Origin: Kiritimatiellia bacterium
GTDB taxonomy: Bacteria > Verrucomicrobiota > Kiritimatiellia > RFP12 > UBA1067
DNA length: 64,000 bases
Assembly (NCBI GenBank): GCA_017405115.1
Contig: JAFRBA010000020.1
Coordinates: forward strand, 36,056-100,055
Direction: 5' to 3'
In this document: positions 1-64,000 of the stretch, one piece after another
How the letters are laid out: the number at the start of each line of letters is the position of its first letter
Numbering within the stretch: position 1 is the first letter of the stretch
Made by a program: the position numbers and the translations under genes
Notes under the pieces: model-generated
The model's database searches: none
Told to the model about the DNA's origin: nothing
The model's input: the letters and a program-made list of their open reading frames with translations, nothing else

Positions 1-1
1 G

Positions 2-484
2 TGCGTGGCCGACCCCGTGCTTGTCACCGACGTCGGCTGTCAGCTGTCTTTCACGGTGATGCTGTCCATAATACTGGCGAGCTCGTGTTTGCGCGCGGGC
101 GACGGGGTCGTTGCCGGAACGCTGTGGATGACGTTCGCCGCCTGGGTCGCTGGAGTGCCGATAACGGCGCATGTCTTCGGCCATGTCACACCCGGCGGGC
201 TGCTGGCCAACCTGGTGCTGATTCCCGCGGCGGGCGTCACCGTCGCGGCCGGGGCGGCCGGGGTGCTGGCGGGTTTCGTGTCGGATGCCATTGCCGCCCA
301 CCTCAACAACCTGGCGGCGCTGGCGTCCGAGGCCATGGCGGGGGTCGCATCGGCGGTCGCGAGCATTCCCGGCGCCGACTTAACCGTAAGGCCGTGGCCC
401 GTGCCCGTCTGCGCCGCATGGTACGGCGCGCTGGTCGCCGTGTTCGTCTTCGTCTCCGCCCGCCGCCGCAGCACGTCACTGTGA
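2..484 (+). CDS. comEC: ComEC/Rec2-type DNA uptake protein, C-terminal part (cut by window start)
   Basis: Partial gene: the frame is open from the first bases to a TGA at 482-484, giving about 160 residues of the C-terminal end. ComEC forms the inner-membrane channel that imports single-stranded DNA during natural transformation. The visible part has the competence-domain signatures: D-x-G-x-QLSF near its start, then an alternation of hydrophobic helices with P-I-T-A-H-x-F-G-H-V-T-P-G-G-L-L-A-N-L-V-L-I-P, which matches the conserved P-L-x-A-x-x-F-G-x-x-S-x-x-x-x-L-A-N-L-x-x-I-P block of the family. About four membrane segments are present and the protein ends in a short basic tail. No beta-lactamase-like domain follows, so this may be a short form that ends after the competence domain. 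The family call is firm; function in this organism is inferred. Confidence 0.8.
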   Translation, partial: CVADPVLVTDVGCQLSFTVMLSIILASSCLRAGDGVVAGTLWMTFAAWVAGVPITAHVFGHVTPGGLLANLVLIPAAGVTVAAGAAGVLAGFVSDAIAAHLNNLAALASEAMAGVASAVASIPGADLTVRPWPVPVCAAWYGALVAVFVFVSARRRSTSL

Positions 485-496
485 CCCGCCGGGCAT

Positions 497-526
497 TTGC
501 AATCGCATCGTGTAATAGTGTATACT
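497..526 (+). promoter_or_regulatory. Putative sigma70-type promoter for the GH20 gene
   Basis: TTGCAA at 497-502 is followed 18 bases later by TATACT at 521-526, immediately preceded by TG. It lies in the short gap between comEC and the hexosaminidase gene and would leave a leader of about 48 bases that contains the AAAGGAAAGG ribosome site. Read by eye only. Confidence 0.5.
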
Positions 527-581
527 ACCCCAATGTTGGCTTGGGGATGGTTCCAGGCCGGCGAAAGGAAAGGCGTTCCCG

Positions 582-2540
582 ATGGCATTCGGCGAAATCG
601 ACAAGGTGTTTCTGTGCGCATTGACGGCAGCCTTGCTTGCATCGGCAAGCTGCGGGGCGACGGCCTGCGGCGTGTACGACGACGTGCTGCCTGCGCTAAG
701 GAAGGTGACGCCGCAATCCGGCGAGGTCGGCGCAGCGAGCCTTGCGGCGGCGAGATTCGTCCGCGGCACGGTCGCGGGTGCGCCGGAGCGCGTTGCGTCG
801 CAGGCGTATTACATTGAGATATCGCGGGACGGAGTCGTGGTGACCGCAGGCGGCGACGCCGGCGAGCGATATGCGAGGACTACCCTGAGGCAGCTTGCGA
901 AGCTGTCCGGCGGCGGACCGGTCCCGGCCGCGAAGGTCGTTGACTGGCCGGAGCTGGAATGGCGCGGCGTGATGAACGACTGCGGGCGTAACTACCTGGC
1001 CATGGAAGGCGTGAAGGCGTTCATCGACCTCGCTTCGGAATACAAGATGAACATCTTCCACTGGCACCTTTCGGACTACCACGGCTGGCGGCTGGAGTCG
1101 AAGCTGTATCCGGAGCTCGTCCATCCCGACACCATGACGCGCCAGGTGGGCAAGTTCTACTCGCAGGACGAGTTCCGCGAGATAGTGGCGTACGCCAAGG
1201 AAAGGGGCGTCGTGGTCATGCCCGAGCTCGACGTGCCGGGGCACACGCTCGCGCTCAGGCGCGGACTTGGCGTGAAGGAGATGCGCCATCCATCGGTGCG
1301 CAAGGCGGTTGCGGACCTTCTGGGCGAGCTCTGCTCTCTCGCGTCCGCCGAGGACATGCCGTTCGTGCATATCGGCACCGACGAAGTCAGGGTGGAGCAG
1401 GAGTACGTTCCGGACGGATGGTGCTCGGAATGGGCCGAAGCGGTCGCGGCGAAGGGCAGGGCTTGCGTCGTGTGGGCGCCCGGCAAGACCGTGCGTACTA
1501 CGGGGGAGGTCGTCGACATGGCGTGGTATCGCAACCACGTGACGAATTCCAACAACCGGGCGTTTGACGCGGCTGGGATGTATTTCGCCGGGCAGGGCCC
1601 GGAGCTTGTCTTGAATCTCGCGGCGTTCTCGAAGCCCTGCGACTGGAATGTCGGCGACGCCCGCAAGCTTGGGGCCATCGCCTGCTGCTGGCACGACGAC
1701 AACGTCGGAGACGACACCCTCAGGCTCTTCGCCAACGCGACGGTCGCCCCCGCGATACTCGGCTTCGCGGACAACTTCTGGGCTGGACGCGCCGAGCTTG
1801 GCGGGGACGCCTCGTTCAAGTGGCGCACAATGCTGCCGCCCGAGGGATCACGCGAGCTTGAAGTCGCGCGAGCGCTGGAGCGCCGCATCATCGCGCAGCG
1901 CGACAGGGTGCTTGCGGACTTCAAGCTGCCGTTTCCGTATCTCCGACAGACGGACCAGCACTGGCGTCTGCGGCGCGCGGACGGATCGACCATCGACGCC
2001 GACGCCGTCGGCGGGCTCGTCGATGTGATGGCGCGGGTGGCGGACAAGAGCGGCGAAGTCGTGGCGGAGACGTGGGTGAAGTCGCCCAAGACCATGACGG
2101 CCGGGGCGTGGATAGGCTTCACCGTCACCGGCGGCGTCTATTCGCGGCAGCACGACCAGCCGATGCCCGGGATCGGACAGTGGAACAAGTACGGGTCTTA
2201 CGTGGAGGTCAACGGCAAGCGCATAGAGCCGCCGGTGTGGACGCACCCGGGCGCGCGCGTGAAGGCGAAGCCCGACCCGGACGGCAAGAGCTTCCGCGGA
2301 GCAGTGTATTCCAACGACCTGTGCGAAACGCCGCTCGAGGACGAATGGTACTACATACGCGAGCCGACGAAGGTCGACCTAAGGGCCGGGTGGAACCACG
2401 TTCGGCTCGTCCTGCGCAAGCCGAAGGAGATCTGGGGCCGTTCGTGGCGCGGAACGTTCCGCCTCCTCGAGGGCACGTCGGACCATCCTCGCGAAGTCCC
2501 CGGGCTCGTGTGGTCGGCAGAGCCGGGGCCTGGGTTGTGA
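582..2540 (+). CDS. Secreted GH20 beta-N-acetylhexosaminidase
   Basis: Hydrolyses terminal beta-linked N-acetylglucosamine or N-acetylgalactosamine from glycans by substrate-assisted catalysis; expected in the periplasm or on the surface. The 652-residue product starts with a hydrophobic export signal of about 28 residues. A GH20b-like N-terminal domain is followed by the TIM barrel: W-R-G-V-M-N-D-C-G-R-N-Y near residue 130, F-H-W-H-L-S-D-Y-H-G-W-R near 156, M-P-E-L-D-V-P-G-H near 212, and the catalytic H-I-G-T-D-E-V with Asp267-Glu268. About 180 further residues form a probable C-terminal beta-sandwich. The ATG at 582 is chosen because AAAGGAAAGG lies just upstream. It opens the glycan-degradation block; mucin or chitin-type amino sugars are plausible substrates but cannot be decided from sequence. 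Confidence 0.9.
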   Translation: MAFGEIDKVFLCALTAALLASASCGATACGVYDDVLPALRKVTPQSGEVGAASLAAARFVRGTVAGAPERVASQAYYIEISRDGVVVTAGGDAGERYARTTLRQLAKLSGGGPVPAAKVVDWPELEWRGVMNDCGRNYLAMEGVKAFIDLASEYKMNIFHWHLSDYHGWRLESKLYPELVHPDTMTRQVGKFYSQDEFREIVAYAKERGVVVMPELDVPGHTLALRRGLGVKEMRHPSVRKAVADLLGELCSLASAEDMPFVHIGTDEVRVEQEYVPDGWCSEWAEAVAAKGRACVVWAPGKTVRTTGEVVDMAWYRNHVTNSNNRAFDAAGMYFAGQGPELVLNLAAFSKPCDWNVGDARKLGAIACCWHDDNVGDDTLRLFANATVAPAILGFADNFWAGRAELGGDASFKWRTMLPPEGSRELEVARALERRIIAQRDRVLADFKLPFPYLRQTDQHWRLRRADGSTIDADAVGGLVDVMARVADKSGEVVAETWVKSPKTMTAGAWIGFTVTGGVYSRQHDQPMPGIGQWNKYGSYVEVNGKRIEPPVWTHPGARVKAKPDPDGKSFRGAVYSNDLCETPLEDEWYYIREPTKVDLRAGWNHVRLVLRKPKEIWGRSWRGTFRLLEGTSDHPREVPGLVWSAEPGPGL

Positions 2541-2580
2541 TTGGAGGCCGGTTTTGGTAGAATATTGCCGGAAACGGCAA
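2535..2580 (+). promoter_or_regulatory. Promoter with extended -10 and a 5'-leader hairpin
   Basis: TTGTGA (2535-2540), a 17-base spacer and TGG-TAGAAT (2555-2563) form a good promoter that overlaps the stop codon of the GH20 gene. Just downstream, TTGCCG-GAAA-CGGCAA (2565-2580) is a perfect 6-bp stem with a GAAA tetraloop that would lie at the very 5' end of the transcript, where it could protect the mRNA. There is no T-run, so it is not a terminator. Confidence 0.55.
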
Positions 2581-2623
2581 GTTCCGTGCTGTTGAAAGGG
2601 GGAATTCTGTGGAAGGACATTGC

Positions 2624-4735
2624 ATGACAACGGTTGGGCGTCGCGTTGCGCTGCTGACTGCGTTTACGATGTGCGCGGGAGGCCTTCTCGCATACGACAC
2701 ATACTACTGGGTCGACTCCGGCGACCACGACATGGCCGCCGCCGCGAACTGGCGGCTTAACAGCGCCACGGGCGAGGTTCCGGCGACGTTCCCGCCGCCG
2801 CTGGACACCGCTACTAGCGGAGGTACGCATCCGCTCCTGCGCATGCCCACCGGATCAACCCTTTCGCTGCCGAACAACGATACGCTGACGGTCAACTGGA
2901 TGAGCGTGCAGGACGCAAATGCGGAGTGTTCGATCAATCTTGGCGCCGCATCGAAGATACTTTACCTCTTCGGCGGGGGCGACGCCTCGTTCTGGGTGGG
3001 CGGCAACTATCCCAACGGCCAGAAGGTTACGCTAAAGAGCGGCACACTCCAGAGGTGCACCGGGACGACGCGCAGAAGCAACATTCGTCTCGGAGGAGCC
3101 ACAGCGAGCCGCGGTGCATTGGCGACATTCGTCGCCGACGGCGCCGATGCCCGCATCGTCGACATGCAGGCCGTTCTCGACAGCGGCAACGTCCTCGTCT
3201 GCATCACGAACGGCGCGACGTTTCATTCGGCGCAGGGAAGTGCCGTTAACATCAATACAGGCGTGAGCAACGCGGTGTTCCGCGTCACGGGCGCAGGGTC
3301 GCTCTTTGCCATGACGGATCGGAACAAGCGCGGCTTCATGCTGGGCGATCCCGCTCCCGCAGCCACGCCGGTGACATCCGGCGGCACGGTGGAAGTCATA
3401 GACGGCGGCGCGGTCTCGAACATCTGGGGCGCGATCGGCAACAACTCCGGCTATCACACGGTTCTGGTTGACAACGGCAATTGGTATGCGTGCGGTAATC
3501 TGGACATCGGCGCGAACGCCAAAGCGGACAACAACCGCATGGTCGTCCGCAACAAATCGCGATATGTCTACGCAGAAGGCATCGGCAGCTGTCAGGTGAC
3601 GGTCGGAGGTTCTGGTCATGGCAACAGCCTGTACGTGGAGGATTCGGATTTCGAGGTAAACTCTCTATGCGTTGGACTGAAAGACGGTGCAGCCGGCAAC
3701 TCCGCCGTGTTCTCCAACGTCACGTTCCTGGCGTCCACGACCGCATACATCGGAGGCAGGCTCGACATCGGCAGCGCACTATATGCGACCAACAACTCCA
3801 TGACCCTCGTCGACTGCTCGATTGGCTCTGCGGAATCTCCCTCGATGCAGATCATCGTTGGTGCGGGAGTTCACGTCTGCTCCAGCCGCCTCGACGTCGT
3901 GCGGACCGAATGGTATCCGGCAGGAAGTTACTTTGGCGTCGGCGGCACTGCGCCGACATCCACGATCAAGCCGACGAACGAGTGGTTCAACGTGATGCGG
4001 CTGGACGACCATTCGCTGGTGTCGTATCCTGTCAACTACGTCTATTTCGGCAGGGGGGGCTGCTCGAACCGAATAGAGGTTGTGAACTCGTCGATACTTG
4101 TCGCAAACAATCTCCAGATCGGTGACTACACTGCAACGCAGCTGCGGCCGACTTCCGGCAACTTGCTCTACATCGGGAAGGACTCCATTGTGCGGGTCGC
4201 AAGCAACTTTATTGTCTATCCCGAACGCGCTAGGCTGGTGATTGAGGACGGCACGTTCAGGGCAGAACATGTCATAAACTGGCATAACTACTGGTCGAAG
4301 ACGCAGGGCAAGATCGTCGACAACATGAACGATGCGGAGGCGGATGGCGTGACGTTTGACACCGAGATCAAGTTCTTGGGCTCGAAGCCCCGCTTCGAGT
4401 TTACGAACTCCGGCCGAGACCTGGGCTTCGACGCCGGCGAGAAACTTTCGTTCGTGCTGCCGGAGTCGCCCTATGCCACAGCCGCGATCTACGGTGCACG
4501 CAATGTGAACTTCGCCAATGTGGTCGGCTACTCGTTCGACCTTTCCGGCGTCGGCGAGAAGGGCGGCAAGTACATCCTTGCCGAGGCGGCAGGAACGCTT
4601 ACGGTTAAGTCGGACGAACTGGCGAGGATGAACGCCGCGCTGCCTTCGACCCGCAAGGCGAGTGTCTACGTAAGCGGCAAGCAGCTGATCCTCCGTGTCG
4701 GCGGCACGCTTGGGCTCTCGGTAATCGTCAAGTAG
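2624..4735 (+). CDS. Secreted beta-strand-repeat (autotransporter-like) protein
   Basis: Export signal MTTVGRRVALLTAFTMCAGG ending in L-L-A, then about 680 residues rich in G, N, S, T, V and short beta strands. Motifs such as G-G-x-V-E-V-I-D-G-G-A and S-N-V-T-F-L-A-S recur, as in proteins with autotransporter-associated beta-strand repeats or parallel beta-helices. No catalytic motif was found. The C-terminus, L-G-L-S-V-I-V-K, resembles the L-L-V-R ends of two other proteins in this window. Such proteins probably sit on the cell surface and bind or display, but that is inference. The ATG at 2624 has GGAAGGA seven bases upstream; a GTG at 2609 with AAAGGGGG is an alternative start. It is 15 bases from the next gene, so cotranscription is likely. 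Confidence 0.7.
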   Translation: MTTVGRRVALLTAFTMCAGGLLAYDTYYWVDSGDHDMAAAANWRLNSATGEVPATFPPPLDTATSGGTHPLLRMPTGSTLSLPNNDTLTVNWMSVQDANAECSINLGAASKILYLFGGGDASFWVGGNYPNGQKVTLKSGTLQRCTGTTRRSNIRLGGATASRGALATFVADGADARIVDMQAVLDSGNVLVCITNGATFHSAQGSAVNINTGVSNAVFRVTGAGSLFAMTDRNKRGFMLGDPAPAATPVTSGGTVEVIDGGAVSNIWGAIGNNSGYHTVLVDNGNWYACGNLDIGANAKADNNRMVVRNKSRYVYAEGIGSCQVTVGGSGHGNSLYVEDSDFEVNSLCVGLKDGAAGNSAVFSNVTFLASTTAYIGGRLDIGSALYATNNSMTLVDCSIGSAESPSMQIIVGAGVHVCSSRLDVVRTEWYPAGSYFGVGGTAPTSTIKPTNEWFNVMRLDDHSLVSYPVNYVYFGRGGCSNRIEVVNSSILVANNLQIGDYTATQLRPTSGNLLYIGKDSIVRVASNFIVYPERARLVIEDGTFRAEHVINWHNYWSKTQGKIVDNMNDAEADGVTFDTEIKFLGSKPRFEFTNSGRDLGFDAGEKLSFVLPESPYATAAIYGARNVNFANVVGYSFDLSGVGEKGGKYILAEAAGTLTVKSDELARMNAALPSTRKASVYVSGKQLILRVGGTLGLSVIVK

Positions 4736-4750
4736 GGGAAGGAGGTCTCC

Positions 4751-7700
4751 ATGAAAGGTCTGGTTGCCGCGGCGCTGGCCGCGCTGGCGACGCCCGCGCT
4801 TTGCGCCGTCGCCCCCAAGGTCGGCGTCACCGTGGCGCTTCGCTCCGGCTACGGGCCGCAGCAGTACATCTCGAACGCCGCGTTCAAGTCGCGCCCGATC
4901 GTCGAGGAGATGGACAAGTGCGGAGTCGACCTCTGCTGGTACGAGGGGTGGAAGAAGGACGACGCGCTGAAGAGCCTGAAGCAGTTCAACTGCGTGTGGC
5001 TCATAATAGACCACGAGGACCGCTGCCCGTATCCGGCGGCGGAGACGGCGGCCGCCCTGAAGAGATATGTCGAGGCGGGCGGCGGGCTTGTCATCTCGCA
5101 CAGCACGGGGCGCTATCCCGAGGCGCCGGTCGACGCCTACTGGCGCGAGGTCTACGCGGCGTTCGGACTCGGGCTCCTGCAGGAGGAGATTGTTGACCCT
5201 GCGACCTCGCGACACGAAGACAAGTACTACGACATGTTCTTCACGGACTCCTTCGCCGACCATCCGGTGACGAAGGGCGTGCCCGGGCTGTGGCTGCCGA
5301 TGCGCCGGACGGTGCCGACTTGGGGCGTCGTTGCGACGCGCCCGTCGCAGGAATGGACGGCCGTCGTGACTGCGGGGCCTGGCGGGCGCAGCCATCCGCG
5401 CGATCCGATCACGAACGCGCTCCAGCCCGACAAGCCCGGCACTTACGCCCCCGGCTCCAGGCCGCCGATAGTGCTCGTCCGCTCGCTCGGCAGGGGCCGC
5501 ATCGTCTTCGAGGCCATCCACAAGGACAGCTGCGGCTGGGCCTATAACATCGACCGCTGGCCGAACCTGGTCGAGCGCTCGGAGATCGACGGCAGGCGGT
5601 CTGACGCGGTCAAGCTGCTCGAGAACGCGTTCAAGTGGGCGTCGGAGCCGTCGGAGGGTGACGCTGGCTTCACGAGGAACTACAAGCCTGTCGAGCCTGA
5701 TGCGCCTCCGTATTCCCGCAGCGAGCAGTTCGGGAAGCGTTGGGAGGAGAAGCGCGTCTGGAAGCCGTTTGCCGCGGTGCCTTTCAAGAATGGTGCAGTA
5801 GGCGTGGTGGGCGTCCACTCCGCCCATTCCGACGGCGAGTCGACGGTTGCCGAATACGTTGCCGAAGCGAAGCGCCTGGGTCTGTCGTTCCTCGTGTTCA
5901 CCGACCCGCTGGCGAAGAGCAACCCCGAGAAGCTCGAGGCGCTGAGGGCCGACTGCGCGGCGGCGAGCAATGACGGGTTCTACTGCTGCCCGGGCGTGGA
6001 ATACATCGACTCAGACGGCTACGAGTGGATGACGTTCTCTGACAAGACGTCGTGGCCGCAGAAGGAGGTGGTGCGCGACGGGGTCGCATACCAACTCTTC
6101 GACGGCAAGGTCATGCTCCAGCCGACGATCTACCGCAATCGCAACCTCTACCGCGGCGGGCTTCTCAACATGAAGCGGCTTGGCGAGAGGGGCGCCTTCG
6201 ACGTGAACCTCATGTGGGTCAACCAGGTGGTGCCGGTCGCATATGACGTCGACAGGCCGATGTTCGACAACTTCCCCGAGTTCCTTGCGTCCCCGGAAAG
6301 CGCCCGCCGCGCCGCGACTGTCCCGTACACGCGCGTCAAGAAGGCGACCGACCTGGGCAGGGCCGCTGCTGCGTCGGCTCTCGTCTGCGACGACGTGGCC
6401 TCGGCGCGGAAGCTTGCCAACGCGGAGGGAAGCGGCGCGAACCGCATTGCGGACCGGTTCCACGCCTGGGTCAGGCTCGGAAGCGGCATCGAGATCAAGG
6501 CGTTCGACTTCGTGCGCGTCCCGGGGACGGACGTGATGCAGTGCGTCGTCGCAGTGTCGTCGCCGGCGGGCCTGCGCGAGATATGCGTGCACGACGGGCA
6601 GAGGCGGATGCTGGCGCGCTTTGACGCCGCGGGAGAGCGCGACTTCTCCCGCGCGTTTACGTTCGAGTTCGACGTACAGTCGTATCCTCAGGTCGTGGCG
6701 ACGGACAAGGCCGGCGCGCGCGCCGTGTCGGTCGCGAAGTGGCTCAACAACTACCACGCGGGGCTTCACCGTTGCGGGGACAACGCGAACCTGCTCGCGA
6801 TCAACCCGAAGATCGTCATGTACATGAACTGGGACTCCATGCTCGCCCCCGCGTACCGCGACCTTTCTCTTCTTCCAAAAAATTACCACATTTCCGAGGC
6901 GTGTTTCTGGGAGAAGTTCGACAAAAGCCCGAGCCGCGAGCCGTCCGTGCGATTCCGCTCCCTCTGGAACACGCTCAGGATAGAGGGCGTCGACTATCCG
7001 AACAAAGGCGAGATGCCGTCGTCGCTGACGACGTTCCCGCTCGTGCAGCCCAACGTGGTGACCGTCATAGACCAGGTGCAGGGCGAATATTCCGTGGAGC
7101 CGCGCCACGCCCGGTACATAACTGCGCCGGTGCAGGGCAAGGTCGGCGAGAACCCGCACTGGAGGCTGCGGCACCGCACGTACCAGTTCTGCGACCGCGT
7201 CGACGGGTGGTGGCGCGCGGTGTACTACGAGAACGCTCCGGACTACCGCGGCGGCTACACCGTCGTGGAGGGCGAGCTGGAGTTCCTGCACGACGCGACC
7301 ATCGCCGAGCCGCTGTCGATCGTCCAGTTTTCCACGCGCAATCCGAAGGGGAATGTCTCCGTCATGCGCGGGGGGGGCGCGGCGAAGTTCGGCAAGGGAT
7401 CGTGGCATGGGGTCTGCGGCAGCGAGAGCGAATGGTACGGGATATTCGGACTCGACGGATGCGACGACGTCTGCATTGCAGAGCGCCGGATAGACAACGG
7501 GGTGGAGACGGTTCTGCAGGTCGGCGAGAAGGGCAGGAAGGTGAAGGCTGGCGAGAAGCTGCGCTACAGGGTCGCGATAGGCAGCTTCATCGAGCCGCCG
7601 CACGGCACGCAGTACTGCGAGTGGTTCATGTCGATGATGGACGGCTCGGGCTTCATGCACGACGAAGCGAGGGGGCGCGTCGCCGGCATCAACGGCATCC

Positions 7701-8107
7701 TGGACCTGGAGGCGAAGAAGGGCGAGGCGTCCGTCACGCTCGGCCCGACGTGGTTCATCCAGAACTATCCGGTCAGGGTGAGGGGGCTTGTGGACAACGG
7801 GAGCGCCTACTGGACGGACGGCGGCGACGTCGTGAAGCCGCTGGCGTTCCTGGACGGGCTTGCCTACGCCGCGGTGCCGCTTGAGAAGCGCAAGAGGTGG
7901 CGGTTCATGAACTTCTTCGCGGCGAAGAGCTCGGCGCTCAGGTTCTCTTACGTTCCGGCGATGCCCGGCCACGAGAAGGCCACGGTGCAGATAATGAACT
8001 CTTCGGGCAAGCCAGTCTCCGACGTCGTCTACAACCTCAAGGACGGCGGCTCGTTCAAGGTCGACGTGCCCGCCGGCGGAATGGTCGTGCGCGAACTCGG
8101 CCGCTAG
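4751..8107 (+). CDS. Secreted fusion: ThuA/glutamine-amidotransferase-like domain + degenerate PHP-like domain
   Basis: 1118 residues with signal peptide MKGLVAAALAALATPALCA and a strong GGAAGGAGG ribosome site. Residues about 25-300 resemble the ThuA/GATase-like fold (L-I-I-D-H-E-D, G-G-G-L-V-I-S-H-S-T-G, then V-R-S-L-G-R-G-R-I-V-F-E). A PHP-like segment follows: V-H-S-A-H-S-D-G-E-S (His356, His359), A-E-A-K-R-L-G-L-S-F-L-V-F-T-D-P and C-P-G-V-E-Y. The first His of the usual H-x-H pair is Gly and the TDH motif is TDP, so metal binding and phosphoesterase activity are doubtful. The C-terminal half is beta-rich with no recognised motif. ThuA-type domains occur in sugar catabolism in Planctomycetes and Verrucomicrobia; a carbohydrate-related role here is inferred from neighbours. 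Confidence 0.6.
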   Translation: MKGLVAAALAALATPALCAVAPKVGVTVALRSGYGPQQYISNAAFKSRPIVEEMDKCGVDLCWYEGWKKDDALKSLKQFNCVWLIIDHEDRCPYPAAETAAALKRYVEAGGGLVISHSTGRYPEAPVDAYWREVYAAFGLGLLQEEIVDPATSRHEDKYYDMFFTDSFADHPVTKGVPGLWLPMRRTVPTWGVVATRPSQEWTAVVTAGPGGRSHPRDPITNALQPDKPGTYAPGSRPPIVLVRSLGRGRIVFEAIHKDSCGWAYNIDRWPNLVERSEIDGRRSDAVKLLENAFKWASEPSEGDAGFTRNYKPVEPDAPPYSRSEQFGKRWEEKRVWKPFAAVPFKNGAVGVVGVHSAHSDGESTVAEYVAEAKRLGLSFLVFTDPLAKSNPEKLEALRADCAAASNDGFYCCPGVEYIDSDGYEWMTFSDKTSWPQKEVVRDGVAYQLFDGKVMLQPTIYRNRNLYRGGLLNMKRLGERGAFDVNLMWVNQVVPVAYDVDRPMFDNFPEFLASPESARRAATVPYTRVKKATDLGRAAAASALVCDDVASARKLANAEGSGANRIADRFHAWVRLGSGIEIKAFDFVRVPGTDVMQCVVAVSSPAGLREICVHDGQRRMLARFDAAGERDFSRAFTFEFDVQSYPQVVATDKAGARAVSVAKWLNNYHAGLHRCGDNANLLAINPKIVMYMNWDSMLAPAYRDLSLLPKNYHISEACFWEKFDKSPSREPSVRFRSLWNTLRIEGVDYPNKGEMPSSLTTFPLVQPNVVTVIDQVQGEYSVEPRHARYITAPVQGKVGENPHWRLRHRTYQFCDRVDGWWRAVYYENAPDYRGGYTVVEGELEFLHDATIAEPLSIVQFSTRNPKGNVSVMRGGGAAKFGKGSWHGVCGSESEWYGIFGLDGCDDVCIAERRIDNGVETVLQVGEKGRKVKAGEKLRYRVAIGSFIEPPHGTQYCEWFMSMMDGSGFMHDEARGRVAGINGILDLEAKKGEASVTLGPTWFIQNYPVRVRGLVDNGSAYWTDGGDVVKPLAFLDGLAYAAVPLEKRKRWRFMNFFAAKSSALRFSYVPAMPGHEKATVQIMNSSGKPVSDVVYNLKDGGSFKVDVPAGGMVVRELGR

Positions 8108-8143
8108 CGGCCATGGCGCAAAACGCGCGCATAACTCGCGGGA

Positions 8144-8171
8144 TTGACAGGGGGAAGAAAATGTGTATAAT
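8144..8171 (+). promoter_or_regulatory. Near-consensus sigma70 promoter
   Basis: TTGACA at 8144-8149, 16-base spacer, TATAAT at 8166-8171. Both hexamers are perfect matches, making this one of the strongest core promoters in the window. It drives the 1212-residue repeat protein, with a leader of about 24 bases holding GAAGAAAGG. Confidence 0.75.
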
Positions 8172-8201
8172 GTGAAAAACAATTGAAGAAAGGTGAAATC
8201 C

Positions 8202-11200
8202 ATGACAGCAGGCAAACTTTGTGAAATGCTTATCGTGGTGGTGCTTCTCGCTTCGTTTTCGGCTTCGGCGGCGAATCGCCACTGGGCGGGCGGGTCCTCC
8301 GGTTCTTGGACGAACAAAGCCTGCTGGGCGGAGAACTCGGTTCCAACCAGTAGCGATACCGTCATCTTCGATACGGACGGTGACGTGTATGTTCGCACTG
8401 CGTCATCGGACTACAACCTCTATTGTGCGGCCATTCGCGTCGAGTCTGGCAATGTGTCGTTTTCCTCTGGCAGGACGCTTGGTTTCCAGAAGGGCTACTG
8501 CGGCGGCACGGGCGTCGTTTACGTAGCGGAGGGCTCGACGTTGTGCGTGACGAACTCGTGGGGTGGCGGCAACAAGGATACTCCTTCGTCGCGTGCGTGT
8601 CTGCGCAAGGAAGGCAAGGGCGTCTTCAAGACCACCAACAATCTCGGCTATTCGGATGCCAGCGGACCCTGGCCGTTCCCCACAATTGAGATTGCCGAGG
8701 GCTCAATCGAGATGCTCACGGAAGGGAAAAGCATTCGCTCACCGCGCACCATTGTCCGCAAGGACGCCTCGCTTATCTTGCGCGGATACAACTGTTTTTA
8801 TAAAGACAACACAGGCATTGTCCAGGTTGACGAAGGCGGGCTTCTGGATATAAAGGCTTTCGGTACGCAGACCGTCGGCGGATTCGAGGGCGCAGGCCGC
8901 ATCACGGGCGTTTCCGATGGCGTCAATCTGACGATGCGCATGGCAGAGGAGGACTGCGAGTTTTCCGGGACGATAGAGACAATCAGCGTGACGATCCCCA
9001 ACACGGCGACCAAGCAGTTCGTCGTCGCCTCGTCGAATGCGCTGGCGTCAGTCGGTGCGTTCGCAACGTCCGGCTCTGCGCTTCAGTTCGCGCCTGGCAT
9101 CGGAGAGTTCTGGGTCAAGAACCTGAGCGGCGCCTCGAGCGGATATGGCGTCATCCCGACCGAGGACATGGCGGGTAAGCCTGTTGTCGTCCATGCCAGC
9201 ATGTCAAAGTGCAGCTACATCATGAGCGCATCAGGCGCGGGCGAGCTGGCCGTCAACAACACGTGGGACCGCAGCGGCGGGACGTTTACGATCGGGACGA
9301 ACACGACGATGCAGGGCGAACGGACGACGGCGATGAATTCCAATCAGACCGAGTTCACGCGGCCACGTTCCCAGGGGCTCTCGGCAGAATTCTCGAGCTC
9401 CGCAGCCGTCGTGGACGTGAACGGCGGCAAGCTGGCCGTCGGGCATACGGGATCTGGCTGGAAGTCGCAGCTCAACACGATGAAGATACGCAACGGCGGC
9501 TCGCTTACGGTTTTCGTCAACCCTACAGCCAAGAACGACAAGTCAATCTACATCGACGGCGGAGCATTGAATTATTCGTTTGCTATTTCCAGTTCGCGAG
9601 ATTTCGGTTCAACCGATTATCCCTGGAAGGTGAAGGTCGGCGCTGCAGGGGCGGCATTCGGAGTTGACTACGTGCCGAGCTATGCATCGGGCCGCAAGCT
9701 AGGTCTCTACATGGCGGCCGATACAGACCCGGAGGTCGCGGCGGACGGCGGCGCGACATACGATCTTCCAGTGATTGTCAACGTGAATCGCGCCCAGAAT
9801 CTCAAGGGACCGCTCGCCCTGCTGAGCGGCACCTGGGCCGTCAACGCCGACGCTTACAAGGACGGTGCGGGGACGGCGGTCGATACGCCGCTCGGTCAGG
9901 GCGACCTGGAGCTCGGGACCGTTCGCCTCGCGCTCAACGCCAAGGACGCCACGCGCGTGACACCGCTCGCCGGCGGGCCGGGCGCAAAGCTTACCCTGAG
10001 CGGCGCGACGCGCATGACGCTCAAGTACGACAGCTCCTATGTGGCGCAGGCGGCCGTGATAGGACCTGAGGGCGGATCGGGCTGCCCGATCTCGAGCAAG
10101 AACGGCGGCGTTCTCTTCCTGCGGGCGCTCAACGACTCATTCGACGGCTCGATAGGCGATGCGTCTGCAAGCGGCCAGGTCAAGGTGAACGGCACCGTGC
10201 CCGTCGATGCCGCCGGGCGTGTGACGCTTCCCGTCTTTGCGCAGAGCGGCAGCACGATCGACTTCTCCGCGTACGACGCGGAGAAGGGTTTCGTCGCCTT
10301 CGCGGACTACACGGCCTTTGCCGAGAGCGAGGCGTCGAACGTGGCGCTTGTCAATTTCGAGACTGACGCAAGCATAACGATATCCGAGGACAAGGCCGTA
10401 GCCGCGCTCAAGATCGCCGCCGACGCCAGCGGCGACAAGGCATTCAACATCGCGAGCGGCAAGACGCTGTCGATCGGATCGGGCGCTGCGGATGCGCCGG
10501 CATTAGTCATCCTGAAGCCGGCGGGGCAGTGGGGCAATGCGTCGATCTCCGGCCCCGGCACGCTTGACTTCGGCGCGCGCCAGGCTGTCTTTGCCGTCGG
10601 CCGCGGCACCTCCTACGCCCATGCGCCGCACATCGGCGCCAAGATCAGTACGACGGGAGGCGTAGCCTACGCGACGCCGATTCTCGACACGGTCTATCCG
10701 TGGGTCGCGACGGGCGGCTCAAACGACTACGAGGGCGGTACGTTCATCAACGGCATTCAAGTGCGGCCAGAGAGCAATTCAGCATTCGGATGCGGCGTCG
10801 TGCGCGTCGGCGACGGCGAACTGGACGGCGGGCAGGTGTGCTTCGCGGCGGCTCGTAACATCACAAACGCCTTCAGCATCGCCGGCAACGGCGTGAAGTG
10901 GGCGACGATGAGCCCGGACCGCGGCGCGCTCTGGTTCTGCGCCGCGGCAACGCTGACTGGCCCGGTCGAGATCCGCCGCCGCGCCAGGATTTCCGCCTGC
11001 AAGGGCGATTACATCGCGAACGGCGGGCAGGGCACGTTCAAGGGCGTCGTCTCCGGCGGTGCGCTGCAGCTCATGAAATCGACCTTCCCGATCGTCTTCG
11101 AGGCGGCGAACACCTACACGGGCGGCACGGAAATCGTTTCCTCGACACTCGTTCTCAAGGGCGCCGGCACGGCTGGCACGGGCACGGTGACGCTCGACAA

Positions 11201-11840
11201 CGGCGTCCTGCGGTTCGAGAACACAGAGTCTATTACATTCACGAACAAGGTTGACGGCGTAGGCACTATCGAGGTTGCCGGCACTGCGTCTGTCACGTTT
11301 ACGGACGACAGCTTCAAGGCGCTCAGGTTCAAGACGCTCGCGCCGGGCTCGACGGTGGACTATCCGGCCTGCGACGACGCGACGTGCGTGGTCGGGGGCA
11401 CGGGCTTCGACATCGATCTCGGGGGCGAAGACGTCACTGTCGCCGGCGTCAGCGGATCTGGCACGATCCGCGGCGGCGTCATGACGGTGACGGGCGAAAT
11501 CAACCCGGGCGGATCGAATGCGGTCGGCACGGTGACGTTCGAGACTGCGCCGGTGCTGACAGGCGTGACGCTTGTCGCCGAAACCGAGGGCGGCGATGTG
11601 GACAAGGTGGTCCTTGCGGGCGACGCGGACGTTTCGACGATGAACCTCCGGATTGTCCAGATCGGGGAGATCGTGCCGTTCAGCCCGAGCGCGATCCTCT
11701 CCTGCGGCGGGACCCTGACGGGCGAGTTCGCGTCCGACGAGAGGCCGGCGCGCAAGAGCATGAACTACGAAGTCGGCTACGAGGCCGCCGCGGCGACACT
11801 CTCGTATGCCAGGCCAGGGGGTGTCTTGCTTGTCCGATGA
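8202..11840 (+). CDS. Large secreted autotransporter-associated beta-strand-repeat protein with LLVR C-terminus
   Basis: About 1212 residues. The hydrophobic signal (L-I-V-V-V-L-L-A-S-F-S-A-S-A-A) precedes N-R-H-W-A-G-G-S-S-G-S-W-T, a typical first-strand motif of such proteins. The body contains many G-N/S-T-V-rich beta-strand units, including T-Y-T-G-G-T-E-I-V-S-S-T-L-V-L-K-G-A-G-T and G-A-G-R-I-T-G-V, which match the family's repeat. It ends P-G-G-V-L-L-V-R. No enzyme motif is visible. ATG at 8202 is preferred over an in-frame GTG at 8193 because GAAGAAAGG sits 8 bases before the ATG. The stop overlaps the start of the next gene (ATGA), implying translational coupling to the CBM9-like protein. 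A surface or secreted structural protein is likely; its function is unknown. Confidence 0.75.
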   Translation: MTAGKLCEMLIVVVLLASFSASAANRHWAGGSSGSWTNKACWAENSVPTSSDTVIFDTDGDVYVRTASSDYNLYCAAIRVESGNVSFSSGRTLGFQKGYCGGTGVVYVAEGSTLCVTNSWGGGNKDTPSSRACLRKEGKGVFKTTNNLGYSDASGPWPFPTIEIAEGSIEMLTEGKSIRSPRTIVRKDASLILRGYNCFYKDNTGIVQVDEGGLLDIKAFGTQTVGGFEGAGRITGVSDGVNLTMRMAEEDCEFSGTIETISVTIPNTATKQFVVASSNALASVGAFATSGSALQFAPGIGEFWVKNLSGASSGYGVIPTEDMAGKPVVVHASMSKCSYIMSASGAGELAVNNTWDRSGGTFTIGTNTTMQGERTTAMNSNQTEFTRPRSQGLSAEFSSSAAVVDVNGGKLAVGHTGSGWKSQLNTMKIRNGGSLTVFVNPTAKNDKSIYIDGGALNYSFAISSSRDFGSTDYPWKVKVGAAGAAFGVDYVPSYASGRKLGLYMAADTDPEVAADGGATYDLPVIVNVNRAQNLKGPLALLSGTWAVNADAYKDGAGTAVDTPLGQGDLELGTVRLALNAKDATRVTPLAGGPGAKLTLSGATRMTLKYDSSYVAQAAVIGPEGGSGCPISSKNGGVLFLRALNDSFDGSIGDASASGQVKVNGTVPVDAAGRVTLPVFAQSGSTIDFSAYDAEKGFVAFADYTAFAESEASNVALVNFETDASITISEDKAVAALKIAADASGDKAFNIASGKTLSIGSGAADAPALVILKPAGQWGNASISGPGTLDFGARQAVFAVGRGTSYAHAPHIGAKISTTGGVAYATPILDTVYPWVATGGSNDYEGGTFINGIQVRPESNSAFGCGVVRVGDGELDGGQVCFAAARNITNAFSIAGNGVKWATMSPDRGALWFCAAATLTGPVEIRRRARISACKGDYIANGGQGTFKGVVSGGALQLMKSTFPIVFEAANTYTGGTEIVSSTLVLKGAGTAGTGTVTLDNGVLRFENTESITFTNKVDGVGTIEVAGTASVTFTDDSFKALRFKTLAPGSTVDYPACDDATCVVGGTGFDIDLGGEDVTVAGVSGSGTIRGGVMTVTGEINPGGSNAVGTVTFETAPVLTGVTLVAETEGGDVDKVVLAGDADVSTMNLRIVQIGEIVPFSPSAILSCGGTLTGEFASDERPARKSMNYEVGYEAAAATLSYARPGGVLLVR

Positions 11841-14800
11841 ACAAGGCAAAGGTGTACAAAAAGACGAACAAAATGAAGAATTCAATAATGGCCGGGATGC
11901 TGGCGCTGGGCGCGCTGGCGGCGAATGCTGATGTCCTCAAGGTGGCGGCGCCGCCGCGGCTTGACGGCAGGCTGGACGAGGCGGAGTGGTCGAAGGCGGA
12001 CTGGGAGCGCGGATTCCTCAAGGTCTCCGGCAAGGACAAGACGCCGCCCGCCGACACGGAATTCGCGATTCTCGCGGATGCGGAGAACGTCTATGTCGGC
12101 ATCAAGGCGCACCATCCCCGCCTGGGCGAGATGAAGGCGATGGGGAACCGTGCGATCTGGCAGTCGGAGGGCGTTGAGCTTTATTTCGCGCCGAGTGGCG
12201 AGACCTTTGACTTCTACCAGTTCTTCGTTTCCTACCAGGGACTCCAGTATGCGATGTTCTTCTCCGAAAACGGCAACATCCGCCCAGACCCCTATGGCCC
12301 GAAATGGTGGTTCAAGGTCGCCGACGGAGACAAATGCTGGACCGCCGAGGTCTGCATACCGCTGAGCGCGTTCTACATGACGCGCAATCCGGCGTGGAAG
12401 GACGGATGGAAGGTGCATGTCGGCCGCACTTTCGTAGACAATGCGGGGCAGCAGTTCTGCAGCTGGTCGGGCAAGGGCTACAAGAACCCCGAGGGCTTTC
12501 GCGTCGTGAAGGGGTTCCCGGTCCGCAGACCGGTCGAGGACGTCTGGGTCAAGTCCGTCGTTCCGAGCGTGACAGGCAAGAAGGGCGGCAAGGTCGCCGG
12601 CACTGCGAAAGTCATCGTCTATGCGTACGAGGGCGGCGAGGCGACGATCGAGACGACGTTCTCCGAACCCGTCCAGGCGCGGCTTCGGAAGGGCGGGGAC
12701 GTGGAGGTCGAGGTTCCCGCGCTTTTTCCGGAGAACGGACGCCTGCCGATGGACGTCAAGGTCGTCCGCGGCGGTGTTGAAGTCGAGCGCACCTATCCGG
12801 TCATCGTCGACTACCAGGCGATCCGCGTGAAGATTGCGACGCCCGCCTACCGCGGCAACTTCTATCCCGGCCAGAACTCCGGCACCGTCGCGGGCTCGGT
12901 CGCCGTGGCCGTGGACGGACCCGTTTCGGTGTCGCTGGAAGGCCCCGGCTTCGGCAAGAAGGCCGCGACGCTGCCGCCGGGCGGCGGCGACTTCTCCTTC
13001 GACACGAGGGGCTTCCAGGTCGGCGAGGCGGTCCTCGCGGTGACTGCGGGCGGCGAGACGTTCACGCGCAAGATCCGCAAGCTCGCGCCGCTTGGCAACG
13101 GACAGCACGTCTCGTGGATCGAGAACGGCAACCTCATCGTGGACGGCAAAGCGGTTCTCCGCCGCAACATGTACGCGGAGTACTACATGGGCGGCGAGGC
13201 GTTCAAGAAGAAATACGACGCCGACGACCTCTGCCAGACGAAGTGGCTGACGCAGATCGCGACGCTCGAGCCGGAGCGCGTCCTCAAGGGCATCGAGACG
13301 AGGGAGGCGATCCGCGACGTGAAGCCGTGCGCCGAGCTCCTCGCCAAGATCGGCGAACGTGTCGATAAGGGCCTGAAGGAGAGCAAAGGGGTCTACTACT
13401 ACATCTGCGACGAGCCCGAGTGCCGGCAGATATCGCCAGTCTACCTCAGGCACATCTACGAGTACGTGAGCGAGAAGGACCCGTACCACGTGATCCTCAC
13501 GTGCTCGCGCGCGGGCGAGAAGTACATCGACTGCGCGGACTGGTTCGAGACGCACCCGTATGTGAACGCCCACTACGTGAAGGGCCGGCGCGTCTACGGC
13601 CGCCCGTTCGGCCAGATGGGCGACTTCATCGACGCGTTCCATCCGGAGAGCCATCCCGACAAATGCGTCGGCGGCACGGGCACGTGCTTCAGCTACGGCG
13701 GCGATTCGGGGGACTACCCGACGTTCCGCGAGTATCTCGCGAACGCCTGGTGCGAGTTCCTTCGCGGGGCGAAGACTCTCTTCCCCTACGCCTACCACGA
13801 CCTCGGCGACCGGGCGCAGATGTACGAGGGCACGCGCTACATATTCTCCAGCGCGGCGGCGCTCGAGGACATCCTGCTCTTCGGCAAGCGCCAGACGCTC
13901 GTCCGCACGGCGGACTACGAGGCCGCGCTCTGGACGATGCCCGACGGCGAGAAGATGTTCTGCGTGCAGAACTTCCGCACCGAACCGACCGTCGCGAAGG
14001 TTCCCGGGCTCTCCGGCGCGTTCTTCGAGTTCCGCGGCGGACGGAGGTTTGAGATTCCCAAGTCCAACTCCGCCCACGAATTCCGCCTCGTCCCGCTTGA
14101 GTCCCTCGTCGCGACCACGAAGAAGCGGGATGCGGGCCTCAAGACATTTTCGGAAGTCCAGGCCGAGATCGACGCGGCGGAGAAGGAGCGCACGAGCCGC
14201 GACAACCAGCTTCTCATTCCGCGTCCCGTAGTGCTGGGCGGCTGCCCCGAGTTCGAGGCGTCGACTTCGACGCGGTCGAACGGCAAGCGCGAGCTCTTTG
14301 ACGGCACGCGGGACGTAATCGCATGGTACGACCAGAGGAGCAAGCTGAAGTTCTACGAGATGTCGTTCCCGAAGTTCATGCCGGTCTTTTCCGAAATCAC
14401 GGTCTATGGCAGCGGCATCAAGGAGCTGAAGGTCAAGATCCGCGAGGGGGGCGAGTGGAAGGAGCTTGCGCCGACGAAGGAGGAGCGGGGCGAGTGGAGC
14501 GTCCGCCAGGTCTTCGACCGCGACTATTCGTCCGTCAAGGTCCGCCTCGAGTTCCCTGGGACGAAGCGCGTCGAGCTGTACGAGATCGAGATGCCCGGCA
14601 AGGGCAAGGCGGCCCGTCCGGCGGCGGCATCCTCGGCTCCGCTGCTTGTGCGCAGGCCTGACGACTGGTGGGCGGTGACGGTGCCGGCGGGGCGGTCCGA
14701 GCACTTCTCCGCGAAAGTCCGGCGCGAGAAGGGCCAGAAGTACCTGTCGTTCGAGTTTCGGAAGCCCGAGCGCAAGCCGGGCAGATACCATGCCTGGAAC

Positions 14801-15316
14801 CTTCACATGGGGAAGGTGTTCCTTGCGGGACAGGTGACGAACCCGATGTCCGGGCTGTACACGCTTCGCCTGCCGGACTACGACGGCGAGCCGCAGACGA
14901 GCGACATGATCTTCCGCACGTACAACCTGGCGCTCGACATAGGCGACGTCATCTGCTCGCGCGAGCCGCCGGCGAACCGCGTGGAGTTCGTCGAGAAGAA
15001 CGGGCTCTGGGCTGTGCGCGTCACGCTGGCAGACCGCTGCGAGGACATCTCGTGCAGGATATACCGCGACACCGGCATCCAGCCGGAGCCGTTTTCGGCG
15101 GACGGCAAGACGGCTTTCGACATGAAGGCGGTTGACGGGACCGGCAAGGTCTGGGTCGGCACGATGCCGATTCCGAAGAGCGGGCTCGTCCGCAGCGCCA
15201 AGGGCTATCTGCCGTGTCCGTTCGTCCGCGCGACGATCCTGGGCGGCTCCATCGACACGCCGCTCCTCACCTGGATATGTCGCCCGAAGGCCGCGGCGGA
15301 CGTGCCCGTGAAGTGA
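11837..15316 (+). CDS. Secreted CBM9-like domain protein with a putative glycosidase-like barrel
   Basis: 1159 residues if translation starts at the ATG overlapping the preceding stop (ATGA); an internal ATG at 11873 gives a tidier signal peptide, MKNSIMAGMLALGALAANA. Residues about 30-220 fit the CBM9/DOMON-like sugar-binding fold (P-P-R-L-D-G-R-L-D-E-A-E-W, N-V-Y-V-G-I-K-A, V-E-L-Y-F-A-P, W-T-A-E-V-C-I-P-L). Beta-sandwich segments follow, then about 300 residues that look like a TIM barrel (V-Y-Y-Y-I-C-D-E-P-E-C-R, D-W-F-E-T-H-P-Y-V, G-A-K-T-L-F-P-Y-A-Y-H-D), and C-terminal beta domains. The acidic C-D-E-P-E motif could be catalytic, but I cannot place it in a named GH family. Operon position between repeat protein and esterase/peptidase supports a role in polysaccharide breakdown. 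Confidence 0.6.
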   Translation: MNKAKVYKKTNKMKNSIMAGMLALGALAANADVLKVAAPPRLDGRLDEAEWSKADWERGFLKVSGKDKTPPADTEFAILADAENVYVGIKAHHPRLGEMKAMGNRAIWQSEGVELYFAPSGETFDFYQFFVSYQGLQYAMFFSENGNIRPDPYGPKWWFKVADGDKCWTAEVCIPLSAFYMTRNPAWKDGWKVHVGRTFVDNAGQQFCSWSGKGYKNPEGFRVVKGFPVRRPVEDVWVKSVVPSVTGKKGGKVAGTAKVIVYAYEGGEATIETTFSEPVQARLRKGGDVEVEVPALFPENGRLPMDVKVVRGGVEVERTYPVIVDYQAIRVKIATPAYRGNFYPGQNSGTVAGSVAVAVDGPVSVSLEGPGFGKKAATLPPGGGDFSFDTRGFQVGEAVLAVTAGGETFTRKIRKLAPLGNGQHVSWIENGNLIVDGKAVLRRNMYAEYYMGGEAFKKKYDADDLCQTKWLTQIATLEPERVLKGIETREAIRDVKPCAELLAKIGERVDKGLKESKGVYYYICDEPECRQISPVYLRHIYEYVSEKDPYHVILTCSRAGEKYIDCADWFETHPYVNAHYVKGRRVYGRPFGQMGDFIDAFHPESHPDKCVGGTGTCFSYGGDSGDYPTFREYLANAWCEFLRGAKTLFPYAYHDLGDRAQMYEGTRYIFSSAAALEDILLFGKRQTLVRTADYEAALWTMPDGEKMFCVQNFRTEPTVAKVPGLSGAFFEFRGGRRFEIPKSNSAHEFRLVPLESLVATTKKRDAGLKTFSEVQAEIDAAEKERTSRDNQLLIPRPVVLGGCPEFEASTSTRSNGKRELFDGTRDVIAWYDQRSKLKFYEMSFPKFMPVFSEITVYGSGIKELKVKIREGGEWKELAPTKEERGEWSVRQVFDRDYSSVKVRLEFPGTKRVELYEIEMPGKGKAARPAAASSAPLLVRRPDDWWAVTVPAGRSEHFSAKVRREKGQKYLSFEFRKPERKPGRYHAWNLHMGKVFLAGQVTNPMSGLYTLRLPDYDGEPQTSDMIFRTYNLALDIGDVICSREPPANRVEFVEKNGLWAVRVTLADRCEDISCRIYRDTGIQPEPFSADGKTAFDMKAVDGTGKVWVGTMPIPKSGLVRSAKGYLPCPFVRATILGGSIDTPLLTWICRPKAAADVPVK

Positions 15317-15326
15317 AGGAGGAGAA

Positions 15327-17483
15327 ATGACAGGAATGATGGCCGCGGCGCTCTTGGCCGCAACGGGAGTGGTCGGCGAACTGCCGAAGCTCGAGGACGC
15401 GAGGCTCGAGACGTTCCTCACCGAGGTCTACGGGAAGCGCCCCGTTGAGCGCCCGCAGGAACTCTGGTTCAGTGACATCTATCCGCCCGAGCTGTTTTCG
15501 CGCTATCCCGAAAAGGGCATCAGGCGCAAGATTGACGCCTTCCGCCGCATCGTCGTCTGCCACTACAGGGGACCGTACGGCGAGGGGTCGTTCCGCTTCA
15601 CGGTCTTCCTGCCGCCGAACGCGAAGAAGCCCGTTCCGGCATATCTCTACATCAGCCTGAGCTACGGCTGCGGCGACATCGACCCGTGGAGGGACGTGCA
15701 GAACGAGCGGTGGCCGGCGGAGGAAATCGTCGACCGCGGGTATGCGGCCATTGCGTTTGCGCGCGAGGAGGTGTCGCCGGAGTGCTACGACAAGACGCGG
15801 GCGTACAAGGAGGGCGTGTTCCGCTGCTTCGAAGACCCGACAAAGCCGCGTCCGCCGGACGCCTGGGGCGCGCTCTCGGCCTGGGCGTGGGCGGCGAGCC
15901 GTGTGATGGACTGGATCGAGACATGTCCCGAGATCGACGCGAAGCACGTGGCGGTCGTCGGGCACTCGCGCGGCGGGAAGACCGCGCTTCTGGCGGGCGT
16001 CACCGACAAGCGCTTCGCGATGACGGTCTCGAACTGCTCCGGCTGCGGCGGGGCGCGGCTCTACCACGTGGACCTTCCGAAGTGCGAGCACATCCACCAG
16101 ATCCGGTCGTCCGTCTCGTACTGGTTCTGCGGCAACTACGCGAAGTGGGAGCACAGGGACGCCGAAGTGCCGTTCGACCAGCACCAGTGGCTGTCCCTCG
16201 TCGCGCCGCGCCTCCTCTACGTCGCGTCCGGCTCGCTCGACGACTGGGCGGGGCCGTCCGGCGAGAAGCTGGCGACCGACCTCGCGCGCCCCGCGTGGGG
16301 CGACCGCGGCGACAAGGACGTCGGCTACCACCTGCGCCAGGGCCCGCATCGCCTGACGGCATACGACTGGAACAAGTTCATGGACTTCACCGACGCGCAC
16401 GGCTGGCGGCCGCCGGCCGAGGAGACTGTGCTTGCCGACGACAAGCTCCTCGAACGTATGATCCGCATTCCGTCCGTCTCGACGAACCGGATGAAGGTGG
16501 CCGAGTGCGTCCATTTCCTTCGCCGCCAGCTCGAGTCGCAGGGGCTCTTCTGCCGGACGGAGACGATGCCTGGCGGTCTGCAGGTCCTCTACGCGGCGAA
16601 CGAGGAAACGCAGTCGCCGGACGTCCTGCTCTCCGCGCACCTGGACGTCGTTCCCGCGCAGACGCCGGACCTCTTCAAGCCGCGATGGGAGAACGGCGTG
16701 CTCTACGGGCGCGGCGCGTCCGATTGCAAGGAGCACTGCGTCCTCGCCGCGCGGCTCATGCGAGAGCTGAAGGGCAGGGTGTCTGTCGGGTGCGTCTTCG
16801 GGTCTGACGAGGAGATTGGCGGCGAGTCGACGGCGTTCATGCTCCGGAAGGGCTATGGCGCGAAGAAGCTCGTCATCGTGCTGGACGGGAACCAGTATGT
16901 GATTACGACGCGGGCGAAGGGCATCGCGAATTTCGTCGTCACGCGGACGGCCGAGGCGGGCCACACGGGTGGCAGGAAGAAGCTCGGGAATGCGATCTGC
17001 GACCTGATGGACGGCTATCGGCGCCTGAACGAGGTCATTCCCGAGCTCGACGACGGCAGCTTCTGCGACGTGATGACGCTTTCCGGCATCTCGGGCGACC
17101 GCGAGAGGGCGACGGCCTCGATCCGCGTCCGCTCGCCGCGCAAGGGCGCGTGGGACGAGATCGAGAATCTCGTCCGCGACAAGGTCGGCGGCACGGTCGT
17201 CTGCACGGAGAAGACGGAGCCAGTGTCCATCGACGAGGGAGACCCGGTGATTGCGGACTTCCGCGCGCGGATGCAGGCGAAGTGGCCGGAGCGGAAGATC
17301 CGCCTGGCCCATGCGGGCGGCGCGACGGACGCGCGGCACCTGCAGGCGCTGAATCTCCCGATGCTCGTCATCGGCGTCGACGCCTCGGGCGCGCATACGC
17401 CGTCCGAGCGCGTGATCTGGGCGTCTATGGACGAGCACGCCGAGCTTATCGGCTCGTTCCTGAAGAAAAGGTACGCTAAATGA
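15327..17483 (+). CDS. Secreted two-enzyme fusion: CE15-like alpha/beta-hydrolase + M20 metallopeptidase
   Basis: 718 residues with a short export signal and a strong AAGGAGGAG site. The N-terminal half (to about residue 370) is an alpha/beta hydrolase with nucleophile motif V-G-H-S-R-G-G-K (Ser214); the G-x-S-R-x-G-K pattern and flanks resemble the glucuronoyl-esterase family CE15, which cleaves ester bonds of glucuronic acid. The C-terminal half (about 375-718) is an M20 peptidase of the ArgE/DapE/CPG2 type: S-A-H-L-D-V-V (His438, Asp440), Y-G-R-G-A-S-D, G-S-D-E-E-I-G-G-E-S (Glu495-Glu496), A-E-A-G-H-T-G-G and a late H-T-P-S-E. All key residues of both enzymes are present. I know of no characterised protein with this pairing. 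It overlaps the next gene by four bases. Confidence 0.75.
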   Translation: MTGMMAAALLAATGVVGELPKLEDARLETFLTEVYGKRPVERPQELWFSDIYPPELFSRYPEKGIRRKIDAFRRIVVCHYRGPYGEGSFRFTVFLPPNAKKPVPAYLYISLSYGCGDIDPWRDVQNERWPAEEIVDRGYAAIAFAREEVSPECYDKTRAYKEGVFRCFEDPTKPRPPDAWGALSAWAWAASRVMDWIETCPEIDAKHVAVVGHSRGGKTALLAGVTDKRFAMTVSNCSGCGGARLYHVDLPKCEHIHQIRSSVSYWFCGNYAKWEHRDAEVPFDQHQWLSLVAPRLLYVASGSLDDWAGPSGEKLATDLARPAWGDRGDKDVGYHLRQGPHRLTAYDWNKFMDFTDAHGWRPPAEETVLADDKLLERMIRIPSVSTNRMKVAECVHFLRRQLESQGLFCRTETMPGGLQVLYAANEETQSPDVLLSAHLDVVPAQTPDLFKPRWENGVLYGRGASDCKEHCVLAARLMRELKGRVSVGCVFGSDEEIGGESTAFMLRKGYGAKKLVIVLDGNQYVITTRAKGIANFVVTRTAEAGHTGGRKKLGNAICDLMDGYRRLNEVIPELDDGSFCDVMTLSGISGDRERATASIRVRSPRKGAWDEIENLVRDKVGGTVVCTEKTEPVSIDEGDPVIADFRARMQAKWPERKIRLAHAGGATDARHLQALNLPMLVIGVDASGAHTPSERVIWASMDEHAELIGSFLKKRYAK

Positions 17484-19657
17484 AGAACGTTAAATCGGTT
17501 GTCTGCGCGGGAATGTGTGCGGTTGGGACTGCCGCCGCGGCGTGTACGGGCATTTACGTCGGACGCGGCGTCTCGGCGGACGGGACGACGATCATCGCCC
17601 GCACGGTCGACTCGACCGTCGGCAGGTGCAAGCGCTTCGACATCCAGCCGCGCGTGGAGAACGCCCCAGGCCGGCACTATCTCGGCAACGACATGAAGGC
17701 GGAGTGGCCCTTGCCGGCGACGACGTACCATGCGGTTCTCGTCCCGTCCGTGCCGTGGGGGCCGAAGAACGGGCGCTACGACGGCTCGTGCGCGAACGAG
17801 AAGGGCGTGATGCTCTCCGGCACCGTGACGGCCTATCCGACCATCGCGGCGACGAATGCGGATCCCTTCGTCTCGACCGGCTTCGCCGAAGCCACGCTGC
17901 CGGGGCTGCTCATCTCCTGCGCGGCGACGGCGCGCGAGGCGGTGGAGCTTCTCGGAAAGGTCGTCGGTAGCCGCGGCCACCGCGGTTCGGAGATCTACAT
18001 GGTCGCCGACGAGAAAGAGGCGTGGTACGTCGAGGTCTACACCGGGCACCAGTGGGCGGCCGTCAGGATGCCCGAGGACAAGATGCTCTTCATCGGCAAC
18101 CAGTTCATGCTGCGGGAATTCGACCCCGCGTCGCCGGACACGCTCTGCTCGCCGGACCTCATAGGCCTCGCCGAGCGCAACGGATTCCTGAAGCGCGGCA
18201 AGGGCGGTCTCATAGACCTTGCCGCGACCTATGCGCGGGAGCCGCTGCACGCCAGCGCCCTGCGCACGTGGATGGGCCGCCGCCGTTTCGCGCCTTCCGA
18301 GGCAGGCGCCTATGATCGGATGAAGCTTCTGCCTCTCTTCTTCACGCCGGACCACAAGGTGACGCTGCGCGAGGTCCAGGAGGTAATGCGCTGGCGCTAC
18401 GAGGGGACGGAGCTCTGCCCAGAGCAGGGCGCGGACAAGGATACCGTGCGCGTCGTCGGCGTAGGCCGGCAGAGCACGTGCCACGCGCTCGTCCTCGACG
18501 CGACGTTGCCTGCGGACCGCCGCTGCACGATGTGGGTGACGCTCTCGAACGCGGAGCATGCGCCGTTTCTGCCGCTCAACGCGGCTGTCACGGCCCTCGC
18601 CGATGGCTATGACGCCGCCGACATGCATGCTGGCGAACGCTTCTGCGACGCAATCCCGGCCGCGCACTACCGGCGGCTCTGCGCGCTTGCCGAGCTTGAC
18701 CGCCGCCAGTACGGCGACGGCGTGCGGGAGTTCTGGCGCGCACGCGAGGATCGCTGGCTTGAGGAGTTCCCGCGGCTCGTCCGCGCCGGCGATGCGGCGG
18801 CGATTACGGCATATGCGGTGGAGGCCCAGCGCACGGCGCTCTGCGACGCGAAGCGCATCTTCGACGAGCTCTCGTGGTATCTCGTCAAGTCGAACTTCAA
18901 CGACGGCGACTTCGGCGAGAGGAAGTCCATTCCGAAGCGAGAGCCGTTCTCGACCGCTCTCCCGGTGGAGCTCGCGCCGCGCACGAAGGTCGCGCTGATA
19001 GCCGAGGCCTGCACGACCAATAGGTCCGTCGTCGGCTGCCGGACGACATCCAAGGCGGTCGCCGCGGCGGGATTCGTCCCGCTCGTGCTGCCGAACGAGG
19101 TTGACGACGCCAAGCTGGGCGAGATGCTCGCGAGGGCCGACGCGCTGGTGCTCTTCGGCTCGGTTCGGGGCGAGGTCCAGGCCCGCTACGACTTCGAGCG
19201 CAAGCTCGTTCGGATGGCGGCCGCCCAGAACAAGCCGGTCCTTGGCATCTGCAACGGGCACCAGCAGATCAACGTGGCGCTCGGCGGAACTTACGGACCG
19301 AACGCCACGAACGCGCCCGTCAAGGTGCAGCACCGCTGGATTGCGAGCACCTGGACGAACGACCAGTTCCACGCCGTCAGCGTGAAGCCGGGTTCGCTTA
19401 TGGCAAAGACCTTCGGCGAGGACAGTCCGAAGGTCAATTCCTCGCACATGTACAGCGTCAAGAAGATCGCGCCGGGCTTCGAGGTGACGGCGGTTGCCGA
19501 AGACGGCGTCGTAGAGGCGATCGAGCACCGGACGAAGCCGATAGTGGGCGTCCAGTTCCACCCGGAGCGACAGTTCGTCCGCGACGGCGACAAGAGGGCT
19601 CTTGCGCTGATCAAAGCGGCGCTTGAGGGCAACAAGTGCCGTCAAGAGGTTCCCTGA
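17480..19657 (+). CDS. Fusion of C69 (PepD-type) dipeptidase and C26 gamma-glutamyl-type amidohydrolase
   Basis: 725 residues, start ATG overlapping the upstream stop. The signal ends A-A-A-A just before Cys22-T-G-I-Y-V-G-R-G-V-S-A-D-G-T-T-I-I-A-R, the classic start of family C69 N-terminal-nucleophile dipeptidases, in which this Cys becomes the nucleophile after processing. The domain runs to about residue 480. From about 500 a class-I glutamine-amidotransferase-like domain of the C26/PuuD type follows: L-G-I-C-N-G-H-Q-Q-I-N-V-A-L-G-G (Cys591) and V-G-V-Q-F-H-P-E (His694, Glu696), completing a Cys-His-Glu triad. This is the second peptidase fusion in a row, and the coupled genes suggest joint processing of a peptide or amide-bearing substrate outside the cytoplasm. 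The domain calls are firm; the substrate is unknown. Confidence 0.75.
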   Translation: MKNVKSVVCAGMCAVGTAAAACTGIYVGRGVSADGTTIIARTVDSTVGRCKRFDIQPRVENAPGRHYLGNDMKAEWPLPATTYHAVLVPSVPWGPKNGRYDGSCANEKGVMLSGTVTAYPTIAATNADPFVSTGFAEATLPGLLISCAATAREAVELLGKVVGSRGHRGSEIYMVADEKEAWYVEVYTGHQWAAVRMPEDKMLFIGNQFMLREFDPASPDTLCSPDLIGLAERNGFLKRGKGGLIDLAATYAREPLHASALRTWMGRRRFAPSEAGAYDRMKLLPLFFTPDHKVTLREVQEVMRWRYEGTELCPEQGADKDTVRVVGVGRQSTCHALVLDATLPADRRCTMWVTLSNAEHAPFLPLNAAVTALADGYDAADMHAGERFCDAIPAAHYRRLCALAELDRRQYGDGVREFWRAREDRWLEEFPRLVRAGDAAAITAYAVEAQRTALCDAKRIFDELSWYLVKSNFNDGDFGERKSIPKREPFSTALPVELAPRTKVALIAEACTTNRSVVGCRTTSKAVAAAGFVPLVLPNEVDDAKLGEMLARADALVLFGSVRGEVQARYDFERKLVRMAAAQNKPVLGICNGHQQINVALGGTYGPNATNAPVKVQHRWIASTWTNDQFHAVSVKPGSLMAKTFGEDSPKVNSSHMYSVKKIAPGFEVTAVAEDGVVEAIEHRTKPIVGVQFHPERQFVRDGDKRALALIKAALEGNKCRQEVP

Positions 19658-19769
19658 GATTCGCCGACGGCTGGGAGCCCGGGATGCACTGGAGCGCGGT
19701 TCTCGTCAAGCTCCAGCAATCGTCACGCTTCCGATTTTCGATGTTGCGGGAGCATGAACGCGGCATTTG

Positions 19770-19778
19770 TGGTATAAT
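19770..19778 (+). promoter_or_regulatory. Extended -10 promoter placed directly on a start codon
   Basis: TGG-TATAAT with no recognisable -35 box. Only six bases separate the -10 box from the GTG at 19785, so the expected transcription start coincides with the start codon and the mRNA would be leaderless. No ribosome site is present. Confidence 0.6.
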
Positions 19779-19784
19779 GCGCGA

Positions 19785-21536
19785 GTGAAAAAATCCGTTT
19801 GCTCCATGTCCGCATCCGCAGTCTGCGCGCTTGCCGCGTGCGCTGCGCCTGCCGTTGCCTGCGCCGGCGAGGCGCCTTTCGCGCTCGTCGAGCCCGAGTT
19901 CGACATCGTCATCTACGGATCCACGCCGGCGGCCGTCTCCGCGGCCGTGCAGGCCCGGAGAATGGGCAAGAAGACCGTCGTCGTTTCCCCCAAGAAGCGG
20001 ATCGGCGGCCTCACGACGGGCGGGCTCGGGCAGACGGACATCGGCAACAAGTCGGCCTTCGGCGGCATAGCGCTGGAGTTCTACCATGACATTGCCAAGT
20101 GGTATGCCGACCCGGCGCACTGGACCTGGCAGCGGCAGGAGGACTATTTCCCCGACGGCCAGTGCGCCGGAACGAAGGGACGTGATTCGATGTGGACGTT
20201 CGAACCCTCCGCCGCGCTTGCGGTCCTCGAGGGATGGGAGAAGCGCGACGGACTCGACATCCGGCGCGGCGAGCTTCTGGACAGGGAGCATGGCGTGGAT
20301 TGTTCGAACGGGCGCATCCTCTCGTTGAAAACGCTCTCGGGCAACACCTACCGCGGGCGCATGTTCATCGACGCGACGTACGAAGGCGATCTGATGGCTG
20401 CGGCCGGAGTGTCCTACGTGATCGGCCGCGAGCCCAACGCAAAGTACGGCGAGACGCTGAATGGATCCCAGCCGAAGCTGGCCGTATACCACCAGTTCAG
20501 GGGCCGCGTGGATCCATACGTCGTGCAGGGCGACCCCGGCTCCGGGCTGCTGCCGGGCGTAGAGCCGTTCGACCCGAAGGAGCAGCCGGGCGACGGCGAC
20601 TGCCGCGTACAGGCCTACTGCTTCCGCATGTGCCTTACCGACGAGCCGAGGAACCGCATTCCGTTCGCGCGCCCGGAGAACTACGACGAGCGGAACTACG
20701 AGCTGCTGTTCCGCTATTTCGAGCAGCTGTCCGAAAAGGAGCTTGCCGACGACTACCTGGCCATGAACCGCATCAACTCGAAGATGCCCAACCGCAAGAC
20801 GGACACCAACAACTGCGGGCCGTTCTCGACCGATTTCATCGGCGGCAACTGGGAATGGCCGGAAGCCTCGTACGAGCGGCGCAGGCAGATACTCAAGGCC
20901 CACCTTGACCATCAGCGCGGCTTCGTCTGGACGATGGCCAATCACCCGCGCGTGCCGGAGCGGGTGCGCCGCGAATACTCGAAGTGGGGGACGTGCCGCG
21001 ACGAGTTCCACGACGGCCTGGGCGACGGCTGGCAGGACGAGCTGTATGTGCGCGAGGCGAGGCGCATGGTCGGTGACTACGTGATGACTGAGGCGAACTG
21101 CCGCGGCACCCGCGTGGCTCCGCGCCCCGTCGGCCGCGGGGCCTACGGTATGGACTCCCACCATGTCCGCCGCCGGGTCGGCGAGGACGGCTTTGTGCGC
21201 AACGAGGGCGACGTCGAGATACATCGCGATTCCAACGGAGTGCGCTATCCGCCATATCCGGTCGACTACGGCTCGCTGATTCCGAAGCGCGGCGAATGCG
21301 GCAATCTGCTTGTGCCGGTCTGCGTGTCGGCGACGCACATCGCGTTCGGATCGCTGCGCATGGAGCCTGTGTTCTTTGCGCTCGGGCAGTCCGCCGCCAC
21401 GGCCGCGGCCCAGGCGATCGACGCCGGATGCGTCGTGCAGGATCTGGATTATGCGGCTCTGCGTGCGCGACTGCTGTTCGACGGGCAGGTTCTCGACATG
21501 AAACCTGTGGGGTCAGGCCCCGCGAAAGCCTTGTAA
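19785..21536 (+). CDS. Secreted FAD-dependent oxidoreductase (FAD_oxidored family)
   Basis: 583 residues from the GTG, with a signal peptide (C-S-M-S-A-S-A-V-C-A-L-A-A-C-A-A-P-A-V-A). The Rossmann motif F-D-I-V-I-Y-G-S-T-P-A-A-V-S-A-A-V-Q-A is followed by R-I-G-G-L-T-T-G-G-L-G-Q-T-D, the FAD-binding signature of a family expanded in Planctomycetes, Verrucomicrobia and Lentisphaerae and usually found near glycosidases. Near the end, P-V-C-V-S-A-T-H-I-A-F-G-S-L-R-M-E-P is the conserved FAD-contacting C-terminal segment. It probably oxidises a sugar-related substrate, but substrate and acceptor are unknown. The last residues, P-V-G-S-G-P-A-K-A-L, are encoded by a REP element that has replaced or extended the native 3' end. 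ATG at 19806 is an alternative start without a ribosome site. Confidence 0.75.
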   Translation: MKKSVCSMSASAVCALAACAAPAVACAGEAPFALVEPEFDIVIYGSTPAAVSAAVQARRMGKKTVVVSPKKRIGGLTTGGLGQTDIGNKSAFGGIALEFYHDIAKWYADPAHWTWQRQEDYFPDGQCAGTKGRDSMWTFEPSAALAVLEGWEKRDGLDIRRGELLDREHGVDCSNGRILSLKTLSGNTYRGRMFIDATYEGDLMAAAGVSYVIGREPNAKYGETLNGSQPKLAVYHQFRGRVDPYVVQGDPGSGLLPGVEPFDPKEQPGDGDCRVQAYCFRMCLTDEPRNRIPFARPENYDERNYELLFRYFEQLSEKELADDYLAMNRINSKMPNRKTDTNNCGPFSTDFIGGNWEWPEASYERRRQILKAHLDHQRGFVWTMANHPRVPERVRREYSKWGTCRDEFHDGLGDGWQDELYVREARRMVGDYVMTEANCRGTRVAPRPVGRGAYGMDSHHVRRRVGEDGFVRNEGDVEIHRDSNGVRYPPYPVDYGSLIPKRGECGNLLVPVCVSATHIAFGSLRMEPVFFALGQSAATAAAQAIDAGCVVQDLDYAALRARLLFDGQVLDMKPVGSGPAKAL

Positions 21537-21560
21537 AGCGGGCGTTTGCGCACTTCGGCG
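21505..21560 (+). repeat. REP element overlapping the 3' end of the FAD oxidoreductase gene
   Basis: CTGTGGGGTCAGGCCCCGCG, then a gap resembling AAAGCCTTGTAAAGCGGGC, matches the REP unit at 43094 and 44589. It carries a G-rich/C-rich hairpin. The stop codon of the upstream gene (21534-21536) lies inside it. Confidence 0.7.
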
Positions 21561-21579
21561 GGGTTGAAGGTTGCGAAAC

Positions 21580-21618
21580 CATTTTGGGAAAACAGGCCAG
21601 ACCCGTTTTCCCAAAATG
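21580..21618. repeat. Perfect 14-bp inverted repeat
   Basis: CATTTTGGGAAAAC at 21580-21593 and its exact complement at 21605-21618 enclose 11 bases. It lies between convergent genes and could act as a two-way transcription barrier, although no T-run follows on either side. Confidence 0.6.
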
Positions 21619-21761
21619 AGAACCGATGGGGGCACCGACGATTTTACCACCCTCAAGCCTGAAAGTCTTCTACCATCAGTCCAAGAGGCCCTTACCTTCA
21701 GCGTAAGAGGGAGGCACGGGGTTGGACAATTTCGTATAGTTTCTGGTGGTCAGATGGGGGT

Positions 21762-21848
21762 GGATCGCGGTATGTTTCGGCGCGGGCGGTGGAGGAGATG
21801 GGCTTTGCTACGCACGGATGGAGGCTCGCGAAGGAGGCTGTGGCATGA
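21762..21848 (+). pseudogene. Remnant of a RAYT (REP-associated tyrosine transposase), C-terminal end only
   Basis: The frame ending at TGA 21846-21848 encodes R-Y-V-S-A-R-A-V-E-E-M-G-F-A-T-H-G-W-R-L-A-K-E-A-V-A, nearly identical to the last residues of the intact RAYT ending at 44131. The DNA just after it (21849-21895) resembles the REP sequence that follows the intact copy. No N-terminal part or HUH motif is found upstream (21620-21760 holds nothing recognisable), so this is the scar of a lost or decayed copy. Confidence 0.75.
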
Positions 21849-21900
21849 ACATACGCGCAAACCCACTGAAAAAGGGCCTTTCATGGGGCCATGAGGAACC
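21849..21900 (+). repeat. Degenerate REP element after the RAYT remnant
   Basis: AAACCCACTGAAAAAGGGCC followed by TTTCATGGGGCCATGAGG corresponds to the REP unit at 44140-44192 behind the intact RAYT, with several substitutions. Confidence 0.55.
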
Positions 21901-21938
21901 GAGGGCGGGCGTTGTCCAAATCCCTGACGTCTGCCTTT

Positions 21939-22568
21939 TCAGGCTTGGATTTTCAGCAGGTGCTTTCGCAGGGCTATGGCCACGGCTTCGGCTCGGGTCG
22001 CGGCACCGAGTTTGGCGAGGATGACGTTGACATGGTCTTTGACGCAGTCGGGGGTGATTTCGAACTGGCAGGCGATCTCCTTGTTGGATAGTCCGCGGGT
22101 CATAGAGAACAATATCTCCTTCTGTCGGGTGGTGAGGGCCGGAACCGGAGGGTTGTCCGAGAGCATCTTCTCTATCTCCGCATCGACCACCCGCCGTCCT
22201 GCTGCGACTTCCCTTATGACGTCTGTGAATCTGGAGGTGTCGGTGTTCTTCATTACGGCCCCAGCGGCTCCGGCGTCAAGCGCATGTGCGATGGAGTCTG
22301 CCCCGCCGAATGTGGTGAGGATGAGGATCTTTGTTTCCGGCAACTCCCGGAGAATCTGGCGGGTGGCCTCAAGACCGTCCATCTTAGGCATCATCAAGTC
22401 CATGATGATCACGTCTGGCCGGGTGCGCATCGCCTCGCGCAGCGCCGCCTCGCCGTCTTCCGCCTGGCCGACGACTTCAAAGCCGCTTTCGGTTTCGAGC
22501 AGGGACGATATGCCGATGCGCGTGATGGCGTGGTCGTCGGCGACGAGTATGCGTATGCAGGTGTTCAT
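21939..22568 (-). CDS. NarL/FixJ-type response regulator
   Basis: 209 residues. The receiver domain (1-125) has D11-D12, phosphoacceptor Asp57 in P-D-V-I-I-M-D and Lys in A-V-M-K-N-T. The LuxR-type helix-turn-helix (about 145-205) reads L-T-T-R-Q-K-E-I-L-F-S-M-T-R-G-L-S-N-K-E-I-A, then V-K-D-H-V-N-V-I-L-A-K-L-G-A. It overlaps the stop of the upstream histidine kinase by four bases, so the two form an operon. The regulator probably controls one of the adjacent glycan-use loci, for example the fucosidase operon transcribed divergently from the kinase; that target is inferred from position only. Confidence 0.9.
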   Translation of the reverse strand: MNTCIRILVADDHAITRIGISSLLETESGFEVVGQAEDGEAALREAMRTRPDVIIMDLMMPKMDGLEATRQILRELPETKILILTTFGGADSIAHALDAGAAGAVMKNTDTSRFTDVIREVAAGRRVVDAEIEKMLSDNPPVPALTTRQKEILFSMTRGLSNKEIACQFEITPDCVKDHVNVILAKLGAATRAEAVAIALRKHLLKIQA

Positions 22569-24652
22569 GCTGGCTGACTTCCTGTGTCGGCACGCAGGTC
22601 CAGCTGGATGACTGCGCGCGTTTCGTTCCCGGGCGAGCTGTCGATGGACATCGTCCCGTTGAATTTCCGAATGCGCTCACGAATGCCCTGGAGGCCGAAG
22701 TGCCCACGATCCGCCCCTGGCGCGCATTCCGGGGCGAATCCGCAGCCGTTGTCGCGCACCGAGAATGCAAGCATGTGGCCGTCGATGCCGCCGGCTACCC
22801 AGATTTCGGTTGCCCCGCCATGACGGACTGCGTTGATTGCGAGCTCGCGAACTATGCATATCAGTGCGTGCAGGGTGGTCTCGGGAATCCGTGCGCGGGA
22901 GACGTTGAACCGTACATGGAGGGTCGCCGCGCCGACATGTGGGTTCAGCGCCAGGCGAATCATCTTGCCGAGGTCTCGCTGGTCAAGGGCGTTGGTGCGC
23001 AGGTCCCAGATGCAGTTCCTGATCTCGTCCCGGCACGACTTGAGGGTGTGTTCGACAATCTGCAGTTGCTCCTGCATCTTCTCCCGGTTCTTTTCCGCAA
23101 GGCGGGCGGCCGTCTTCACGGCGAAGGAGGCGCCGGTCAGGTTCTGGGCGATGGTGTCGTGCAGCTCTACGGCGAGCCGTGTGCGCTCTTCGAGACGGAG
23201 GGCGGCTGCAGTCGAGCGGATCGTCTCCTTGGCCAGCTCGCGGCTACGCCTGACGACGATCTTGCGCAGGGCGGCGTTCCAGATGAGAATGGCGAGCAGC
23301 GTCAGGACCAGGAGCGCGATGAGGAGGAAAAGCCGAGCGGGCGTCCACCATGGAGGTGCCGCCAGCACGCGAAGGTCCTCAGGACTGCGAAGCGCAATCG
23401 AGAAGCCGGTCGTCCTGACGGCTCCAGTGTCCATGTCGACGGAATCTTCGACCAGACAGGCGCCGGTCGCCTCGACCAGTGCGCCCGTAGCCGGCACGTC
23501 GGCGTCTTTGCCGATCATTACCATGAAGACGGCTCGTCCGGCGGTGAGCGTAATGGCCGCCCGTTCGGTCTTGGGTGCATGGACCTCCTGCACAGTTCCG
23601 GATGCCCGTATGGTGAATCCGTTGAGCTTTGTGTCAACCTGGCGTTCTCCGCGGTCGTTGAACAGTATCTTCTCCGCCATTGCGTAGACAGGCGACTCGA
23701 CGGCACCGCCGCCCGGCTGGTCGACGCGGCAGACGGCGTTCGCTATCCGCAGGCAGAATTCGTTGTGCCGGAGGAATCCGGCGACGGTGACGTGGTCGCC
23801 GGTGCCAGGCAGCATTGCGCCGCGCATGAGTTTCACCCGGGTCCGCTTGCCGCTCTCCGCCGCCAGCATGAATGAGTCGTCGTGCCAGCATGCGACTACC
23901 GTGCCGCGCGCCAGCTGGCGGTGCGGTGCGGTGCCGTCAGCCGCAAACGGGTCGGGCGGACGTGCCTTCAAGACCTTGAACGCATCCGGAGAGTAAGCGA
24001 GCACCCAAGGGCCGTGTGCGCGGTAGAAGCTGCCAAGATCGGGCAACGCGACGCCGGTAATCCGCATCTCCGTGTCGATGAGGTCTTCCACGCGGCGCTG
24101 AAGCAGGTCCTCGTTGCGAGTCCACACCATGGTCTGGACGTCGTCCCGTTCGAGCATTAGAATCGTCCACTGCGGATTGATGTCGTCGCCGAACGCATCG
24201 ATTACGACGCCTTCGATGCTGACGAGGTTGAAGTCGTTGCGGTGCCCGGCAAGGTCCACTGGGTGTATGGAACTCGGAGCGGACGGTTCGCGATGGCGGA
24301 GTACGGATATCTCCAGCGCCTCCGAGCGGAGCGTCGGCGTATGGTAGCTCGGCTGCATGGCCGTGCATACGGCCTCTATCTCGTCGCCCACCCGCCACTT
24401 GTCGTCGCATGAGCAGAGAACGTCGGTGGCGGCGGTCTTGTCCAGCAGGATGAAGTGCGTGGGCTGGCCGCGCTTGTCGGCGATTATCGTTCCCCGGACG
24501 CGAAAGAACACCCGATTGCCCTGATTCTCGATCAGCAGATTGCGGGCGTCGGCGATGGAGATCGTGGCGGAATCGCGGACATGCTCCGGAATCTTGTCGA
24601 CGAACGCTGTCGGCAGCAGCGCCGCCAGCAGGAGTGTTAGGCTTGTGGGCAT
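22565..24652 (-). CDS. NarX-type sensor histidine kinase with large extracytoplasmic OB-like sensor
   Basis: 695 residues. After an N-terminal hydrophobic stretch, about 410 residues are predicted outside the membrane and show repeated beta-rich blocks resembling OB folds (R-V-R-G-T-I-I-A-D-K-R-G-Q-P-T-H-F-I-L-L-D, V-S-I-E-G-V-V-I-D-A-F, I-R-A-S-G-T-V-Q-E-V). One membrane helix spans about 439-458. The HisKA_3 motif R-L-A-V-E-L-H-D-T-I-A-Q-N-L places phospho-acceptor His at 498. The ATPase domain has L-A-I-N-A-V-R-H-G-G, D-N-G-C-G-F and G-H-F-G-L-Q-G-I-R-E-R. It is translated first in the operon and appears to have a leaderless start. The ligand is unknown; a glycan or cell-surface signal is plausible. 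Confidence 0.85.
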   Translation of the reverse strand: MPTSLTLLLAALLPTAFVDKIPEHVRDSATISIADARNLLIENQGNRVFFRVRGTIIADKRGQPTHFILLDKTAATDVLCSCDDKWRVGDEIEAVCTAMQPSYHTPTLRSEALEISVLRHREPSAPSSIHPVDLAGHRNDFNLVSIEGVVIDAFGDDINPQWTILMLERDDVQTMVWTRNEDLLQRRVEDLIDTEMRITGVALPDLGSFYRAHGPWVLAYSPDAFKVLKARPPDPFAADGTAPHRQLARGTVVACWHDDSFMLAAESGKRTRVKLMRGAMLPGTGDHVTVAGFLRHNEFCLRIANAVCRVDQPGGGAVESPVYAMAEKILFNDRGERQVDTKLNGFTIRASGTVQEVHAPKTERAAITLTAGRAVFMVMIGKDADVPATGALVEATGACLVEDSVDMDTGAVRTTGFSIALRSPEDLRVLAAPPWWTPARLFLLIALLVLTLLAILIWNAALRKIVVRRSRELAKETIRSTAAALRLEERTRLAVELHDTIAQNLTGASFAVKTAARLAEKNREKMQEQLQIVEHTLKSCRDEIRNCIWDLRTNALDQRDLGKMIRLALNPHVGAATLHVRFNVSRARIPETTLHALICIVRELAINAVRHGGATEIWVAGGIDGHMLAFSVRDNGCGFAPECAPGADRGHFGLQGIRERIRKFNGTMSIDSSPGNETRAVIQLDLRADTGSQPA

Positions 24653-24658
24653 ACAGGT

Positions 24659-24687
24659 ATTATCTCATAAGTCGGCGGGAATGACAA
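24659..24687 (-). promoter_or_regulatory. Promoter for the kinase operon, leaderless
   Basis: On the minus strand: TTGTCA (24687-24682), 17-base spacer, TGA-GATAAT (-10 at 24664-24659), then six bases to the ATG at 24652. The predicted transcript start falls on the start codon and no ribosome site exists. Confidence 0.65.
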
Positions 24688-24746
24688 TAGTCGGGCAGCG
24701 AAGGCGAAACTACCCAAATGGGGGTGTATGCCAGTACCGATGGTTA

Positions 24747-24755
24747 TGCTATAAT
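24747..24755 (+). promoter_or_regulatory. Extended -10 promoter for the fucosidase operon, leaderless
   Basis: TGC-TATAAT ends seven bases before the ATG at 24763; no ribosome site. It is back-to-back with the kinase promoter in the 110-base divergent gap, which also holds CCCA-AA-TGGG (24716-24725 region), a possible operator half-site pair. Confidence 0.6.
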
Positions 24756-24762
24756 TACAGCA

Positions 24763-26178
24763 ATGCAAGCATACAGAACGTTGCAATTGTGGGTGCTGAT
24801 GGCGGCGGCTGGCTGCGGATCGACGCTTACGGCGTCGGTTACCGTGTCGAAACCTGCCGATGTCGAAAAGCTCATTCCACAGGAGACTCAGAAACAGTAT
24901 GCGGCGCGCATATCCTGGTGGCAGGAGGCGCGTTTCGGCATGTTCATTCACTTCGGTCTTTATGCGATGCCGGCGCGACATGAGTGGGTCAAGAACAGGG
25001 AGTTTCTGGATGACGGCCACTACGAACGGTATTTCAAGCGTTTCGATCCAGACCGCTTTGACGCCCGCGACTGGGCGCGACGGGCGAAGGCGGCCGGCAT
25101 GAGATATGCCGTCCTGACGGCCAAGCACCACGAGGGCTTCTGCCTGTTCGACTCCAAGTTTACTGACTACAAGATAACCAACACGCCGTTTGGTCGGGAC
25201 CTTGTCCGCGAATTCGTCGACGCGTTCCGGGCTGAAGGTCTTCGTGTTGGATTCTACTATTCGCTGCTCGACTGGCATCATCCTGACTTCACAATCGACC
25301 GGTGCCATCCTCAGCGCAATCTTGCCAAGGAGAAGATTGCGGAGATGAACGCATGCCGCGACATGGCGAGGTACCGCAAGTACATGAAGGACCAGGTGAC
25401 GGAGTTGCTGACCAACTACGGCAAGATCGACATCGTCTGGTTCGATTTCTCCTACCCTGGGGAAAACGGCAAGGGGCGGGACGACTGGGATTCGGCCGGG
25501 CTCCTGTCGCTTGCGCGCAGTCTGCAGCCGGGCATAATCGTGGACAACCGCCTCGACCTGAACGACTGCCGCGGCGGAGTCGACTTCGTGACCCCTGAGC
25601 AGGTCCGGGTGACGGCCCAGCCGCGATTCAAGGGACAGCCGTATGCATGGGAGGCGTGCCATACGCTGTCCGGGTCGTGGGGGTACAACCGCGACGAGGC
25701 GTCATGGAAGAGCGTCGTGCAGTGCCTTGATCTGCTTGTCAGCTGCGTGGCGCACAACGGCAATCTTATACTGAATGTCGGGCCTACGGCACGCGGCACC
25801 TTCGACGCGCGCGCGGTGGCGCGGCTCGATGGCTTGGCGAAGTGGATGAACGACAACTCCCGCGCAATCTACGGCTGCGGCGAGGCGCCGGCCGGCTTCG
25901 CGGCGCCGGACGGCACACAGCTCACCTACAACGCGAAGAAGAACCGCATGTACGTTCATCTGTTCTCCTATCCCTGTTCGCTGTTGCGCATCGACTTTGG
26001 TGACAAGGTCGATTACGCGCAGTTCCTGCATGATGGCTCTGAACTGCAGATACGGAAGATGTCGGAGTGGGAATGCAGCCATCTCGGTCTTGCCGGAGGC
26101 GTTCGCCCGATAGTCGTGGAGCTGCCCGTCGTGAAGCCAGATGTCGAAGTTCCCGTGATTGAATTGTATCTGAAGTAG
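24763..26178 (+). CDS. GH29 alpha-L-fucosidase
   Basis: 471 residues. Releases L-fucose from glycans by a retaining mechanism. Family signatures are clear: W-W-Q-E-A-R-F-G-M-F-I-H-F-G-L-Y (about 52-67), A-K-H-H-E-G-F (His122-His123), and the nucleophile in I-D-I-V-W-F-D-F (Asp228), followed by N-G-N-L-I-L-N-V-G-P near the barrel end. An N-terminal signal with A-A-A-G-C-G-S may be a lipoprotein signal (Cys18), although the lipobox is imperfect. The start at 24763 is set by the promoter, which leaves no leader. An SGNH esterase-like gene follows three bases later, and both probably act on host or plant glycans containing fucose and acyl groups. Confidence 0.92.
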   Translation: MQAYRTLQLWVLMAAAGCGSTLTASVTVSKPADVEKLIPQETQKQYAARISWWQEARFGMFIHFGLYAMPARHEWVKNREFLDDGHYERYFKRFDPDRFDARDWARRAKAAGMRYAVLTAKHHEGFCLFDSKFTDYKITNTPFGRDLVREFVDAFRAEGLRVGFYYSLLDWHHPDFTIDRCHPQRNLAKEKIAEMNACRDMARYRKYMKDQVTELLTNYGKIDIVWFDFSYPGENGKGRDDWDSAGLLSLARSLQPGIIVDNRLDLNDCRGGVDFVTPEQVRVTAQPRFKGQPYAWEACHTLSGSWGYNRDEASWKSVVQCLDLLVSCVAHNGNLILNVGPTARGTFDARAVARLDGLAKWMNDNSRAIYGCGEAPAGFAAPDGTQLTYNAKKNRMYVHLFSYPCSLLRIDFGDKVDYAQFLHDGSELQIRKMSEWECSHLGLAGGVRPIVVELPVVKPDVEVPVIELYLK

Positions 26179-26181
26179 ACG

Positions 26182-27447
26182 ATGGCTGTATTGGCGAGAT
26201 CGATGCTCTTGGCGGCGGCGCTTTCGGCGTACGGCGTCTTCGCCGGCGTCGGCGGCATGGCGTCCAGGCCGGTCTGGGATCTTTCCGACCATGGCGGGGC
26301 GCGCCCGATATCCAGCAAGGCCGTGCTGGAGGTTCCGAATCTGGCGATTCCCGATGTCGCGGCCTTTACGGTCGAAGCCCGGCTGCGGTTCGGCGAACTG
26401 CCGGAGAACAAGGGCTTTACCATCTTCAACCAGTCCGTGACGGAGACGGGGTGGGGGCTGTGGTTCACGACGGTGCGCAATTTCGCCAAGCCGCTCATGC
26501 TGCTGGTCAACGGCGAGAGCTACGATTGCTCCTATGCGTTCATGCGCGTGGCTCCAAAGTCGACGCACACCTTTACCGTGACGGCGCGCAAGGGATGGAT
26601 CGTTGTCTACATGGACGGGAGGGTGCAGAAGAGCTTCATCAAGTCCGTGACCCCCAATCTGGCGCCGATCCGGGTCGGAGGGCCGCGTGTCGGCGGACGG
26701 CCGAAGGAAGAGCTTGACGGTGTCGTGCTGGAGGAACTCAAGGTCTGGGGCGGCGACGAGGAGTACTGGGGTCTGGGCGAGGAGCGCAAGCCGGTTCGCG
26801 GCATCAAGGCGGGCAAGGATTGGCTGGTCAGCGTGCCGGTGCAACCATTGGCCGGAAAGCCCAACATCCTTTGCTATGGTGATTCGATCTCCGTCGGCTA
26901 CATGGAGCCGCTAGCCCGGGAACTTGGAGGCATGGCCAATCTCTACCATTGGATGGGATTCCTCTGGCAACCCGGCGAAGAAGGCGTCGGCATATCGCGT
27001 TTCCGGGAGGTGGGGCAGCTGGCCGACTTCGACTGTGTCGTCTTCAACAACGGTCTCCATTCGCTGCATTGGATCGAAAAATCCGTTTCCGAGGCGGAGA
27101 TACGGGCTTCATACGCCACGATGGTACGTGCCTTCAGGCAGGCCGCGCCGCGGGCGAAGCTCGTGTATGTGACGACGACGCCGCATACGGCGAAGAAGGA
27201 CGAGCAAGGCGTGGTCTGCGGACTTGGCGGCAGAAACGGCGCAGTTCTCCGTCTGAATGAGATTGCCGGGAAGGTCATGGAAGCCGAGGGCGTCGCCGTC
27301 GTCGACGCCTATTCCATGCTGGTCGACCGTCTTGACCTGGCGCGGGGGGACGAGGTCCACTGGCTGCCGCCGGCATACCAGATGATGGCCAAAGCAATCA
27401 AAGACAAAACAAGGAGGTCCTATGCTGAAAAGGATATGCGCGATTGA
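26182..27447 (+). CDS. Secreted LamG-like + SGNH/GDSL hydrolase-like protein
   Basis: 421 residues with an N-terminal signal. Residues about 35-195 look like a concanavalin/LamG sandwich (F-T-V-E-A-R-L-R-F-G-E-L-P, W-I-V-V-Y-M-D-G-R-V-Q, L-E-E-L-K-V-W-G-G). From about 228 comes an SGNH hydrolase: block I C-Y-G-D-S-I-S-V-G-Y (Ser235), a block III-like F-N-N-G-L-H-S, and block V D-E-V-H-W-L. The usual Gly-Asn of blocks II/III are partly changed, so esterase activity is likely but not certain. It starts three bases after the fucosidase stop without its own ribosome site and overlaps the next gene by 26 bases, so the three genes form one operon. A carbohydrate acetyl esterase role is the simplest inference. 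Confidence 0.7.
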   Translation: MAVLARSMLLAAALSAYGVFAGVGGMASRPVWDLSDHGGARPISSKAVLEVPNLAIPDVAAFTVEARLRFGELPENKGFTIFNQSVTETGWGLWFTTVRNFAKPLMLLVNGESYDCSYAFMRVAPKSTHTFTVTARKGWIVVYMDGRVQKSFIKSVTPNLAPIRVGGPRVGGRPKEELDGVVLEELKVWGGDEEYWGLGEERKPVRGIKAGKDWLVSVPVQPLAGKPNILCYGDSISVGYMEPLARELGGMANLYHWMGFLWQPGEEGVGISRFREVGQLADFDCVVFNNGLHSLHWIEKSVSEAEIRASYATMVRAFRQAAPRAKLVYVTTTPHTAKKDEQGVVCGLGGRNGAVLRLNEIAGKVMEAEGVAVVDAYSMLVDRLDLARGDEVHWLPPAYQMMAKAIKDKTRRSYAEKDMRD

Positions 27448-30022
27448 GCTCTGCCTCGCCGGCGCCTTGCTGGCACAGGGCGAGGACTGGAGCCAGTATG
27501 CGGCGGGCAGCGACGTTGTGCTTGGTTCGGGCGAGCATGTGGTTGCCTCGGCCGCGGAGCTTGCCATTGTAAACGGCTTTCGGTCGATTGCCGTCTCGAC
27601 TGCTGATTCGCGGCTTGTGTTCGCCGTGCCGACCGGCACGCCCTGGCAGTTCCAGAACGTCGTCAGCGGCGCCGGCGGCATCGTCAAGCGCGGTGCCGGT
27701 GAATTGCACCTTGAGCTTCCGGCGGACTTCGACTACGCATCGAGCAGCCAGCATTACATGACGGATTCCGGAATGACGGTGGAAGCCGGCTGGCTGTTCT
27801 GCCCAACCAACAACAGGGCCGCCATAACGTTCTGCACCGGTCCGGTGGAGGTCTGGGCAGACGCGACGTTCGTCACGACTTCCTCGGCGCCGGATGCGCC
27901 GCAGGCGGTGGCCAATCCGGGCACCACCGAGATTGAAGGGCTGCGCGGCGAGGGAACGGTGATGAACATGACGACGAGGGGCTACGCCAGGCTTACGCTC
28001 AGCGGAGAAGGCGCTGCCCCTGCGGTCTTCAGGGGCAAGATCACGAACGGCATCCGCATCCTGTCGTACGGGCATCAGCATTTCCTTGGCACCGCATCCG
28101 ACTATGTTGGCACCACAGAGGTCTACAACAATCGCGGCGGCACGACCAAGGGGATTCTCGGCGTTTCGAAAATCGGCAACATGAACAAGTCGTCGTCCAT
28201 GGGCAGGGACAGGTTCGTGTTTCGCAGTTCCGGCGCCCGGCTGCTCTGCCTGGGCACGGAGCCTGAAATTACAGACCGGCAGTTCCAGTGGTACACGGAC
28301 ACCTATGCCGGTCCGGCCGGGGTCTTCGATGCCGGCGCCTTCGGCGGGGTCACGTTCACCGGAGAATGGGCGGGAACGAGCGAGCGCGCCGAGCAGTTTG
28401 TGCTTACGGGGTCCAACACGGAGGCGTGCGTTCTTTCCAACGCCATCGCCGAAGGAGGCGCGACGAAGCCGCTCTACCTGATCAAGCGCGGCACCGGCAC
28501 GTGGAGATTCGCCGACAACGCGGATCGCAGGAACAACGGTGTCATCGCCGTCGAGGATGGCAAGCTTCAGTTCACCTCTATCGCCGACACGAACGTCGTC
28601 TGTTCGCTTGGCCTTGCCAATGCGCTGCAAGGCGCATATACCGGCGCCTACGATCCATCGAAAAACGTAGACTATGCGTATCTGCTGGGCACGGCGGCGA
28701 CGCGCGGAACTATGGAATATGTCGGCTCGGAGGATGCCGCCAGCTCCAACCGTTTCTTCGCCATCAAGGGCGAGGGCGCGCTTGTGAATGGCGCGGCGGA
28801 GGGAACGCGCCTTGATCTGAGCGGCGTCCGAAACGCGCCCGGCGAGGCGGGCACACTTGTTCTGACAGGCACGAACCGCACGAACTGTACGCTTGCAGAC
28901 GTTGCCGATTCGCCGGCGGGCGGCGCGCTTGGCCTCGTCAAGGAAGGGCCGGGAACGTGGCGGCTCAAGGGCGTGCAGGACTTCTCTGGACCGCTCGGCG
29001 TGCGCGAGGGCGTGCTGGAGGTTCAGGGCGCGCAGACCAATCGCTACACCTATTTCCGGTTCGTCATGCGCGGCACGCTCAAAAGCCATGGGCTGAACAA
29101 CGATTCCTGGACATTTCTTCGCGGCATCGCCTTCTACGACAAGGACGGCGTCAACCAGACGCCCGCGAACAAGATGACGTACGTGAAGGGATACGAAGAC
29201 GGCGCGAGCGAGGGGCCTGCGGGCGACTGGGAGCATCTCCAGCCCGGAGAATATTCCTGGGCAAGGGCGGGAACCTGCTCGTTCAACGGAAGATATGACA
29301 TCAACTCTCTCTTCGAGTTCAGTTCGACCATCCAGTTTCACTGGGGCGGGGCGATAGTCCCGGGCGTCGAGAGCTCGTACGCCCCCGTCCAGATCCGCCT
29401 GCCGGCCGATGCGAACGACATCGCGGCTTTTGACGTCGCCTCGCTATGGGGCAACGACACGCCGCGGTCGCTCTCGGACTGGTCGCTGTTCGCGAGCGTG
29501 GACGGAGTCGACTGGAAGGAAGTCGCGCGGTATGACTACGACGCGAACGCCTTCCCGGATACGAAGCAGTGGTTCTCGAACCTCTCGCCTGCCGACACCG
29601 GAACGTCCTATTCCGTGCGCCCTGACGAGGGCTATGCGATCAAGGCGCCGGAATCATACGACGACCTGCATGCACTGCGCAACGTTTCGGGCGTGAACGT
29701 GTCGGCGGGCGCGACGCTGCGGGCGCGCGGTCATGTGAAACTGTCGGTGCTGACGGTCGACTGCCGGGACGGCAACGGAACGATAGACGGATTCGACTTT
29801 GCTGACGAGGGTCGGATTGACCTTGTCGGAATTGCGAAGGGGGAGTCGGCCATTACGGTGCCCGTCTGCCTTACGAACCTTGCCGTCGGCGCGTTGGAGA
29901 AGCTCAACGACCGCACGAAGTGGGTGGTTGCAGTCGGCGGACGCACCGGCCGCTACGACGTGAAGGTGAGCGAGTCGTCTGTGAAAATACAGCCCATGAG
30001 ATTTGTGCTGCTTGTCCGCTGA
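27422..30022 (+). CDS. Secreted autotransporter-associated beta-strand-repeat protein with LLVR C-terminus
   Basis: 866 residues, strong AAGGAGG site six bases before the ATG. Signal M-L-K-R-I-C-A-I-E-L-C-L-A-G-A-L-L-A. Clear family repeats: G-A-G-G-I-V-K-R-G-A-G-E-L-H-L-E (about 83), L-Y-L-I-K-R-G-T-G-T-W-R-F-A and L-G-L-V-K-E-G-P-G-T-W-R-L-K, each followed by an N-x-x-G-x-I-x-V-x-x-G-x-L strand. Around residues 545-740 a discoidin-like segment (V-Q-I-R-L-P-A-D-A-N-D-I-A, L-F-A-S-V-D-G-V-D-W-K-E-V) may bind carbohydrate. It ends R-F-V-L-L-V-R. It is last in the fucosidase operon, as a likely surface partner of the secreted enzymes; no catalytic motif is seen. Confidence 0.78.
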   Translation: MLKRICAIELCLAGALLAQGEDWSQYAAGSDVVLGSGEHVVASAAELAIVNGFRSIAVSTADSRLVFAVPTGTPWQFQNVVSGAGGIVKRGAGELHLELPADFDYASSSQHYMTDSGMTVEAGWLFCPTNNRAAITFCTGPVEVWADATFVTTSSAPDAPQAVANPGTTEIEGLRGEGTVMNMTTRGYARLTLSGEGAAPAVFRGKITNGIRILSYGHQHFLGTASDYVGTTEVYNNRGGTTKGILGVSKIGNMNKSSSMGRDRFVFRSSGARLLCLGTEPEITDRQFQWYTDTYAGPAGVFDAGAFGGVTFTGEWAGTSERAEQFVLTGSNTEACVLSNAIAEGGATKPLYLIKRGTGTWRFADNADRRNNGVIAVEDGKLQFTSIADTNVVCSLGLANALQGAYTGAYDPSKNVDYAYLLGTAATRGTMEYVGSEDAASSNRFFAIKGEGALVNGAAEGTRLDLSGVRNAPGEAGTLVLTGTNRTNCTLADVADSPAGGALGLVKEGPGTWRLKGVQDFSGPLGVREGVLEVQGAQTNRYTYFRFVMRGTLKSHGLNNDSWTFLRGIAFYDKDGVNQTPANKMTYVKGYEDGASEGPAGDWEHLQPGEYSWARAGTCSFNGRYDINSLFEFSSTIQFHWGGAIVPGVESSYAPVQIRLPADANDIAAFDVASLWGNDTPRSLSDWSLFASVDGVDWKEVARYDYDANAFPDTKQWFSNLSPADTGTSYSVRPDEGYAIKAPESYDDLHALRNVSGVNVSAGATLRARGHVKLSVLTVDCRDGNGTIDGFDFADEGRIDLVGIAKGESAITVPVCLTNLAVGALEKLNDRTKWVVAVGGRTGRYDVKVSESSVKIQPMRFVLLVR

Positions 30023-30053
30023 AGCGGGGGCGATCATGAAAGGAGGCACACGA

Positions 30054-31511
30054 GTGAACAAGTCATTCAGCATTCTGACCCGGCGGCAGTTCGCCTGGTC
30101 GGTCGCGGCGGCGTTCGGCGGGCTGGTCCTGCCGGCGGACGCCTTTGGCGCAGGTGGAAAGCCGCTCTTGAAAATGGGTGTTCTGAGCGATGTGCACATC
30201 GGTCCCGATGGCAGCGACGACCTTCTGCTCAAGGAACTCAGATACCTCGATTCCCAGAAGGTCGAGGTGGTGCTCTTCCCGGGGGACATTGCCAATCACG
30301 GCCTGATCTCCTACCACGAGCGTTTTGCGGCCTGCTGGAACAAGGTCTTCCCCAATTGCGTGGCGTCCGACGGCCGCAGGGTAGAGCATGTCCTTGTCAC
30401 GGGGAACCACGACTTGATGAACAAGCGCTGGGAAGACTGGTGGGCCAAGTACACGGAGGAGCAGCAGGCGAAGGACCGCCTTTACTACAAGGACAACATC
30501 GTAAAGACCTGGGATCGGCTCTATGGCGAGAAGTGGGAGCTTGTCTGGAAGCGGGAGGTTAAAGGCGTAACGTTTGTCGGTGCGCAATTCGAATCCTGGC
30601 TGGATCTGCCGATAGAGGAATTCTTTCGGACGCACGGTAGGGAGATCGATCCGACCATGCCTTTCATCTACGTGCAGCACCAGCATCCGCGCGGCACCTG
30701 TCATGGCCAATTCGCAGTCGACGAAGGCGCGTGCGACTCCGGCAGAGTGGGACGGGAGCTGGCCGCATTTCCGAACGCGGTGGCGTTTTCGGGGCACTCC
30801 CATCTGCCGATTACCGATGAGCGCATGGTGTGGCAGGGTGCGTATACTTCGATCGGCTGCGGCTGCGCGGGTACGGTCTCCACGCTCGGAATGGGGAAAC
30901 GGCGTGCCAATGCATACTGGAAGAACAGGAGCGAATACGGCCGGCTGATGCTTCCGATGCAGACAAAGCAGCAGAACTGCTCGGGTCTGGTGGTGAATCT
31001 TTTCAAGGACCATCTCCTGATCCATCGCCACAACTTCTTCTTCGACATGCCGGTCGGCGAGGACTGGTGCGTGCCCTTGCCAGCTGCCGTCGACGGCCCC
31101 TACGACTTCGCCCGCCGCGCCAGGACTCGCAAGGCCCCGGAATTCGCCGCCAATGCGAAGATCACGCTTGACTGGTGTGCGAAGGCGCCGGAAGGGGCTA
31201 GTTGGAATTTCAAGGACAAGAAGCCATGCTGGAGGCTTGGATTCCCGTGTGCGAAGGCAGTCTGTGGCGGCGGACGTGTGTTCGACTACGAAATCAGAAT
31301 GTCCGTGGATGGCAAAGAGGTACTGAGCCGCGAGCTTCTGGCGGCGGCGTTCCATTTCCCGGACGCAAAGTCGGATGAACCCGAGATGTTGCTGCTTCTG
31401 CCAGGGGATCTGCCGGCCGGCAAGGTCGCAACTTGCAGCGTGACGCCCCGCAATTGCTATGGCGTAGCCGGAAAGCCACTCGTCGCGACTCTCGCCGTCA
31501 AAAGCGCCTAA
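30054..31511 (+). CDS. Tat-exported calcineurin-like metallophosphoesterase
   Basis: 485 residues from the GTG at 30054, chosen over ATG 30036 because AAAGGAGG lies seven bases upstream of the GTG. The N-terminus has a twin-arginine signal, L-T-R-R-Q-F-A-W, then A-A-A-F-G-G-L, so it should be exported folded with its metals. Metal-ligand motifs are complete: G-V-L-S-D-V-H-I-G, F-P-G-D-I-A-N-H, V-T-G-N-H-D, and G-H-S-H-L. About 150 residues at the C-terminus form a beta-sandwich of the kind seen in secreted phosphoesterases. It follows the repeat protein by 31 bases. Substrate is unknown; release of phosphate from phosphorylated glycans or nucleotides is possible. Confidence 0.85.
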   Translation: MNKSFSILTRRQFAWSVAAAFGGLVLPADAFGAGGKPLLKMGVLSDVHIGPDGSDDLLLKELRYLDSQKVEVVLFPGDIANHGLISYHERFAACWNKVFPNCVASDGRRVEHVLVTGNHDLMNKRWEDWWAKYTEEQQAKDRLYYKDNIVKTWDRLYGEKWELVWKREVKGVTFVGAQFESWLDLPIEEFFRTHGREIDPTMPFIYVQHQHPRGTCHGQFAVDEGACDSGRVGRELAAFPNAVAFSGHSHLPITDERMVWQGAYTSIGCGCAGTVSTLGMGKRRANAYWKNRSEYGRLMLPMQTKQQNCSGLVVNLFKDHLLIHRHNFFFDMPVGEDWCVPLPAAVDGPYDFARRARTRKAPEFAANAKITLDWCAKAPEGASWNFKDKKPCWRLGFPCAKAVCGGGRVFDYEIRMSVDGKEVLSRELLAAAFHFPDAKSDEPEMLLLLPGDLPAGKVATCSVTPRNCYGVAGKPLVATLAVKSA

Positions 31512-31558
31512 TCTCTGGCAGGATTGGATGCTTCGAATACGGAAAGGAGATACAGAGC

Positions 31559-33601
31559 GTGCTGTTGAATGTCGTGCTGGCGGTCTGTTCGCTCCGCGTA
31601 GGGCCGGGCGAGGACCTTGCCGTTATTCGTGACCGGATTCGTGCGCTTCCAGAGGCAGTGCGCGACGTGGGCGTGGAGGTCGTTCTGTCTCCGGGGCGCT
31701 ACTCTTGTTCTGGCGGAACACTCCGGCTGGATGCGGCCGATTCGGGGCGCGCCGGCGCCCCGGTCGTATGGCGAGGTTCGCGCGACGGGGGCGTGGTATT
31801 TTCGCAGGGAAGGGAAATCCCGCGCGACAGTTTCTCCCGCGTCGCCGACAGGCAGGTGCTGGCGAGGCTGCCGGATCCGGCCGTCCAAGTGCTGGTGGCC
31901 GACCTTTCGGAGATGAGACTTGATCTGGGCGCGCCGTTGAGAGGCGAGACTCGCTATCCGCTCCCCATTCCGGAACTGTATGTCGACGGTCGCCGGATGA
32001 TGCCTGCGGAATGGCCAAACGACGGCAAGTTCGTGACCATAGCGCGGTTTGTGCGCGAAGGTACGCGGCGGACCTCGGGAAACGCCTGGGCCGCGCTGTT
32101 AGGTCAAGGCGGCAAGAAAGACGGAGAGCCGCCGTCCGGCGGAGTGTTTGGATATGATGGAGACCGTCCGTCACGCTGGACGACGGCCGACAGCCTGACC
32201 ATCCGGGGCTACTGGTGCTTTGACTGGAACGAGTCCGCGCTGCCTGTAAAGGCCGTCGACACGACCAACCGGACAATCGAAGTGGCCTGCCCCACCGATT
32301 ACGGCATCCGGCAGGGCAATCCGTCGCCACGTCGCTGGAAGGCCGTCAACCTCCTGGAAGAGCTTGATGCGCGCGGCGAGTTTTTCGTAGACCGTGGGAC
32401 TCGGAAGCTGTATCTCTGCCCTCCGGACGGCTTTTCGGCGACGAGCCGCATTGCCATTGTCGGCTGTGGAATGAAGGACATGGTGCTGTGCGGGAATGTC
32501 ACGAACGTGACGTTCCGCGGCATTGGCTTCGAGGAAGGCTATGGAAACGCAGTCCGTCTTGAGAACTGCGTCCGGGTAGGGTTCGATCGCTGCTCGTTCC
32601 GCAATCTGCGCCGGAAGGCGGTGGAGATGGCGGGATGCTCGAACTGCGTCTTGCGCACGTGCGACGTGCTGCATACCGGCACCGGCGGAGTCGTGCTGAA
32701 GGGCGGCGACCGCCGAACGCTGACGCCGGGGAACAATCGCGCTGTGGACTGCACGTTCAGGAACTTCTCGGTGCAGAAGCCCATGTATTCCCCGGCCGTG
32801 AGTCTCGAGGGAGTCGGCAATGCGGTGCGCAACTGTGAGATTTCGGATGCCGCGCAAATGGCGATTTCCATTCATGGCAACGACAATGTTGTCGAGTGCA
32901 ATGTAATTTCCAACGTGTGCACGTGTTCCGACGATGCGGCGGCGCTCTACAAGGGGCGTAATCCCTCCTGCCGCGGCAACTTGATACGGCACAATCTCTG
33001 GAAGGACATTGGATCGCGGCGTGGACACGGTACGGCCGCCATTTACTTTGACGACGGCGACGGCGGCGACATTGTCTTCGGCAACATCTTCGTGCGGTGC
33101 GGTGAGCCAGGACAGGGTAGCTTCGGCACGGTATTCAGCCACGGCGGCTATTCAAATGTCGTGGAGAACTGCATTTTCGTCGATTGCATCCGCCCGCTTG
33201 GAAGCGCTCCGTGGAGTCAGAAGCGCTGGACAGAATGTCTGCGTTCAGTCCCATGGCTGAAGGCGCTAACCCAGGATGTGGACATCTGCTCTGAAGTCTA
33301 CCTGGGCCGATATCCCGGACTGGCCGGTTTCCTGGATCCGCATCCGGACGAACTGCGGTGGAACGCCGGCTTCAACAATGCGTTTGTCGGCTGCGGCGAG
33401 GAGGTGTCGAAAGGGCGTTGGGCCCTGGACGAGTCGAACGTGAAAATCGCCGGCGACGCTGGCTTTGTTGATGCGAAACATGGCAACTACGAGCTCAAGC
33501 GGACGTCCGTGATATACAAAAAGATCAAGGGCTTCAGCCCGATTCCGTTTGAGAGGATTGGCTTGCGCACCCGTGGAGCTGAACGCCGCGCGGTGGACTA
33601 A
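31559..33601 (+). CDS. Secreted right-handed parallel beta-helix protein
   Basis: 680 residues. GTG at 31559 is preceded by AAAGGAGA nine bases upstream. A short hydrophobic N-terminus (V-V-L-A-V-C-S-L) may be the export signal. N-terminal V-G-P-G-E-D-L and V-V-L-S-P-G-R-Y-x-x-x-x-T-L-R-L match the start of many pectate-lyase-like beta-helix proteins. The centre has ladder-like repeats (N-V-T-N-V-T-F-R-G-I-G-F-E, N-C-V-R-V-G-F-D-R-C-S-F, C-S-N-C-V-L-R-T-C-D-V-L-H-T, G-V-G-N-A-V-R-N-C-E-I-S-D, N-D-N-V-V-E-C-N-V-I-S-N). Polysaccharide lyases and GH28-like hydrolases share this fold. I see no conclusive catalytic triad, so the enzyme class is left open. Confidence 0.72.
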   Translation: MLLNVVLAVCSLRVGPGEDLAVIRDRIRALPEAVRDVGVEVVLSPGRYSCSGGTLRLDAADSGRAGAPVVWRGSRDGGVVFSQGREIPRDSFSRVADRQVLARLPDPAVQVLVADLSEMRLDLGAPLRGETRYPLPIPELYVDGRRMMPAEWPNDGKFVTIARFVREGTRRTSGNAWAALLGQGGKKDGEPPSGGVFGYDGDRPSRWTTADSLTIRGYWCFDWNESALPVKAVDTTNRTIEVACPTDYGIRQGNPSPRRWKAVNLLEELDARGEFFVDRGTRKLYLCPPDGFSATSRIAIVGCGMKDMVLCGNVTNVTFRGIGFEEGYGNAVRLENCVRVGFDRCSFRNLRRKAVEMAGCSNCVLRTCDVLHTGTGGVVLKGGDRRTLTPGNNRAVDCTFRNFSVQKPMYSPAVSLEGVGNAVRNCEISDAAQMAISIHGNDNVVECNVISNVCTCSDDAAALYKGRNPSCRGNLIRHNLWKDIGSRRGHGTAAIYFDDGDGGDIVFGNIFVRCGEPGQGSFGTVFSHGGYSNVVENCIFVDCIRPLGSAPWSQKRWTECLRSVPWLKALTQDVDICSEVYLGRYPGLAGFLDPHPDELRWNAGFNNAFVGCGEEVSKGRWALDESNVKIAGDAGFVDAKHGNYELKRTSVIYKKIKGFSPIPFERIGLRTRGAERRAVD

Positions 33602-33685
33602 TCAGGGCACCCAGCAAGATTCCCGTTTTCCCAGTCGCGCCACGCGGCGGGCGGGAGGTATTCCAGGGTGGAGAATCCAGGATTA

Positions 33686-33694
33686 TGGTATAAT
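33686..33694 (+). promoter_or_regulatory. Extended -10 promoter (TGG-TATAAT)
   Basis: No good -35. The leader of about 30 bases contains AAGAGGAG just before the ATG at 33731, so unlike several others this promoter gives a conventional leader. Bases 33602-33685 hold nothing recognisable. Confidence 0.55.
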
Positions 33695-33730
33695 TTCCGC
33701 ATCAAATAAGGAATAAGAGGAGAAGCTTAT

Positions 33731-35821
33731 ATGCTGAGCATTCTTTTAGCAGTCGCGTTCTCGGCCGAAGTGCCTGTCGTGGCGGAGGTGAGGGAATATG
33801 GCGGGGCTCCTGCGCTATGGATCGACGGTCGCCCCGATACCGGCCTCATGCACTGGAACAGGTATATGACGCCGGAGGACGTCGCGGTGTTCCGCGATGC
33901 GGGCGTGCATCTTTTTTCGTTCATGGGTGCGCCGGACATGCCAGACCCGGACGGGGGACCTGTCGACTATTCGGACGGCATGATCGCCAAGGTGCCGTTG
34001 CTGACGCCGCAGTCCATCGACGAGACGATGGCAATGATTGTACAGGCCGACCCAAAGGCAAAGGTCCTGCTGAGGCTTCGCCTTACGACGCCGGACTGGT
34101 GGCGCCACAGGCATCCGGGCGAGGCCGTGCGGGTGTATGACGAGGGCAAGAAGGGCGGCTGGAGTGACCACAAGTGGGGGGCGCCGTCGTCCGAGTCGTG
34201 GCGGCGGCTGATGGAGGAAGCTGTCCGGCGGACGATTCGTCACTGCGAGTCGGCTTGGCCAGGCCGGATCATCGGCTACCATCCTGGCCTTGGGGCGTGC
34301 GCCGAGAACTCCTATGACTGGGGGCAGTCAGTGGCGGATTTCTCAAAGTCGAGTCGCGAGGCGTTTCCCGGCAAGGTGCCAGACCCGGAGACGTTTTTCT
34401 CGCGCAGCATCGTCGACGCGCGCCGGCTGCTGGATCCCGAAAGGGAAATGGACGCGATCGCGTTTCGCAGGCATCAGTCCAAGGTGATGGCGGATGCCGT
34501 CTTGGAACTGGCGCATGTCGTCAAGGACGAACTCGCCAGACTGGGGCGTCGAAAGATCTGCGGCGCGTTCTACGGGTATTTCTGCTTCTCTCCCAATCGT
34601 ATGCAGTTCTTCGCCAACGGACACGGCGACTTCAGGCGCGTCTTGGAGTCGCCGGACATTGACATGATATGCGCACCTCTCGACTACAGTTCGCGCGCGC
34701 CCGGGAACGTCGCCCTGGCGCAGACCCTGCCGGCGTCGATAGCATTGCACGGCAAGCTCTACTATGGCGAGGAGGATACGCGCTTTCACACGGCGAAGGC
34801 GGTCGACCAGCGCATCTCGGGCGATCCGAAGACATCATGCGACCTGCTGTGGCGCAATTTCGCCCATGCCTATTCGCAGGGCGGCAGCATCTGGTGGATG
34901 GATCTATTCGGCGAGGGGTGGTATCGGGACCAGGACCTGGCAAACGTCATTCGTGACTGTCGCGTCTTTGCTGAGAAGCATCTGTCGCATAGGGAGTCAG
35001 TCGCGCAGATCGCCGTGTTCGTGTCCGAACAGTCGCCTGCCTATGAGCGCGTGGCGCCGCTTCCGCTTTCGAACGAGGTGATATCCCCCTTGTTCAGCGA
35101 GGTCGCGGCAGTTGGCGCGCCGTTCGACGTCTATCTGCTGGAGGACTTGCCGCTCTTGGCGGAGACGCGGCGGCTGGCCCAATACAAGCTTGCAATTCTG
35201 CCCAATGCCCATGCGGTCGGCAGTGAACTCCGCAAAGACATTGGTCGTTCGCTTTGTGCCAACGGGCGCACCGTGGTGTTCCTCGGCCTGCCCGGATACA
35301 TCTGCGAGCGCGAGAAGGGGCCGCATTTCGTTGAGCAGCTGACGGGCATCGGAGTGTGCGAGCTCTCGAACCGAAATGCCGCGACGGCCGAGGCGTTCCC
35401 CGGTGGGCGGAGGATCGTCTGGGGAAACGTGCACAAGTCGGATCCCCAGCTTGTCATAGCCGATTCGGAGGCGGAGGAACTGGGATGGTTTGTGCAGGGG
35501 ACGGTTCTCTTCAAGCCAGGCAGATCGAATGCGGTGGCATTGGCGGCGCGGAAGTTCTCGAATTGGCGGAGCGTGGTCTGCACGATTCATTCGCTGCCGG
35601 CTGAGCTTTTGCGCTCATTCGCGTCGGAGGCTGGCGTACACGTCTATTCGAGTCACGGCGACCAGGTTTTCGCCGGACCGGACTGGTGTGCGGTTTCAGC
35701 CAAGATGCCAGGCCTGCATGCGATCAGCCCGAGAGGCGGGGCCGGCGAAGCGTTCGACGCAGTGCTGAAGCGCGGCGGATTCCTGTTGAAGGCCCCCGGC
35801 CCGAATTCCGGGCGGGAATGA
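33731..35821 (+). CDS. Secreted GH42-like (clan GH-A) glycosidase
   Basis: 696 residues, short signal M-L-S-I-L-L-A-V-A-F-S-A. N-terminal barrel features include H-W-N-R-Y-M-T-P-E-D-V, R-I-I-G-Y-H-P-G-L-G-A-C-A-E-N, D-I-D-M-I-C-A-P-L-D-Y and G-G-S-I-W-W-M-D-L-F-G-E-G-W, in the order expected for beta-galactosidase-like GH42/GH-A enzymes. From about residue 430 a domain with a GATase-like fold (D-V-Y-L-L-E-D-L-P, K-L-A-I-L-P-N-A, G-R-T-V-V-F-L-G-L-P-G) corresponds to the GH42 trimerisation domain. Catalytic Glu candidates are in A-C-A-E-N and the later Y-Y-G-E-E, but I cannot confirm them. A galactose-type substrate is the family default. It has its own promoter and stands alone. Confidence 0.65.
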   Translation: MLSILLAVAFSAEVPVVAEVREYGGAPALWIDGRPDTGLMHWNRYMTPEDVAVFRDAGVHLFSFMGAPDMPDPDGGPVDYSDGMIAKVPLLTPQSIDETMAMIVQADPKAKVLLRLRLTTPDWWRHRHPGEAVRVYDEGKKGGWSDHKWGAPSSESWRRLMEEAVRRTIRHCESAWPGRIIGYHPGLGACAENSYDWGQSVADFSKSSREAFPGKVPDPETFFSRSIVDARRLLDPEREMDAIAFRRHQSKVMADAVLELAHVVKDELARLGRRKICGAFYGYFCFSPNRMQFFANGHGDFRRVLESPDIDMICAPLDYSSRAPGNVALAQTLPASIALHGKLYYGEEDTRFHTAKAVDQRISGDPKTSCDLLWRNFAHAYSQGGSIWWMDLFGEGWYRDQDLANVIRDCRVFAEKHLSHRESVAQIAVFVSEQSPAYERVAPLPLSNEVISPLFSEVAAVGAPFDVYLLEDLPLLAETRRLAQYKLAILPNAHAVGSELRKDIGRSLCANGRTVVFLGLPGYICEREKGPHFVEQLTGIGVCELSNRNAATAEAFPGGRRIVWGNVHKSDPQLVIADSEAEELGWFVQGTVLFKPGRSNAVALAARKFSNWRSVVCTIHSLPAELLRSFASEAGVHVYSSHGDQVFAGPDWCAVSAKMPGLHAISPRGGAGEAFDAVLKRGGFLLKAPGPNSGRE

Positions 35822-36158
35822 CTATCTATCCTCGCCATATCTTCCTACCAAATTTCCGGCGCAGGCCAGTTTTGCAGAGGCTTCGCGGTTTGGTTGTATT
35901 CGGGCGGGGCGAAAGAGTCGGGGTTAAGGGCTGACGCAAACGCGTAGCGGAAATGAAGTTTGACCTAAGTGTCCCCAAGGGCTCAAAATCCAAAATAATC
36001 CGCTGGGGACACTCCCCATTAATCCGCAGTGGCGGCGATGGCGAATTCAGGCTAAAACTCCGCAGTAACTAAGATTTTCGGTCTGTTTCCCGCCCCTCTC
36101 TGCGGGGACAGTCCCCCCAGGGTGCTAATCGTACGGAAATAATTCTCTCCCAAAGTTG
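35822..36158. other. Gene-free stretch with inverted repeats
   Basis: No credible gene. GTGTCCCC (about 35970) and GGGGACAC (about 36004) form an 8-bp inverted repeat with a gap near 29 bases. CTGCGGGGACAGTCCCCCCAG around 36102 is an imperfect copy of the REP palindrome found just before the truncated RAYT. The stretch therefore looks like REP-type intergenic DNA. Confidence 0.5.
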
Positions 36159-36197
36159 TGGTATTATGCTCCCGTCCTGCGGGGACTGTCCCCGCAG
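36159..36197 (+). promoter_or_regulatory. TGG-TATTAT promoter followed by a perfect REP palindrome in the leader
   Basis: TGG-TATTAT at 36159-36167. At 36177-36197 the arms CTGCGGGGAC and GTCCCCGCAG enclose a single T. The palindrome would be in the 5' leader of the truncated RAYT mRNA, which may be how this family recognises or limits its own transcript. Confidence 0.55.
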
Positions 36198-36232
36198 GGC
36201 GAACACAACCACAAGCGAAAGGAGAGGACAAG

Positions 36233-36496
36233 ATGGCAAGGACAAGGAGGATCAAGTTCGCGGACCGCGACGCGCTGCACCACGTCACCTCGAGGGTGTC
36301 CGGCAGGCAGATGCTGCTCGCAGGCGCGGGCGTCAAGGACGACATGCTCGACGCGCTGGAGCGCGCGGCGGAGTTCAGCGGAGTGAACGTGGGGGCGTTC
36401 GCCCTCATGGACAACCACTTCCACATAGTCGTCCAGGTGCCGTTCCGCGAGGGGACTGTTTGGTATTATATTGCTCGCCGCCGGACAAGGCGGTAA
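36233..36496 (+). pseudogene. RAYT transposase, truncated at the IS110 left end
   Basis: The frame starts MARTRRIKFADRDALHHVTS with AAAGGAGAGGA upstream and matches the intact RAYT at 43316 as far as M-D-N-H-F-H-I-V-V-Q-V, including the HUH motif (H-F-H). After P-F-R-E-G (about 36450) similarity stops and the remaining T-V-W-Y-Y-I-A-R-R-R-T-R-R is translation of unrelated DNA, the IS110 left end. The C-terminal half with the catalytic Tyr is missing, and it is not found on the other side of the IS110 copy, so the gene is not simply interrupted but also deleted. Confidence 0.75.
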
Positions 36497-36529
36497 TATT
36501 CGGGGTTGAAAGACTGCCGCGTATTGGAG

Positions 36530-36700
36530 TATGATACGGGACAGCAGGTGCCTGGTAAACACTTGCTGTGACGCATGGGAGACGCCCGAGGGGACAGTGA
36601 GTCAAGCTGCGGCGCGAGCCGCGGCCCACACTCGAGGGTCTGTTTGGGCGCCGGCGGAACCACCTGCCTGGGGCGAAAGACCCCGAATACTTGTTTGCGA
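36530..36700 (+). ncRNA. Candidate IS110 bridge RNA region
   Basis: Structured non-coding DNA between the left end and the transposase. ACAGCAGGTG (36541-36550) pairs with CACTTGCTGT (36560-36569) around a 9-base loop. GCTGCGGC (36606-36613) pairs with GCCGCGGC around a GCGA tetraloop. GGGTCT (36636-36641) pairs with AGACCC (36678-36683), closing a large internal loop of 36 bases that could hold guide segments. This layout fits known bridge RNAs of IS110 elements; exact ends and guide segments cannot be fixed by eye. Confidence 0.5.
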
Positions 36701-36752
36701 CCTTGCAGAACCGCCTGCTCCAATACGTGGCAGCACATGAAAGGATAGCACA

Positions 36753-38027
36753 ATGGGTGCTGGAATGCAACTGCGTTCGCGCAGCGCCGAGGACGAGCCG
36801 AGGTTCGTCGTCGGCATGGACGCGCACGCCCACAAGCTGGCGGTCTCGGTATGGGACTGGTCCGACAGGTTCAACGCCTGCCTCCACAGGGAGATCAAGT
36901 GCGTTGACATCGACGCGATGGTCAAGACGTACGAGCGGCACGTCGACCTCGACTCGATCACGGTAATAGAGGCGTCGACCAACTCGGCGATGCTCAAGCG
37001 CAGGCTGAACGAGGCGGGCTTCCGGGCGGAAGTCGTCCGCTCGGACACAGTCGCCGACAAGGAGCGCAAGCGCAAGGTCTGCGACATCCAGGACGCCAGG
37101 AACCTGGCGCTCGCATACATCAAGGGCGACGTCAGGGACTTTGTGTGGACGCCTTCGGACGAGTATTCGGAATACAGAGACGTCATGTTCGCGTACCGCG
37201 ACACGGTGAAGGAGCTCGTCCGCACGTCGAACAGGATATGGAGCATCTGCAGCCGCAAGGGGTACGCGCTCCCGGTCAAAGGCGCCTCGGCGAAGGTCGA
37301 GTCCCTGCGCAAGACGATAGAGGAGACCGGCATCGGAGGGTTTGCAAAGGAGCGACTCGAGATGCTGCTCGAGGACTACGGGCGGCTCCTCGGTCGCAAG
37401 GAGGCGCTTTCCCGCAGGATGGCGGAGACCGTGCTCTCCAAGCCCGGCATGCTGCGGCTCATGCAGTTGCAGGGCGTGAACTACAAGGGCGCGTTCGCCC
37501 TCTCGGCGGCGGTGGAGGACGTCAGGCGGTTCCCGGAGGCGTCGAAGCTCGCTGCCTACTGCGGCTTCGCCCCGATCCTCGACACCAGCGGCGGGGAGGA
37601 GGAGAAGGCGAGGCGGCGCGGCGGAACGGGGAAGCCCCTGGACGGTGAGGGGCGCGACGACGTGAAGCACTTCTTCACCGAGGCGGGGCAGGCGGTACTG
37701 ACGTCATGCGCGGACTCGAAGCTCGGCAGGCACGGATGGGCGATGATCAACAGGGGCAAGCCACGCAACAAGGTCGTGTGCGCAATAGGCCACAAGCTCG
37801 TCCTATACGCCTTCCACATCATGCGCGGAGATCCGACGCCAAACCGCGACAACGAGGAGTTCTTCAAGCGCAAGATGCGCAAGCTGCACCAGGAAATCGG
37901 AGCCAGGCGGATGCACGAACTCGGGCATGGAACAAAGGAACGGTTCGCCTCCGCGCAGGCGAAACTCGTATACGGCTCGTTGTCGGAGCCTGCCGCATCA
38001 GGCGTCGCGGCATCTCAGGGAACCTAG
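36753..38027 (+). CDS. IS110-family transposase (DEDD recombinase)
   Basis: 424 residues with GAAAGGA before the ATG. The N-terminal RuvC-like DEDD domain is complete: V-V-G-M-D-A-H (Asp23), V-I-E-A-S-T (Glu73) and V-C-D-I-Q-D-A-R-N-L-A (Asp111, Asp114). A coiled-coil middle follows (about 150-235). The C-terminal Transposase_20 domain contains L-Q-G-V-N-Y-K-G-A-F-A-L-S and Y-C-G-F-A-P-I-L-D-T-S-G, with Ser279 as probable catalytic serine. The enzyme acts with a bridge RNA to recombine donor and target DNA. The frame is intact with no frameshift, so the element may still be active. Confidence 0.92.
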   Translation: MGAGMQLRSRSAEDEPRFVVGMDAHAHKLAVSVWDWSDRFNACLHREIKCVDIDAMVKTYERHVDLDSITVIEASTNSAMLKRRLNEAGFRAEVVRSDTVADKERKRKVCDIQDARNLALAYIKGDVRDFVWTPSDEYSEYRDVMFAYRDTVKELVRTSNRIWSICSRKGYALPVKGASAKVESLRKTIEETGIGGFAKERLEMLLEDYGRLLGRKEALSRRMAETVLSKPGMLRLMQLQGVNYKGAFALSAAVEDVRRFPEASKLAAYCGFAPILDTSGGEEEKARRRGGTGKPLDGEGRDDVKHFFTEAGQAVLTSCADSKLGRHGWAMINRGKPRNKVVCAIGHKLVLYAFHIMRGDPTPNRDNEEFFKRKMRKLHQEIGARRMHELGHGTKERFASAQAKLVYGSLSEPAASGVAASQGT

Positions 38028-38097
38028 TCGAACTGATGCAACGAGCGGCGCGCGCCCGGTTCCGCTCATCGTCGGCGCGCGCCAAATTCCATGGCAA

Positions 38098-38150
38098 CAC
38101 TGGGGCTTTGCCCCAGCCCCCATCAGGGGGACCATAGTCCCCCTGAACCC
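38098..38150. repeat. Two REP-like hairpins downstream of the IS110 transposase
   Basis: CTGGGGC-TTT-GCCCCAG at about 38101-38117 and AGGGGGAC-CATA-GTCCCCCT at about 38124-38143 are perfect stems of 7 and 8 bp. They resemble the palindromes at 36102 and 36177, so the IS110 copy appears to be bracketed by the same type of element. Confidence 0.6.
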
Positions 38151-38304
38151 CGCAAAGCGCGGATGAATACATCCGCGCCAATCCCATCGTCCGCATCCAT
38201 GCAAAGTTTTTCCACTTTCCCCCTTGACGCAATACATACTTGCTTTTCATAAGATAGAAATCCCATTTGGCCGGAAAACGACTTGACCTGAAAGGAAAAC
38301 GACA

Positions 38305-39639
38305 ATGAAGAAAATCATCATGCTTGCGGCAGTCGTGGCGGGGGTCACGGCGATGGCGGCGTCAGCCGTCTCGGTGACGGGCGTAACGGCCAAGCAGCGC
38401 TGGCCGTGGAACAATCTCGTCGACGTCGAATTCACCGTCGCCGCCCCGGCGGGAGAGGTGTATAGAGTCGTGCTCGACGCGGAGTGCGCTGGCGGGGCGA
38501 AGAAGTTCTCCGCTACTACGTTCCTTTCGGACCCAACTGCCACGGCGGGGACAAACCACGTCGTCTGGGACTTTGGCGCGGACTATCCTAATGTGCGCGC
38601 GGAGGACATGCAGGTCACTGTGTCGCTCGCGCCGTATTCCGAGTCTACGCCGATATACATGAAGATCGACCTTTCCGGCGGACCGACGGCGACGAAGTAT
38701 CCGGTCACCTATTCCTTCACGGGCCCGGCGCATGTGCAGGGCGCGGTGGACGAGCCGTGCCAGACGACGGAACTATGGCTCCGCCGCATCCGCCACTACG
38801 CGGCGGCTATGCCGTTCCATCGTTTCTCGTATCAGGCCGGCGGCACGTCATTTTACGGCAAACTGACGAAAGACTACTACATTGGCGTTTTCGAATTGAC
38901 GCAGAGGCAGTACGAACTCGTGATGGACTCCAACCCGAGTTTCTTCTCCAACAGGACGTGCTACGCGTCAAGGCCGGTCGAGAACGTCGTTGCGTCACGA
39001 GACCTATATGGCAGGAACATGAACATACAGCTCCATCCGGAGAGCCTGACGTCCAGCTCGTTCTTTGGGCGTCTCCGCGCCAAGACCGGGCTGCCGCTTG
39101 TTGTGCCTTCGTCCATGCAGTTTGAGTATGCGCTTCGCGCCGGCTACTATACGGGCGAATACTATCGGTACAAGATTTACGATGAATCCGGGAGTCTCTA
39201 TGTTCCGGCCGCCGTCGACATTTCGCGCTGCAGCGGCAACTCGAACTCTTCAAGTGCGAACGGCGACAGCGATGCGAATACGGGAACTGCGCCTGTCGGT
39301 TCTTATCTGCCCAACATGTTCGGGCTTTACGACATGATGGGCAATGTCTATGAGTTGACGTGTGAATACGTAAAGAGCTGGAATGAGCGCGAGATGACTG
39401 CAGACCTGGCGGTCTTGCGCGAAGCGGCCGGCGATGAAACTCTCGGCACGACAAAGGACAATCCGGTCATAGACTATCGCGGACAGGATCCGGCATCCCC
39501 TGGAAACATCTACCGTACGATGGGAGGCTGCTATTCCAAGAGCGTGACCATCTGGAACGAAGGCTGGTATGCTTCCGAACAAGGCGCATGGAACGTCAAC
39601 AGCATTACCGGCTTTCGCGTCTCCATGACGGTGGAGTAG
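38305..39639 (+). CDS. Secreted SUMF1/FGE-sulfatase-fold protein
   Basis: 444 residues with signal MKKIIMLAAVVAGVTAMAAS and TGAAAGGAAAACGACA before the ATG. Residues about 22-115 form a beta-sandwich starting V-S-V-T-G-V-T-A-K-Q-R-W-P-W-N-N-L-V-D-V-E-F. From about 180 the formylglycine-generating-enzyme-like domain appears: Y-Y-I-G-V-F-E-L-T-Q-R-Q-Y-E-L-V-M, L-V-V-P-S-S-M-Q-F-E-Y-A-L-R-A-G, N-M-F-G-L-Y-D-M-M-G-N-V-Y-E-L-T and G-F-R-V-S-M at the end. The cysteine pair used by true FGEs is not evident in the last section (M-G-G-C-Y-S-K-S), so this is likely a fold relative with a binding or other role. No sulfatase is encoded nearby. TTGACG at 38224 may be part of its promoter. Confidence 0.7.
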   Translation: MKKIIMLAAVVAGVTAMAASAVSVTGVTAKQRWPWNNLVDVEFTVAAPAGEVYRVVLDAECAGGAKKFSATTFLSDPTATAGTNHVVWDFGADYPNVRAEDMQVTVSLAPYSESTPIYMKIDLSGGPTATKYPVTYSFTGPAHVQGAVDEPCQTTELWLRRIRHYAAAMPFHRFSYQAGGTSFYGKLTKDYYIGVFELTQRQYELVMDSNPSFFSNRTCYASRPVENVVASRDLYGRNMNIQLHPESLTSSSFFGRLRAKTGLPLVVPSSMQFEYALRAGYYTGEYYRYKIYDESGSLYVPAAVDISRCSGNSNSSSANGDSDANTGTAPVGSYLPNMFGLYDMMGNVYELTCEYVKSWNEREMTADLAVLREAAGDETLGTTKDNPVIDYRGQDPASPGNIYRTMGGCYSKSVTIWNEGWYASEQGAWNVNSITGFRVSMTVE

Positions 39640-39643
39640 TGCC

Positions 39644-42600
39644 ATGAGAACCATCCTCGTCCTTGTCGCGTGTACAATCGTCCTTTCCGCATGCGGCAAG
39701 GATGTCGAGTTCGGTGGCGTCACATTCCGCCTGCCAGATAAGGGAGCAGGCATCTCCGTCGTCGAGAACGGCAAGAAAACTCGAATCTTCCAGACGAACC
39801 TTGGTTACTCAGACGAGAACGGCCGCAGGCAGGCGATCATAGAATGGGCCAAGCCCAACAAGATTGAGAAGCTTGACACTCTGCCTGGGCGGACGGCCTA
39901 TCGCGTTACGTACACAGTCCGCGACACGGATGCGCTGCAGTTCTCGGCCGTGTACCGGTTCTTCGACGGCATCCCGGGCGTGGCGGTCACGGAGGAGCTC
40001 ATGGCGCTGAAGCCTGTTCGCATCCATTCGTGGAACATGACGACTGCGCCCGGAGAAGACAAAAAGCGCTTCCTCTACGACAAGGGATTCAAGACGCCAG
40101 AGGGGTCGATCCTCTACGCGGCGTACCGAAAGCCGCTTTCGCGCACGGAAGGCACGCTTCTTGAGACGGGGAAGTCCATCGCCATGACGCATGTAGCCGG
40201 ATGCGTCCGTGCCGATGGCGATGCCGAAAAGATCGAAGGCCTCCGCGCCCGCGTGCTTTTCGACGGGCGCACCGGCCCCGTCGTCGTGACTCGCCTCGCA
40301 AAGCCCGCGAACGGTGCTTCGCCGGACTGGGCCTCGGTCCCCGTTGCCACTGTCCGCCGCGACACGCGCGACTACCGTCCTCTAGCCTCGAACCAGTGGA
40401 AGGGACCGGACGACCTGTCGTTTGTGTTGAAGACGGCATACGACGATGGCTTCCTCTACCTCTTGATAGACGTCACCGATGACCAGGCCGTCAACCGCTA
40501 CGAAGGGAAGATGCTCTACGTCGGCGACGCCGTGCAATTCGGCATAGACCCGCTGATGGAGCGGATGAACGGCCCGAACCACATCGACCTGCTTGCGGCC
40601 GTGGCGGGGTCGGGCCCGCGGCTCTGGTGCGTGACGCATCCTGACGACGGCTTTCGCGGCGACGTCTCCAGGGTCATCCGCAACCGCTCGCGGCTCCGCG
40701 ACGGCGGAATGGTCTACGAGCTGGCGATTCCGTGGAAGTTCTTCGCGCCGTTCAAGCCGGAGAACGGAAGCTTCGCCATGTCGTTTTCCGTCATCGACCA
40801 GGACTCGGGCCCCAACTACGAGACGTGGATGGGCGTCACGGACGGCGTGTTCGGAGGCCGCGACTGCGCGAAGTACGCGGAGTTCGCGCTGGAGGGGCTG
40901 GCGGACCTTTCGGAGGACGCAGTGCGCGGCGAGGTCAAGATGCTCCACAAGCGCGAAGACCTCGTCGCCATGCACGGACGCGTTACGGCGCTCAAGGACA
41001 AGCTGGTAGAGAAGTGCGCCGCACTGAAGAGGAAAGGACTCAAGGACGACTATCTCAACGCCGTCGCGGCGATGTCGGCGCACTTCCTCGATTTCGAGAT
41101 TGCCGACCTCGACACGGAGAAGGTGTGGGGGAAGAAAGGCGAGGAGCCCGTCTCGGACGTCAGGCGGTCCTACATCTACAACCGATTCCACTTCAACCTC
41201 AACTACGTCGAAAAGCTGCTGCCGAAGCTGATCGCCCGAGCCGAGGAGACGCTTGAAGGCCGCCGCGAGCCTGTGCGCTTCGTAGCGCATCCGAAAGGAG
41301 AGCGGCCCTCGATATCGGACGGCGGATTCAAGTCAGGCGGACGCGAACTGCTCCTCTACGGGCCGAACACATGGGTCGCCGGACCCGCATGGAATGGCAG
41401 GCACGACCAGATCGCCACCATGGCGCGGACGGGATTCAACCTCTTCAACCTCTTCAACCCCGCCGAGCCGCTGCGCACCGAGCTTATGCGCATGGCCGAG
41501 AGGGAAGGCATCTACTGTTCGTTCGGCAACATGACGAACGACAAGTTCACGCTTGACGAGACGGCGTGGACTAACTTCTGGAAGAAGGCCGACGCCAACA
41601 CATGGAACATCCGCGCCAAGTTCGGCTACGCAACGCCAAACCTGGTCTTCCAGGTTGGCTTTCCGGAGCAGTTCGGCAAGACATACGAGAAGACGCCTGC
41701 CTGGGCGGAAGGCTTCCAGCGGCATCTCCTCGCGAAGTTCGGGTCGCTTGGCGGCATAAACGCCGCGCTTGGCACTTCGTTCGCCGACATTGGAGAGATA
41801 GACTTCGCCGCGGCGCTCGCCAATCCCGCGCTCAAGTACGCGAGCATGGTCTACCGTCTCGACATGCACATATCGCACGAAATGCCGCATCTCGACTTCA
41901 AGCGGCGGCGGTTCGACAATCTGCCCATGTCGGGACACTATTCTTCACATTGGAACATTGCGGGGCTCGATCCGCTTATCACGCTGGCCGACTTCGAACG
42001 GGTGTGGACGATGTTTGACGTCGTCGGCTTCGACGGAGGCTGCTCCTTGAACTCGTCGGAGTTCATCATCAACTTCGCAAGCGGATGCTTCGAGATAGAC
42101 CTGGCGCGCAGCGTCTGCCCAGAGAAGCCTATTGCCAACAACGAGGACCACATCATCCCAGACGGCACCTACCGGCACTACGGCGACGCGGAGTCTTACA
42201 TGGCCAACGCCCTGCCGTTCTTCCTCGGGCAGAATGCGGCTTCGTACTGGATATGGCAGCCACGATTCCACGGCGACGGCGAATACGCCTTCACGATGGC
42301 GAACACGTACCATGCGTCGATTCGCGTGGCGGCGGACCTCCGGCGCGCGCCAGAGGAGATCGCATCGTTCCGCAGGACTCCGAACCCGCCGTTCAGGCTC
42401 TTCCATTCCGTTCCGTCGATGACCGACCGCGACAGCTACGTCCGTTCGCTCTACGGACTGTACGCAGGATGCTCGTTCAGCGGATGGGCGGTGCGCTTTC
42501 TCACCGAACGCATGGCTGAAGCCGGGGACCTCGGCGGAGCACGCGTCGTCATCGTGCCAGACGCGAGGCGCGTGAGCGACGCGACTTTTGCCGCGCTGCG

Positions 42601-43024
42601 GAGATTCGCCGAAGGCGGCGGGCGTGTGGTTGTGTTCGGAAAGGACGCATTGCTCTCCAACGAATACGGCCGGCCGGTGCCGGGGCGCGCCGAGGCATGC
42701 GACCGCCTCTTCCGCCGAGAGACGAAGATCGCGACGGCAGACTACGCGGCGATCCTCTCCGAAGAGCTCGAGAGGTGCGGCGCGAAGCCGCCTGTCGCAG
42801 TGTCCGGTCGCAAGGACGCAGGGCACTTTGGAGTCATAGTCCGCCAGGGACGGACGGCGGACGGGCGCAAGACGCTTCTCGTTGCGAACCTGCTAAAGAA
42901 TCCGGCGCTCGTCACGGTGCCCGGACAATGGCGCGATGCGCTTAGCGGCGCGGATGTTTCGGGCGCGACCGACATCGAGCCTGGTGCCGCCCTGGTCCTG
43001 GTTTCGGTTGCCGGCCGCCATTGA
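39644..43024 (+). CDS. Lipoprotein with CBM9-like domain and GH42-like glycosidase domain
   Basis: 1126 residues. The N-terminus M-R-T-I-L-V-L-V-A-C-T-I-V-L-S-A-C has a good lipobox (Cys17), so it is probably membrane-anchored and surface or periplasm facing. Residues about 245-420 fit the CBM9-like sugar-binding fold (F-L-Y-L-L-I-D-V-T-D-D, Y-V-G-D-A-V-Q-F-G-I-D-P, Y-E-L-A-I-P-W-K-F-F). A helical linker follows. From about 545 a GH-A-type barrel appears (G-P-N-T-W-V-A-G-P-A, H-Y-S-S-H-W-N, P-I-A-N-N-E-D-H with a probable catalytic Glu, A-A-S-Y-W-I-W-Q-P). It ends with a GATase-like domain (V-V-I-V-P-D-A-R-R-V-S, G-G-G-R-V-V-V-F-G-K). It begins four bases after the SUMF1-fold gene, so the two are cotranscribed. 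Confidence 0.72.
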   Translation: MRTILVLVACTIVLSACGKDVEFGGVTFRLPDKGAGISVVENGKKTRIFQTNLGYSDENGRRQAIIEWAKPNKIEKLDTLPGRTAYRVTYTVRDTDALQFSAVYRFFDGIPGVAVTEELMALKPVRIHSWNMTTAPGEDKKRFLYDKGFKTPEGSILYAAYRKPLSRTEGTLLETGKSIAMTHVAGCVRADGDAEKIEGLRARVLFDGRTGPVVVTRLAKPANGASPDWASVPVATVRRDTRDYRPLASNQWKGPDDLSFVLKTAYDDGFLYLLIDVTDDQAVNRYEGKMLYVGDAVQFGIDPLMERMNGPNHIDLLAAVAGSGPRLWCVTHPDDGFRGDVSRVIRNRSRLRDGGMVYELAIPWKFFAPFKPENGSFAMSFSVIDQDSGPNYETWMGVTDGVFGGRDCAKYAEFALEGLADLSEDAVRGEVKMLHKREDLVAMHGRVTALKDKLVEKCAALKRKGLKDDYLNAVAAMSAHFLDFEIADLDTEKVWGKKGEEPVSDVRRSYIYNRFHFNLNYVEKLLPKLIARAEETLEGRREPVRFVAHPKGERPSISDGGFKSGGRELLLYGPNTWVAGPAWNGRHDQIATMARTGFNLFNLFNPAEPLRTELMRMAEREGIYCSFGNMTNDKFTLDETAWTNFWKKADANTWNIRAKFGYATPNLVFQVGFPEQFGKTYEKTPAWAEGFQRHLLAKFGSLGGINAALGTSFADIGEIDFAAALANPALKYASMVYRLDMHISHEMPHLDFKRRRFDNLPMSGHYSSHWNIAGLDPLITLADFERVWTMFDVVGFDGGCSLNSSEFIINFASGCFEIDLARSVCPEKPIANNEDHIIPDGTYRHYGDAESYMANALPFFLGQNAASYWIWQPRFHGDGEYAFTMANTYHASIRVAADLRRAPEEIASFRRTPNPPFRLFHSVPSMTDRDSYVRSLYGLYAGCSFSGWAVRFLTERMAEAGDLGGARVVIVPDARRVSDATFAALRRFAEGGGRVVVFGKDALLSNEYGRPVPGRAEACDRLFRRETKIATADYAAILSEELERCGAKPPVAVSGRKDAGHFGVIVRQGRTADGRKTLLVANLLKNPALVTVPGQWRDALSGADVSGATDIEPGAALVLVSVAGRH

Positions 43025-43093
43025 CATTCGCGTCGGCGATGTTGGTATCTTTCATGCGGTCAGGCAGGGGAGCGGATCTTCTTGCCTAGGAGT

Positions 43094-43150
43094 CTGTGGG
43101 GCCAGGCCCCGCGAAAGCCTTGTAAATTGGGCCTTTGCGCGTTCTGGCGG
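43094..43150 (+). repeat. REP element upstream of the intact RAYT
   Basis: CTGTGGGGCCAGGCCCCGCG followed by AAAGCCTTGTAAATTGGGCC; the same unit as at 21505. Bases 43151-43300 to the transposase gene show no gene and contain a further GC-rich hairpin around 43272-43297. Confidence 0.7.
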
Positions 43151-43315
43151 GATGTGCCCCCCGTTAGTTCCATGTCTCGGACATGTCGCGTCCGTGTCGC
43201 GAAAAAAGGACACGAAAGCGACACCTTGGCGACCCGCAGCGCGCCAGCCTTTGCTATCCTGTTGCTGTCTTGGCGGGGAGCGCCCCCGCCGGGCGGAAAA
43301 GAAAGGAGCAAAGGC

Positions 43316-44131
43316 ATGGCAAGGCCAAGACGCATAAAGAAAACGGCGGCAGGGGTCGCCTACTACCACCTCATGTCGAGGACGAACGACAAGCGGTTCC
43401 TGTTCGATGGGGGAAATGTAAAGACGCAGCTCGTGGACGCGCTCAAGCGCGCCGCGGCTTTCTCGGGGGTCGAGGTCGACGCGTACGTGGCGATGGACAA
43501 CCACTTCCACGTGGTCTGCAAGGTTGTGCGCCCCGAGGAGCCGGTCCCCGAGGACGAGCTGATCCGCCGCGTCGCAGCGCTCAAGGGCGAACGCGCGGCA
43601 GAGGAGCTTGCGTCTCACTGGAAGGAACTGCGCGGAATCGGCATGGATGCTGCCGTAGAGGATGCGCAGGAGCGGCTCCGCGCGCGCATGAACGACATAA
43701 GCGAGTTCATGAAGACGTTCAAGGAGACGTTCGACGCCTGGTATAAGCGCGAGAGGAAGTACACCGGGTCGATCTGGAGCGGTAGGTTCGCGTCGACGCT
43801 CGTCGAGGGCGGGCGCTATCGCGCGATCTGTATGCGCTACGTCTACTTCAACCCGATCCGCGCCGGGATCGTATCCCGCGCCGGCGACTACGCCTGGAGC
43901 TGGATTGCCGCGCCAGAGGCGCCTTTCGCGGGGCCTGGCCCCTCGGAATGGCTGATGCGGAGGGTGGCGCAGATAGGCGGGGGTAAGGTGTTCGGGAGCG
44001 AGGCGTTCGTGGTGGCGACGGCGTTTGCGCTCGGGGACCGGTTCCGAAGCAGGCGCGTTTCTGCGCGTTTGGTGGGTGAGCTGGGCTTCGCGACGCACGG
44101 ATGGAGGCTCGCGAAGGAGGCCGCGGCATGA
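43316..44131 (+). CDS. RAYT: REP-associated tyrosine transposase (Y1 family), intact
   Basis: 271 residues with GAAAGGAGC before the ATG. RAYTs are single-copy HUH transposases that cut and spread REP palindromes. Motifs: Y-Y-H-L-M-S-R-T-N-D near residue 16, the HUH site M-D-N-H-F-H (His63, His65), a Tyr-rich segment F-D-A-W-Y-K-R-E-R-K-Y-T-G around 135-147 that should contain the catalytic Tyr, then I-W-S-G-R-F and Y-V-Y-F-N-P-I-R-A-G. REP units lie on both sides, and a third REP-like half (43919-43946) lies inside the reading frame, where it encodes A-P-F-A-G-P-G-P-S. Two decayed relatives are present at 21762 and 36233. The link between this enzyme and the surrounding REPs is strong by location. 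Confidence 0.88.
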   Translation: MARPRRIKKTAAGVAYYHLMSRTNDKRFLFDGGNVKTQLVDALKRAAAFSGVEVDAYVAMDNHFHVVCKVVRPEEPVPEDELIRRVAALKGERAAEELASHWKELRGIGMDAAVEDAQERLRARMNDISEFMKTFKETFDAWYKRERKYTGSIWSGRFASTLVEGGRYRAICMRYVYFNPIRAGIVSRAGDYAWSWIAAPEAPFAGPGPSEWLMRRVAQIGGGKVFGSEAFVVATAFALGDRFRSRRVSARLVGELGFATHGWRLAKEAAA

Positions 44132-44139
44132 GCTGGATG

Positions 44140-44192
44140 CGCGAAACCCCTGCAAAATGGGCCTTTTGCGGGGCATGGCCCCGCAGGGAGTT
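44140..44192 (+). repeat. REP element downstream of the intact RAYT
   Basis: GCGAAACCCCTGCAAAATGG then GCCTTTTGCGGGGCATGGCCCCGCAGGGAG in the same order as the other units, with the second hairpin GCGGGGC-AT-GGCCCCGC. Confidence 0.7.
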
Positions 44193-44251
44193 ATTCCCCA
44201 ATCCGCTGGTATCAGCGGATGTCTGCAGCAGGAGCTTGATGGTGTTGCCGC

Positions 44252-44281
44252 TTGCCATCACGCAGTCCTCAGTGCTATAAT
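44252..44281 (+). promoter_or_regulatory. Strong promoter, leaderless
   Basis: TTGCCA (44252-44257), 18-base spacer and TGC-TATAAT (44273-44281). The -10 ends seven bases before the ATG at 44289, so transcription should start on or next to the start codon. Confidence 0.65.
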
Positions 44282-44288
44282 TCTTAAC

Positions 44289-44459
44289 ATGGGCGATTCC
44301 AAGAAGAATACGACCGACGACCTGGGAACGTTGGAGCTCGCAATAATCATGACAGTGACGGGTGCGCTCGCATTCGGCGCGATTGTTTTTTTCGCCTTCC
44401 TTCTCGGCATGGCAGGAGCAAAACCGAACGGTAGCGGACCGCTTCCATGGATGCCGTAG
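44289..44459 (+). CDS. Small single-span membrane protein (56 aa)
   Basis: A 56-residue protein: acidic/basic N-terminus M-G-D-S-K-K-N-T-T-D-D-L, one membrane helix from about 16 to 41 (I-I-M-T-V-T-G-A-L-A-F-G-A-I-V-F-F-A-F-L), and a short G/P-rich tail ending P-L-P-W-M-P. I do not recognise the family. The support for expression is the very good promoter placed directly on its ATG. It lies between REP elements, with no partner gene. Possible roles include a membrane-acting small protein or toxin-like peptide, but nothing in the sequence decides this. Confidence 0.55.
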   Translation: MGDSKKNTTDDLGTLELAIIMTVTGALAFGAIVFFAFLLGMAGAKPNGSGPLPWMP

Positions 44460-44588
44460 CAGCGCTTTCCCCGATTTCTTCTCCGCGTTGATACGCTCGA
44501 CGATGGCGTCGCGGGTGCGCATGTAGTCACCCATCGCGGCGTTGGGGTTGCTATCCTAGAAATCTGTCCCCGCTGGGAGTTAGCCGTG

Positions 44589-44762
44589 GAATCTGTGGGG
44601 TCAGGCCCCACGAAACCCTTGCAAAATGGGCCTTTCGTGGGGCCTGGCCCCGAAGGGAGTTGGCCGTGTAGAAGTGAATCTGTGGGGTCAGGCCCCACGA
44701 AACCCTTGCAAAATGGGCCTTTCGCGGGGCCTGTCCCCGAAGGGAGTTGGCCGTGTAGAAGT
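44589..44762 (+). repeat. Tandem REP pair, 87-bp period
   Basis: Two almost identical 87-bp units start at 44589 and 44676. Each has hairpin 1 (GTGGGG-TCAGG-CCCCAC), the linker GAAACCCTTGCAAAATGGGC, hairpin 2 (GGGGC-CTG-GCCCC or a variant) and the tail AGTTGGCCGTGTAGAAGTG. The tail of a third, older unit precedes the first (GAGTTAGCCGTG, 44577-44588). Confidence 0.85.
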
Positions 44763-44840
44763 GGAGAAATGTAGAATTTGGGGTTGGAATTTTAGCCAAG
44801 CGAGTCGCGCATTTCCGCGCACTTTGCCCGCCGACGAGAA

Positions 44841-44894
44841 AGTTCAAGTTTTCTTGAACTTCAGTTTGTGCTGTTCCGGGGCTTTTGCTATACT
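44841..44894 (+). promoter_or_regulatory. Promoter with operator-like inverted repeat
   Basis: AGTTCAAG-TTTT-CTTGAACT (44841-44860) is a perfect 8-bp inverted repeat ending five bases before TTGTGC (44866-44871). A 17-base spacer then leads to TGC-TATACT (44886-44894). The layout suggests a regulated promoter. The only reading frames soon downstream are the short ones at 44962-45155. Confidence 0.5.
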
Positions 44895-44946
44895 GCGCGC
44901 GCTTTCGGGCGAAAAGGAGGAAGTGGAAAACTGCGAAAGGTGAAAA

Positions 44947-44955
44947 TGGTATAAT
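44947..44955 (+). promoter_or_regulatory. Extended -10 promoter, leaderless
   Basis: TGG-TATAAT ends six bases before the ATG at 44962 that opens a six-codon mini-gene. It is the second promoter in 60 bases. The same ten-base context, ATGGTATAATACAC, is found at the response-regulator promoter on the minus strand at 46893-46880. Confidence 0.55.
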
Positions 44956-44961
44956 ACACGC

Positions 44962-44982
44962 ATGAAAGGCAACGCTGGATGA
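44962..44982 (+). CDS. Six-codon leader peptide candidate
   Basis: ATG-initiated mini-frame M-K-G-N-A-G with TGA overlapping the ATG of the next frame (ATGA). Its start follows a -10 box by six bases. It could serve as a leaderless entry that couples translation into the 58-residue frame. It is too short for independent support. Confidence 0.3.
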   Translation: MKGNAG

Positions 44983-45155
44983 ACGTAGGCGAGAATCAGA
45001 TTGTCGTGTATCAGCCGAGCGAGACCGTTCGGTTGGACGTGCGCGCCGAGATCGTCCCCGGGCTTCTCGCCTCAATCCGCAAGGCGACATTGGAACTCCG
45101 CGAATACGGCAAAGGTAGGCTGCCGCAAATTGCGGGGATGAAAAAGAGGGTGTGA
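44979..45155 (+). pseudogene. 58-residue frame, possible remnant of a RhuM/KilA-N-type protein
   Basis: The frame starts M-N-V-G-E-N-Q-I-V-V-Y-Q-P-S-E-T-V-R-L-D-V-R, which resembles the opening of RhuM-like and Fic-associated proteins (I-V-x-Y-Q-x-x-x-x-x-R-L-D-V-R). The family would continue with T-V-W-L-T-Q-x-Q-M; here it passes into A-E-I-V-P-G-L-L-A-S-I-R-K-A-T-L-E-L-R-E-Y-G and stops at 58 residues. An internal deletion joining two ends of a longer gene is the simplest reading. A REP unit follows 20 bases later. It may still be translated, given two upstream promoters. Confidence 0.4.
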
Positions 45156-45174
45156 AAGGCAGGCAAGATTCAGT

Positions 45175-45243
45175 GAATCTGTGGGGTCAGGCCCCACGAA
45201 ACCCTTGCAAAATGGGCCTTTCTGGGGGCCTGGCCCCGAAGTG
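45175..45243 (+). repeat. REP element between the remnant gene and the kinase gene
   Basis: Same unit as at 44589 from GAATCTGTGGGGTCAGGCCC through the second hairpin (GGGGGCCTGGCCCC), cut before the usual tail. Confidence 0.8.
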
Positions 45244-45250
45244 TGTATGC

Positions 45251-46210
45251 TTAATGTGCCCCACACGAACGAGGCAGTGTTACCGTTATGGTCGTGCCCT
45301 TGCCGAGTTTGGACTTGAGCTTCACGCTGCCGTGGTAGTGGCGGGTGACAAGTTCGTGAACGGTTGAGAGCCCTAGGCCCGTGCCGGGAACGCCAGAGAC
45401 GTTATCCGCGCGGTAGAAGCGCTCGAACACATGCTTCTGCGCGCGCTTTGGTATGCCTCGCCCCGTGTCTGAAACGGTGAGGACGACTCGCCGCCCGCGG
45501 ACAGCCAGGGAGAGCGAGACAACCCCTCCGTCTGCATACTTCACGGCGTTTTCCACGAGGTTGCCCACAAGTTCGGCAATCAGGGTCGGGTGGGCTCTGA
45601 CTATCACGTCCTCCGCCGGGACCGAACATTGGATTTCCACGTTTTTCTCGCGCATCTTCATGTCCGCAGCTATGCGGCAGACGGCGGCCGAGAGGTTGAC
45701 GTCCTCCGCCGAGGCTTCGTCGTATCCCGCGAAGTCCTTTGCGAGGAGCATGTACGAGTCAATCTTCTTCGTCTCGCACCGGCTTATCGCTTCGATTTCG
45801 GCGGCAGTCGATTTTGGGTCGGCGCTTCCGTCGAGGATGTCCCTTGCCGCGATGTTTATGGCAGAAAGCGATCTAGCCTGGTCGTGCATAGCGCGCCTTA
45901 CGAGGCCTTCGATCTCGTCGCCGAGCCGCTCCTGCCTCTTCCGGCCGCACCGCGCCATGACGACGACAAGTAGCAACAGTCCGGCGGTTGCCAAGTAGTA
46001 CCGCCTGGAGGCCGACATGCTATTGCTCAGTTGCTTGTAGAAGGTCTCGCGGTTTGAGTTTGTTATCGGCATCCTCAAGGTCTTTTGCGACATGCGGACC
46101 GAGTGGTAGTAGCCGATGGCGAGGCAGATCGCCAAGATTGGTATCATTCCCCGGAGGAATGCCTTGCCCAGCTGCCTTCCGAAGCCCGTCTCAGCAGTCA
46201 CGAAGAACAT
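45251..46210 (-). CDS. Membrane sensor histidine kinase
   Basis: 319 residues, translated second in the operon, overlapping the regulator gene by 20 bases. Two membrane helices (about 18-36 and 70-87) enclose a short periplasmic loop of some 33 residues, so it may sense a membrane or small-molecule cue. The HisKA-like motif R-R-A-M-H-D-Q-A-R-S-L holds His109. The ATPase domain is complete: L-V-E-N-A-V-K-Y-A-D (N box), D-T-G-R-G-I-P (G1), F-E-R-F-Y-R (F box), and G-T-G-L-G-L-S-T-V (G2). It pairs with the OmpR-type regulator and lies head-to-head with the secreted-protein operon at 47013, the likely target by position. Confidence 0.88.
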   Translation of the reverse strand: MFFVTAETGFGRQLGKAFLRGMIPILAICLAIGYYHSVRMSQKTLRMPITNSNRETFYKQLSNSMSASRRYYLATAGLLLLVVVMARCGRKRQERLGDEIEGLVRRAMHDQARSLSAINIAARDILDGSADPKSTAAEIEAISRCETKKIDSYMLLAKDFAGYDEASAEDVNLSAAVCRIAADMKMREKNVEIQCSVPAEDVIVRAHPTLIAELVGNLVENAVKYADGGVVSLSLAVRGRRVVLTVSDTGRGIPKRAQKHVFERFYRADNVSGVPGTGLGLSTVHELVTRHYHGSVKLKSKLGKGTTITVTLPRSCGAH

Positions 46211-46874
46211 ATCCCATCCCCCTGTTGGCGTCTATGATGTCACGCGGCGCGCCCAGCGCGGAGAATTTGTCGCGCAGCGCCTTGATCTTCAGTTCAAGCC
46301 GTATCGACATCCTGTTCACGTCGCCCCACGCCGCCTTTTCAAGGACGTCCGCGTCCACAATCCTTCCCTGCGCCTTGACCAGCGGAAGGAGTATGTTGAA
46401 CTCCTTTTCCGAGAGGTCCATTTTCGTCCTGCGGTAGCGCACCGTGCGTGTGTTGACGTTGACGTTTATGCTGCCCCACGACAGGACCTTGTTCTGGTTG
46501 GCGACGCTTCCGTGCCACATTGCGCGGCGCACCCTCGCCTGGAAGGTGTCCTTGTTGAATCGCTTTTCGATGTAGTCGTCCGCACCCAGGTTCAGGCATT
46601 CTGCCTCGCCGTGCACTCCTGCGAAAGCGCTGACGGCGATGATCGGAAGGTATGGCTTCGACTTGCGCACCTCCCGTAAGATTTCCCTGCCGTTCTTCTT
46701 CGGCAGCTCGATGTCGAGTATGACGATGTCGTATTCGGAGTTCAGAATCTTCTCCAATGCCAAGTCGCCGAACGCCTCGCGTTCGACTTCAAGCCCCATT
46801 CCGACGAGGAATTCCTTGAAGGACTTGTAGTGCCCGTCGTTGTCCTCGGCAACCAATGCCCGCTTCTTCTTCAT
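46191..46874 (-). CDS. OmpR/PhoB-type response regulator
   Basis: 227 residues. The receiver domain carries E10-D11, phosphoacceptor Asp54 in I-V-I-L-D-I-E-L-P and Lys104 in D-D-Y-I-E-K-R-F; the usual Pro after Lys is Arg. The C-terminal winged helix (about 130-225) reads L-S-E-K-E-F-N-I-L-L-P-L, then V-L-E-K-A-A-W, I-R-L-E-L-K-I-K-A-L-R and G-M-G-Y-V-L. The ATG is ten bases from a TGG-TATAAT box, leaving almost no leader and no ribosome site. Confidence 0.9.
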   Translation of the reverse strand: MKKKRALVAEDNDGHYKSFKEFLVGMGLEVEREAFGDLALEKILNSEYDIVILDIELPKKNGREILREVRKSKPYLPIIAVSAFAGVHGEAECLNLGADDYIEKRFNKDTFQARVRRAMWHGSVANQNKVLSWGSINVNVNTRTVRYRRTKMDLSEKEFNILLPLVKAQGRIVDADVLEKAAWGDVNRMSIRLELKIKALRDKFSALGAPRDIIDANRGMGYVLRDC

Positions 46875-46884
46875 GACGCCGTGT

Positions 46885-46893
46885 ATTATACCA
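46885..46893 (-). promoter_or_regulatory. Extended -10 promoter of the OmpR-type operon
   Basis: TGG-TATAAT on the minus strand, ten bases before the ATG at 46874; a nearly leaderless transcript is expected. No clear -35. Confidence 0.55.
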
Positions 46894-46974
46894 TTGTGGA
46901 GGCGTCGGATGTGAAATTATCGTATCCGATAATTTCGGCACCGGATATTCTGCATACAATAAGTTCGCAATAAG

Positions 46975-47001
46975 TTGACAAGGCCTGCCAGATGATATAC
47001 T
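46975..47001 (+). promoter_or_regulatory. Promoter of the secreted-protein operon
   Basis: TTGACA (46975-46980), 15-base spacer, TGA-TATACT (46993-47001), then 11 bases to the ATG at 47013. The leader would be only about four bases. It is divergent from the regulator promoter. Confidence 0.65.
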
Positions 47002-47012
47002 GTCAATAGCTT

Positions 47013-47492
47013 ATGAGAAAATGTCTCGCAGCAATAGTGGTCGCGAACATCGTCATGTGTACTTGTGTTGCGGCCGAATATGAGGTACCACAACTTCCGT
47101 CGGCGGCGCTCCCCGACACGGAGGTGTCGACGAACGTCTCGCTCCTGGCATACTGCCCCGAAAAGCACCAGACGTTTTCGCTGAAGATCCAGGCAGGCAA
47201 CTGCTCGTCCAACGAGGTGCTGGTCGCTGTCGGACACGACGCGGACAGCGACGGGGACCTGGCCTTCGACGAGACGGACTTCGTTTTCGGGTGCGACTGC
47301 GGCGAACGGTATTTCGTGGACTACGCGTCGCAGCGGCTGTTTGATGGTGTTGGCGACACGATTTGCATAACGCATCGCCATTTCAACCCGGCATGGAACA
47401 TCGCAAAGGTCATCAAGCGAGGGGGAGGGGATATAGGCGAAGCTGTCACAGTGTCGGTCGAGACAAAGGCGTTCGCGCTCATTCTCAAATAG
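47013..47492 (+). CDS. Small secreted protein with an acidic, calcium-site-like motif
   Basis: 159 residues with signal MRKCLAAIVVANIVMCTCVA. The mature part contains V-A-V-G-H-D-A-D-S-D-G-D-L-A-F-D-E-T-D-F-V-F-G-C-D-C-G, an EF-hand-like acidic loop followed by a C-x-C pair. I do not recognise a named family. It is first in a run of four genes, 13 bases before the 917-residue protein, and is probably a partner or chaperone-like companion of it. Regulation by the adjacent divergent two-component system is plausible. Confidence 0.6.
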   Translation: MRKCLAAIVVANIVMCTCVAAEYEVPQLPSAALPDTEVSTNVSLLAYCPEKHQTFSLKIQAGNCSSNEVLVAVGHDADSDGDLAFDETDFVFGCDCGERYFVDYASQRLFDGVGDTICITHRHFNPAWNIAKVIKRGGGDIGEAVTVSVETKAFALILK

Positions 47493-47505
47493 GATTGTTA
47501 CCAAT

Positions 47506-50259
47506 ATGGCGATGGCAAACTTGAATGCATTTGGAATTGCGGTCGCGCTTCTGTTCTACGCGGCGTTTTGCGCGTACTTGTTGAGGAAGCCCCTTGGTGA
47601 GGGCTTTAGACGGTTTCGTGCCCTGCCCCGTATGGTCCAGGTCGTGATGGTCGTAATGGCCGCTATCGCGACGGTCGAGGCCCAGAAGCTGCGCGGTGTC
47701 GGCATGGCAGGGCCGACGGTTGGGGCAGAGGACATCCAGCGAGGGTATCGGCTCGCTTTCGTGACGAACGACGCCATGCACGACCACGCCATGCCCGCCA
47801 ACGCCCAGCGCCTTGGCAACGTCCATGTCCACGGCGCAGCCTCCAGCTGGGGGCGGAACATCCTCGACTTCGGCGGCTGGTCGTTCCCGCTCGGCACCAA
47901 CGAATCGGCTCATACGAGGCTGTGGTGGTTTGTCGACGGCCGCCTAAGGGCCGCTCCGCATGACGCGGCGAGCGAAATATCGACTGGAGTGCAAGGCGCG
48001 TTGGCCGTACAGGGCGAGAGTCGTCTCTGGTGGACCACAGGGGATGACGACAGCAGGGTAGTCGGATGGGAGAACGTGTTTCCCGGTGGTTGTACTAACG
48101 AGACGGTCAACCTTCAGGTCGTGCTTCGGCCGGACGGCGGCTTTGAAACATGGTCGAACGACGTCGGCGCGGTGTACACCAGGATAGACCCGAACGACTG
48201 GGACGGCGACGGATTGGACAACTCGATAGACGTGCAGCCGACGACGGACGACGGAGACTGCTTCGGAACTGGAGAGGACTGGCTTAACCTTAACTGCAGA
48301 AATGTGCTTTCTGCGTTTTCCGACACTAATGGCGAGATATTCGTGGAGTGGCGGAGCAACGTCTGTGAGTCGGCGTACTATTGGCTGCAGTTCACCGTGC
48401 AGAAGGACGGAACACGGGTTGCGATAACATGCGACGGTCCGAGCGACCTCGGGAACCTTTTCGTCATAGCGAACTCCAACCAGGTGTGCACCGTGCCCCT
48501 TCTGATCGGCGCAGGGTACAGCGCCAGGGCGAGTTGGCCGGTGACTGACATATCTTCAAGCGACCCGGAGGCGAACATCAGCCTGAATGCAGGCTCGCCG
48601 GCGGGGCTTCGCGGAGCCCCGATTCCGCAGTGCGGCGGTCAGTTGTTCGGTCCGAGCGCCGACTTTGAAGTCGAGCGCCCGATTTCGCTCGGGCTTGACG
48701 GAGGCGGCGGAACGGGGCAGCTCGTGACGAGCCCGTATGTCGGTGCTGAGATCAGCTCGGTTACTGGCAGCTGCTGCGATGTCTCGCTGTACGGCGTAAG
48801 CTACTCATGGGGCTGCAACGGGAACTGCTGCTGCTCTGGATACGGGCAGTGGTGGGACATAACGGCGACATGGGAGGGATATAGCAAGGTATTCTCGTGG
48901 GAGGAGCAGTGCGAATGCCAGGCGAGGAACGAGTCGATCCCTGAGACGTGGGTGGCGCTTTCGGTCACGCCCGTCGTGATGCGCGGTGGCTGGCTCGGCG
49001 GTGTGTCTGCGACCTTCCAGCCGCCGGAATCGGCTGTTGGCGCGACGGCCACGCTGCGGCTCGAGGACAGTGGCAAGGTCGTTCCGTGGGCGACGGAGAA
49101 CCGTACCGGCGCAGTGTCGCTTCCCATGTCCATTCCGCCGGGCGGGGGTGGGTCATTCTGGCTCGAGGGCGTGGAGGTGAGCGACGTCGTTGGCGACGTC
49201 CGCGTCTACCTTGACGTGAACGACGGGACGGATATATACACGCTGACGCAGTTGGTCACGGTCGCGTGCGTCGACAGGATGGAGATGACGAGCACCGCCG
49301 CAGGCCAGAGCCCAAACGCACCTCCGTTCCCCGGAGAGCAGACGTGCCCATTCTTGGAGAGTAACAGCCTCAACCCCGACAGGCACTTGGTCGTGCCGTT
49401 CGACAACGTCGCGACGCAAGGACAAGACGGTTTCACAATTTCTGACTTCACCGTAGAGATGGAGCTAGTACTAGAACCGGAAGGAGTCTCGACCTCGGGG
49501 CTCCAGGTCGAATGGGAGGTCGTGGAGTCTCGCCCCCAGATGAGCGGGTCGCTCATTCAGCTTGCAGGGCTGGCGGCGAGCTTCTCCAACCCGAAGCAGG
49601 GCGGCGTGTACCGCTTCAGGTCCCGCTGCGGAGGCTCGCCGTGGACGGAAGGCAACGTCGTCCTGCCGCTCTCAGGCGCGGAGGTCAGTAGCGTGTTCGA
49701 GGCGGATTTCGCGGTCTATTCTGCCGCGATTTCAAACCTTAACGCGACGGTCGGGCGATTTGAACGGCAGCTGCCGACTTTCGGGGTGAAATGGTTCAAC
49801 GACAACGGGGCGGTTGACTATCTGGGACGCGTGGATAATGCTGGAAGCAAAACAGTGTGGACTTACAACAAAGTCAACGACATTACCGGTATGGGGGCGG
49901 TCGCCACGTTCTACGGCGTTCCTACGAGGATGGCCAAACTCGGCAACTTTCTTGCCGGTTACGGGACCGAGCGCCTGGGTGTTTGGGGCATATCACAATG
50001 GCTGGCGCAGGGCATAGGCGCGATTAACGACGCGACAGCAACAATGAGCTGGGATGCGGGAACGCAACTTGCGGGAGGTGGGACCGTAGGCGTGGCTGCC
50101 GCCGCCCTCTCGGCGGGCATGTGGAACAGCGCGGACGGTAAGGAAAGGCGGCTATGGCCAAACAACGCGTCGGCCGACAACCATGTCTTGTTCTCAACCG
50201 AGCTTAATTTCAACTTGAACTTCTGCTCTCCGGGGGTGGTCGAGGGAAGAATTCGCTAA
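47506..50259 (+). CDS. Large membrane-anchored, Cys-rich extracellular protein of unknown function
   Basis: 917 residues. Two hydrophobic helices at the start (about 9-26 and 44-58) would anchor it. Then come a jelly-roll-like segment (A-S-S-W-G-R-N-I-L-D-F-G-G-W-S-F-P-L-G), a thrombospondin-3/dockerin-like acidic loop D-P-N-D-W-D-G-D-G-L-D-N-S-I-D, and a Cys-rich block near 425-480 (G-S-C-C-D, G-C-N-G-N-C-C-C-S-G). Several Ig-like beta domains follow. The last 150 residues differ: W-F-N-D-N-G-A-V-D-Y-L-G-R-V-D-N-A-G, then Gly/Ala-rich helices and N-N-A-S-A-D-N-H-V-L-F. No enzyme motif is seen. A surface adhesin, or a delivered polymorphic protein with a variable C-terminal domain, are the two readings I consider. 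Confidence 0.55.
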   Translation: MAMANLNAFGIAVALLFYAAFCAYLLRKPLGEGFRRFRALPRMVQVVMVVMAAIATVEAQKLRGVGMAGPTVGAEDIQRGYRLAFVTNDAMHDHAMPANAQRLGNVHVHGAASSWGRNILDFGGWSFPLGTNESAHTRLWWFVDGRLRAAPHDAASEISTGVQGALAVQGESRLWWTTGDDDSRVVGWENVFPGGCTNETVNLQVVLRPDGGFETWSNDVGAVYTRIDPNDWDGDGLDNSIDVQPTTDDGDCFGTGEDWLNLNCRNVLSAFSDTNGEIFVEWRSNVCESAYYWLQFTVQKDGTRVAITCDGPSDLGNLFVIANSNQVCTVPLLIGAGYSARASWPVTDISSSDPEANISLNAGSPAGLRGAPIPQCGGQLFGPSADFEVERPISLGLDGGGGTGQLVTSPYVGAEISSVTGSCCDVSLYGVSYSWGCNGNCCCSGYGQWWDITATWEGYSKVFSWEEQCECQARNESIPETWVALSVTPVVMRGGWLGGVSATFQPPESAVGATATLRLEDSGKVVPWATENRTGAVSLPMSIPPGGGGSFWLEGVEVSDVVGDVRVYLDVNDGTDIYTLTQLVTVACVDRMEMTSTAAGQSPNAPPFPGEQTCPFLESNSLNPDRHLVVPFDNVATQGQDGFTISDFTVEMELVLEPEGVSTSGLQVEWEVVESRPQMSGSLIQLAGLAASFSNPKQGGVYRFRSRCGGSPWTEGNVVLPLSGAEVSSVFEADFAVYSAAISNLNATVGRFERQLPTFGVKWFNDNGAVDYLGRVDNAGSKTVWTYNKVNDITGMGAVATFYGVPTRMAKLGNFLAGYGTERLGVWGISQWLAQGIGAINDATATMSWDAGTQLAGGGTVGVAAAALSAGMWNSADGKERRLWPNNASADNHVLFSTELNFNLNFCSPGVVEGRIR

Positions 50260-50277
50260 GCAGAAAGGAACAACGCA

Positions 50278-50730
50278 ATGAAAATCGCGATAACTGTTGC
50301 GCTGACGATGGCGCTGGCATTCACGGTCTGCGCAACGCCTACCGAGAACACCTACCATGCCGTCACAAACGACTGGTACAACGGCAACTGGACCAATGTG
50401 TACGAACTTGCACAAGCGCGTCTTGCTGCGAACTCGAACGATCTCGTAGCGGCAAACATAATCGTCTCCTACGATGTCCTGTTTTCGGATATCGACTCTA
50501 TGTCGAATTCAGTCACGAGGCTCATTTACGCGATGGACCAGTCCTCCGCTCCTGCGCTCACCAATCTCCATTCCAGGCTCAGGCCGGGGTGGGTCTACTT
50601 CCGCGACCAGTTCCTGCCGTATCAGACGGCGGCCGATCTCCAGCAGCAGCATGAGAAGTCCTACATCATACACAAGCCTCTCGATTGCGACTTTGTCTTG
50701 AAGGCAATCTGGGACAACGGGCTCTGGTAA
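50278..50730 (+). CDS. Small secreted helical protein
   Basis: 150 residues, signal MKIAITVALTMALAFTVCA, AAAGGA ribosome site. The mature protein is mostly helical, beginning with a TPR-like pair (N-W-T-N-V-Y-E-L-A-Q-A-R-L-A-A-N-S-N-D-L). Trp- and Tyr-rich C-terminal end. Not recognised. It follows the 917-residue protein by 18 bases, in the same operon, and may bind it. Confidence 0.55.
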   Translation: MKIAITVALTMALAFTVCATPTENTYHAVTNDWYNGNWTNVYELAQARLAANSNDLVAANIIVSYDVLFSDIDSMSNSVTRLIYAMDQSSAPALTNLHSRLRPGWVYFRDQFLPYQTAADLQQQHEKSYIIHKPLDCDFVLKAIWDNGLW

Positions 50731-50741
50731 CAAACAGTCTC

Positions 50742-51527
50742 ATGGACATGCTAAAGAGAGTCTTGGCGGTTTTGGGAGTGGCTTTCGGGTCGCTTGCCAT
50801 GTTCTACCTTGTCTTTGCAGGGGCGTTAACCCTTAAGAACTTTGGATTGAGCGTTGAGGATCAGCTTGTGGCCCAGCGAATTATAACGCCGCTGGTGTTT
50901 GTCGCTCTTGGTGCGTTGGCTGCTTCTTGTGAGTATTTCCGCTGCGTCCGTCTTCAGACGGGAACCAAGTCGGGTGTTCTCGTTAGGGTTCTTAGGGTTG
51001 TTGCTCTTGTCGTTCTTCCAGTTGTCATTGTCCTCTGTACGTTGAACACGCCATTTTGGAGCTATCCATCTCCAGAGACTTGGGACAGGCCACGATTCAT
51101 CTACGGATGGTTCCTGCCGTACAAGGGAGAGAGGACAATGGAGGGGATGCGCAAGATCTGCCCGTTCCTCAATCTGTTCCTGTGGACGCTTTACCTGATG
51201 GTGCTTGTTGGCTACAGGCGGGCCAAACATTATCTCGTAATGCTTGTGGTGATGTTGGTTTTGTTTGGCATGTATGCGAAGTTCGTTGGCATCAAACCCG
51301 TCTACCGAGGGCTAGACAGGAATAGCGCAAATGGTCAATGTGTTTCGACTACGCCAAGCTATCCAAGCAACGCCTTTTCAGGTTCTGCCGGGGTTCCTGT
51401 TTGTCTAAAGCCTCGTTTCTCCGCCGCAAGAATTTCTCATGATTTAAGGTTAGATCTAAGTTCATTTGATAAAATGGTTGTGAACTCAACGACATGCACT
51501 AAACGCACTAAAAGTTTAGCCGTGTAG
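50742..51527 (+). CDS. Multi-pass membrane protein, C-terminus possibly disrupted
   Basis: 261 residues without a ribosome site. Four to five membrane helices (about 6-28, 44-60, 78-98, 135-153, 160-178) are followed by about 70 residues with no hydrophobic or domain character (G-L-D-R-N-S-A-N-G-Q-C-V-S-T-T-P). That tail is encoded where base composition falls and REP-tail-like sequence begins (AGCCGTGTAGAA at 51518), so it may be the translation of boundary DNA after loss of the native end. Function unknown; it may be the membrane partner or an immunity-type protein of the preceding secreted set. Confidence 0.5.
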   Translation: MDMLKRVLAVLGVAFGSLAMFYLVFAGALTLKNFGLSVEDQLVAQRIITPLVFVALGALAASCEYFRCVRLQTGTKSGVLVRVLRVVALVVLPVVIVLCTLNTPFWSYPSPETWDRPRFIYGWFLPYKGERTMEGMRKICPFLNLFLWTLYLMVLVGYRRAKHYLVMLVVMLVLFGMYAKFVGIKPVYRGLDRNSANGQCVSTTPSYPSNAFSGSAGVPVCLKPRFSAARISHDLRLDLSSFDKMVVNSTTCTKRTKSLAV

Positions 51528-51589
51528 AACATGTAGAACGGGTAGATGATAGATGAGAAATAATCGAAAGGTCTGTGTCTTCTTGCCCC

Positions 51590-51700
51590 ACGGCGGGATT
51601 GCTGCGGTGGGGTGTTCTTCCATGAGGTCTGGTACCATGGGAGGAGAATGCTATTGTTGCAATTTACTGTGGCAATCATGTCGGACTATTTATCCCTCAG
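51590..51700. repeat. Left copy of a direct repeat that brackets the radical SAM/STAND operon
   Basis: Shares a 21-base exact block (51597-51617, GATTGCTGCGGTGGGGTGTT plus C) and a 27-base exact block (51661-51687, beginning AATTTACTGTGGCAATCATG) with 57103-57193, in the same order and direction and with similar spacing. Weaker similarity extends to about 51563 (AATCGAAAGGT). Confidence 0.85.
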
Positions 51701-51706
51701 TATAAT
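51701..51706 (+). promoter_or_regulatory. -10 box of the radical SAM/STAND operon
   Basis: TATAAT, 14 bases before the ATG at 51721. No -35 is evident in the repeat sequence upstream and no ribosome site lies before the ATG. Confidence 0.45.
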
Positions 51707-51720
51707 TTATTCTTTGTGCC

Positions 51721-52575
51721 ATGCAATATCGCTATACAAAACAAGGTGTTCATCTGTTTAACAGGGCAAGTGGCACAAATATCCTCATTGATGAGATGTT
51801 GTGCAATGATGAAATCCTGTCGGTGGCTCCTGCGAATGTTTCAATAGCGCTTACAAATAGGTGTAATAGATCATGTGTGCACTGTTTTGCGCCAAAGAAT
51901 GTAGCAGAACTGGATCATACCATGGTTTGCGACTGGATTGACGAGTTGAATAAAAATGGCTGCTTAGGCGTTGGTTTTGGTGGCGGTGAGCCTTTGCTTT
52001 ATCCGCACTTATGCGAAATATGTCAACATGTTTATTCTGCGACTTCGATGGCATGTACGCTGACAACGAACGGCGATTATCTAAATGATGAAACGGTCCA
52101 GTGGATGAAGCGCTATGTCAATTTCGTTAGGATAAGCACAAACGGCGAGACAATGGATTATTCGCGAATTGAGAACCTTGCTAGGCATCTTCAGATTGGC
52201 ATAAATTATCTTCTCAACGCTCAGACATTTCCTATGCTGATGGACGCAATAGAGCGTAGTGCACAAATAGGTGTTAAGGAATTTCTCTTGCTCCCACAGG
52301 TAAGGACAAAGCGTTGTCAGGGCGTTGATTCTCAGTTTGTTGCAATGGTGGATGATTGGTTACTATCTACGAAGTTGCCATTGCGAGTAACGGTGAGTGC
52401 TTTGTGCTCTGATAGTATGAAAGCGGTTGTTCCAATCCCTGGCGATGTTGGAGCGCGTCAGTATCTTCATATATCGGCAGATGGCATTTTAAGGATTTCA
52501 TCTTTTGGGACGGATGGCGTCCCGATCAAGAAAAACGGTATTATTCAAGCAATAAAGGAGGTTTATCAAAAATGA
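51721..52575 (+). CDS. Radical SAM protein, first gene of the STAND operon
   Basis: 284 residues. The C-N-R-S-C-V-H-C motif (Cys48, Cys52, Cys55) is the canonical Cx3Cx2C [4Fe-4S] site. G-F-G-G-G-E-P-L-L (about 85-92) is the SAM-binding G-G-E motif, and T-L-T-T-N-G-D and R-I-S-T-N-G-E follow at the expected barrel strands. About 40 residues before the core may be a small peptide-binding region. No C-terminal SPASM cysteines are present. Sequence and spacing differ from viperin-type enzymes. The stop overlaps the next start by four bases. AT-rich codon use contrasts with the window's GC-rich background. Peptide or protein modification is the usual job of such short radical SAM proteins next to a small partner; here it is inference. 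Confidence 0.82.
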   Translation: MQYRYTKQGVHLFNRASGTNILIDEMLCNDEILSVAPANVSIALTNRCNRSCVHCFAPKNVAELDHTMVCDWIDELNKNGCLGVGFGGGEPLLYPHLCEICQHVYSATSMACTLTTNGDYLNDETVQWMKRYVNFVRISTNGETMDYSRIENLARHLQIGINYLLNAQTFPMLMDAIERSAQIGVKEFLLLPQVRTKRCQGVDSQFVAMVDDWLLSTKLPLRVTVSALCSDSMKAVVPIPGDVGARQYLHISADGILRISSFGTDGVPIKKNGIIQAIKEVYQK

Positions 52576-52982
52576 AAGTGTGGAATAGCTACAGCTCTGA
52601 GCATTCGTCAAGGATTGTCCTTGTCGGGCATTTCAAGTCAGCGCCTGAGGCGAAGACTTTTCTTGCGGAGTATCAAAAGATTATAGAGTTGTCGATCAAG
52701 CACTTTGACGAGTGCCAACAATCGCCAGATGCATTCCCAGATGAAATACTAGAGTCGTTGTTTAGGGGCAAGATTAAGTTTACACAGGCCCTGGCCCCAC
52801 GTGATCTGATGGAATTCTGCATGGAGTTGACCCCTCGGGTTAAGGGGAGGGACTTTGTCCTTACCTCCAGCGAGTATGATTGGGGCGGGACACTCAAGAT
52901 GCTGTTGCTGGCAGGAGCTAAAGTTGAATTCTTTTCTGGGCATAATTACAAGGAAGAATACGATAAATATACTGAGGAATGA
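52572..52982 (+). CDS. 136-residue protein between radical SAM and STAND genes
   Basis: The start M-K-V-W-N-S-Y-S-S-E-H-S-S-R-I-V-L-V-G-H-F-K resembles a small uncharacterised family beginning M-K-(I/V)-W-x-S-Y-x-S-E-H-S (recalled, not checked). The predicted order is beta-strand, helices (A-P-E-A-K-T-F-L-A-E-Y-Q-K-I-I-E-L-S-I), then V-L-T-S-S-E-Y-D-W-G-G-T-L-K-M-L-L-L-A-G-A-K-V-E-F-F-S, a compact alpha/beta fold. It overlaps both neighbours by four bases, so it must be made together with them. It could be the radical SAM substrate, a sensor, or a regulator of the NTPase. No catalytic motif. Confidence 0.65.
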   Translation: MKVWNSYSSEHSSRIVLVGHFKSAPEAKTFLAEYQKIIELSIKHFDECQQSPDAFPDEILESLFRGKIKFTQALAPRDLMEFCMELTPRVKGRDFVLTSSEYDWGGTLKMLLLAGAKVEFFSGHNYKEEYDKYTEE

Positions 52983-55900
52983 TTTCTTACTCCGAGAAAG
53001 GCAGTCTTATTAACTGGACTGCATTTGAAATCAAGTCTGACGACCCGCCAAGGGATTTTGAGGCTTTATGCAGATCGCTGGTGCGGCTTGCGCTTGGCGG
53101 CGACGGAGAGTTTATCGGTTACAAGCAACAGTCTGGAGTCGAATTCATAGTAAAGGTAAATCGTGACAATTCAACTTTAGGAGGGAAGGGCACTGTCGTT
53201 GGGTGGCAATGTAAGTATTTTAGGGGGAAGTCATTGTCCTCGTCGCAGTTTGGTAAGATAAAAGACTCATATCATAAGACGATTCGGGATTATAAAGATG
53301 TCGTGAAATGGATACTGTGGACCCCCGAATGCTTATCCAAGTCCGATCAGGCACGAATCAAGAAGTTGCGCAACAAAAAGCATGCAGTAAAAGAGATCGC
53401 TTTTTGGCATGCCGATATGATTCTAGCGCTTTCAGCTATTTTGCCACGTACTTCTTTATTGCTCTCGTATTTTGGGCGGTATTCTTTTTCGAGAAAAGAT
53501 CTTGATGATGCACTTGAAGATGCTATTGTGCCAATTTTGGGCAAATGGAAGAAAGAAGTGCATTGTGTGAGCAGCGCGGAGAAAATGGTTCGTAGGGCTC
53601 TGTTTGAAGAAAAGTATTGGGGAGGGGCATGGAAGACAGCTGTAGAACTAGCGAAACTGAAAGTTTTGTTAGATGGATGTAAAGACATTGATGGACTTGA
53701 TGGGCTTATCACCGACATAGAGTCTCTCCAATTGCAATACGGGACGCTATTGGATGCCATAAAGGATGGCCGTATAATTGATGTGCAGGTAGCAGATATG
53801 ACATTGCAATTAGACGAAAAAATATCGTGCGTCCTCAAGGCTGCATATTCGAAAGCAAACAATGCTGCATTCCTATTGCATAATTTATTGCATTATTCAC
53901 GGCTCCCAGGCGTTCAGGTGCAAAATATTAAGAAGCTATTGTCAGAGCCGATTATAGCAGTTAAGGCCCCGCCGGGAATGGGGAAAACGCATTTATGCAT
54001 ATCGGTCGTTTCTCCTACCGAAAAGCGTCCTGCTGGTTTCTTGTTCCTAGCAAAGGGGCTGCGCAAGGGGTTCACTATTGATGAATTTGTACGAAGCCAG
54101 AGCTTTGCGGGACGGACATTTGAAAATCTTGATGCTCTTCTCAACGCACTGGACTCTGTTGGCCGTAAGCATGGCTGCATTATGCCAATTGTGATTGATG
54201 GTCTGAATGAATCTGAGTCTCCAGGAGAATGGATTGATAAGATTGCGCTCATGCGTACAAAGATTAGGCGCAATTATCGCAATGTCAGAGTCCTTGTAAC
54301 ATATCGGTGTCCCAAAAGTCAAGCGAGAATCTCCGACGTTCGCGCAGTTCCTGATCAAACAGATAAGGTCGTCGAGTTGGATTATGAAAAAATGTGTTTG
54401 CCGACTGGAATTAATACAATACAGATAGAGGCGGAGAATCTGGTCGAAATGGTATCGCGATATTTCACTCTATATAATATTGTTTTTAAGGGACGTATAC
54501 CTAATCTACAAAACACTGCTTTGCAGGACCCGTTGCTTATTCGTATATTTTGTGACACAAATAAAGACAAGGAGGTGGTGACGGCTGATTTCTATAGCGC
54601 ACATAATGTTTTCACGTCTTGGATAAGTGCTATTGAGGGGCGCATTTGCGATGGTGCTGGGTCGCGTGGATATCATTCTAAGGAAGAGTTTAGAAAATCC
54701 TTAAATATTTTTGCTGAGCTATTGTGGAAACATAGGAGCAGGTGCGTGGCGGCAGACGAAATGGATGAGGGAATGCAATGTCGAGATAAAGATTGGCTGT
54801 ATAAATGGTCCACAATTCTTGCTGATGAAGGAGTTGCAATGCGGTTCCATGCCTCCAATACTGGGGAATCGATTTTGGAGGGTGTTCATGACAGTGTTTC
54901 TGGTTTTCTTATCGCGAAGTATTTGAAGGGCACGGACAATGATTTTTCAAATGTATTTTCAGTCCTTGAAAATCAGAATCATCCTCTTGCGTCTGACATT
55001 ATTTCTTCCCTTGTTCCTATGTGGATGGAGATGTATCCAAGTAAAGATATTATTGAGGTGATACCAAAGAGGATGCTGTATTGGGCGATAAATCGCATTT
55101 TGGCATCGAATAAGAAACATTGCCCGGCCGCTACGATTAGATCGCTTTGGCGAATGAAAGTGCCCAATTCGGAGGTGCCTTGGCAGAAGGGTGATATTCT
55201 TTGGAAGTCTGTATCGCAGTGTATGTCGGGAGCAAAGGCCTTTAATGGCGAGGTGTTAGACTTGTATTTGACGGACATGAATATGGCTGAGCGTGATGCG
55301 TTGTGGGGTCTGTGGGTGCATGGGATGAAAGAACTTATTTATGAACATCTCAAGATTGTGTTTGAGAACATGGATAGTATTGGCATGGCGGATGTTAAGT
55401 CGGTCTTTACATGTTGCAAATGGCTTCTTTCCAGCAATGTGCCCCCTATAAGAGACTTGGCGACAAGGTTGGTGTGTGCGATTGGTGAGAAGTTCCCAGA
55501 AGAAGTATTGGATTTGATTGATGATTCGTTAAGCGTCAATGATTTGTATATCCTTGAACGCTTGGTTGCCGCTGGTTATGGAATTTGCATTTTCTTGAAC
55601 GGTTCTTCCGACTCTAGTGATAAGCATGGCTTGATGTTGAGATATTCAAAGGCATTAAAGGATAAGATATTAAAGAAGGGTGCTCGGTATTCGACCTCGC
55701 ATTATGGTGTTCTGAATTATGCAATTAATACTGTTGCGTTGGCCACAAACAATAAGACGTGTAAAGTAGTTGTTTATGCCAATCCATTTGGACAAGGTAG
55801 GCATGTGTCGGACGGCGATTTGCAAAGATCGAAATTTGCCACCATTGGAGATTTAGATTTTGTTTATAAGGATTTGGCGCATGTAGTTGGGGGGCGTGAT

Positions 55901-57007
55901 TATCAAACTAATACAAGCCAATATAAAAAAGCGTATGACCAAGTTCAGAAGCGGATATTTGCGCTGGGATACAGAGATGAGCAATTTGAGAAATACGACA
56001 GATTTATTCGAGATGATAGATATAGAAGTAACAGGCAAGAGGAATTGTTTGCAACGAGATTTGGAAAGAAATATGCTTTGATAGCGTATATGGAGTTGAA
56101 AGGGCGCGTTGACAAAAAAATTGAATGCTGGGATCGTTGGCATGAAATATCAATAGACCCAACATTCCCTGATGCCCCACAGCAATTGCCCTTGTGGAAG
56201 AGTCATCCGCTGATTAAAGGAAAGTTTAGAAACATGCGGCAATGGCTTTATGGGGGCTTCAGCCCTGACATAGGGAGGCTGGCGGCAGGGGCGTTTATGG
56301 AGGGCTCGGCAGCTGATTTTGTTTTGATCAATGGATATATGAAAGAGGAAGATAACTTTGGGAGAAGAGTCTTTGTCAAGATAGATGGGTTGCTAACGCC
56401 AGCGAAAACTCTTGCGGTTGTGGAGAAACATTATGACAGTATGCGCATTGATTGCCCGCAATTCTATTATTCGTTTCATGGTGAATCGCCATGGTCATTG
56501 AACTGGCGTTCGGCGGCTCCCGAATATGATCAATTTGGGATAAAACTTAAACCGGAACTTGTTGATGATAATCTGCCCAAAGATTCAAAAGGAAGTAATA
56601 TACCGGTAGAATTATTGACGGTTTGCTACACGTGGGAATCATATCATTCTATTCAGAATAATGTTGGTGGATATCTTTTGAGTGCCTATGTTGCGCAGCG
56701 ACTTGGACTTAGGCTGGTGCCGCATAAATGGGAGTATGTTGATCGTGATGGTAATCTCGCTGGCAGGTATTACAGCTCAAAGGATACTTCGAGAAGCGCT
56801 GAACTGTTTTATCTCAGAAAAGACCTACTTGAGAAATATACAAAAAAACGAAAAATGATTTTTCGTATTGGATACAGGGGAGAACGGCAGATCGCGTATG
56901 GGCACTATGACAAGCACAAGGCGGTTTATGAGCGTTGGCGAGCGGGTGATGACATGTTCTGTGGTTTTCTTGATCCGCTTGTCGGGACGCACACGGCACC
57001 ACTTTGA
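52979..57007 (+). CDS. PD-(D/E)xK nuclease - STAND NTPase (Avs-like defence protein)
   Basis: 1342 residues. Residues about 25-160 look like a restriction-type PD-(D/E)xK nuclease: F-E-A-L-C-R-S-L-V, G-V-E-F-I-V-K-V (Glu55) and V-V-G-W-Q-C-K-Y-F (Gln77, Lys79), a Cap4/Mrr-like arrangement. A helical segment leads to the NTPase: Walker A A-P-P-G-M-G-K-T-H (Lys336), Walker B I-V-I-D-G-L-N-E (Asp407), and a sensor-like V-L-V-T-Y-R-C. The I-D-x-L-N-E form is typical of Avs-type STAND proteins. About 750 residues of helical repeats and a final mixed domain would be the ligand-sensing part. Avs proteins bind a conserved phage protein, assemble and cut DNA. I cannot assign it to a numbered Avs type. 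The radical SAM companion is the unusual element. Confidence 0.78.
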   Translation: MISYSEKGSLINWTAFEIKSDDPPRDFEALCRSLVRLALGGDGEFIGYKQQSGVEFIVKVNRDNSTLGGKGTVVGWQCKYFRGKSLSSSQFGKIKDSYHKTIRDYKDVVKWILWTPECLSKSDQARIKKLRNKKHAVKEIAFWHADMILALSAILPRTSLLLSYFGRYSFSRKDLDDALEDAIVPILGKWKKEVHCVSSAEKMVRRALFEEKYWGGAWKTAVELAKLKVLLDGCKDIDGLDGLITDIESLQLQYGTLLDAIKDGRIIDVQVADMTLQLDEKISCVLKAAYSKANNAAFLLHNLLHYSRLPGVQVQNIKKLLSEPIIAVKAPPGMGKTHLCISVVSPTEKRPAGFLFLAKGLRKGFTIDEFVRSQSFAGRTFENLDALLNALDSVGRKHGCIMPIVIDGLNESESPGEWIDKIALMRTKIRRNYRNVRVLVTYRCPKSQARISDVRAVPDQTDKVVELDYEKMCLPTGINTIQIEAENLVEMVSRYFTLYNIVFKGRIPNLQNTALQDPLLIRIFCDTNKDKEVVTADFYSAHNVFTSWISAIEGRICDGAGSRGYHSKEEFRKSLNIFAELLWKHRSRCVAADEMDEGMQCRDKDWLYKWSTILADEGVAMRFHASNTGESILEGVHDSVSGFLIAKYLKGTDNDFSNVFSVLENQNHPLASDIISSLVPMWMEMYPSKDIIEVIPKRMLYWAINRILASNKKHCPAATIRSLWRMKVPNSEVPWQKGDILWKSVSQCMSGAKAFNGEVLDLYLTDMNMAERDALWGLWVHGMKELIYEHLKIVFENMDSIGMADVKSVFTCCKWLLSSNVPPIRDLATRLVCAIGEKFPEEVLDLIDDSLSVNDLYILERLVAAGYGICIFLNGSSDSSDKHGLMLRYSKALKDKILKKGARYSTSHYGVLNYAINTVALATNNKTCKVVVYANPFGQGRHVSDGDLQRSKFATIGDLDFVYKDLAHVVGGRDYQTNTSQYKKAYDQVQKRIFALGYRDEQFEKYDRFIRDDRYRSNRQEELFATRFGKKYALIAYMELKGRVDKKIECWDRWHEISIDPTFPDAPQQLPLWKSHPLIKGKFRNMRQWLYGGFSPDIGRLAAGAFMEGSAADFVLINGYMKEEDNFGRRVFVKIDGLLTPAKTLAVVEKHYDSMRIDCPQFYYSFHGESPWSLNWRSAAPEYDQFGIKLKPELVDDNLPKDSKGSNIPVELLTVCYTWESYHSIQNNVGGYLLSAYVAQRLGLRLVPHKWEYVDRDGNLAGRYYSSKDTSRSAELFYLRKDLLEKYTKKRKMIFRIGYRGERQIAYGHYDKHKAVYERWRAGDDMFCGFLDPLVGTHTAPL

Positions 57008-57288
57008 GGAAATCTTTGTAATTGCTGTCAGGGGATGCGATTAAACGGTATGGGTAGAAATGCATTGAATCGAAAGGTTTATGGCGGTATGGTCCGCGAA
57101 ATGATTGCTGCGGTGGGGTGTTCGTTCATGAGTGGTAGTAACATGAGCGGAGAAAACCACCGTGGTAATTTACTGTGGCAATCATGTCGGACTTTTTATC
57201 CTTCGAAAGGCGGCGATGGCGTTCTCGAAACGCTGGAATGACGCATACGACCCTCAAGTGCTTCTTTGGGAAATAATATAATATCAAC
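57008..57288. other. Intergenic segment with right copy of the direct repeat (57071-57200)
   Basis: Contains the exact blocks 57103-57123 and 57167-57193 shared with 51597-51617 and 51661-51687, about 5.5 kb apart. As at the left copy, a TATAAT box and the start of a defence-type operon follow within 100 bases. No gene is evident; the reverse strand can encode M-I-A-T-V-N-Y-H-G-G-F-L-R-S, also partly conserved in the left copy. Confidence 0.8.
57277..57282 (+). promoter_or_regulatory. -10 box of the ABC-3C operon, leaderless
   Basis: TATAAT ends six bases before the ATG at 57289; no ribosome site. An ATG-ATG start follows. No clear -35. Confidence 0.5.
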
Positions 57289-57855
57289 ATGATGGAAACC
57301 ATAACGACACCGGAAGAAATTGCGCATCTGCGAAGTGAAGTCACCACCTACAACGCGGCTGCAAAGTGGGAGGTCATACAACCTGATGACCCTATAAGCG
57401 AATCATCCCTTGAAAATGCTCTTGTAAGGCTCAAACCCTTCGTAGACAAAATAGGTTCTCGCAATCTCTCAACAGACTACAAAACCGTTCCGATTGACGA
57501 AAAGCTATCCCTTAACGATTTGAAGAACGACGCAAAGGCGGATATAGGCAGGGCCATGTGTTATTATAAAACGGTTGATGCCTATGTGCGAGGTGAAGAC
57601 CGTTCCCATCCTGGTTTTCATCGGCGTGTAGCGAACTTTTTCATCGGGCTATACAATGAATGTCGCCGACAAGGTTGCTTTGGCGACGATCTCTACAGAA
57701 TCATGATTCTTTGGTTTAACCGACAAATGGGAAATATGGCCTTGGAACCTGTTGCCGCTGCTCTTGTTGCCTATCTTTTTGCAAAATGTGACATCTTTGA
57801 AAAGACAGAAGAAGAAAAGCGAGTTGCAAAGCCAATTTCGGAGGTCGCCGCATGA
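57289..57855 (+). CDS. ABC-3C system C-terminal-component-like protein, short form
   Basis: 188 residues. Position as first gene before a middle component and a DUF2326-type ATPase, and the C-terminal helices (H-P-G-F-H-R-R-V-A-N-F-F-I-G-L-Y-N-E-C, D-L-Y-R-I-M-I-L-W-F-N-R-Q-M-G-N), fit the C-terminal component of ABC-three-component systems. Those usually carry an effector domain (peptidase, nuclease or other) fused in front. Here only about 70 unremarkable residues precede, so no effector is visible. Overlaps the next gene by four bases. The family assignment rests on context and general pattern. Confidence 0.6.
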   Translation: MMETITTPEEIAHLRSEVTTYNAAAKWEVIQPDDPISESSLENALVRLKPFVDKIGSRNLSTDYKTVPIDEKLSLNDLKNDAKADIGRAMCYYKTVDAYVRGEDRSHPGFHRRVANFFIGLYNECRRQGCFGDDLYRIMILWFNRQMGNMALEPVAAALVAYLFAKCDIFEKTEEEKRVAKPISEVAA

Positions 57856-58082
57856 TTCTTCCTGACAAATATATCCCCGTAAGCGAGACCTTCCTCGGCC
57901 TTGGAGCTATCGCACTTCGTCATCTTAAAGATTCGCCCAAATCAATTTCGCGTCTCCGTAACGAAATGCTTAAGTATCGTGAAGTTGGCAATTATGCTCG
58001 CTTTGTTTATACACTTGACTTTCTTTACGCACTCGGTCTTGTAGAAATGTCGAATGGTATGATTAGGAGGGCTGCAATATGA
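57852..58082 (+). CDS. ABC-3C system middle component (76 aa)
   Basis: 76 residues: M-I-L-P-D-K-Y-I-P-V-S-E-T-F-L-G-L-G-A-I-A-L-R-H-L, then a winged-helix-like pattern ending in F-V-Y-T-L-D-F-L-Y-A-L-G-L-V-E-M. Size, the opening and position match the small middle components (MC6-like) that link the ATPase with the C-terminal component. Four-base overlaps with both neighbours. Confidence 0.75.
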   Translation: MILPDKYIPVSETFLGLGAIALRHLKDSPKSISRLRNEMLKYREVGNYARFVYTLDFLYALGLVEMSNGMIRRAAI

Positions 58083-59869
58083 TTTATTCGCTTTCAGCAA
58101 ACAAGCCATCGTTCAACAAAGGCAAAAGTCTGATATTCCATGCTGGGCTGAACATAATTCTCGGAGTGAAGTCCGAGAACGCTAACACTAAAGACACTAG
58201 AAATAGCCTTGGAAAATCAACAGTCCTCAATCTGATAGATTATTGCCTAGGCGCAAACATTCTTCCTGAATTGACAAAGGAGGAATTGAGCGATTGGGCT
58301 TTTACGATTGATATTGACATTGGCGGTAGCCGTGTAAGGGTGACTAGAGCCCTGTTGGAGGAGTCCAGAGACCTTATTGAAATCGAGGGCGATGTGACAA
58401 AATGGCCAATCCCGCCTGATACTCTAGCAATAAACGGAGGCACGAGCAAATATGGAATTGAAAACTGGCGTAAGCTCTTAGGTGCAGTATTCTTTTCCTT
58501 GCCAATTCACAATGGAGAAGTGCCAGTTGCAGAAAAGCCACCATCATACCGGGAGTTAATGGGATTCTTCCATCGTAAATCGTTCCAAGGAGACCTAACG
58601 CCGTCGAGCGCAAGCGAAAGTGCAACTTCACGCGACAGAACACTTGCATATCTTCTTGGCCTAGAATGGGAATTTGTTAGCCGTTATTCAGCACTGACAG
58701 CACAGGAGAAAGATGCAAGAACTATTCGCGATGCGGCCACGATAAAGCGTAAGGAGTGGCACGAAAAGTCCGTTAGGGCACTTGAAGGAACATGCAAAAG
58801 GCTCAAAACCGATCTTGATAGTATTCGCAGTCAGCTTTCAGAATTCAAGGTTGATCCGCTTTATCATCAATCGGAAGAAGAAGCTGACCGTTTAACTCGA
58901 GAATTACATAAAGTACGCAGGTCGTTCTACTCTAATCGCCGTGCTCTTGGCGCTGCAACGCAATCCCTTAGAGACGACTTTGCCGAACCTGATGGGTTGA
59001 AAGAACTTTATGAGGAGGCTGGAATCACCTTTCCTGACGCAATTGTGCATACTCTTGACGAAGTAGCCCAATTCCATCGTGATGTCGTTCTAAACAGGCG
59101 TAGATTTTTGGAAGAGGAAATTAGACAGTTGAAAGGATTAATCAAACAAGAAGAGCCAAAGTTGGAACAACTGGACAAAGCGCGGAGCGAATGCCTAAAA
59201 CATCTTGGCACGCATGGCGCATTGGAAGAATTTGCCTCATTGCAGGATAGGCGTGAAAAGCTCGTGTCAGAACTTTCGGCAAAAATGCAATGTCTAAACG
59301 ACTTAAAGAAATCAAGTAGCGATCTGAAGAAAATCAAAGACGATAAAGCGACCGAACTTTCAGCCGCAAAAGATGAGTTCGATCATCGCGGCCAGTACGC
59401 GGAAGCGGCTTCCTCAACCTATAGGACGCTAACGGAATCGCTTTATGAGGAAAGCGGCGCTGGAACTTTCGAGATCGATTTTCTGGAAAAAGCTGACGCT
59501 GGCAAAAAATCTGTAGGGTTTCGCTTCAAGGCATTTTTGCCATCAAGTGGTGGGGCGGGCAAAGGCAAGATAAATCTCTATGCTATTGACATGACGATTT
59601 TCAAGCAGCAAAAACTATGTAGGCGCAACATTTCACTGATGTTGCATGACGGCGAAATTTTCACGTCCGCAGATGAGAGACAGGTCGCAACCGCACTGGA
59701 GCTTGCGCATAAATACGCTCTTGAACGCGATGGCCAGTATATCACTGGGTTCAACGACGACAAGCTGCCAACGACCCAATTCTCTCCAGAGTTCAATATT
59801 GAAGATTGCATCGCCCTCAGACTCTATGATGGCTCGGTAGAAAACAAATTGCTTGGGATTGAGTTTTAG
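58079..59869 (+). CDS. ABC-3C coiled-coil ABC ATPase (DUF2326-like, SMC/RecF fold)
   Basis: 596 residues. N-terminal ABC half: F-H-A-G-L-N-I-I-L-G-V-K-S, followed by the family's Walker A variant K-D-T-R-N-S-L-G-K-S-T (Lys46), then L-I-D-Y-C-L-G-A-N. Residues about 200-425 form a long coiled coil with K/E/L heptads (V-S-E-L-S-A-K-M-Q-C-L-N-D-L-K-K-S-S). The C-terminal half returns to the ATPase with I-S-L-M-L-H-D-G-E-I-F and a D-E-R-Q-V-A-T-A-L-E-L-A segment. ABC-3C systems are predicted anti-phage complexes in which the ATPase senses DNA or replication disturbance and triggers the effector. Length is normal for the family. Confidence 0.82.
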   Translation: MIYSLSANKPSFNKGKSLIFHAGLNIILGVKSENANTKDTRNSLGKSTVLNLIDYCLGANILPELTKEELSDWAFTIDIDIGGSRVRVTRALLEESRDLIEIEGDVTKWPIPPDTLAINGGTSKYGIENWRKLLGAVFFSLPIHNGEVPVAEKPPSYRELMGFFHRKSFQGDLTPSSASESATSRDRTLAYLLGLEWEFVSRYSALTAQEKDARTIRDAATIKRKEWHEKSVRALEGTCKRLKTDLDSIRSQLSEFKVDPLYHQSEEEADRLTRELHKVRRSFYSNRRALGAATQSLRDDFAEPDGLKELYEEAGITFPDAIVHTLDEVAQFHRDVVLNRRRFLEEEIRQLKGLIKQEEPKLEQLDKARSECLKHLGTHGALEEFASLQDRREKLVSELSAKMQCLNDLKKSSSDLKKIKDDKATELSAAKDEFDHRGQYAEAASSTYRTLTESLYEESGAGTFEIDFLEKADAGKKSVGFRFKAFLPSSGGAGKGKINLYAIDMTIFKQQKLCRRNISLMLHDGEIFTSADERQVATALELAHKYALERDGQYITGFNDDKLPTTQFSPEFNIEDCIALRLYDGSVENKLLGIEF

Positions 59870-59881
59870 TTCTACTGTGCC

Positions 59882-60631
59882 ATGCATGTAAAACCATCAG
59901 ACTTTGGGATAACTCCACGGGCGGTTCTCGATACGCTCAAATTAATATCAATTTCGCGACGTGAGGTTTTGAATATTGTCAATGTGGTTGACTGTGATGC
60001 GCCGGGCAATGCAACTGCTCTTGATCGCAACTCATTTGCAGGGATGAAGAATGCGCTAATGGTTTATGAAGTATTTTTGTGTGGTGCCGGATTCCCGTTT
60101 GCGCAGAATGAGAAGGTAAATGCAGCTTGTGCAGAACTTCATCAAGCGTGGTCGAAGCTCATTCAAGCGGTTTGTAGACATAGCGCTGACAAGAAGGTTG
60201 CAAAAAGACTTTCTGATGCATGGTCTGCGGCCATTGACGAATTGGGGGCTATACTTGAGAGGGTAAAGATGAAGACAATTAAATCAACGCGGAAATATAA
60301 GGATTTTGTTGGCGCATTAGATCGTGCAGCAGAGGCAATGGGAAATTCTAACAGGACGATTAGAGCATTGGGAAGCGACAACGGGGAATTGTCGCCCAAA
60401 GAAAGGAAGCAACATGATTGGAGAACAATAAGGCGGATATGTGAAAACGAAATGACTTCGGCAGGGATGAATAGCGGCACAGGTATTACGGAAGCTGCGC
60501 GCCGAGCTGAAAAAAGGGGGCTTTTGGTTTTCTACAAAAACGCTCGTAGTGCGGCATCGGCGTATAGCCAGGCCTTGGGCAAATATCATGAAACGATGTG
60601 GAATAAGATGACGCTGCCGGACGACGATTAG
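59882..60631 (+). CDS. 249-residue protein, last gene of the ABC-3C operon
   Basis: Starts 12 bases after the ATPase stop and is followed by an intrinsic terminator, so it belongs to the operon. Mostly helical, with Trp-Ser and Ala-rich helices (A-E-L-H-Q-A-W-S-K-L-I-Q-A-V-C, L-S-D-A-W-S-A-A-I-D-E-L-G-A-I-L-E-R-V) and a basic C-terminal region (K-E-R-K-Q-H-D-W-R-T-I-R-R-I-C). No recognised domain. Because the C-terminal component lacks an effector, this protein is the natural candidate for that role, but I see no catalytic motif. Confidence 0.6.
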   Translation: MHVKPSDFGITPRAVLDTLKLISISRREVLNIVNVVDCDAPGNATALDRNSFAGMKNALMVYEVFLCGAGFPFAQNEKVNAACAELHQAWSKLIQAVCRHSADKKVAKRLSDAWSAAIDELGAILERVKMKTIKSTRKYKDFVGALDRAAEAMGNSNRTIRALGSDNGELSPKERKQHDWRTIRRICENEMTSAGMNSGTGITEAARRAEKRGLLVFYKNARSAASAYSQALGKYHETMWNKMTLPDDD

Positions 60632-60659
60632 CCGTTTGGTTGATAGCGTAGATATTATA

Positions 60660-60689
60660 GGCGAGGATGGCGACATCCTCGCCTTTTTT
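60660..60689 (+). terminator. Rho-independent terminator
   Basis: GGCGAGGATG-GCGA-CATCCTCGCC, a 10-bp perfect stem with a GNRA-type tetraloop, directly followed by six T (60684-60689). It closes the ABC-3C operon. Confidence 0.92.
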
Positions 60690-60814
60690 GTAGCTGTTGG
60701 CGCGCAATGGTTTCGCAACGCTTCAGCAATCATCTTGCAATGTATTGTTGATACGCTGGTCTTGTCGGCCGAGAGAGTGGTTCTCTCGGTCGCAACTAAG
60801 AAAGATCAGCACCA
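60690..60814. other. Short gap with a second hairpin
   Basis: CCGAGAGA-GTGGT-TCTCTCGG (60769-60789) is a perfect 8-bp stem without a T-run, 25 bases before the next gene. It probably lies in the 5' leader of the small-gene set. Base composition returns to GC-rich after it, marking the right edge of the island. Confidence 0.5.
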
Positions 60815-61003
60815 ATGCAAATGCATAAAATCGCGTTTGCCGGCGATACGGCAGAAAGGTTCAACGCGCAGTTCGATGCGCTTAAGAAGAAATATCCGCA
60901 ACTTGGCGATAGAGCCATATTTGCGCTTATGAAGAGTCAGGCGGGAATCCGCCGCGAGGCCATACGGCTTGGCTTCGAAGCATGCGGAAAGGAGGTGGGA
61001 TGA
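60815..61003 (+). CDS. Small basic protein (62 aa)
   Basis: Helical 62-residue protein (F-N-A-Q-F-D-A-L-K-K-K-Y-P-Q-L-G-D-R-A-I-F-A-L-M-K-S-Q-A-G-I-R-R-E-A-I-R-L-G), not recognised. ATG at 60815 or 60821; a weak AAGAAAGA site precedes. The end overlaps the next gene by one base (TGATG). The look is that of a phage- or plasmid-type small DNA-associated protein, with no specific support. Confidence 0.5.
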   Translation: MQMHKIAFAGDTAERFNAQFDALKKKYPQLGDRAIFALMKSQAGIRREAIRLGFEACGKEVG

Positions 61004-61425
61004 TGGCTGAGAAAGCTATCAACACCCCTCGCGCGTGCGTGCGCGGTCTAGACGTAGACGGTAGTATAAATACTGGTAACAGTAGCCCTCTTAGACCGCG
61101 CGGGCGCGCGGGCGAGGGCGAAAAGTTGCTCTGCACGTGGAGGGAGGCTTGCAAGGCCGCCGACTATGTGCTTGAGCATTTCGGCGACAAGAGCCGCGAC
61201 CGCGGCATCTGGATTTGGTACTGCCGCCGTGTCGGGCTCGATGTCTTTCTCGACATCGCCGATGAGGTAATCAGCTCGGCGCGGCAGGGCGAACTGCGCT
61301 GGCCAGCCCGGGCGCTGCAACGCCATCTTCAGGAAGCATTGCCGAAAGGCTCGCCCTCCGTCTCGACCGCCATAGCGCAAAGCGCGACGGCGGTAGCGCG
61401 TAGCGCGAAGGGGGGTGTGGCATGA
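61003..61425 (+). CDS. 140-residue protein interrupted by an in-frame inverted repeat
   Basis: GGAGG lies seven bases before the ATG at 61003. Residues about 9-38 are encoded by a long imperfect palindrome (arms 61028-61050 and 61092-61116), giving a low-complexity A-C-V-R-G-L-D-V-D-G and L-R-P-R-G-R-A-G-E-G. The following segment looks real: C-T-W-R-E-A-C-K-A-A-D-Y-V-L-E-H-F-G-D-K, W-I-W-Y-C-R-R-V-G-L-D-V-F-L-D-I-A-D-E-V, resembling small proteins encoded in phage and plasmid replication regions. The C-terminus A-I-A-Q-S-A-T-A-V-A-R-S-A-K-G-G is also repeat-encoded. Function unknown. Confidence 0.5.
   Translation: MAEKAINTPRACVRGLDVDGSINTGNSSPLRPRGRAGEGEKLLCTWREACKAADYVLEHFGDKSRDRGIWIWYCRRVGLDVFLDIADEVISSARQGELRWPARALQRHLQEALPKGSPSVSTAIAQSATAVARSAKGGVA
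61028..61116. repeat. Long imperfect inverted repeat inside a gene
   Basis: The left arm 61028-61050 (CTCGCGCGTGCGTGCGCGGT plus CTA) pairs with the right arm 61092-61116 (TAGACCGCGCGGGCGCGCGG plus GCGAG) apart from a few mismatches; the middle contains AGTAT-AA-ATACT. The middle is AT-rich while the arms are nearly pure GC. Confidence 0.65.
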
Positions 61426-61679
61426 AGTACGGCAGTGTTGCGGCAATGGTCGCCTGGCTTGACCGTGAGGAAATCGCGGCGGCAAGGGAGCGTCGGATGC
61501 GCAAGATCGTGCGGAAACTTCCGCCGCGGCTGAGGAAGTTCGCGCTTGCCCTGAAGCATGTTCTGGAGGACGTTCCGGGGCCTCAAAATTTACAAGGTGA
61601 AAAAATCATGAAACGCCTGAAAATAAAGGCCACGGTCTATTACGAGAGGCGTTCCGAGGCGGAAAAACACCTCGTTTGA
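61422..61679 (+). CDS. Small basic protein (85 aa)
   Basis: ATGA overlap with the preceding stop. 85 residues, strongly basic (A-A-A-R-E-R-R-M-R-K-I-V-R-K-L-P-P-R-L-R-K-F-A), likely nucleic-acid or membrane binding. Not recognised. Third of three coupled small genes. Confidence 0.5.
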   Translation: MKYGSVAAMVAWLDREEIAAARERRMRKIVRKLPPRLRKFALALKHVLEDVPGPQNLQGEKIMKRLKIKATVYYERRSEAEKHLV

Positions 61680-61743
61680 GCGGCTATGGGTGGAGGGGGT
61701 GTGCGATTGCGGAGAGGTTCCGCAGCGATAGCGCCCCCTCCTG

Positions 61744-61838
61744 GAGAGGTTTGAGAGGTTTGAAGGGTTTGAGAGGTTTGAGAGGTTCAAACTTTTCAAT
61801 CATCTCAAACTTCTCAAACGTCTCAAACTTCTCAAACC
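61744..61838. repeat. 9-bp tandem repeats forming a long hairpin
   Basis: Five units of GAGAGGTTT (61744-61788) are followed by four units of TCTCAAACN (61803-61838; N = T, G, T, C). The two sets are complementary except at one position per unit, giving a stem of about 36 bp with a loop of about 14 bases. It occupies the gap before the gene at 61862. Confidence 0.85.
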
Positions 61839-61861
61839 AAAACGAAGAAAGGAAAACAACG

Positions 61862-62140
61862 ATGAAACTGAAAGTGAACTGGAAGGCGCTTGGGAAGGCG
61901 CTGTGGGAGGCGGTGAAACCTGTGCTGCTCGCGGCAATCGGCGGCGGGCTTGTGGCCGTGTCGAGCGGCTGCTCGTCGATGACGCCGAGCTCGAAGACGC
62001 AGTCGATGGGCGTGTACGCACTCGGCATCCCGGGCATCGCGATCATCACGCAGTCCACGCAGAACGAGGACGCCTCGGGCGGCGACACGAACGTGCCGAC
62101 GCAGGCCAATCCGGTGACGGTCGACACGAAGCTCAAGTGA
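61862..62140 (+). CDS. Small membrane/lipoprotein-like protein (92 aa)
   Basis: 92 residues with GAAGAAAGGAA upstream. One hydrophobic segment, V-L-L-A-A-I-G-G-G-L-V-A-V-S-S-G-C-S-S, which could be a lipoprotein signal (Cys after S-S-G). A second stretch, M-G-V-Y-A-L-G-I-P-G-I-A-I-I-T-Q, and an S/T/N-rich tail follow. Similar small proteins are common in phage-like regions, but no assignment is possible. Confidence 0.5.
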   Translation: MKLKVNWKALGKALWEAVKPVLLAAIGGGLVAVSSGCSSMTPSSKTQSMGVYALGIPGIAIITQSTQNEDASGGDTNVPTQANPVTVDTKLK

Positions 62141-62164
62141 GGCGGCTCGCGGGGACGCCCTTCC

Positions 62165-62240
62165 TCCCTACGTTTGGGGGCGGCGCTCCCTACGTTGGGA
62201 GAGCGACATCCCTACGTTCGGGGTCCGACCTCCCTACGTT
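62165..62240 (+). repeat. 22-bp degenerate tandem repeat (four units)
   Basis: TCCCTACGTT recurs at 62165, 62187, 62209 and 62231, exactly 22 bases apart, with a variable GC-rich remainder in each unit. The spacing of two helical turns would place the ten-base core on the same DNA face. Confidence 0.8.
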
Positions 62241-62277
62241 CTGAAAAGGCATTTTCCCCTTGCGGGTGCAGGGGGGA

Positions 62278-62443
62278 TTGGTGGTTGGTGATTGGTAGTT
62301 GGTGGTTGGTGATTGGTAGTTGGTGGTTGGTGATTGGTTGTTGGTGGCCTGTGGCTACCTAGTTGCCAACGAGCCAACTAACCAACAAACTAACCACCAA
62401 CAAACCAACAAACCAACTACCAGCAAACCAACAAACCAACTGC
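62278..62443. repeat. TTGGT/CCAA inverted repeat, empty
   Basis: The left arm has three tandem 21-bp units (62278, 62299, 62320) built of TTGGTGGTTGGTGATTGG plus three bases. The right arm (62364-62443) is made of complementary CCAAC/CCAAC-AAA units. Only about 17 bases (GTGGCCTGTGGCTACC region) separate them. Confidence 0.85.
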
Positions 62444-62471
62444 CCAAAACAAAAAAGAAAGGAAACAGAAA

Positions 62472-63167
62472 ATGACAGTGAAGTTCATTACGATGAAGGG
62501 AGCGAGCAACATTGCCAGCGCACCCTTCTACCGGGGCTTCGTGCAGCACGACCGCACGATGTCCCGCCGCGAGACCTACGAATACTGCGCGGAGCGCACC
62601 GGCTTCAAGGCCGCCGCCGTCCGCGCCGTGTTCTTGGCGCTCGCGGAGTTCATACGGGAGAACCAGCGCAGGGGCAACATCACGTACCTCGACGGGATCG
62701 CGTCCATACGCAACTACGTCAAGGGCTCGTTCGAGGGCCTCGGCGGCCCGTGGGTCAAGGGAGTCAACTACCTCTCCGTCCAGGCGGTGGAGATGGATCC
62801 GTTCAAGACCCTGCTCGCGGCGATCCTCCCCGTGAACAACTCGGAGGGCGCGAAGCCCGCGATCAACACGGTGCTCGACGAGACGACGCTCGTCTATGAC
62901 GTCATCACGGGCACGGACGTGTTCTCCATCGCCGGATCCGACCTCGCGCCGGACACGACGAAGGATGACGAGTACGTGGCGCTCGTGGACGCGCACGGCG
63001 TCGAGACGAGGGCGGTCATAGACTTCTCCGACCTCCAGAACGTCAAGGCGCATCTCGAGAGCGGGCTCCTCGCGGGCGAGTACACGCTCAAGGTCTACAC
63101 GCGCAGCGGGCTCGGCGACGAGTTCGGCGTGCACGTCGCGACCCGGAGGGTCGCGGTAGTTGGTTGA
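62472..63167 (+). CDS. HU-like DNA-binding protein with C-terminal beta domain
   Basis: 231 residues, GAAAGGAAACAG before the ATG. The N-terminal half (about 25-115) matches the HU-like DNA-binding domain of Bacteroidetes/PVC type: S-R-R-E-T-Y-E-Y-C-A-E-R-T-G, V-R-A-V-F-L-A-L-A-E-F-I-R-E-N, L-D-G-I-A-S-I-R-N-Y-V-K-G-S-F-E-G. The C-terminal part (about 135-230) fits the DUF4469 beta-sandwich (Y-D-V-I-T-G-T-D-V-F-S-I-A-G, L-L-A-G-E-Y-T-L-K-V-Y-T-R). Its last residues V-V-G and the stop are encoded by the start of a TTGGT repeat arm. A second such gene begins at 63701. Confidence 0.75.
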   Translation: MTVKFITMKGASNIASAPFYRGFVQHDRTMSRRETYEYCAERTGFKAAAVRAVFLALAEFIRENQRRGNITYLDGIASIRNYVKGSFEGLGGPWVKGVNYLSVQAVEMDPFKTLLAAILPVNNSEGAKPAINTVLDETTLVYDVITGTDVFSIAGSDLAPDTTKDDEYVALVDAHGVETRAVIDFSDLQNVKAHLESGLLAGEYTLKVYTRSGLGDEFGVHVATRRVAVVG

Positions 63168-63217
63168 TAGGTAGTTGGTAGTTGGTAAATTGGTAGTTGG
63201 TGATTGGTGGTTGGTTA
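63156..63217. repeat. Left TTGGT arm of the four-helix-bundle cassette
   Basis: TAGTTGGT/GATTGG units like those at 62278. The stop codon of the four-helix-bundle gene (63215-63217) lies at its inner edge and the stop of the HU-like gene at its outer edge. Confidence 0.8.
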
Positions 63218-63580
63218 GTGAGAGGGGGATGCAAGGCGTTTTTTGAGGGAATTCAACATCTTCCCGATTGAAACTGCCTGCGGATACAATCCGGAGCTTG
63301 GAGACAGGTAATCAAGACGGCTCGCTATCTCAAGTTGCGTCATGACCTCGTAGAGGGGACCACGCGCAATGGACAGGAAGTGGGCAAATTCCTTTGGTGT
63401 GTCTCGGCCGAAACCTTCGGCAATGTTAGACGGCACCGAAACGGCGGCTCGGCGGATCTGATCGCAGATGCCGTACCGTTCTTCGGGCGGGAATGTCTTA
63501 AGTGCCTTGTAGATGGCTTCAACGAAGTCCATCGAAAGCTGCCAAACTTCGAGATCACGGTAGTTTTTGATTGTTGCCAT
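63215..63580 (-). CDS. Four-helix bundle protein (S23/IVP family)
   Basis: 121 residues from the ATG at 63580, seven bases after GCAGGAGG on the minus strand. M-A-T-I-K-N-Y-R-D-L-E-V-W-Q-L-S-M-D-F-V-E-A-I-Y and Q-I-R-R-A-A-V-S-V-P-S-N-I-A-E-G-F-G-R are the signature segments of the four-helix-bundle family also found in intervening sequences of 23S rRNA genes and related to retroelement Avd proteins. The gene is on the opposite strand to its neighbours and fits between two complementary repeat arms with its own promoter. Confidence 0.9.
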   Translation of the reverse strand: MATIKNYRDLEVWQLSMDFVEAIYKALKTFPPEERYGICDQIRRAAVSVPSNIAEGFGRDTPKEFAHFLSIARGPLYEVMTQLEIASRLDYLSPSSGLYPQAVSIGKMLNSLKKRLASPSH

Positions 63581-63597
63581 GGATTCCTCCTGCGGCA

Positions 63598-63606
63598 ATT
63601 ATACCA
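63598..63606 (-). promoter_or_regulatory. Extended -10 promoter of the four-helix-bundle gene
   Basis: TGG-TATAAT on the minus strand, leaving a short leader with GCAGGAGG before the ATG at 63580. It lies inside the right repeat arm limit, so promoter and gene travel together. Confidence 0.65.
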
Positions 63607-63660
63607 AAAAGTACCCACCATCCACCAACTACCAACTACCAACAAACCAACTACCAACAA
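63607..63660. repeat. Right CCAAC arm of the four-helix-bundle cassette
   Basis: CCACCAACTACCAACTACCA and further ACCAAC units, complementary to the left arm at 63156-63217. Confidence 0.8.
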
Positions 63661-63700
63661 ATGACTAGAAAACAGAAAATAAAAAGAAAGATCAAAGAAA

Positions 63701-64000
63701 ATGGCAAGACATGAAGTGGTAATACACGAGAACACGAGCGCGACGAGTGCCGTTGCGCCGTATCTCGGCAACTACATCGCCAAGGAGACGCTGGCCATGG
63801 CCGCGTTCGCTTCGGCGATCGGCGCGAAGTGCGGGCTGCCCGCGATTCAGGTTATGGCGATCCTCGGCGGGGCGTTCGACGCAATCGCCGCGCTGGAGGC
63901 CGAGTCGCTTGTGCGCGTCCACACCGACATCGGAGTCGTCTGCGCCGTGATCACGGGGTCGTTCCCGACGGCTGACGCCACGTTTGACCCGACGCGGAAC
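63701..64000 (+). CDS. HU-like DNA-binding protein, second copy (cut by window end)
   Basis: Open from the ATG at 63701 to the end (100 codons). The N-terminus differs, but the segment A-L-E-A-E-S-L-V-R-V-H-T-D-I-G-V-V-C-A-V-I-T-G-S-F-P aligns with the domain end of the 62472 protein (Y-L-D-G-I-A-S-I-R-N-Y-V-K-G-S-F), so it is a diverged paralogue. GAAAGATCAAAGAAA precedes the start. Confidence 0.6.
   Translation, partial: MARHEVVIHENTSATSAVAPYLGNYIAKETLAMAAFASAIGAKCGLPAIQVMAILGGAFDAIAALEAESLVRVHTDIGVVCAVITGSFPTADATFDPTRN

Follow-up and report, generated by a model that had tools for sequence, protein, structure and literature searches.

Why should a radical SAM enzyme and a small protein be encoded directly in front of an Avs-like STAND NTPase? 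This question is raised by three genes of the window, the whole stretch of 64,000 nucleotides from a Kiritimatiellia bacterium that was analyzed, in which an earlier note had proposed a candidate defence system (Table 1). Successive reading frames overlap at 52572-52575 and 52979-52982, and the GC content is 0.42-0.49 across approximately 51-61 kb versus 0.55-0.68 in the remaining window. Hence, the overlaps of exactly four bases and the AT-rich composition against a GC-rich chromosome, both described in the earlier note, were confirmed, as was the ABC-3C system next door, recognized by Pfam and PADLOC. In the tree of the radical SAM (rSAM) proteins, the window grouped with P0009-P0028 and P0039 in a divergent clade, and it deviated most of all members at otherwise conserved sites (12/66, 4/16 and 29/116 in the three proteins).

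Table 1. Features of the three-gene locus and its neighbor, in coordinates of the window.
Feature	Position	Strand	Remarks
Radical SAM gene	51721-52575	+	284 aa; ATG start; PF04055 E 5e-14 (Pfam)
N-terminal three-strand sheet of rSAM (residues 2-23)	51724..51789	+	strands E2-6, E9-14, E19-23 (AlphaFold)
CxxxCxxC motif (Cys48/52/55)	51862..51885	+	for the catalytic [4Fe-4S] cluster
DUF6375 gene	52572-52982	+	136 aa; ATG start; PF19902 E 7e-22
DUF6375 N-terminal tail, MKVWNSYSSEHS	52572..52607	+	candidate rSAM target or docking peptide
Avs2-like STAND NTPase gene	52979-57007	+	1342 aa; ATG start; PADLOC Avs2 E 6e-59
N-terminal PD-(D/E)xK-like nuclease region	52979..53623	+	residues 1-215, limits set here; Glu55, Trp76-Gln77-Cys78-Lys79
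Walker A	53969..53989	+	residues 331-337; Gly333, Gly335, Lys336 in 44/44
Walker B region IVIDGLNE	54188..54211	+	residues 404-411; Asp407, Glu411 in 45/45
C-terminal region	55679..57004	+	residues 901-1342, limits set here; conserved RYGKKY-type motif
ABC-3C-type neighbor system	57289-60631		CTD10 (Pfam); PDC-M68A/B (PADLOC); downstream of the triad

Conservation of the three-gene unit

The rSAM was used in an alignment scan with one genome per species, and the best 80 of 211 loci were kept; among these, the loci from L049 onward were generic rSAM genes, except L050, a truncated rSAM gene adjoining a phage-integrase gene. A viral contig from IMG/VR was added to the rSAM-side loci. Partners were called by phmmer with the proteins of the window and by coordinates, and the synteny counts omit L050 and the loci at contig ends, L046 and L048. 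In the 47 loci (from the best 80 of 211) whose family rSAM gene was followed by further sequence, the DUF6375 gene lay immediately 3' of the rSAM gene in 47/47 and a STAND gene was present in 46/47. The four-base rSAM/DUF6375 overlap occurred in 37/47 and was lacking at L043, where the rSAM itself was split over two ORFs. The sole locus without STAND, L041, carried transposase-like ORFs after DUF6375, called by eye and from helix-turn-helix Pfam matches; Pfam gave no transposase name above its cut-off there. The STAND gene was split over several ORFs in L032, L035, L043 and L045, and it reached the contig end, or stopped at most two bases short of it, in L002, L007, L021 and L047.

The same arrangement was found when the search started from DUF6375. 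Six draws of 396, 398, 199, 247, 337 and 343 genomes were searched (1920 in total; one genus draw sits inside an earlier-drawn phylum, and at least one genome was counted in both). Fifteen genomes scored above the DUF6375 cut-off, six of them seed genomes, and in the nine non-seed genomes rSAM and STAND adjoined DUF6375 without exception (9/9). Seven of these nine loci were new, L086 and L090 being identical to L025 and L024, respectively; at L106 the STAND was found in two ORFs. Exactly one DUF6375 was present in each of the 21 searched genomes or records with known loci.

On plasmids, all 16 DUF6375 matches overlapped an annotated radical SAM gene, and at least 13 of the 16 plasmids carried a STAND match among the matches listed. 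Of the remaining three plasmids, D. peraridilitoris carries an IS3 transposase gene that overlaps the DUF6375 end, and two were absent from the matches listed. Plasmid H61 had an IS3 transposase inside its STAND match. In the plasmid records examined, the products are annotated as "radical SAM protein" for rSAM, as "DUF6375 family protein" or, in one case, "hypothetical protein" for the small protein, and as "hypothetical protein" or "ATP-binding protein" for STAND. DUF6375 was not found in the phage records searched.

According to their records, the gene sets span about 16 phyla, with the only STAND gene of the phylum running to the contig end in Acidobacteriota (L002), Myxococcota (L021) and Thermodesulfobacteriota (L047). 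The phyla were intermixed in the rSAM tree, as expected under horizontal transfer. Since the triad order recurs across phyla, it does not result from chance, and the triad makes up a nearly obligate unit shared by many phyla. The co-occurrence outside this genome that the earlier note had asked for was therefore present, and the rSAM is not a housekeeping enzyme that occurs without STAND, the other outcome considered there: its partners accompanied it in the counts given above. The triad is a real, widespread and conserved three-gene system.

Furthermore, the pairwise divergences of the three proteins were strongly correlated (r 0.78-0.89 versus a shuffled maximum of 0.23; 41 sets, window included). 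These sets omit L021, L035, L043 and L045, where the STAND is cut or in pieces, and L007, L032 and L041, which had no STAND row.

An Avs2-related STAND protein

The third protein was confirmed as the nuclease-STAND protein that the earlier note had described. In a 45-row alignment that includes the window, Glu55 was found in 42/42 rows with a letter at that position, and position 79 carried Lys (37 rows) or Arg (5 rows). The residues that the earlier note had named in the PD-(D/E)xK-like front, in Walker A with Lys336 and in Walker B were conserved (Table 1). Pfam gave NPHP3_N alone on this protein (E 9e-6). The Avs likeness was sharpened to Avs2: the best stretch of the PADLOC Avs2 match covered residues 11-871, and two relatives matched Avs2 profiles more strongly (E 6e-114 and 4e-113). 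When the profile of the 45 STAND proteins (window included) was compared by hhalign with an annotated Avs2 of Rhodothermus marinus, 1254 columns were aligned (E 1.5e-71), nearly the full length, and the triad STAND profile scored 422.7 bits against it in hmmsearch, in two stretches. In both comparisons the C-terminal region aligned with the C-terminal part of Avs2, and it would thus act as the phage sensor. The nuclease region matched the N-terminus of Avs4 too.

The triad STAND proteins therefore share with Avs2 a nuclease front, a STAND ATPase and a C-terminal region over the whole length, but the STAND protein of the window missed the cut-off of the NCBIfam Avs2 model NF041813 (130.8 versus 1000 bits), which places it in an Avs2-related branch and not among filed Avs2 members. 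On plasmids, the STAND matches that are triad members showed 30-38% identity with 77-97% of the query covered, and genes annotated avs2 showed 24-26% identity with 38-43% coverage. Avs2 works as a single gene; the triad STAND gene is preceded by rSAM and DUF6375, constant partners on which it may depend. Avs1 and Avs3 are multi-gene AVAST types that, like the triad, combine a STAND nuclease with accessory genes; these accessory genes are not known to be radical SAM enzymes, and the Avs1 and Avs3 models of PADLOC and NCBI did not match the STAND of the window. Avs1-4 are reported to kill the cell on sensing a phage protein, either terminase or a different one (PMC12931631).

Homology to Avs2 and the genomic setting make a defence function of the triad likely. 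The flanking genes were also compared, using a random 129 of 300 ORFs (at least 150 aa, within 5 kb of triads) and, as a control, 137 of 203 ORFs beside unrelated rSAM loci, both with PADLOC at E 1e-10. Matches to 44 families were obtained near triads versus 71 in the control, without defence enrichment by this count, and the comparison counts neither for nor against defence. The matches beside triads included Wadjet, Uzume, Dsr1 and restriction models, and those of the control included generic rSAM models as well as models of cysteine desulfurases.

The radical SAM enzyme and the DUF6375 tail

The 136-aa protein matched PF19902 (DUF6375) with 79 bits versus the Pfam cut-off of 27.5, and is thus a member of a named family without an assigned function. 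Its AlphaFold model (pLDDT 88.6) contained a predicted ferredoxin-like core, for which just weak, generic ferredoxin-like matches were obtained as structural neighbors. The first 12 residues were the best-conserved part of the protein (3.73 versus 2.45 bits per site elsewhere; 48 sequences). W4, E10, H11 and S12 were found in 174/174 family sequences, and Y7, G8 and S9 varied (166, 167 and 167 of 174), in a set that includes 120 listed of 593 profile-search matches and so favors conservation. Since the Met start lies within the rSAM overlap in 37/47 loci, this tail is very likely the true N-terminus. In the AlphaFold model residues 1-11 were disordered (pLDDT <50) and the core was confident; the disorder may only reflect a partner or ligand absent from the model. 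A tail that is near-invariant and predicted to be disordered has the look of a peptide that enters the site of a partner.

The rSAM assignment of the earlier note was verified by the PF04055 match and by the superfamily motif, whose three cysteines (Cys48/52/55, also listed in that note) were invariant in 113/113 rows. Its AlphaFold model (pLDDT 95.2) had as nearest folds SuiB, SkfB and viperin. The RiPP maturases SuiB and SkfB are the best structural neighbors with the N-terminal strands included: they superpose from residue 1, whereas the viperins superpose from residue 32-38, and the predicted N-terminal sheet is possibly an RRE-like peptide-docking remnant.

The best explanation, to which we give an even chance, is that the triad is an Avs2-like suicide nuclease whose activation is set by DUF6375, the tail of which is modified by an rSAM resembling RiPP maturases. 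Such a three-gene anti-phage system would be built around the STAND sensor-nuclease. The 5'-deoxyadenosyl radical of the rSAM would modify one residue in the DUF6375 tail (MKIWxxYGSEHS), and the modified DUF6375 would bind the STAND protein close to its nuclease/ATPase half, either to license activation of the latter protein or to restrain it until infection. Upon meeting a phage protein (in known Avs, terminase, portal or another), the C-terminal region would lead to STAND assembly, after which the front nuclease would cut DNA and the infected cell would die. We infer the modification of the tail by rSAM from indirect support, namely the invariant disordered tail, the fold similar to RiPP maturases and a viral locus with the rSAM/DUF6375 pair and no STAND found (see below). 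That the triad is an NLR-like receptor armed by radical rewriting of the tail, only the modified form letting the nuclease fire or stopping it, is offered tentatively and is rather to be doubted.

Several observations count against this explanation. Most peptide-modifying rSAM enzymes carry a SPASM/PqqD domain and auxiliary-cluster cysteines; Pfam found the former in 0/113 rSAM members (E up to 1), and the 113-row alignment contained no auxiliary-cluster Cys set. The triad also differs from RiPP maturases in its partner, a folded 136-aa protein and not a short precursor peptide. Moreover, the rmsd of most viperins on the rSAM model (2.3-2.8) was lower than that of SuiB/SkfB (3.4-3.5). With the core fold and an antiviral context shared with viperin and prokaryotic viperins, the rSAM might instead make a modified nucleotide or small molecule that DUF6375 binds, the pair then setting the STAND nuclease with no protein modified. 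This is unlikely, given that the rSAM missed the cut-off of the NCBIfam viperin model NF038283 (45.8 versus 180 bits) and scored higher with the GeoRSP model, that its N-terminal strands align with SuiB/SkfB rather than viperin, and that the invariant disordered tail, kept with rSAM in the viral locus, would be left unexplained. The triad differs from viperin in its two constant partner genes as well.

When the other parts were held constant, DUF6375 tracked the STAND nuclease region (partial r 0.40; bootstrap 0.26-0.51) and not the C-terminal region (partial r 0.00). Its tie to rSAM with the STAND parts constant was weak (partial r 0.13; bootstrap 0.01-0.26), which counts against tail modification as the best explanation. 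The pairs are non-independent and the bootstrap is therefore rough; since an invariant tail is invisible to such a test, the weak tie speaks neither for nor against tail contact. The tie to the nuclease region could be an effect of gene adjacency, or that of an adaptor between enzyme and nuclease. The latter would suit a different role of the tail, as a docking peptide or activator inserting into rSAM, with the STAND protein as the true substrate. The operon and tail data fit this role too, but in the viral locus, where STAND was not found, the pair adjoins type III restriction genes, so that a different substrate would be needed; we consider it improbable at about one chance in five.

A viral contig and loci with partial gene sets

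The viral locus (L095) contained a DUF2971 gene, DUF6375, rSAM (order reversed, with a four-base overlap) and the type III restriction genes Res and Mod. Phage portal and S49 peptidase genes were found in its vicinity. Its DUF6375 scored 45.7 bits, above the cut-off, and a search of L095 and L098, together about 17 kb of the 31.7-kb contig, found no STAND. The tail was still recognizable (MRIWRSYGSGHS), E10 being replaced by Gly, so that just W4, H11 and S12 are constant in all sequences when this locus is counted; by eye, the C-terminal S122/H124 region was lost. This one locus, thin evidence as it is, suggests a module of rSAM and tail, with the remainder of DUF6375 turned toward the partner.

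The pair might even be self-contained (a modified effector, a toxin-antitoxin-like pair or a redox sensor), traveling with STAND or restriction genes while the STAND acts alone like Avs2. In addition to the viral locus, this would account for loci such as L041 and L099, which keep rSAM and DUF6375 with STAND missing or in pieces, and for the R. marinus Avs2, around which the rSAM and DUF6375 profiles found nothing in 10.5 kb. Nevertheless, the near-complete linkage and the matching divergence of the three genes argue against it, and the breaks in L041 and L099 carry transposase-like or annotated transposase genes; this account is very unlikely. A Paraburkholderia STAND remnant, with rSAM and DUF6375 not found within the 14.4 kb seen, counts against the modified-tail explanation.

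A similar pairing is reported for FtsH-type vWA-MoxR ternary conflict systems, in which a predicted radical SAM effector would act on a peptide encoded by a neighbor (PMC7159879). By description, these resemble the triad as NTPase-driven conflict systems with a radical SAM enzyme and a neighbor-gene peptide, but that passage names neither a STAND/Avs protein nor DUF6375. A literature search that covered few subscription papers found no description of the triad and no paper on DUF6375, and the triad was not described in the available parts of PMC10853773, PMC7159879, PMC13356809, PMC10250203, PMC4158269, PMC5379612 and PMC12931631.

In the sources consulted, the control of Avs proteins is described as the sensing of phage proteins. 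With a constant rSAM and a partner whose tail hardly varies, protein modification by an enzyme would become a further layer of this control. Avs proteins rank among the foremost examples of NLR-like immunity in bacteria. If the tail does serve as a radical-operated switch, the viral locus would represent a portable module that is attached to restriction enzymes too. The triad thus gives DUF6375 a concrete, testable role.

Divergence and length of the triad proteins

In the window copy of the triad, formed by the genes of a radical SAM protein, a DUF6375 protein and an Avs2-like STAND NTPase, all three proteins deviated from their family at otherwise conserved sites (12/66, 4/16 and 29/116). 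Among these deviations was a serine in place of G8 in the N-terminal tail of DUF6375, a nearly invariant stretch of 12 residues. DUF6375 proteins longer than usual were observed in Acinetobacter (175 aa at locus L036 and 171 aa at L039), and the C-terminal tail of the former was a run of PEN repeats.

Other features of the window

The third ORF of the ABC-3C-type system (249 aa) gave no family match above the cut-off. The tandem copies of the 87-nt repeat, at 44589 and 44676, were 98% alike, and another copy was 66% alike.

Coordinates of the features in the window and at other loci
Feature	Position	Remarks
ORF with IS200-like transposase domain (Y1_Tnp)	window 43082-44131	near the 87-nt repeat
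87-nt repeat and shorter related copies	window 44120-44762 and 45172-45200
Two-component pair	window 45251-46874	minus strand; histidine-kinase-like and response-regulator genes
Triad	window 51721-57007
ABC-3C-type system	window 57289-60631	PADLOC PDC-M68A/B match (CTD10, DUF2326)
DUF6375, Acinetobacter	L036:6321-6848
DUF6375, Acinetobacter	L039:10903-11418
DUF6375/radical SAM locus	L095:6886-15344	viral contig
STAND remnant	L100:4671-9484	Paraburkholderia plasmid

Loci where the STAND gene was not found or was broken

On the viral contig of L095, which also carried a phage portal gene, DUF6375 preceded the radical SAM gene, the reverse of the usual order. The neighbours of this pair were a DUF2971 gene on one side and, on the other, the type III restriction genes Res and Mod; the STAND gene was not found in the portion of the contig seen. 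The STAND remnant of L100 consisted of two pieces with IS66 genes between them, and the radical SAM and DUF6375 profiles had no match in the 14.4 kb seen around it.

The STAND gene was absent or fragmented, with the radical SAM and DUF6375 genes retained, at L041, L099, L035, L032, L043, L045, L106 and the plasmid match H61. Annotated transposase genes were present at L099 and H61, and transposase-like ORFs at L041. This loss or breakage of STAND alongside two retained partners gives the impression that STAND carries a cost.
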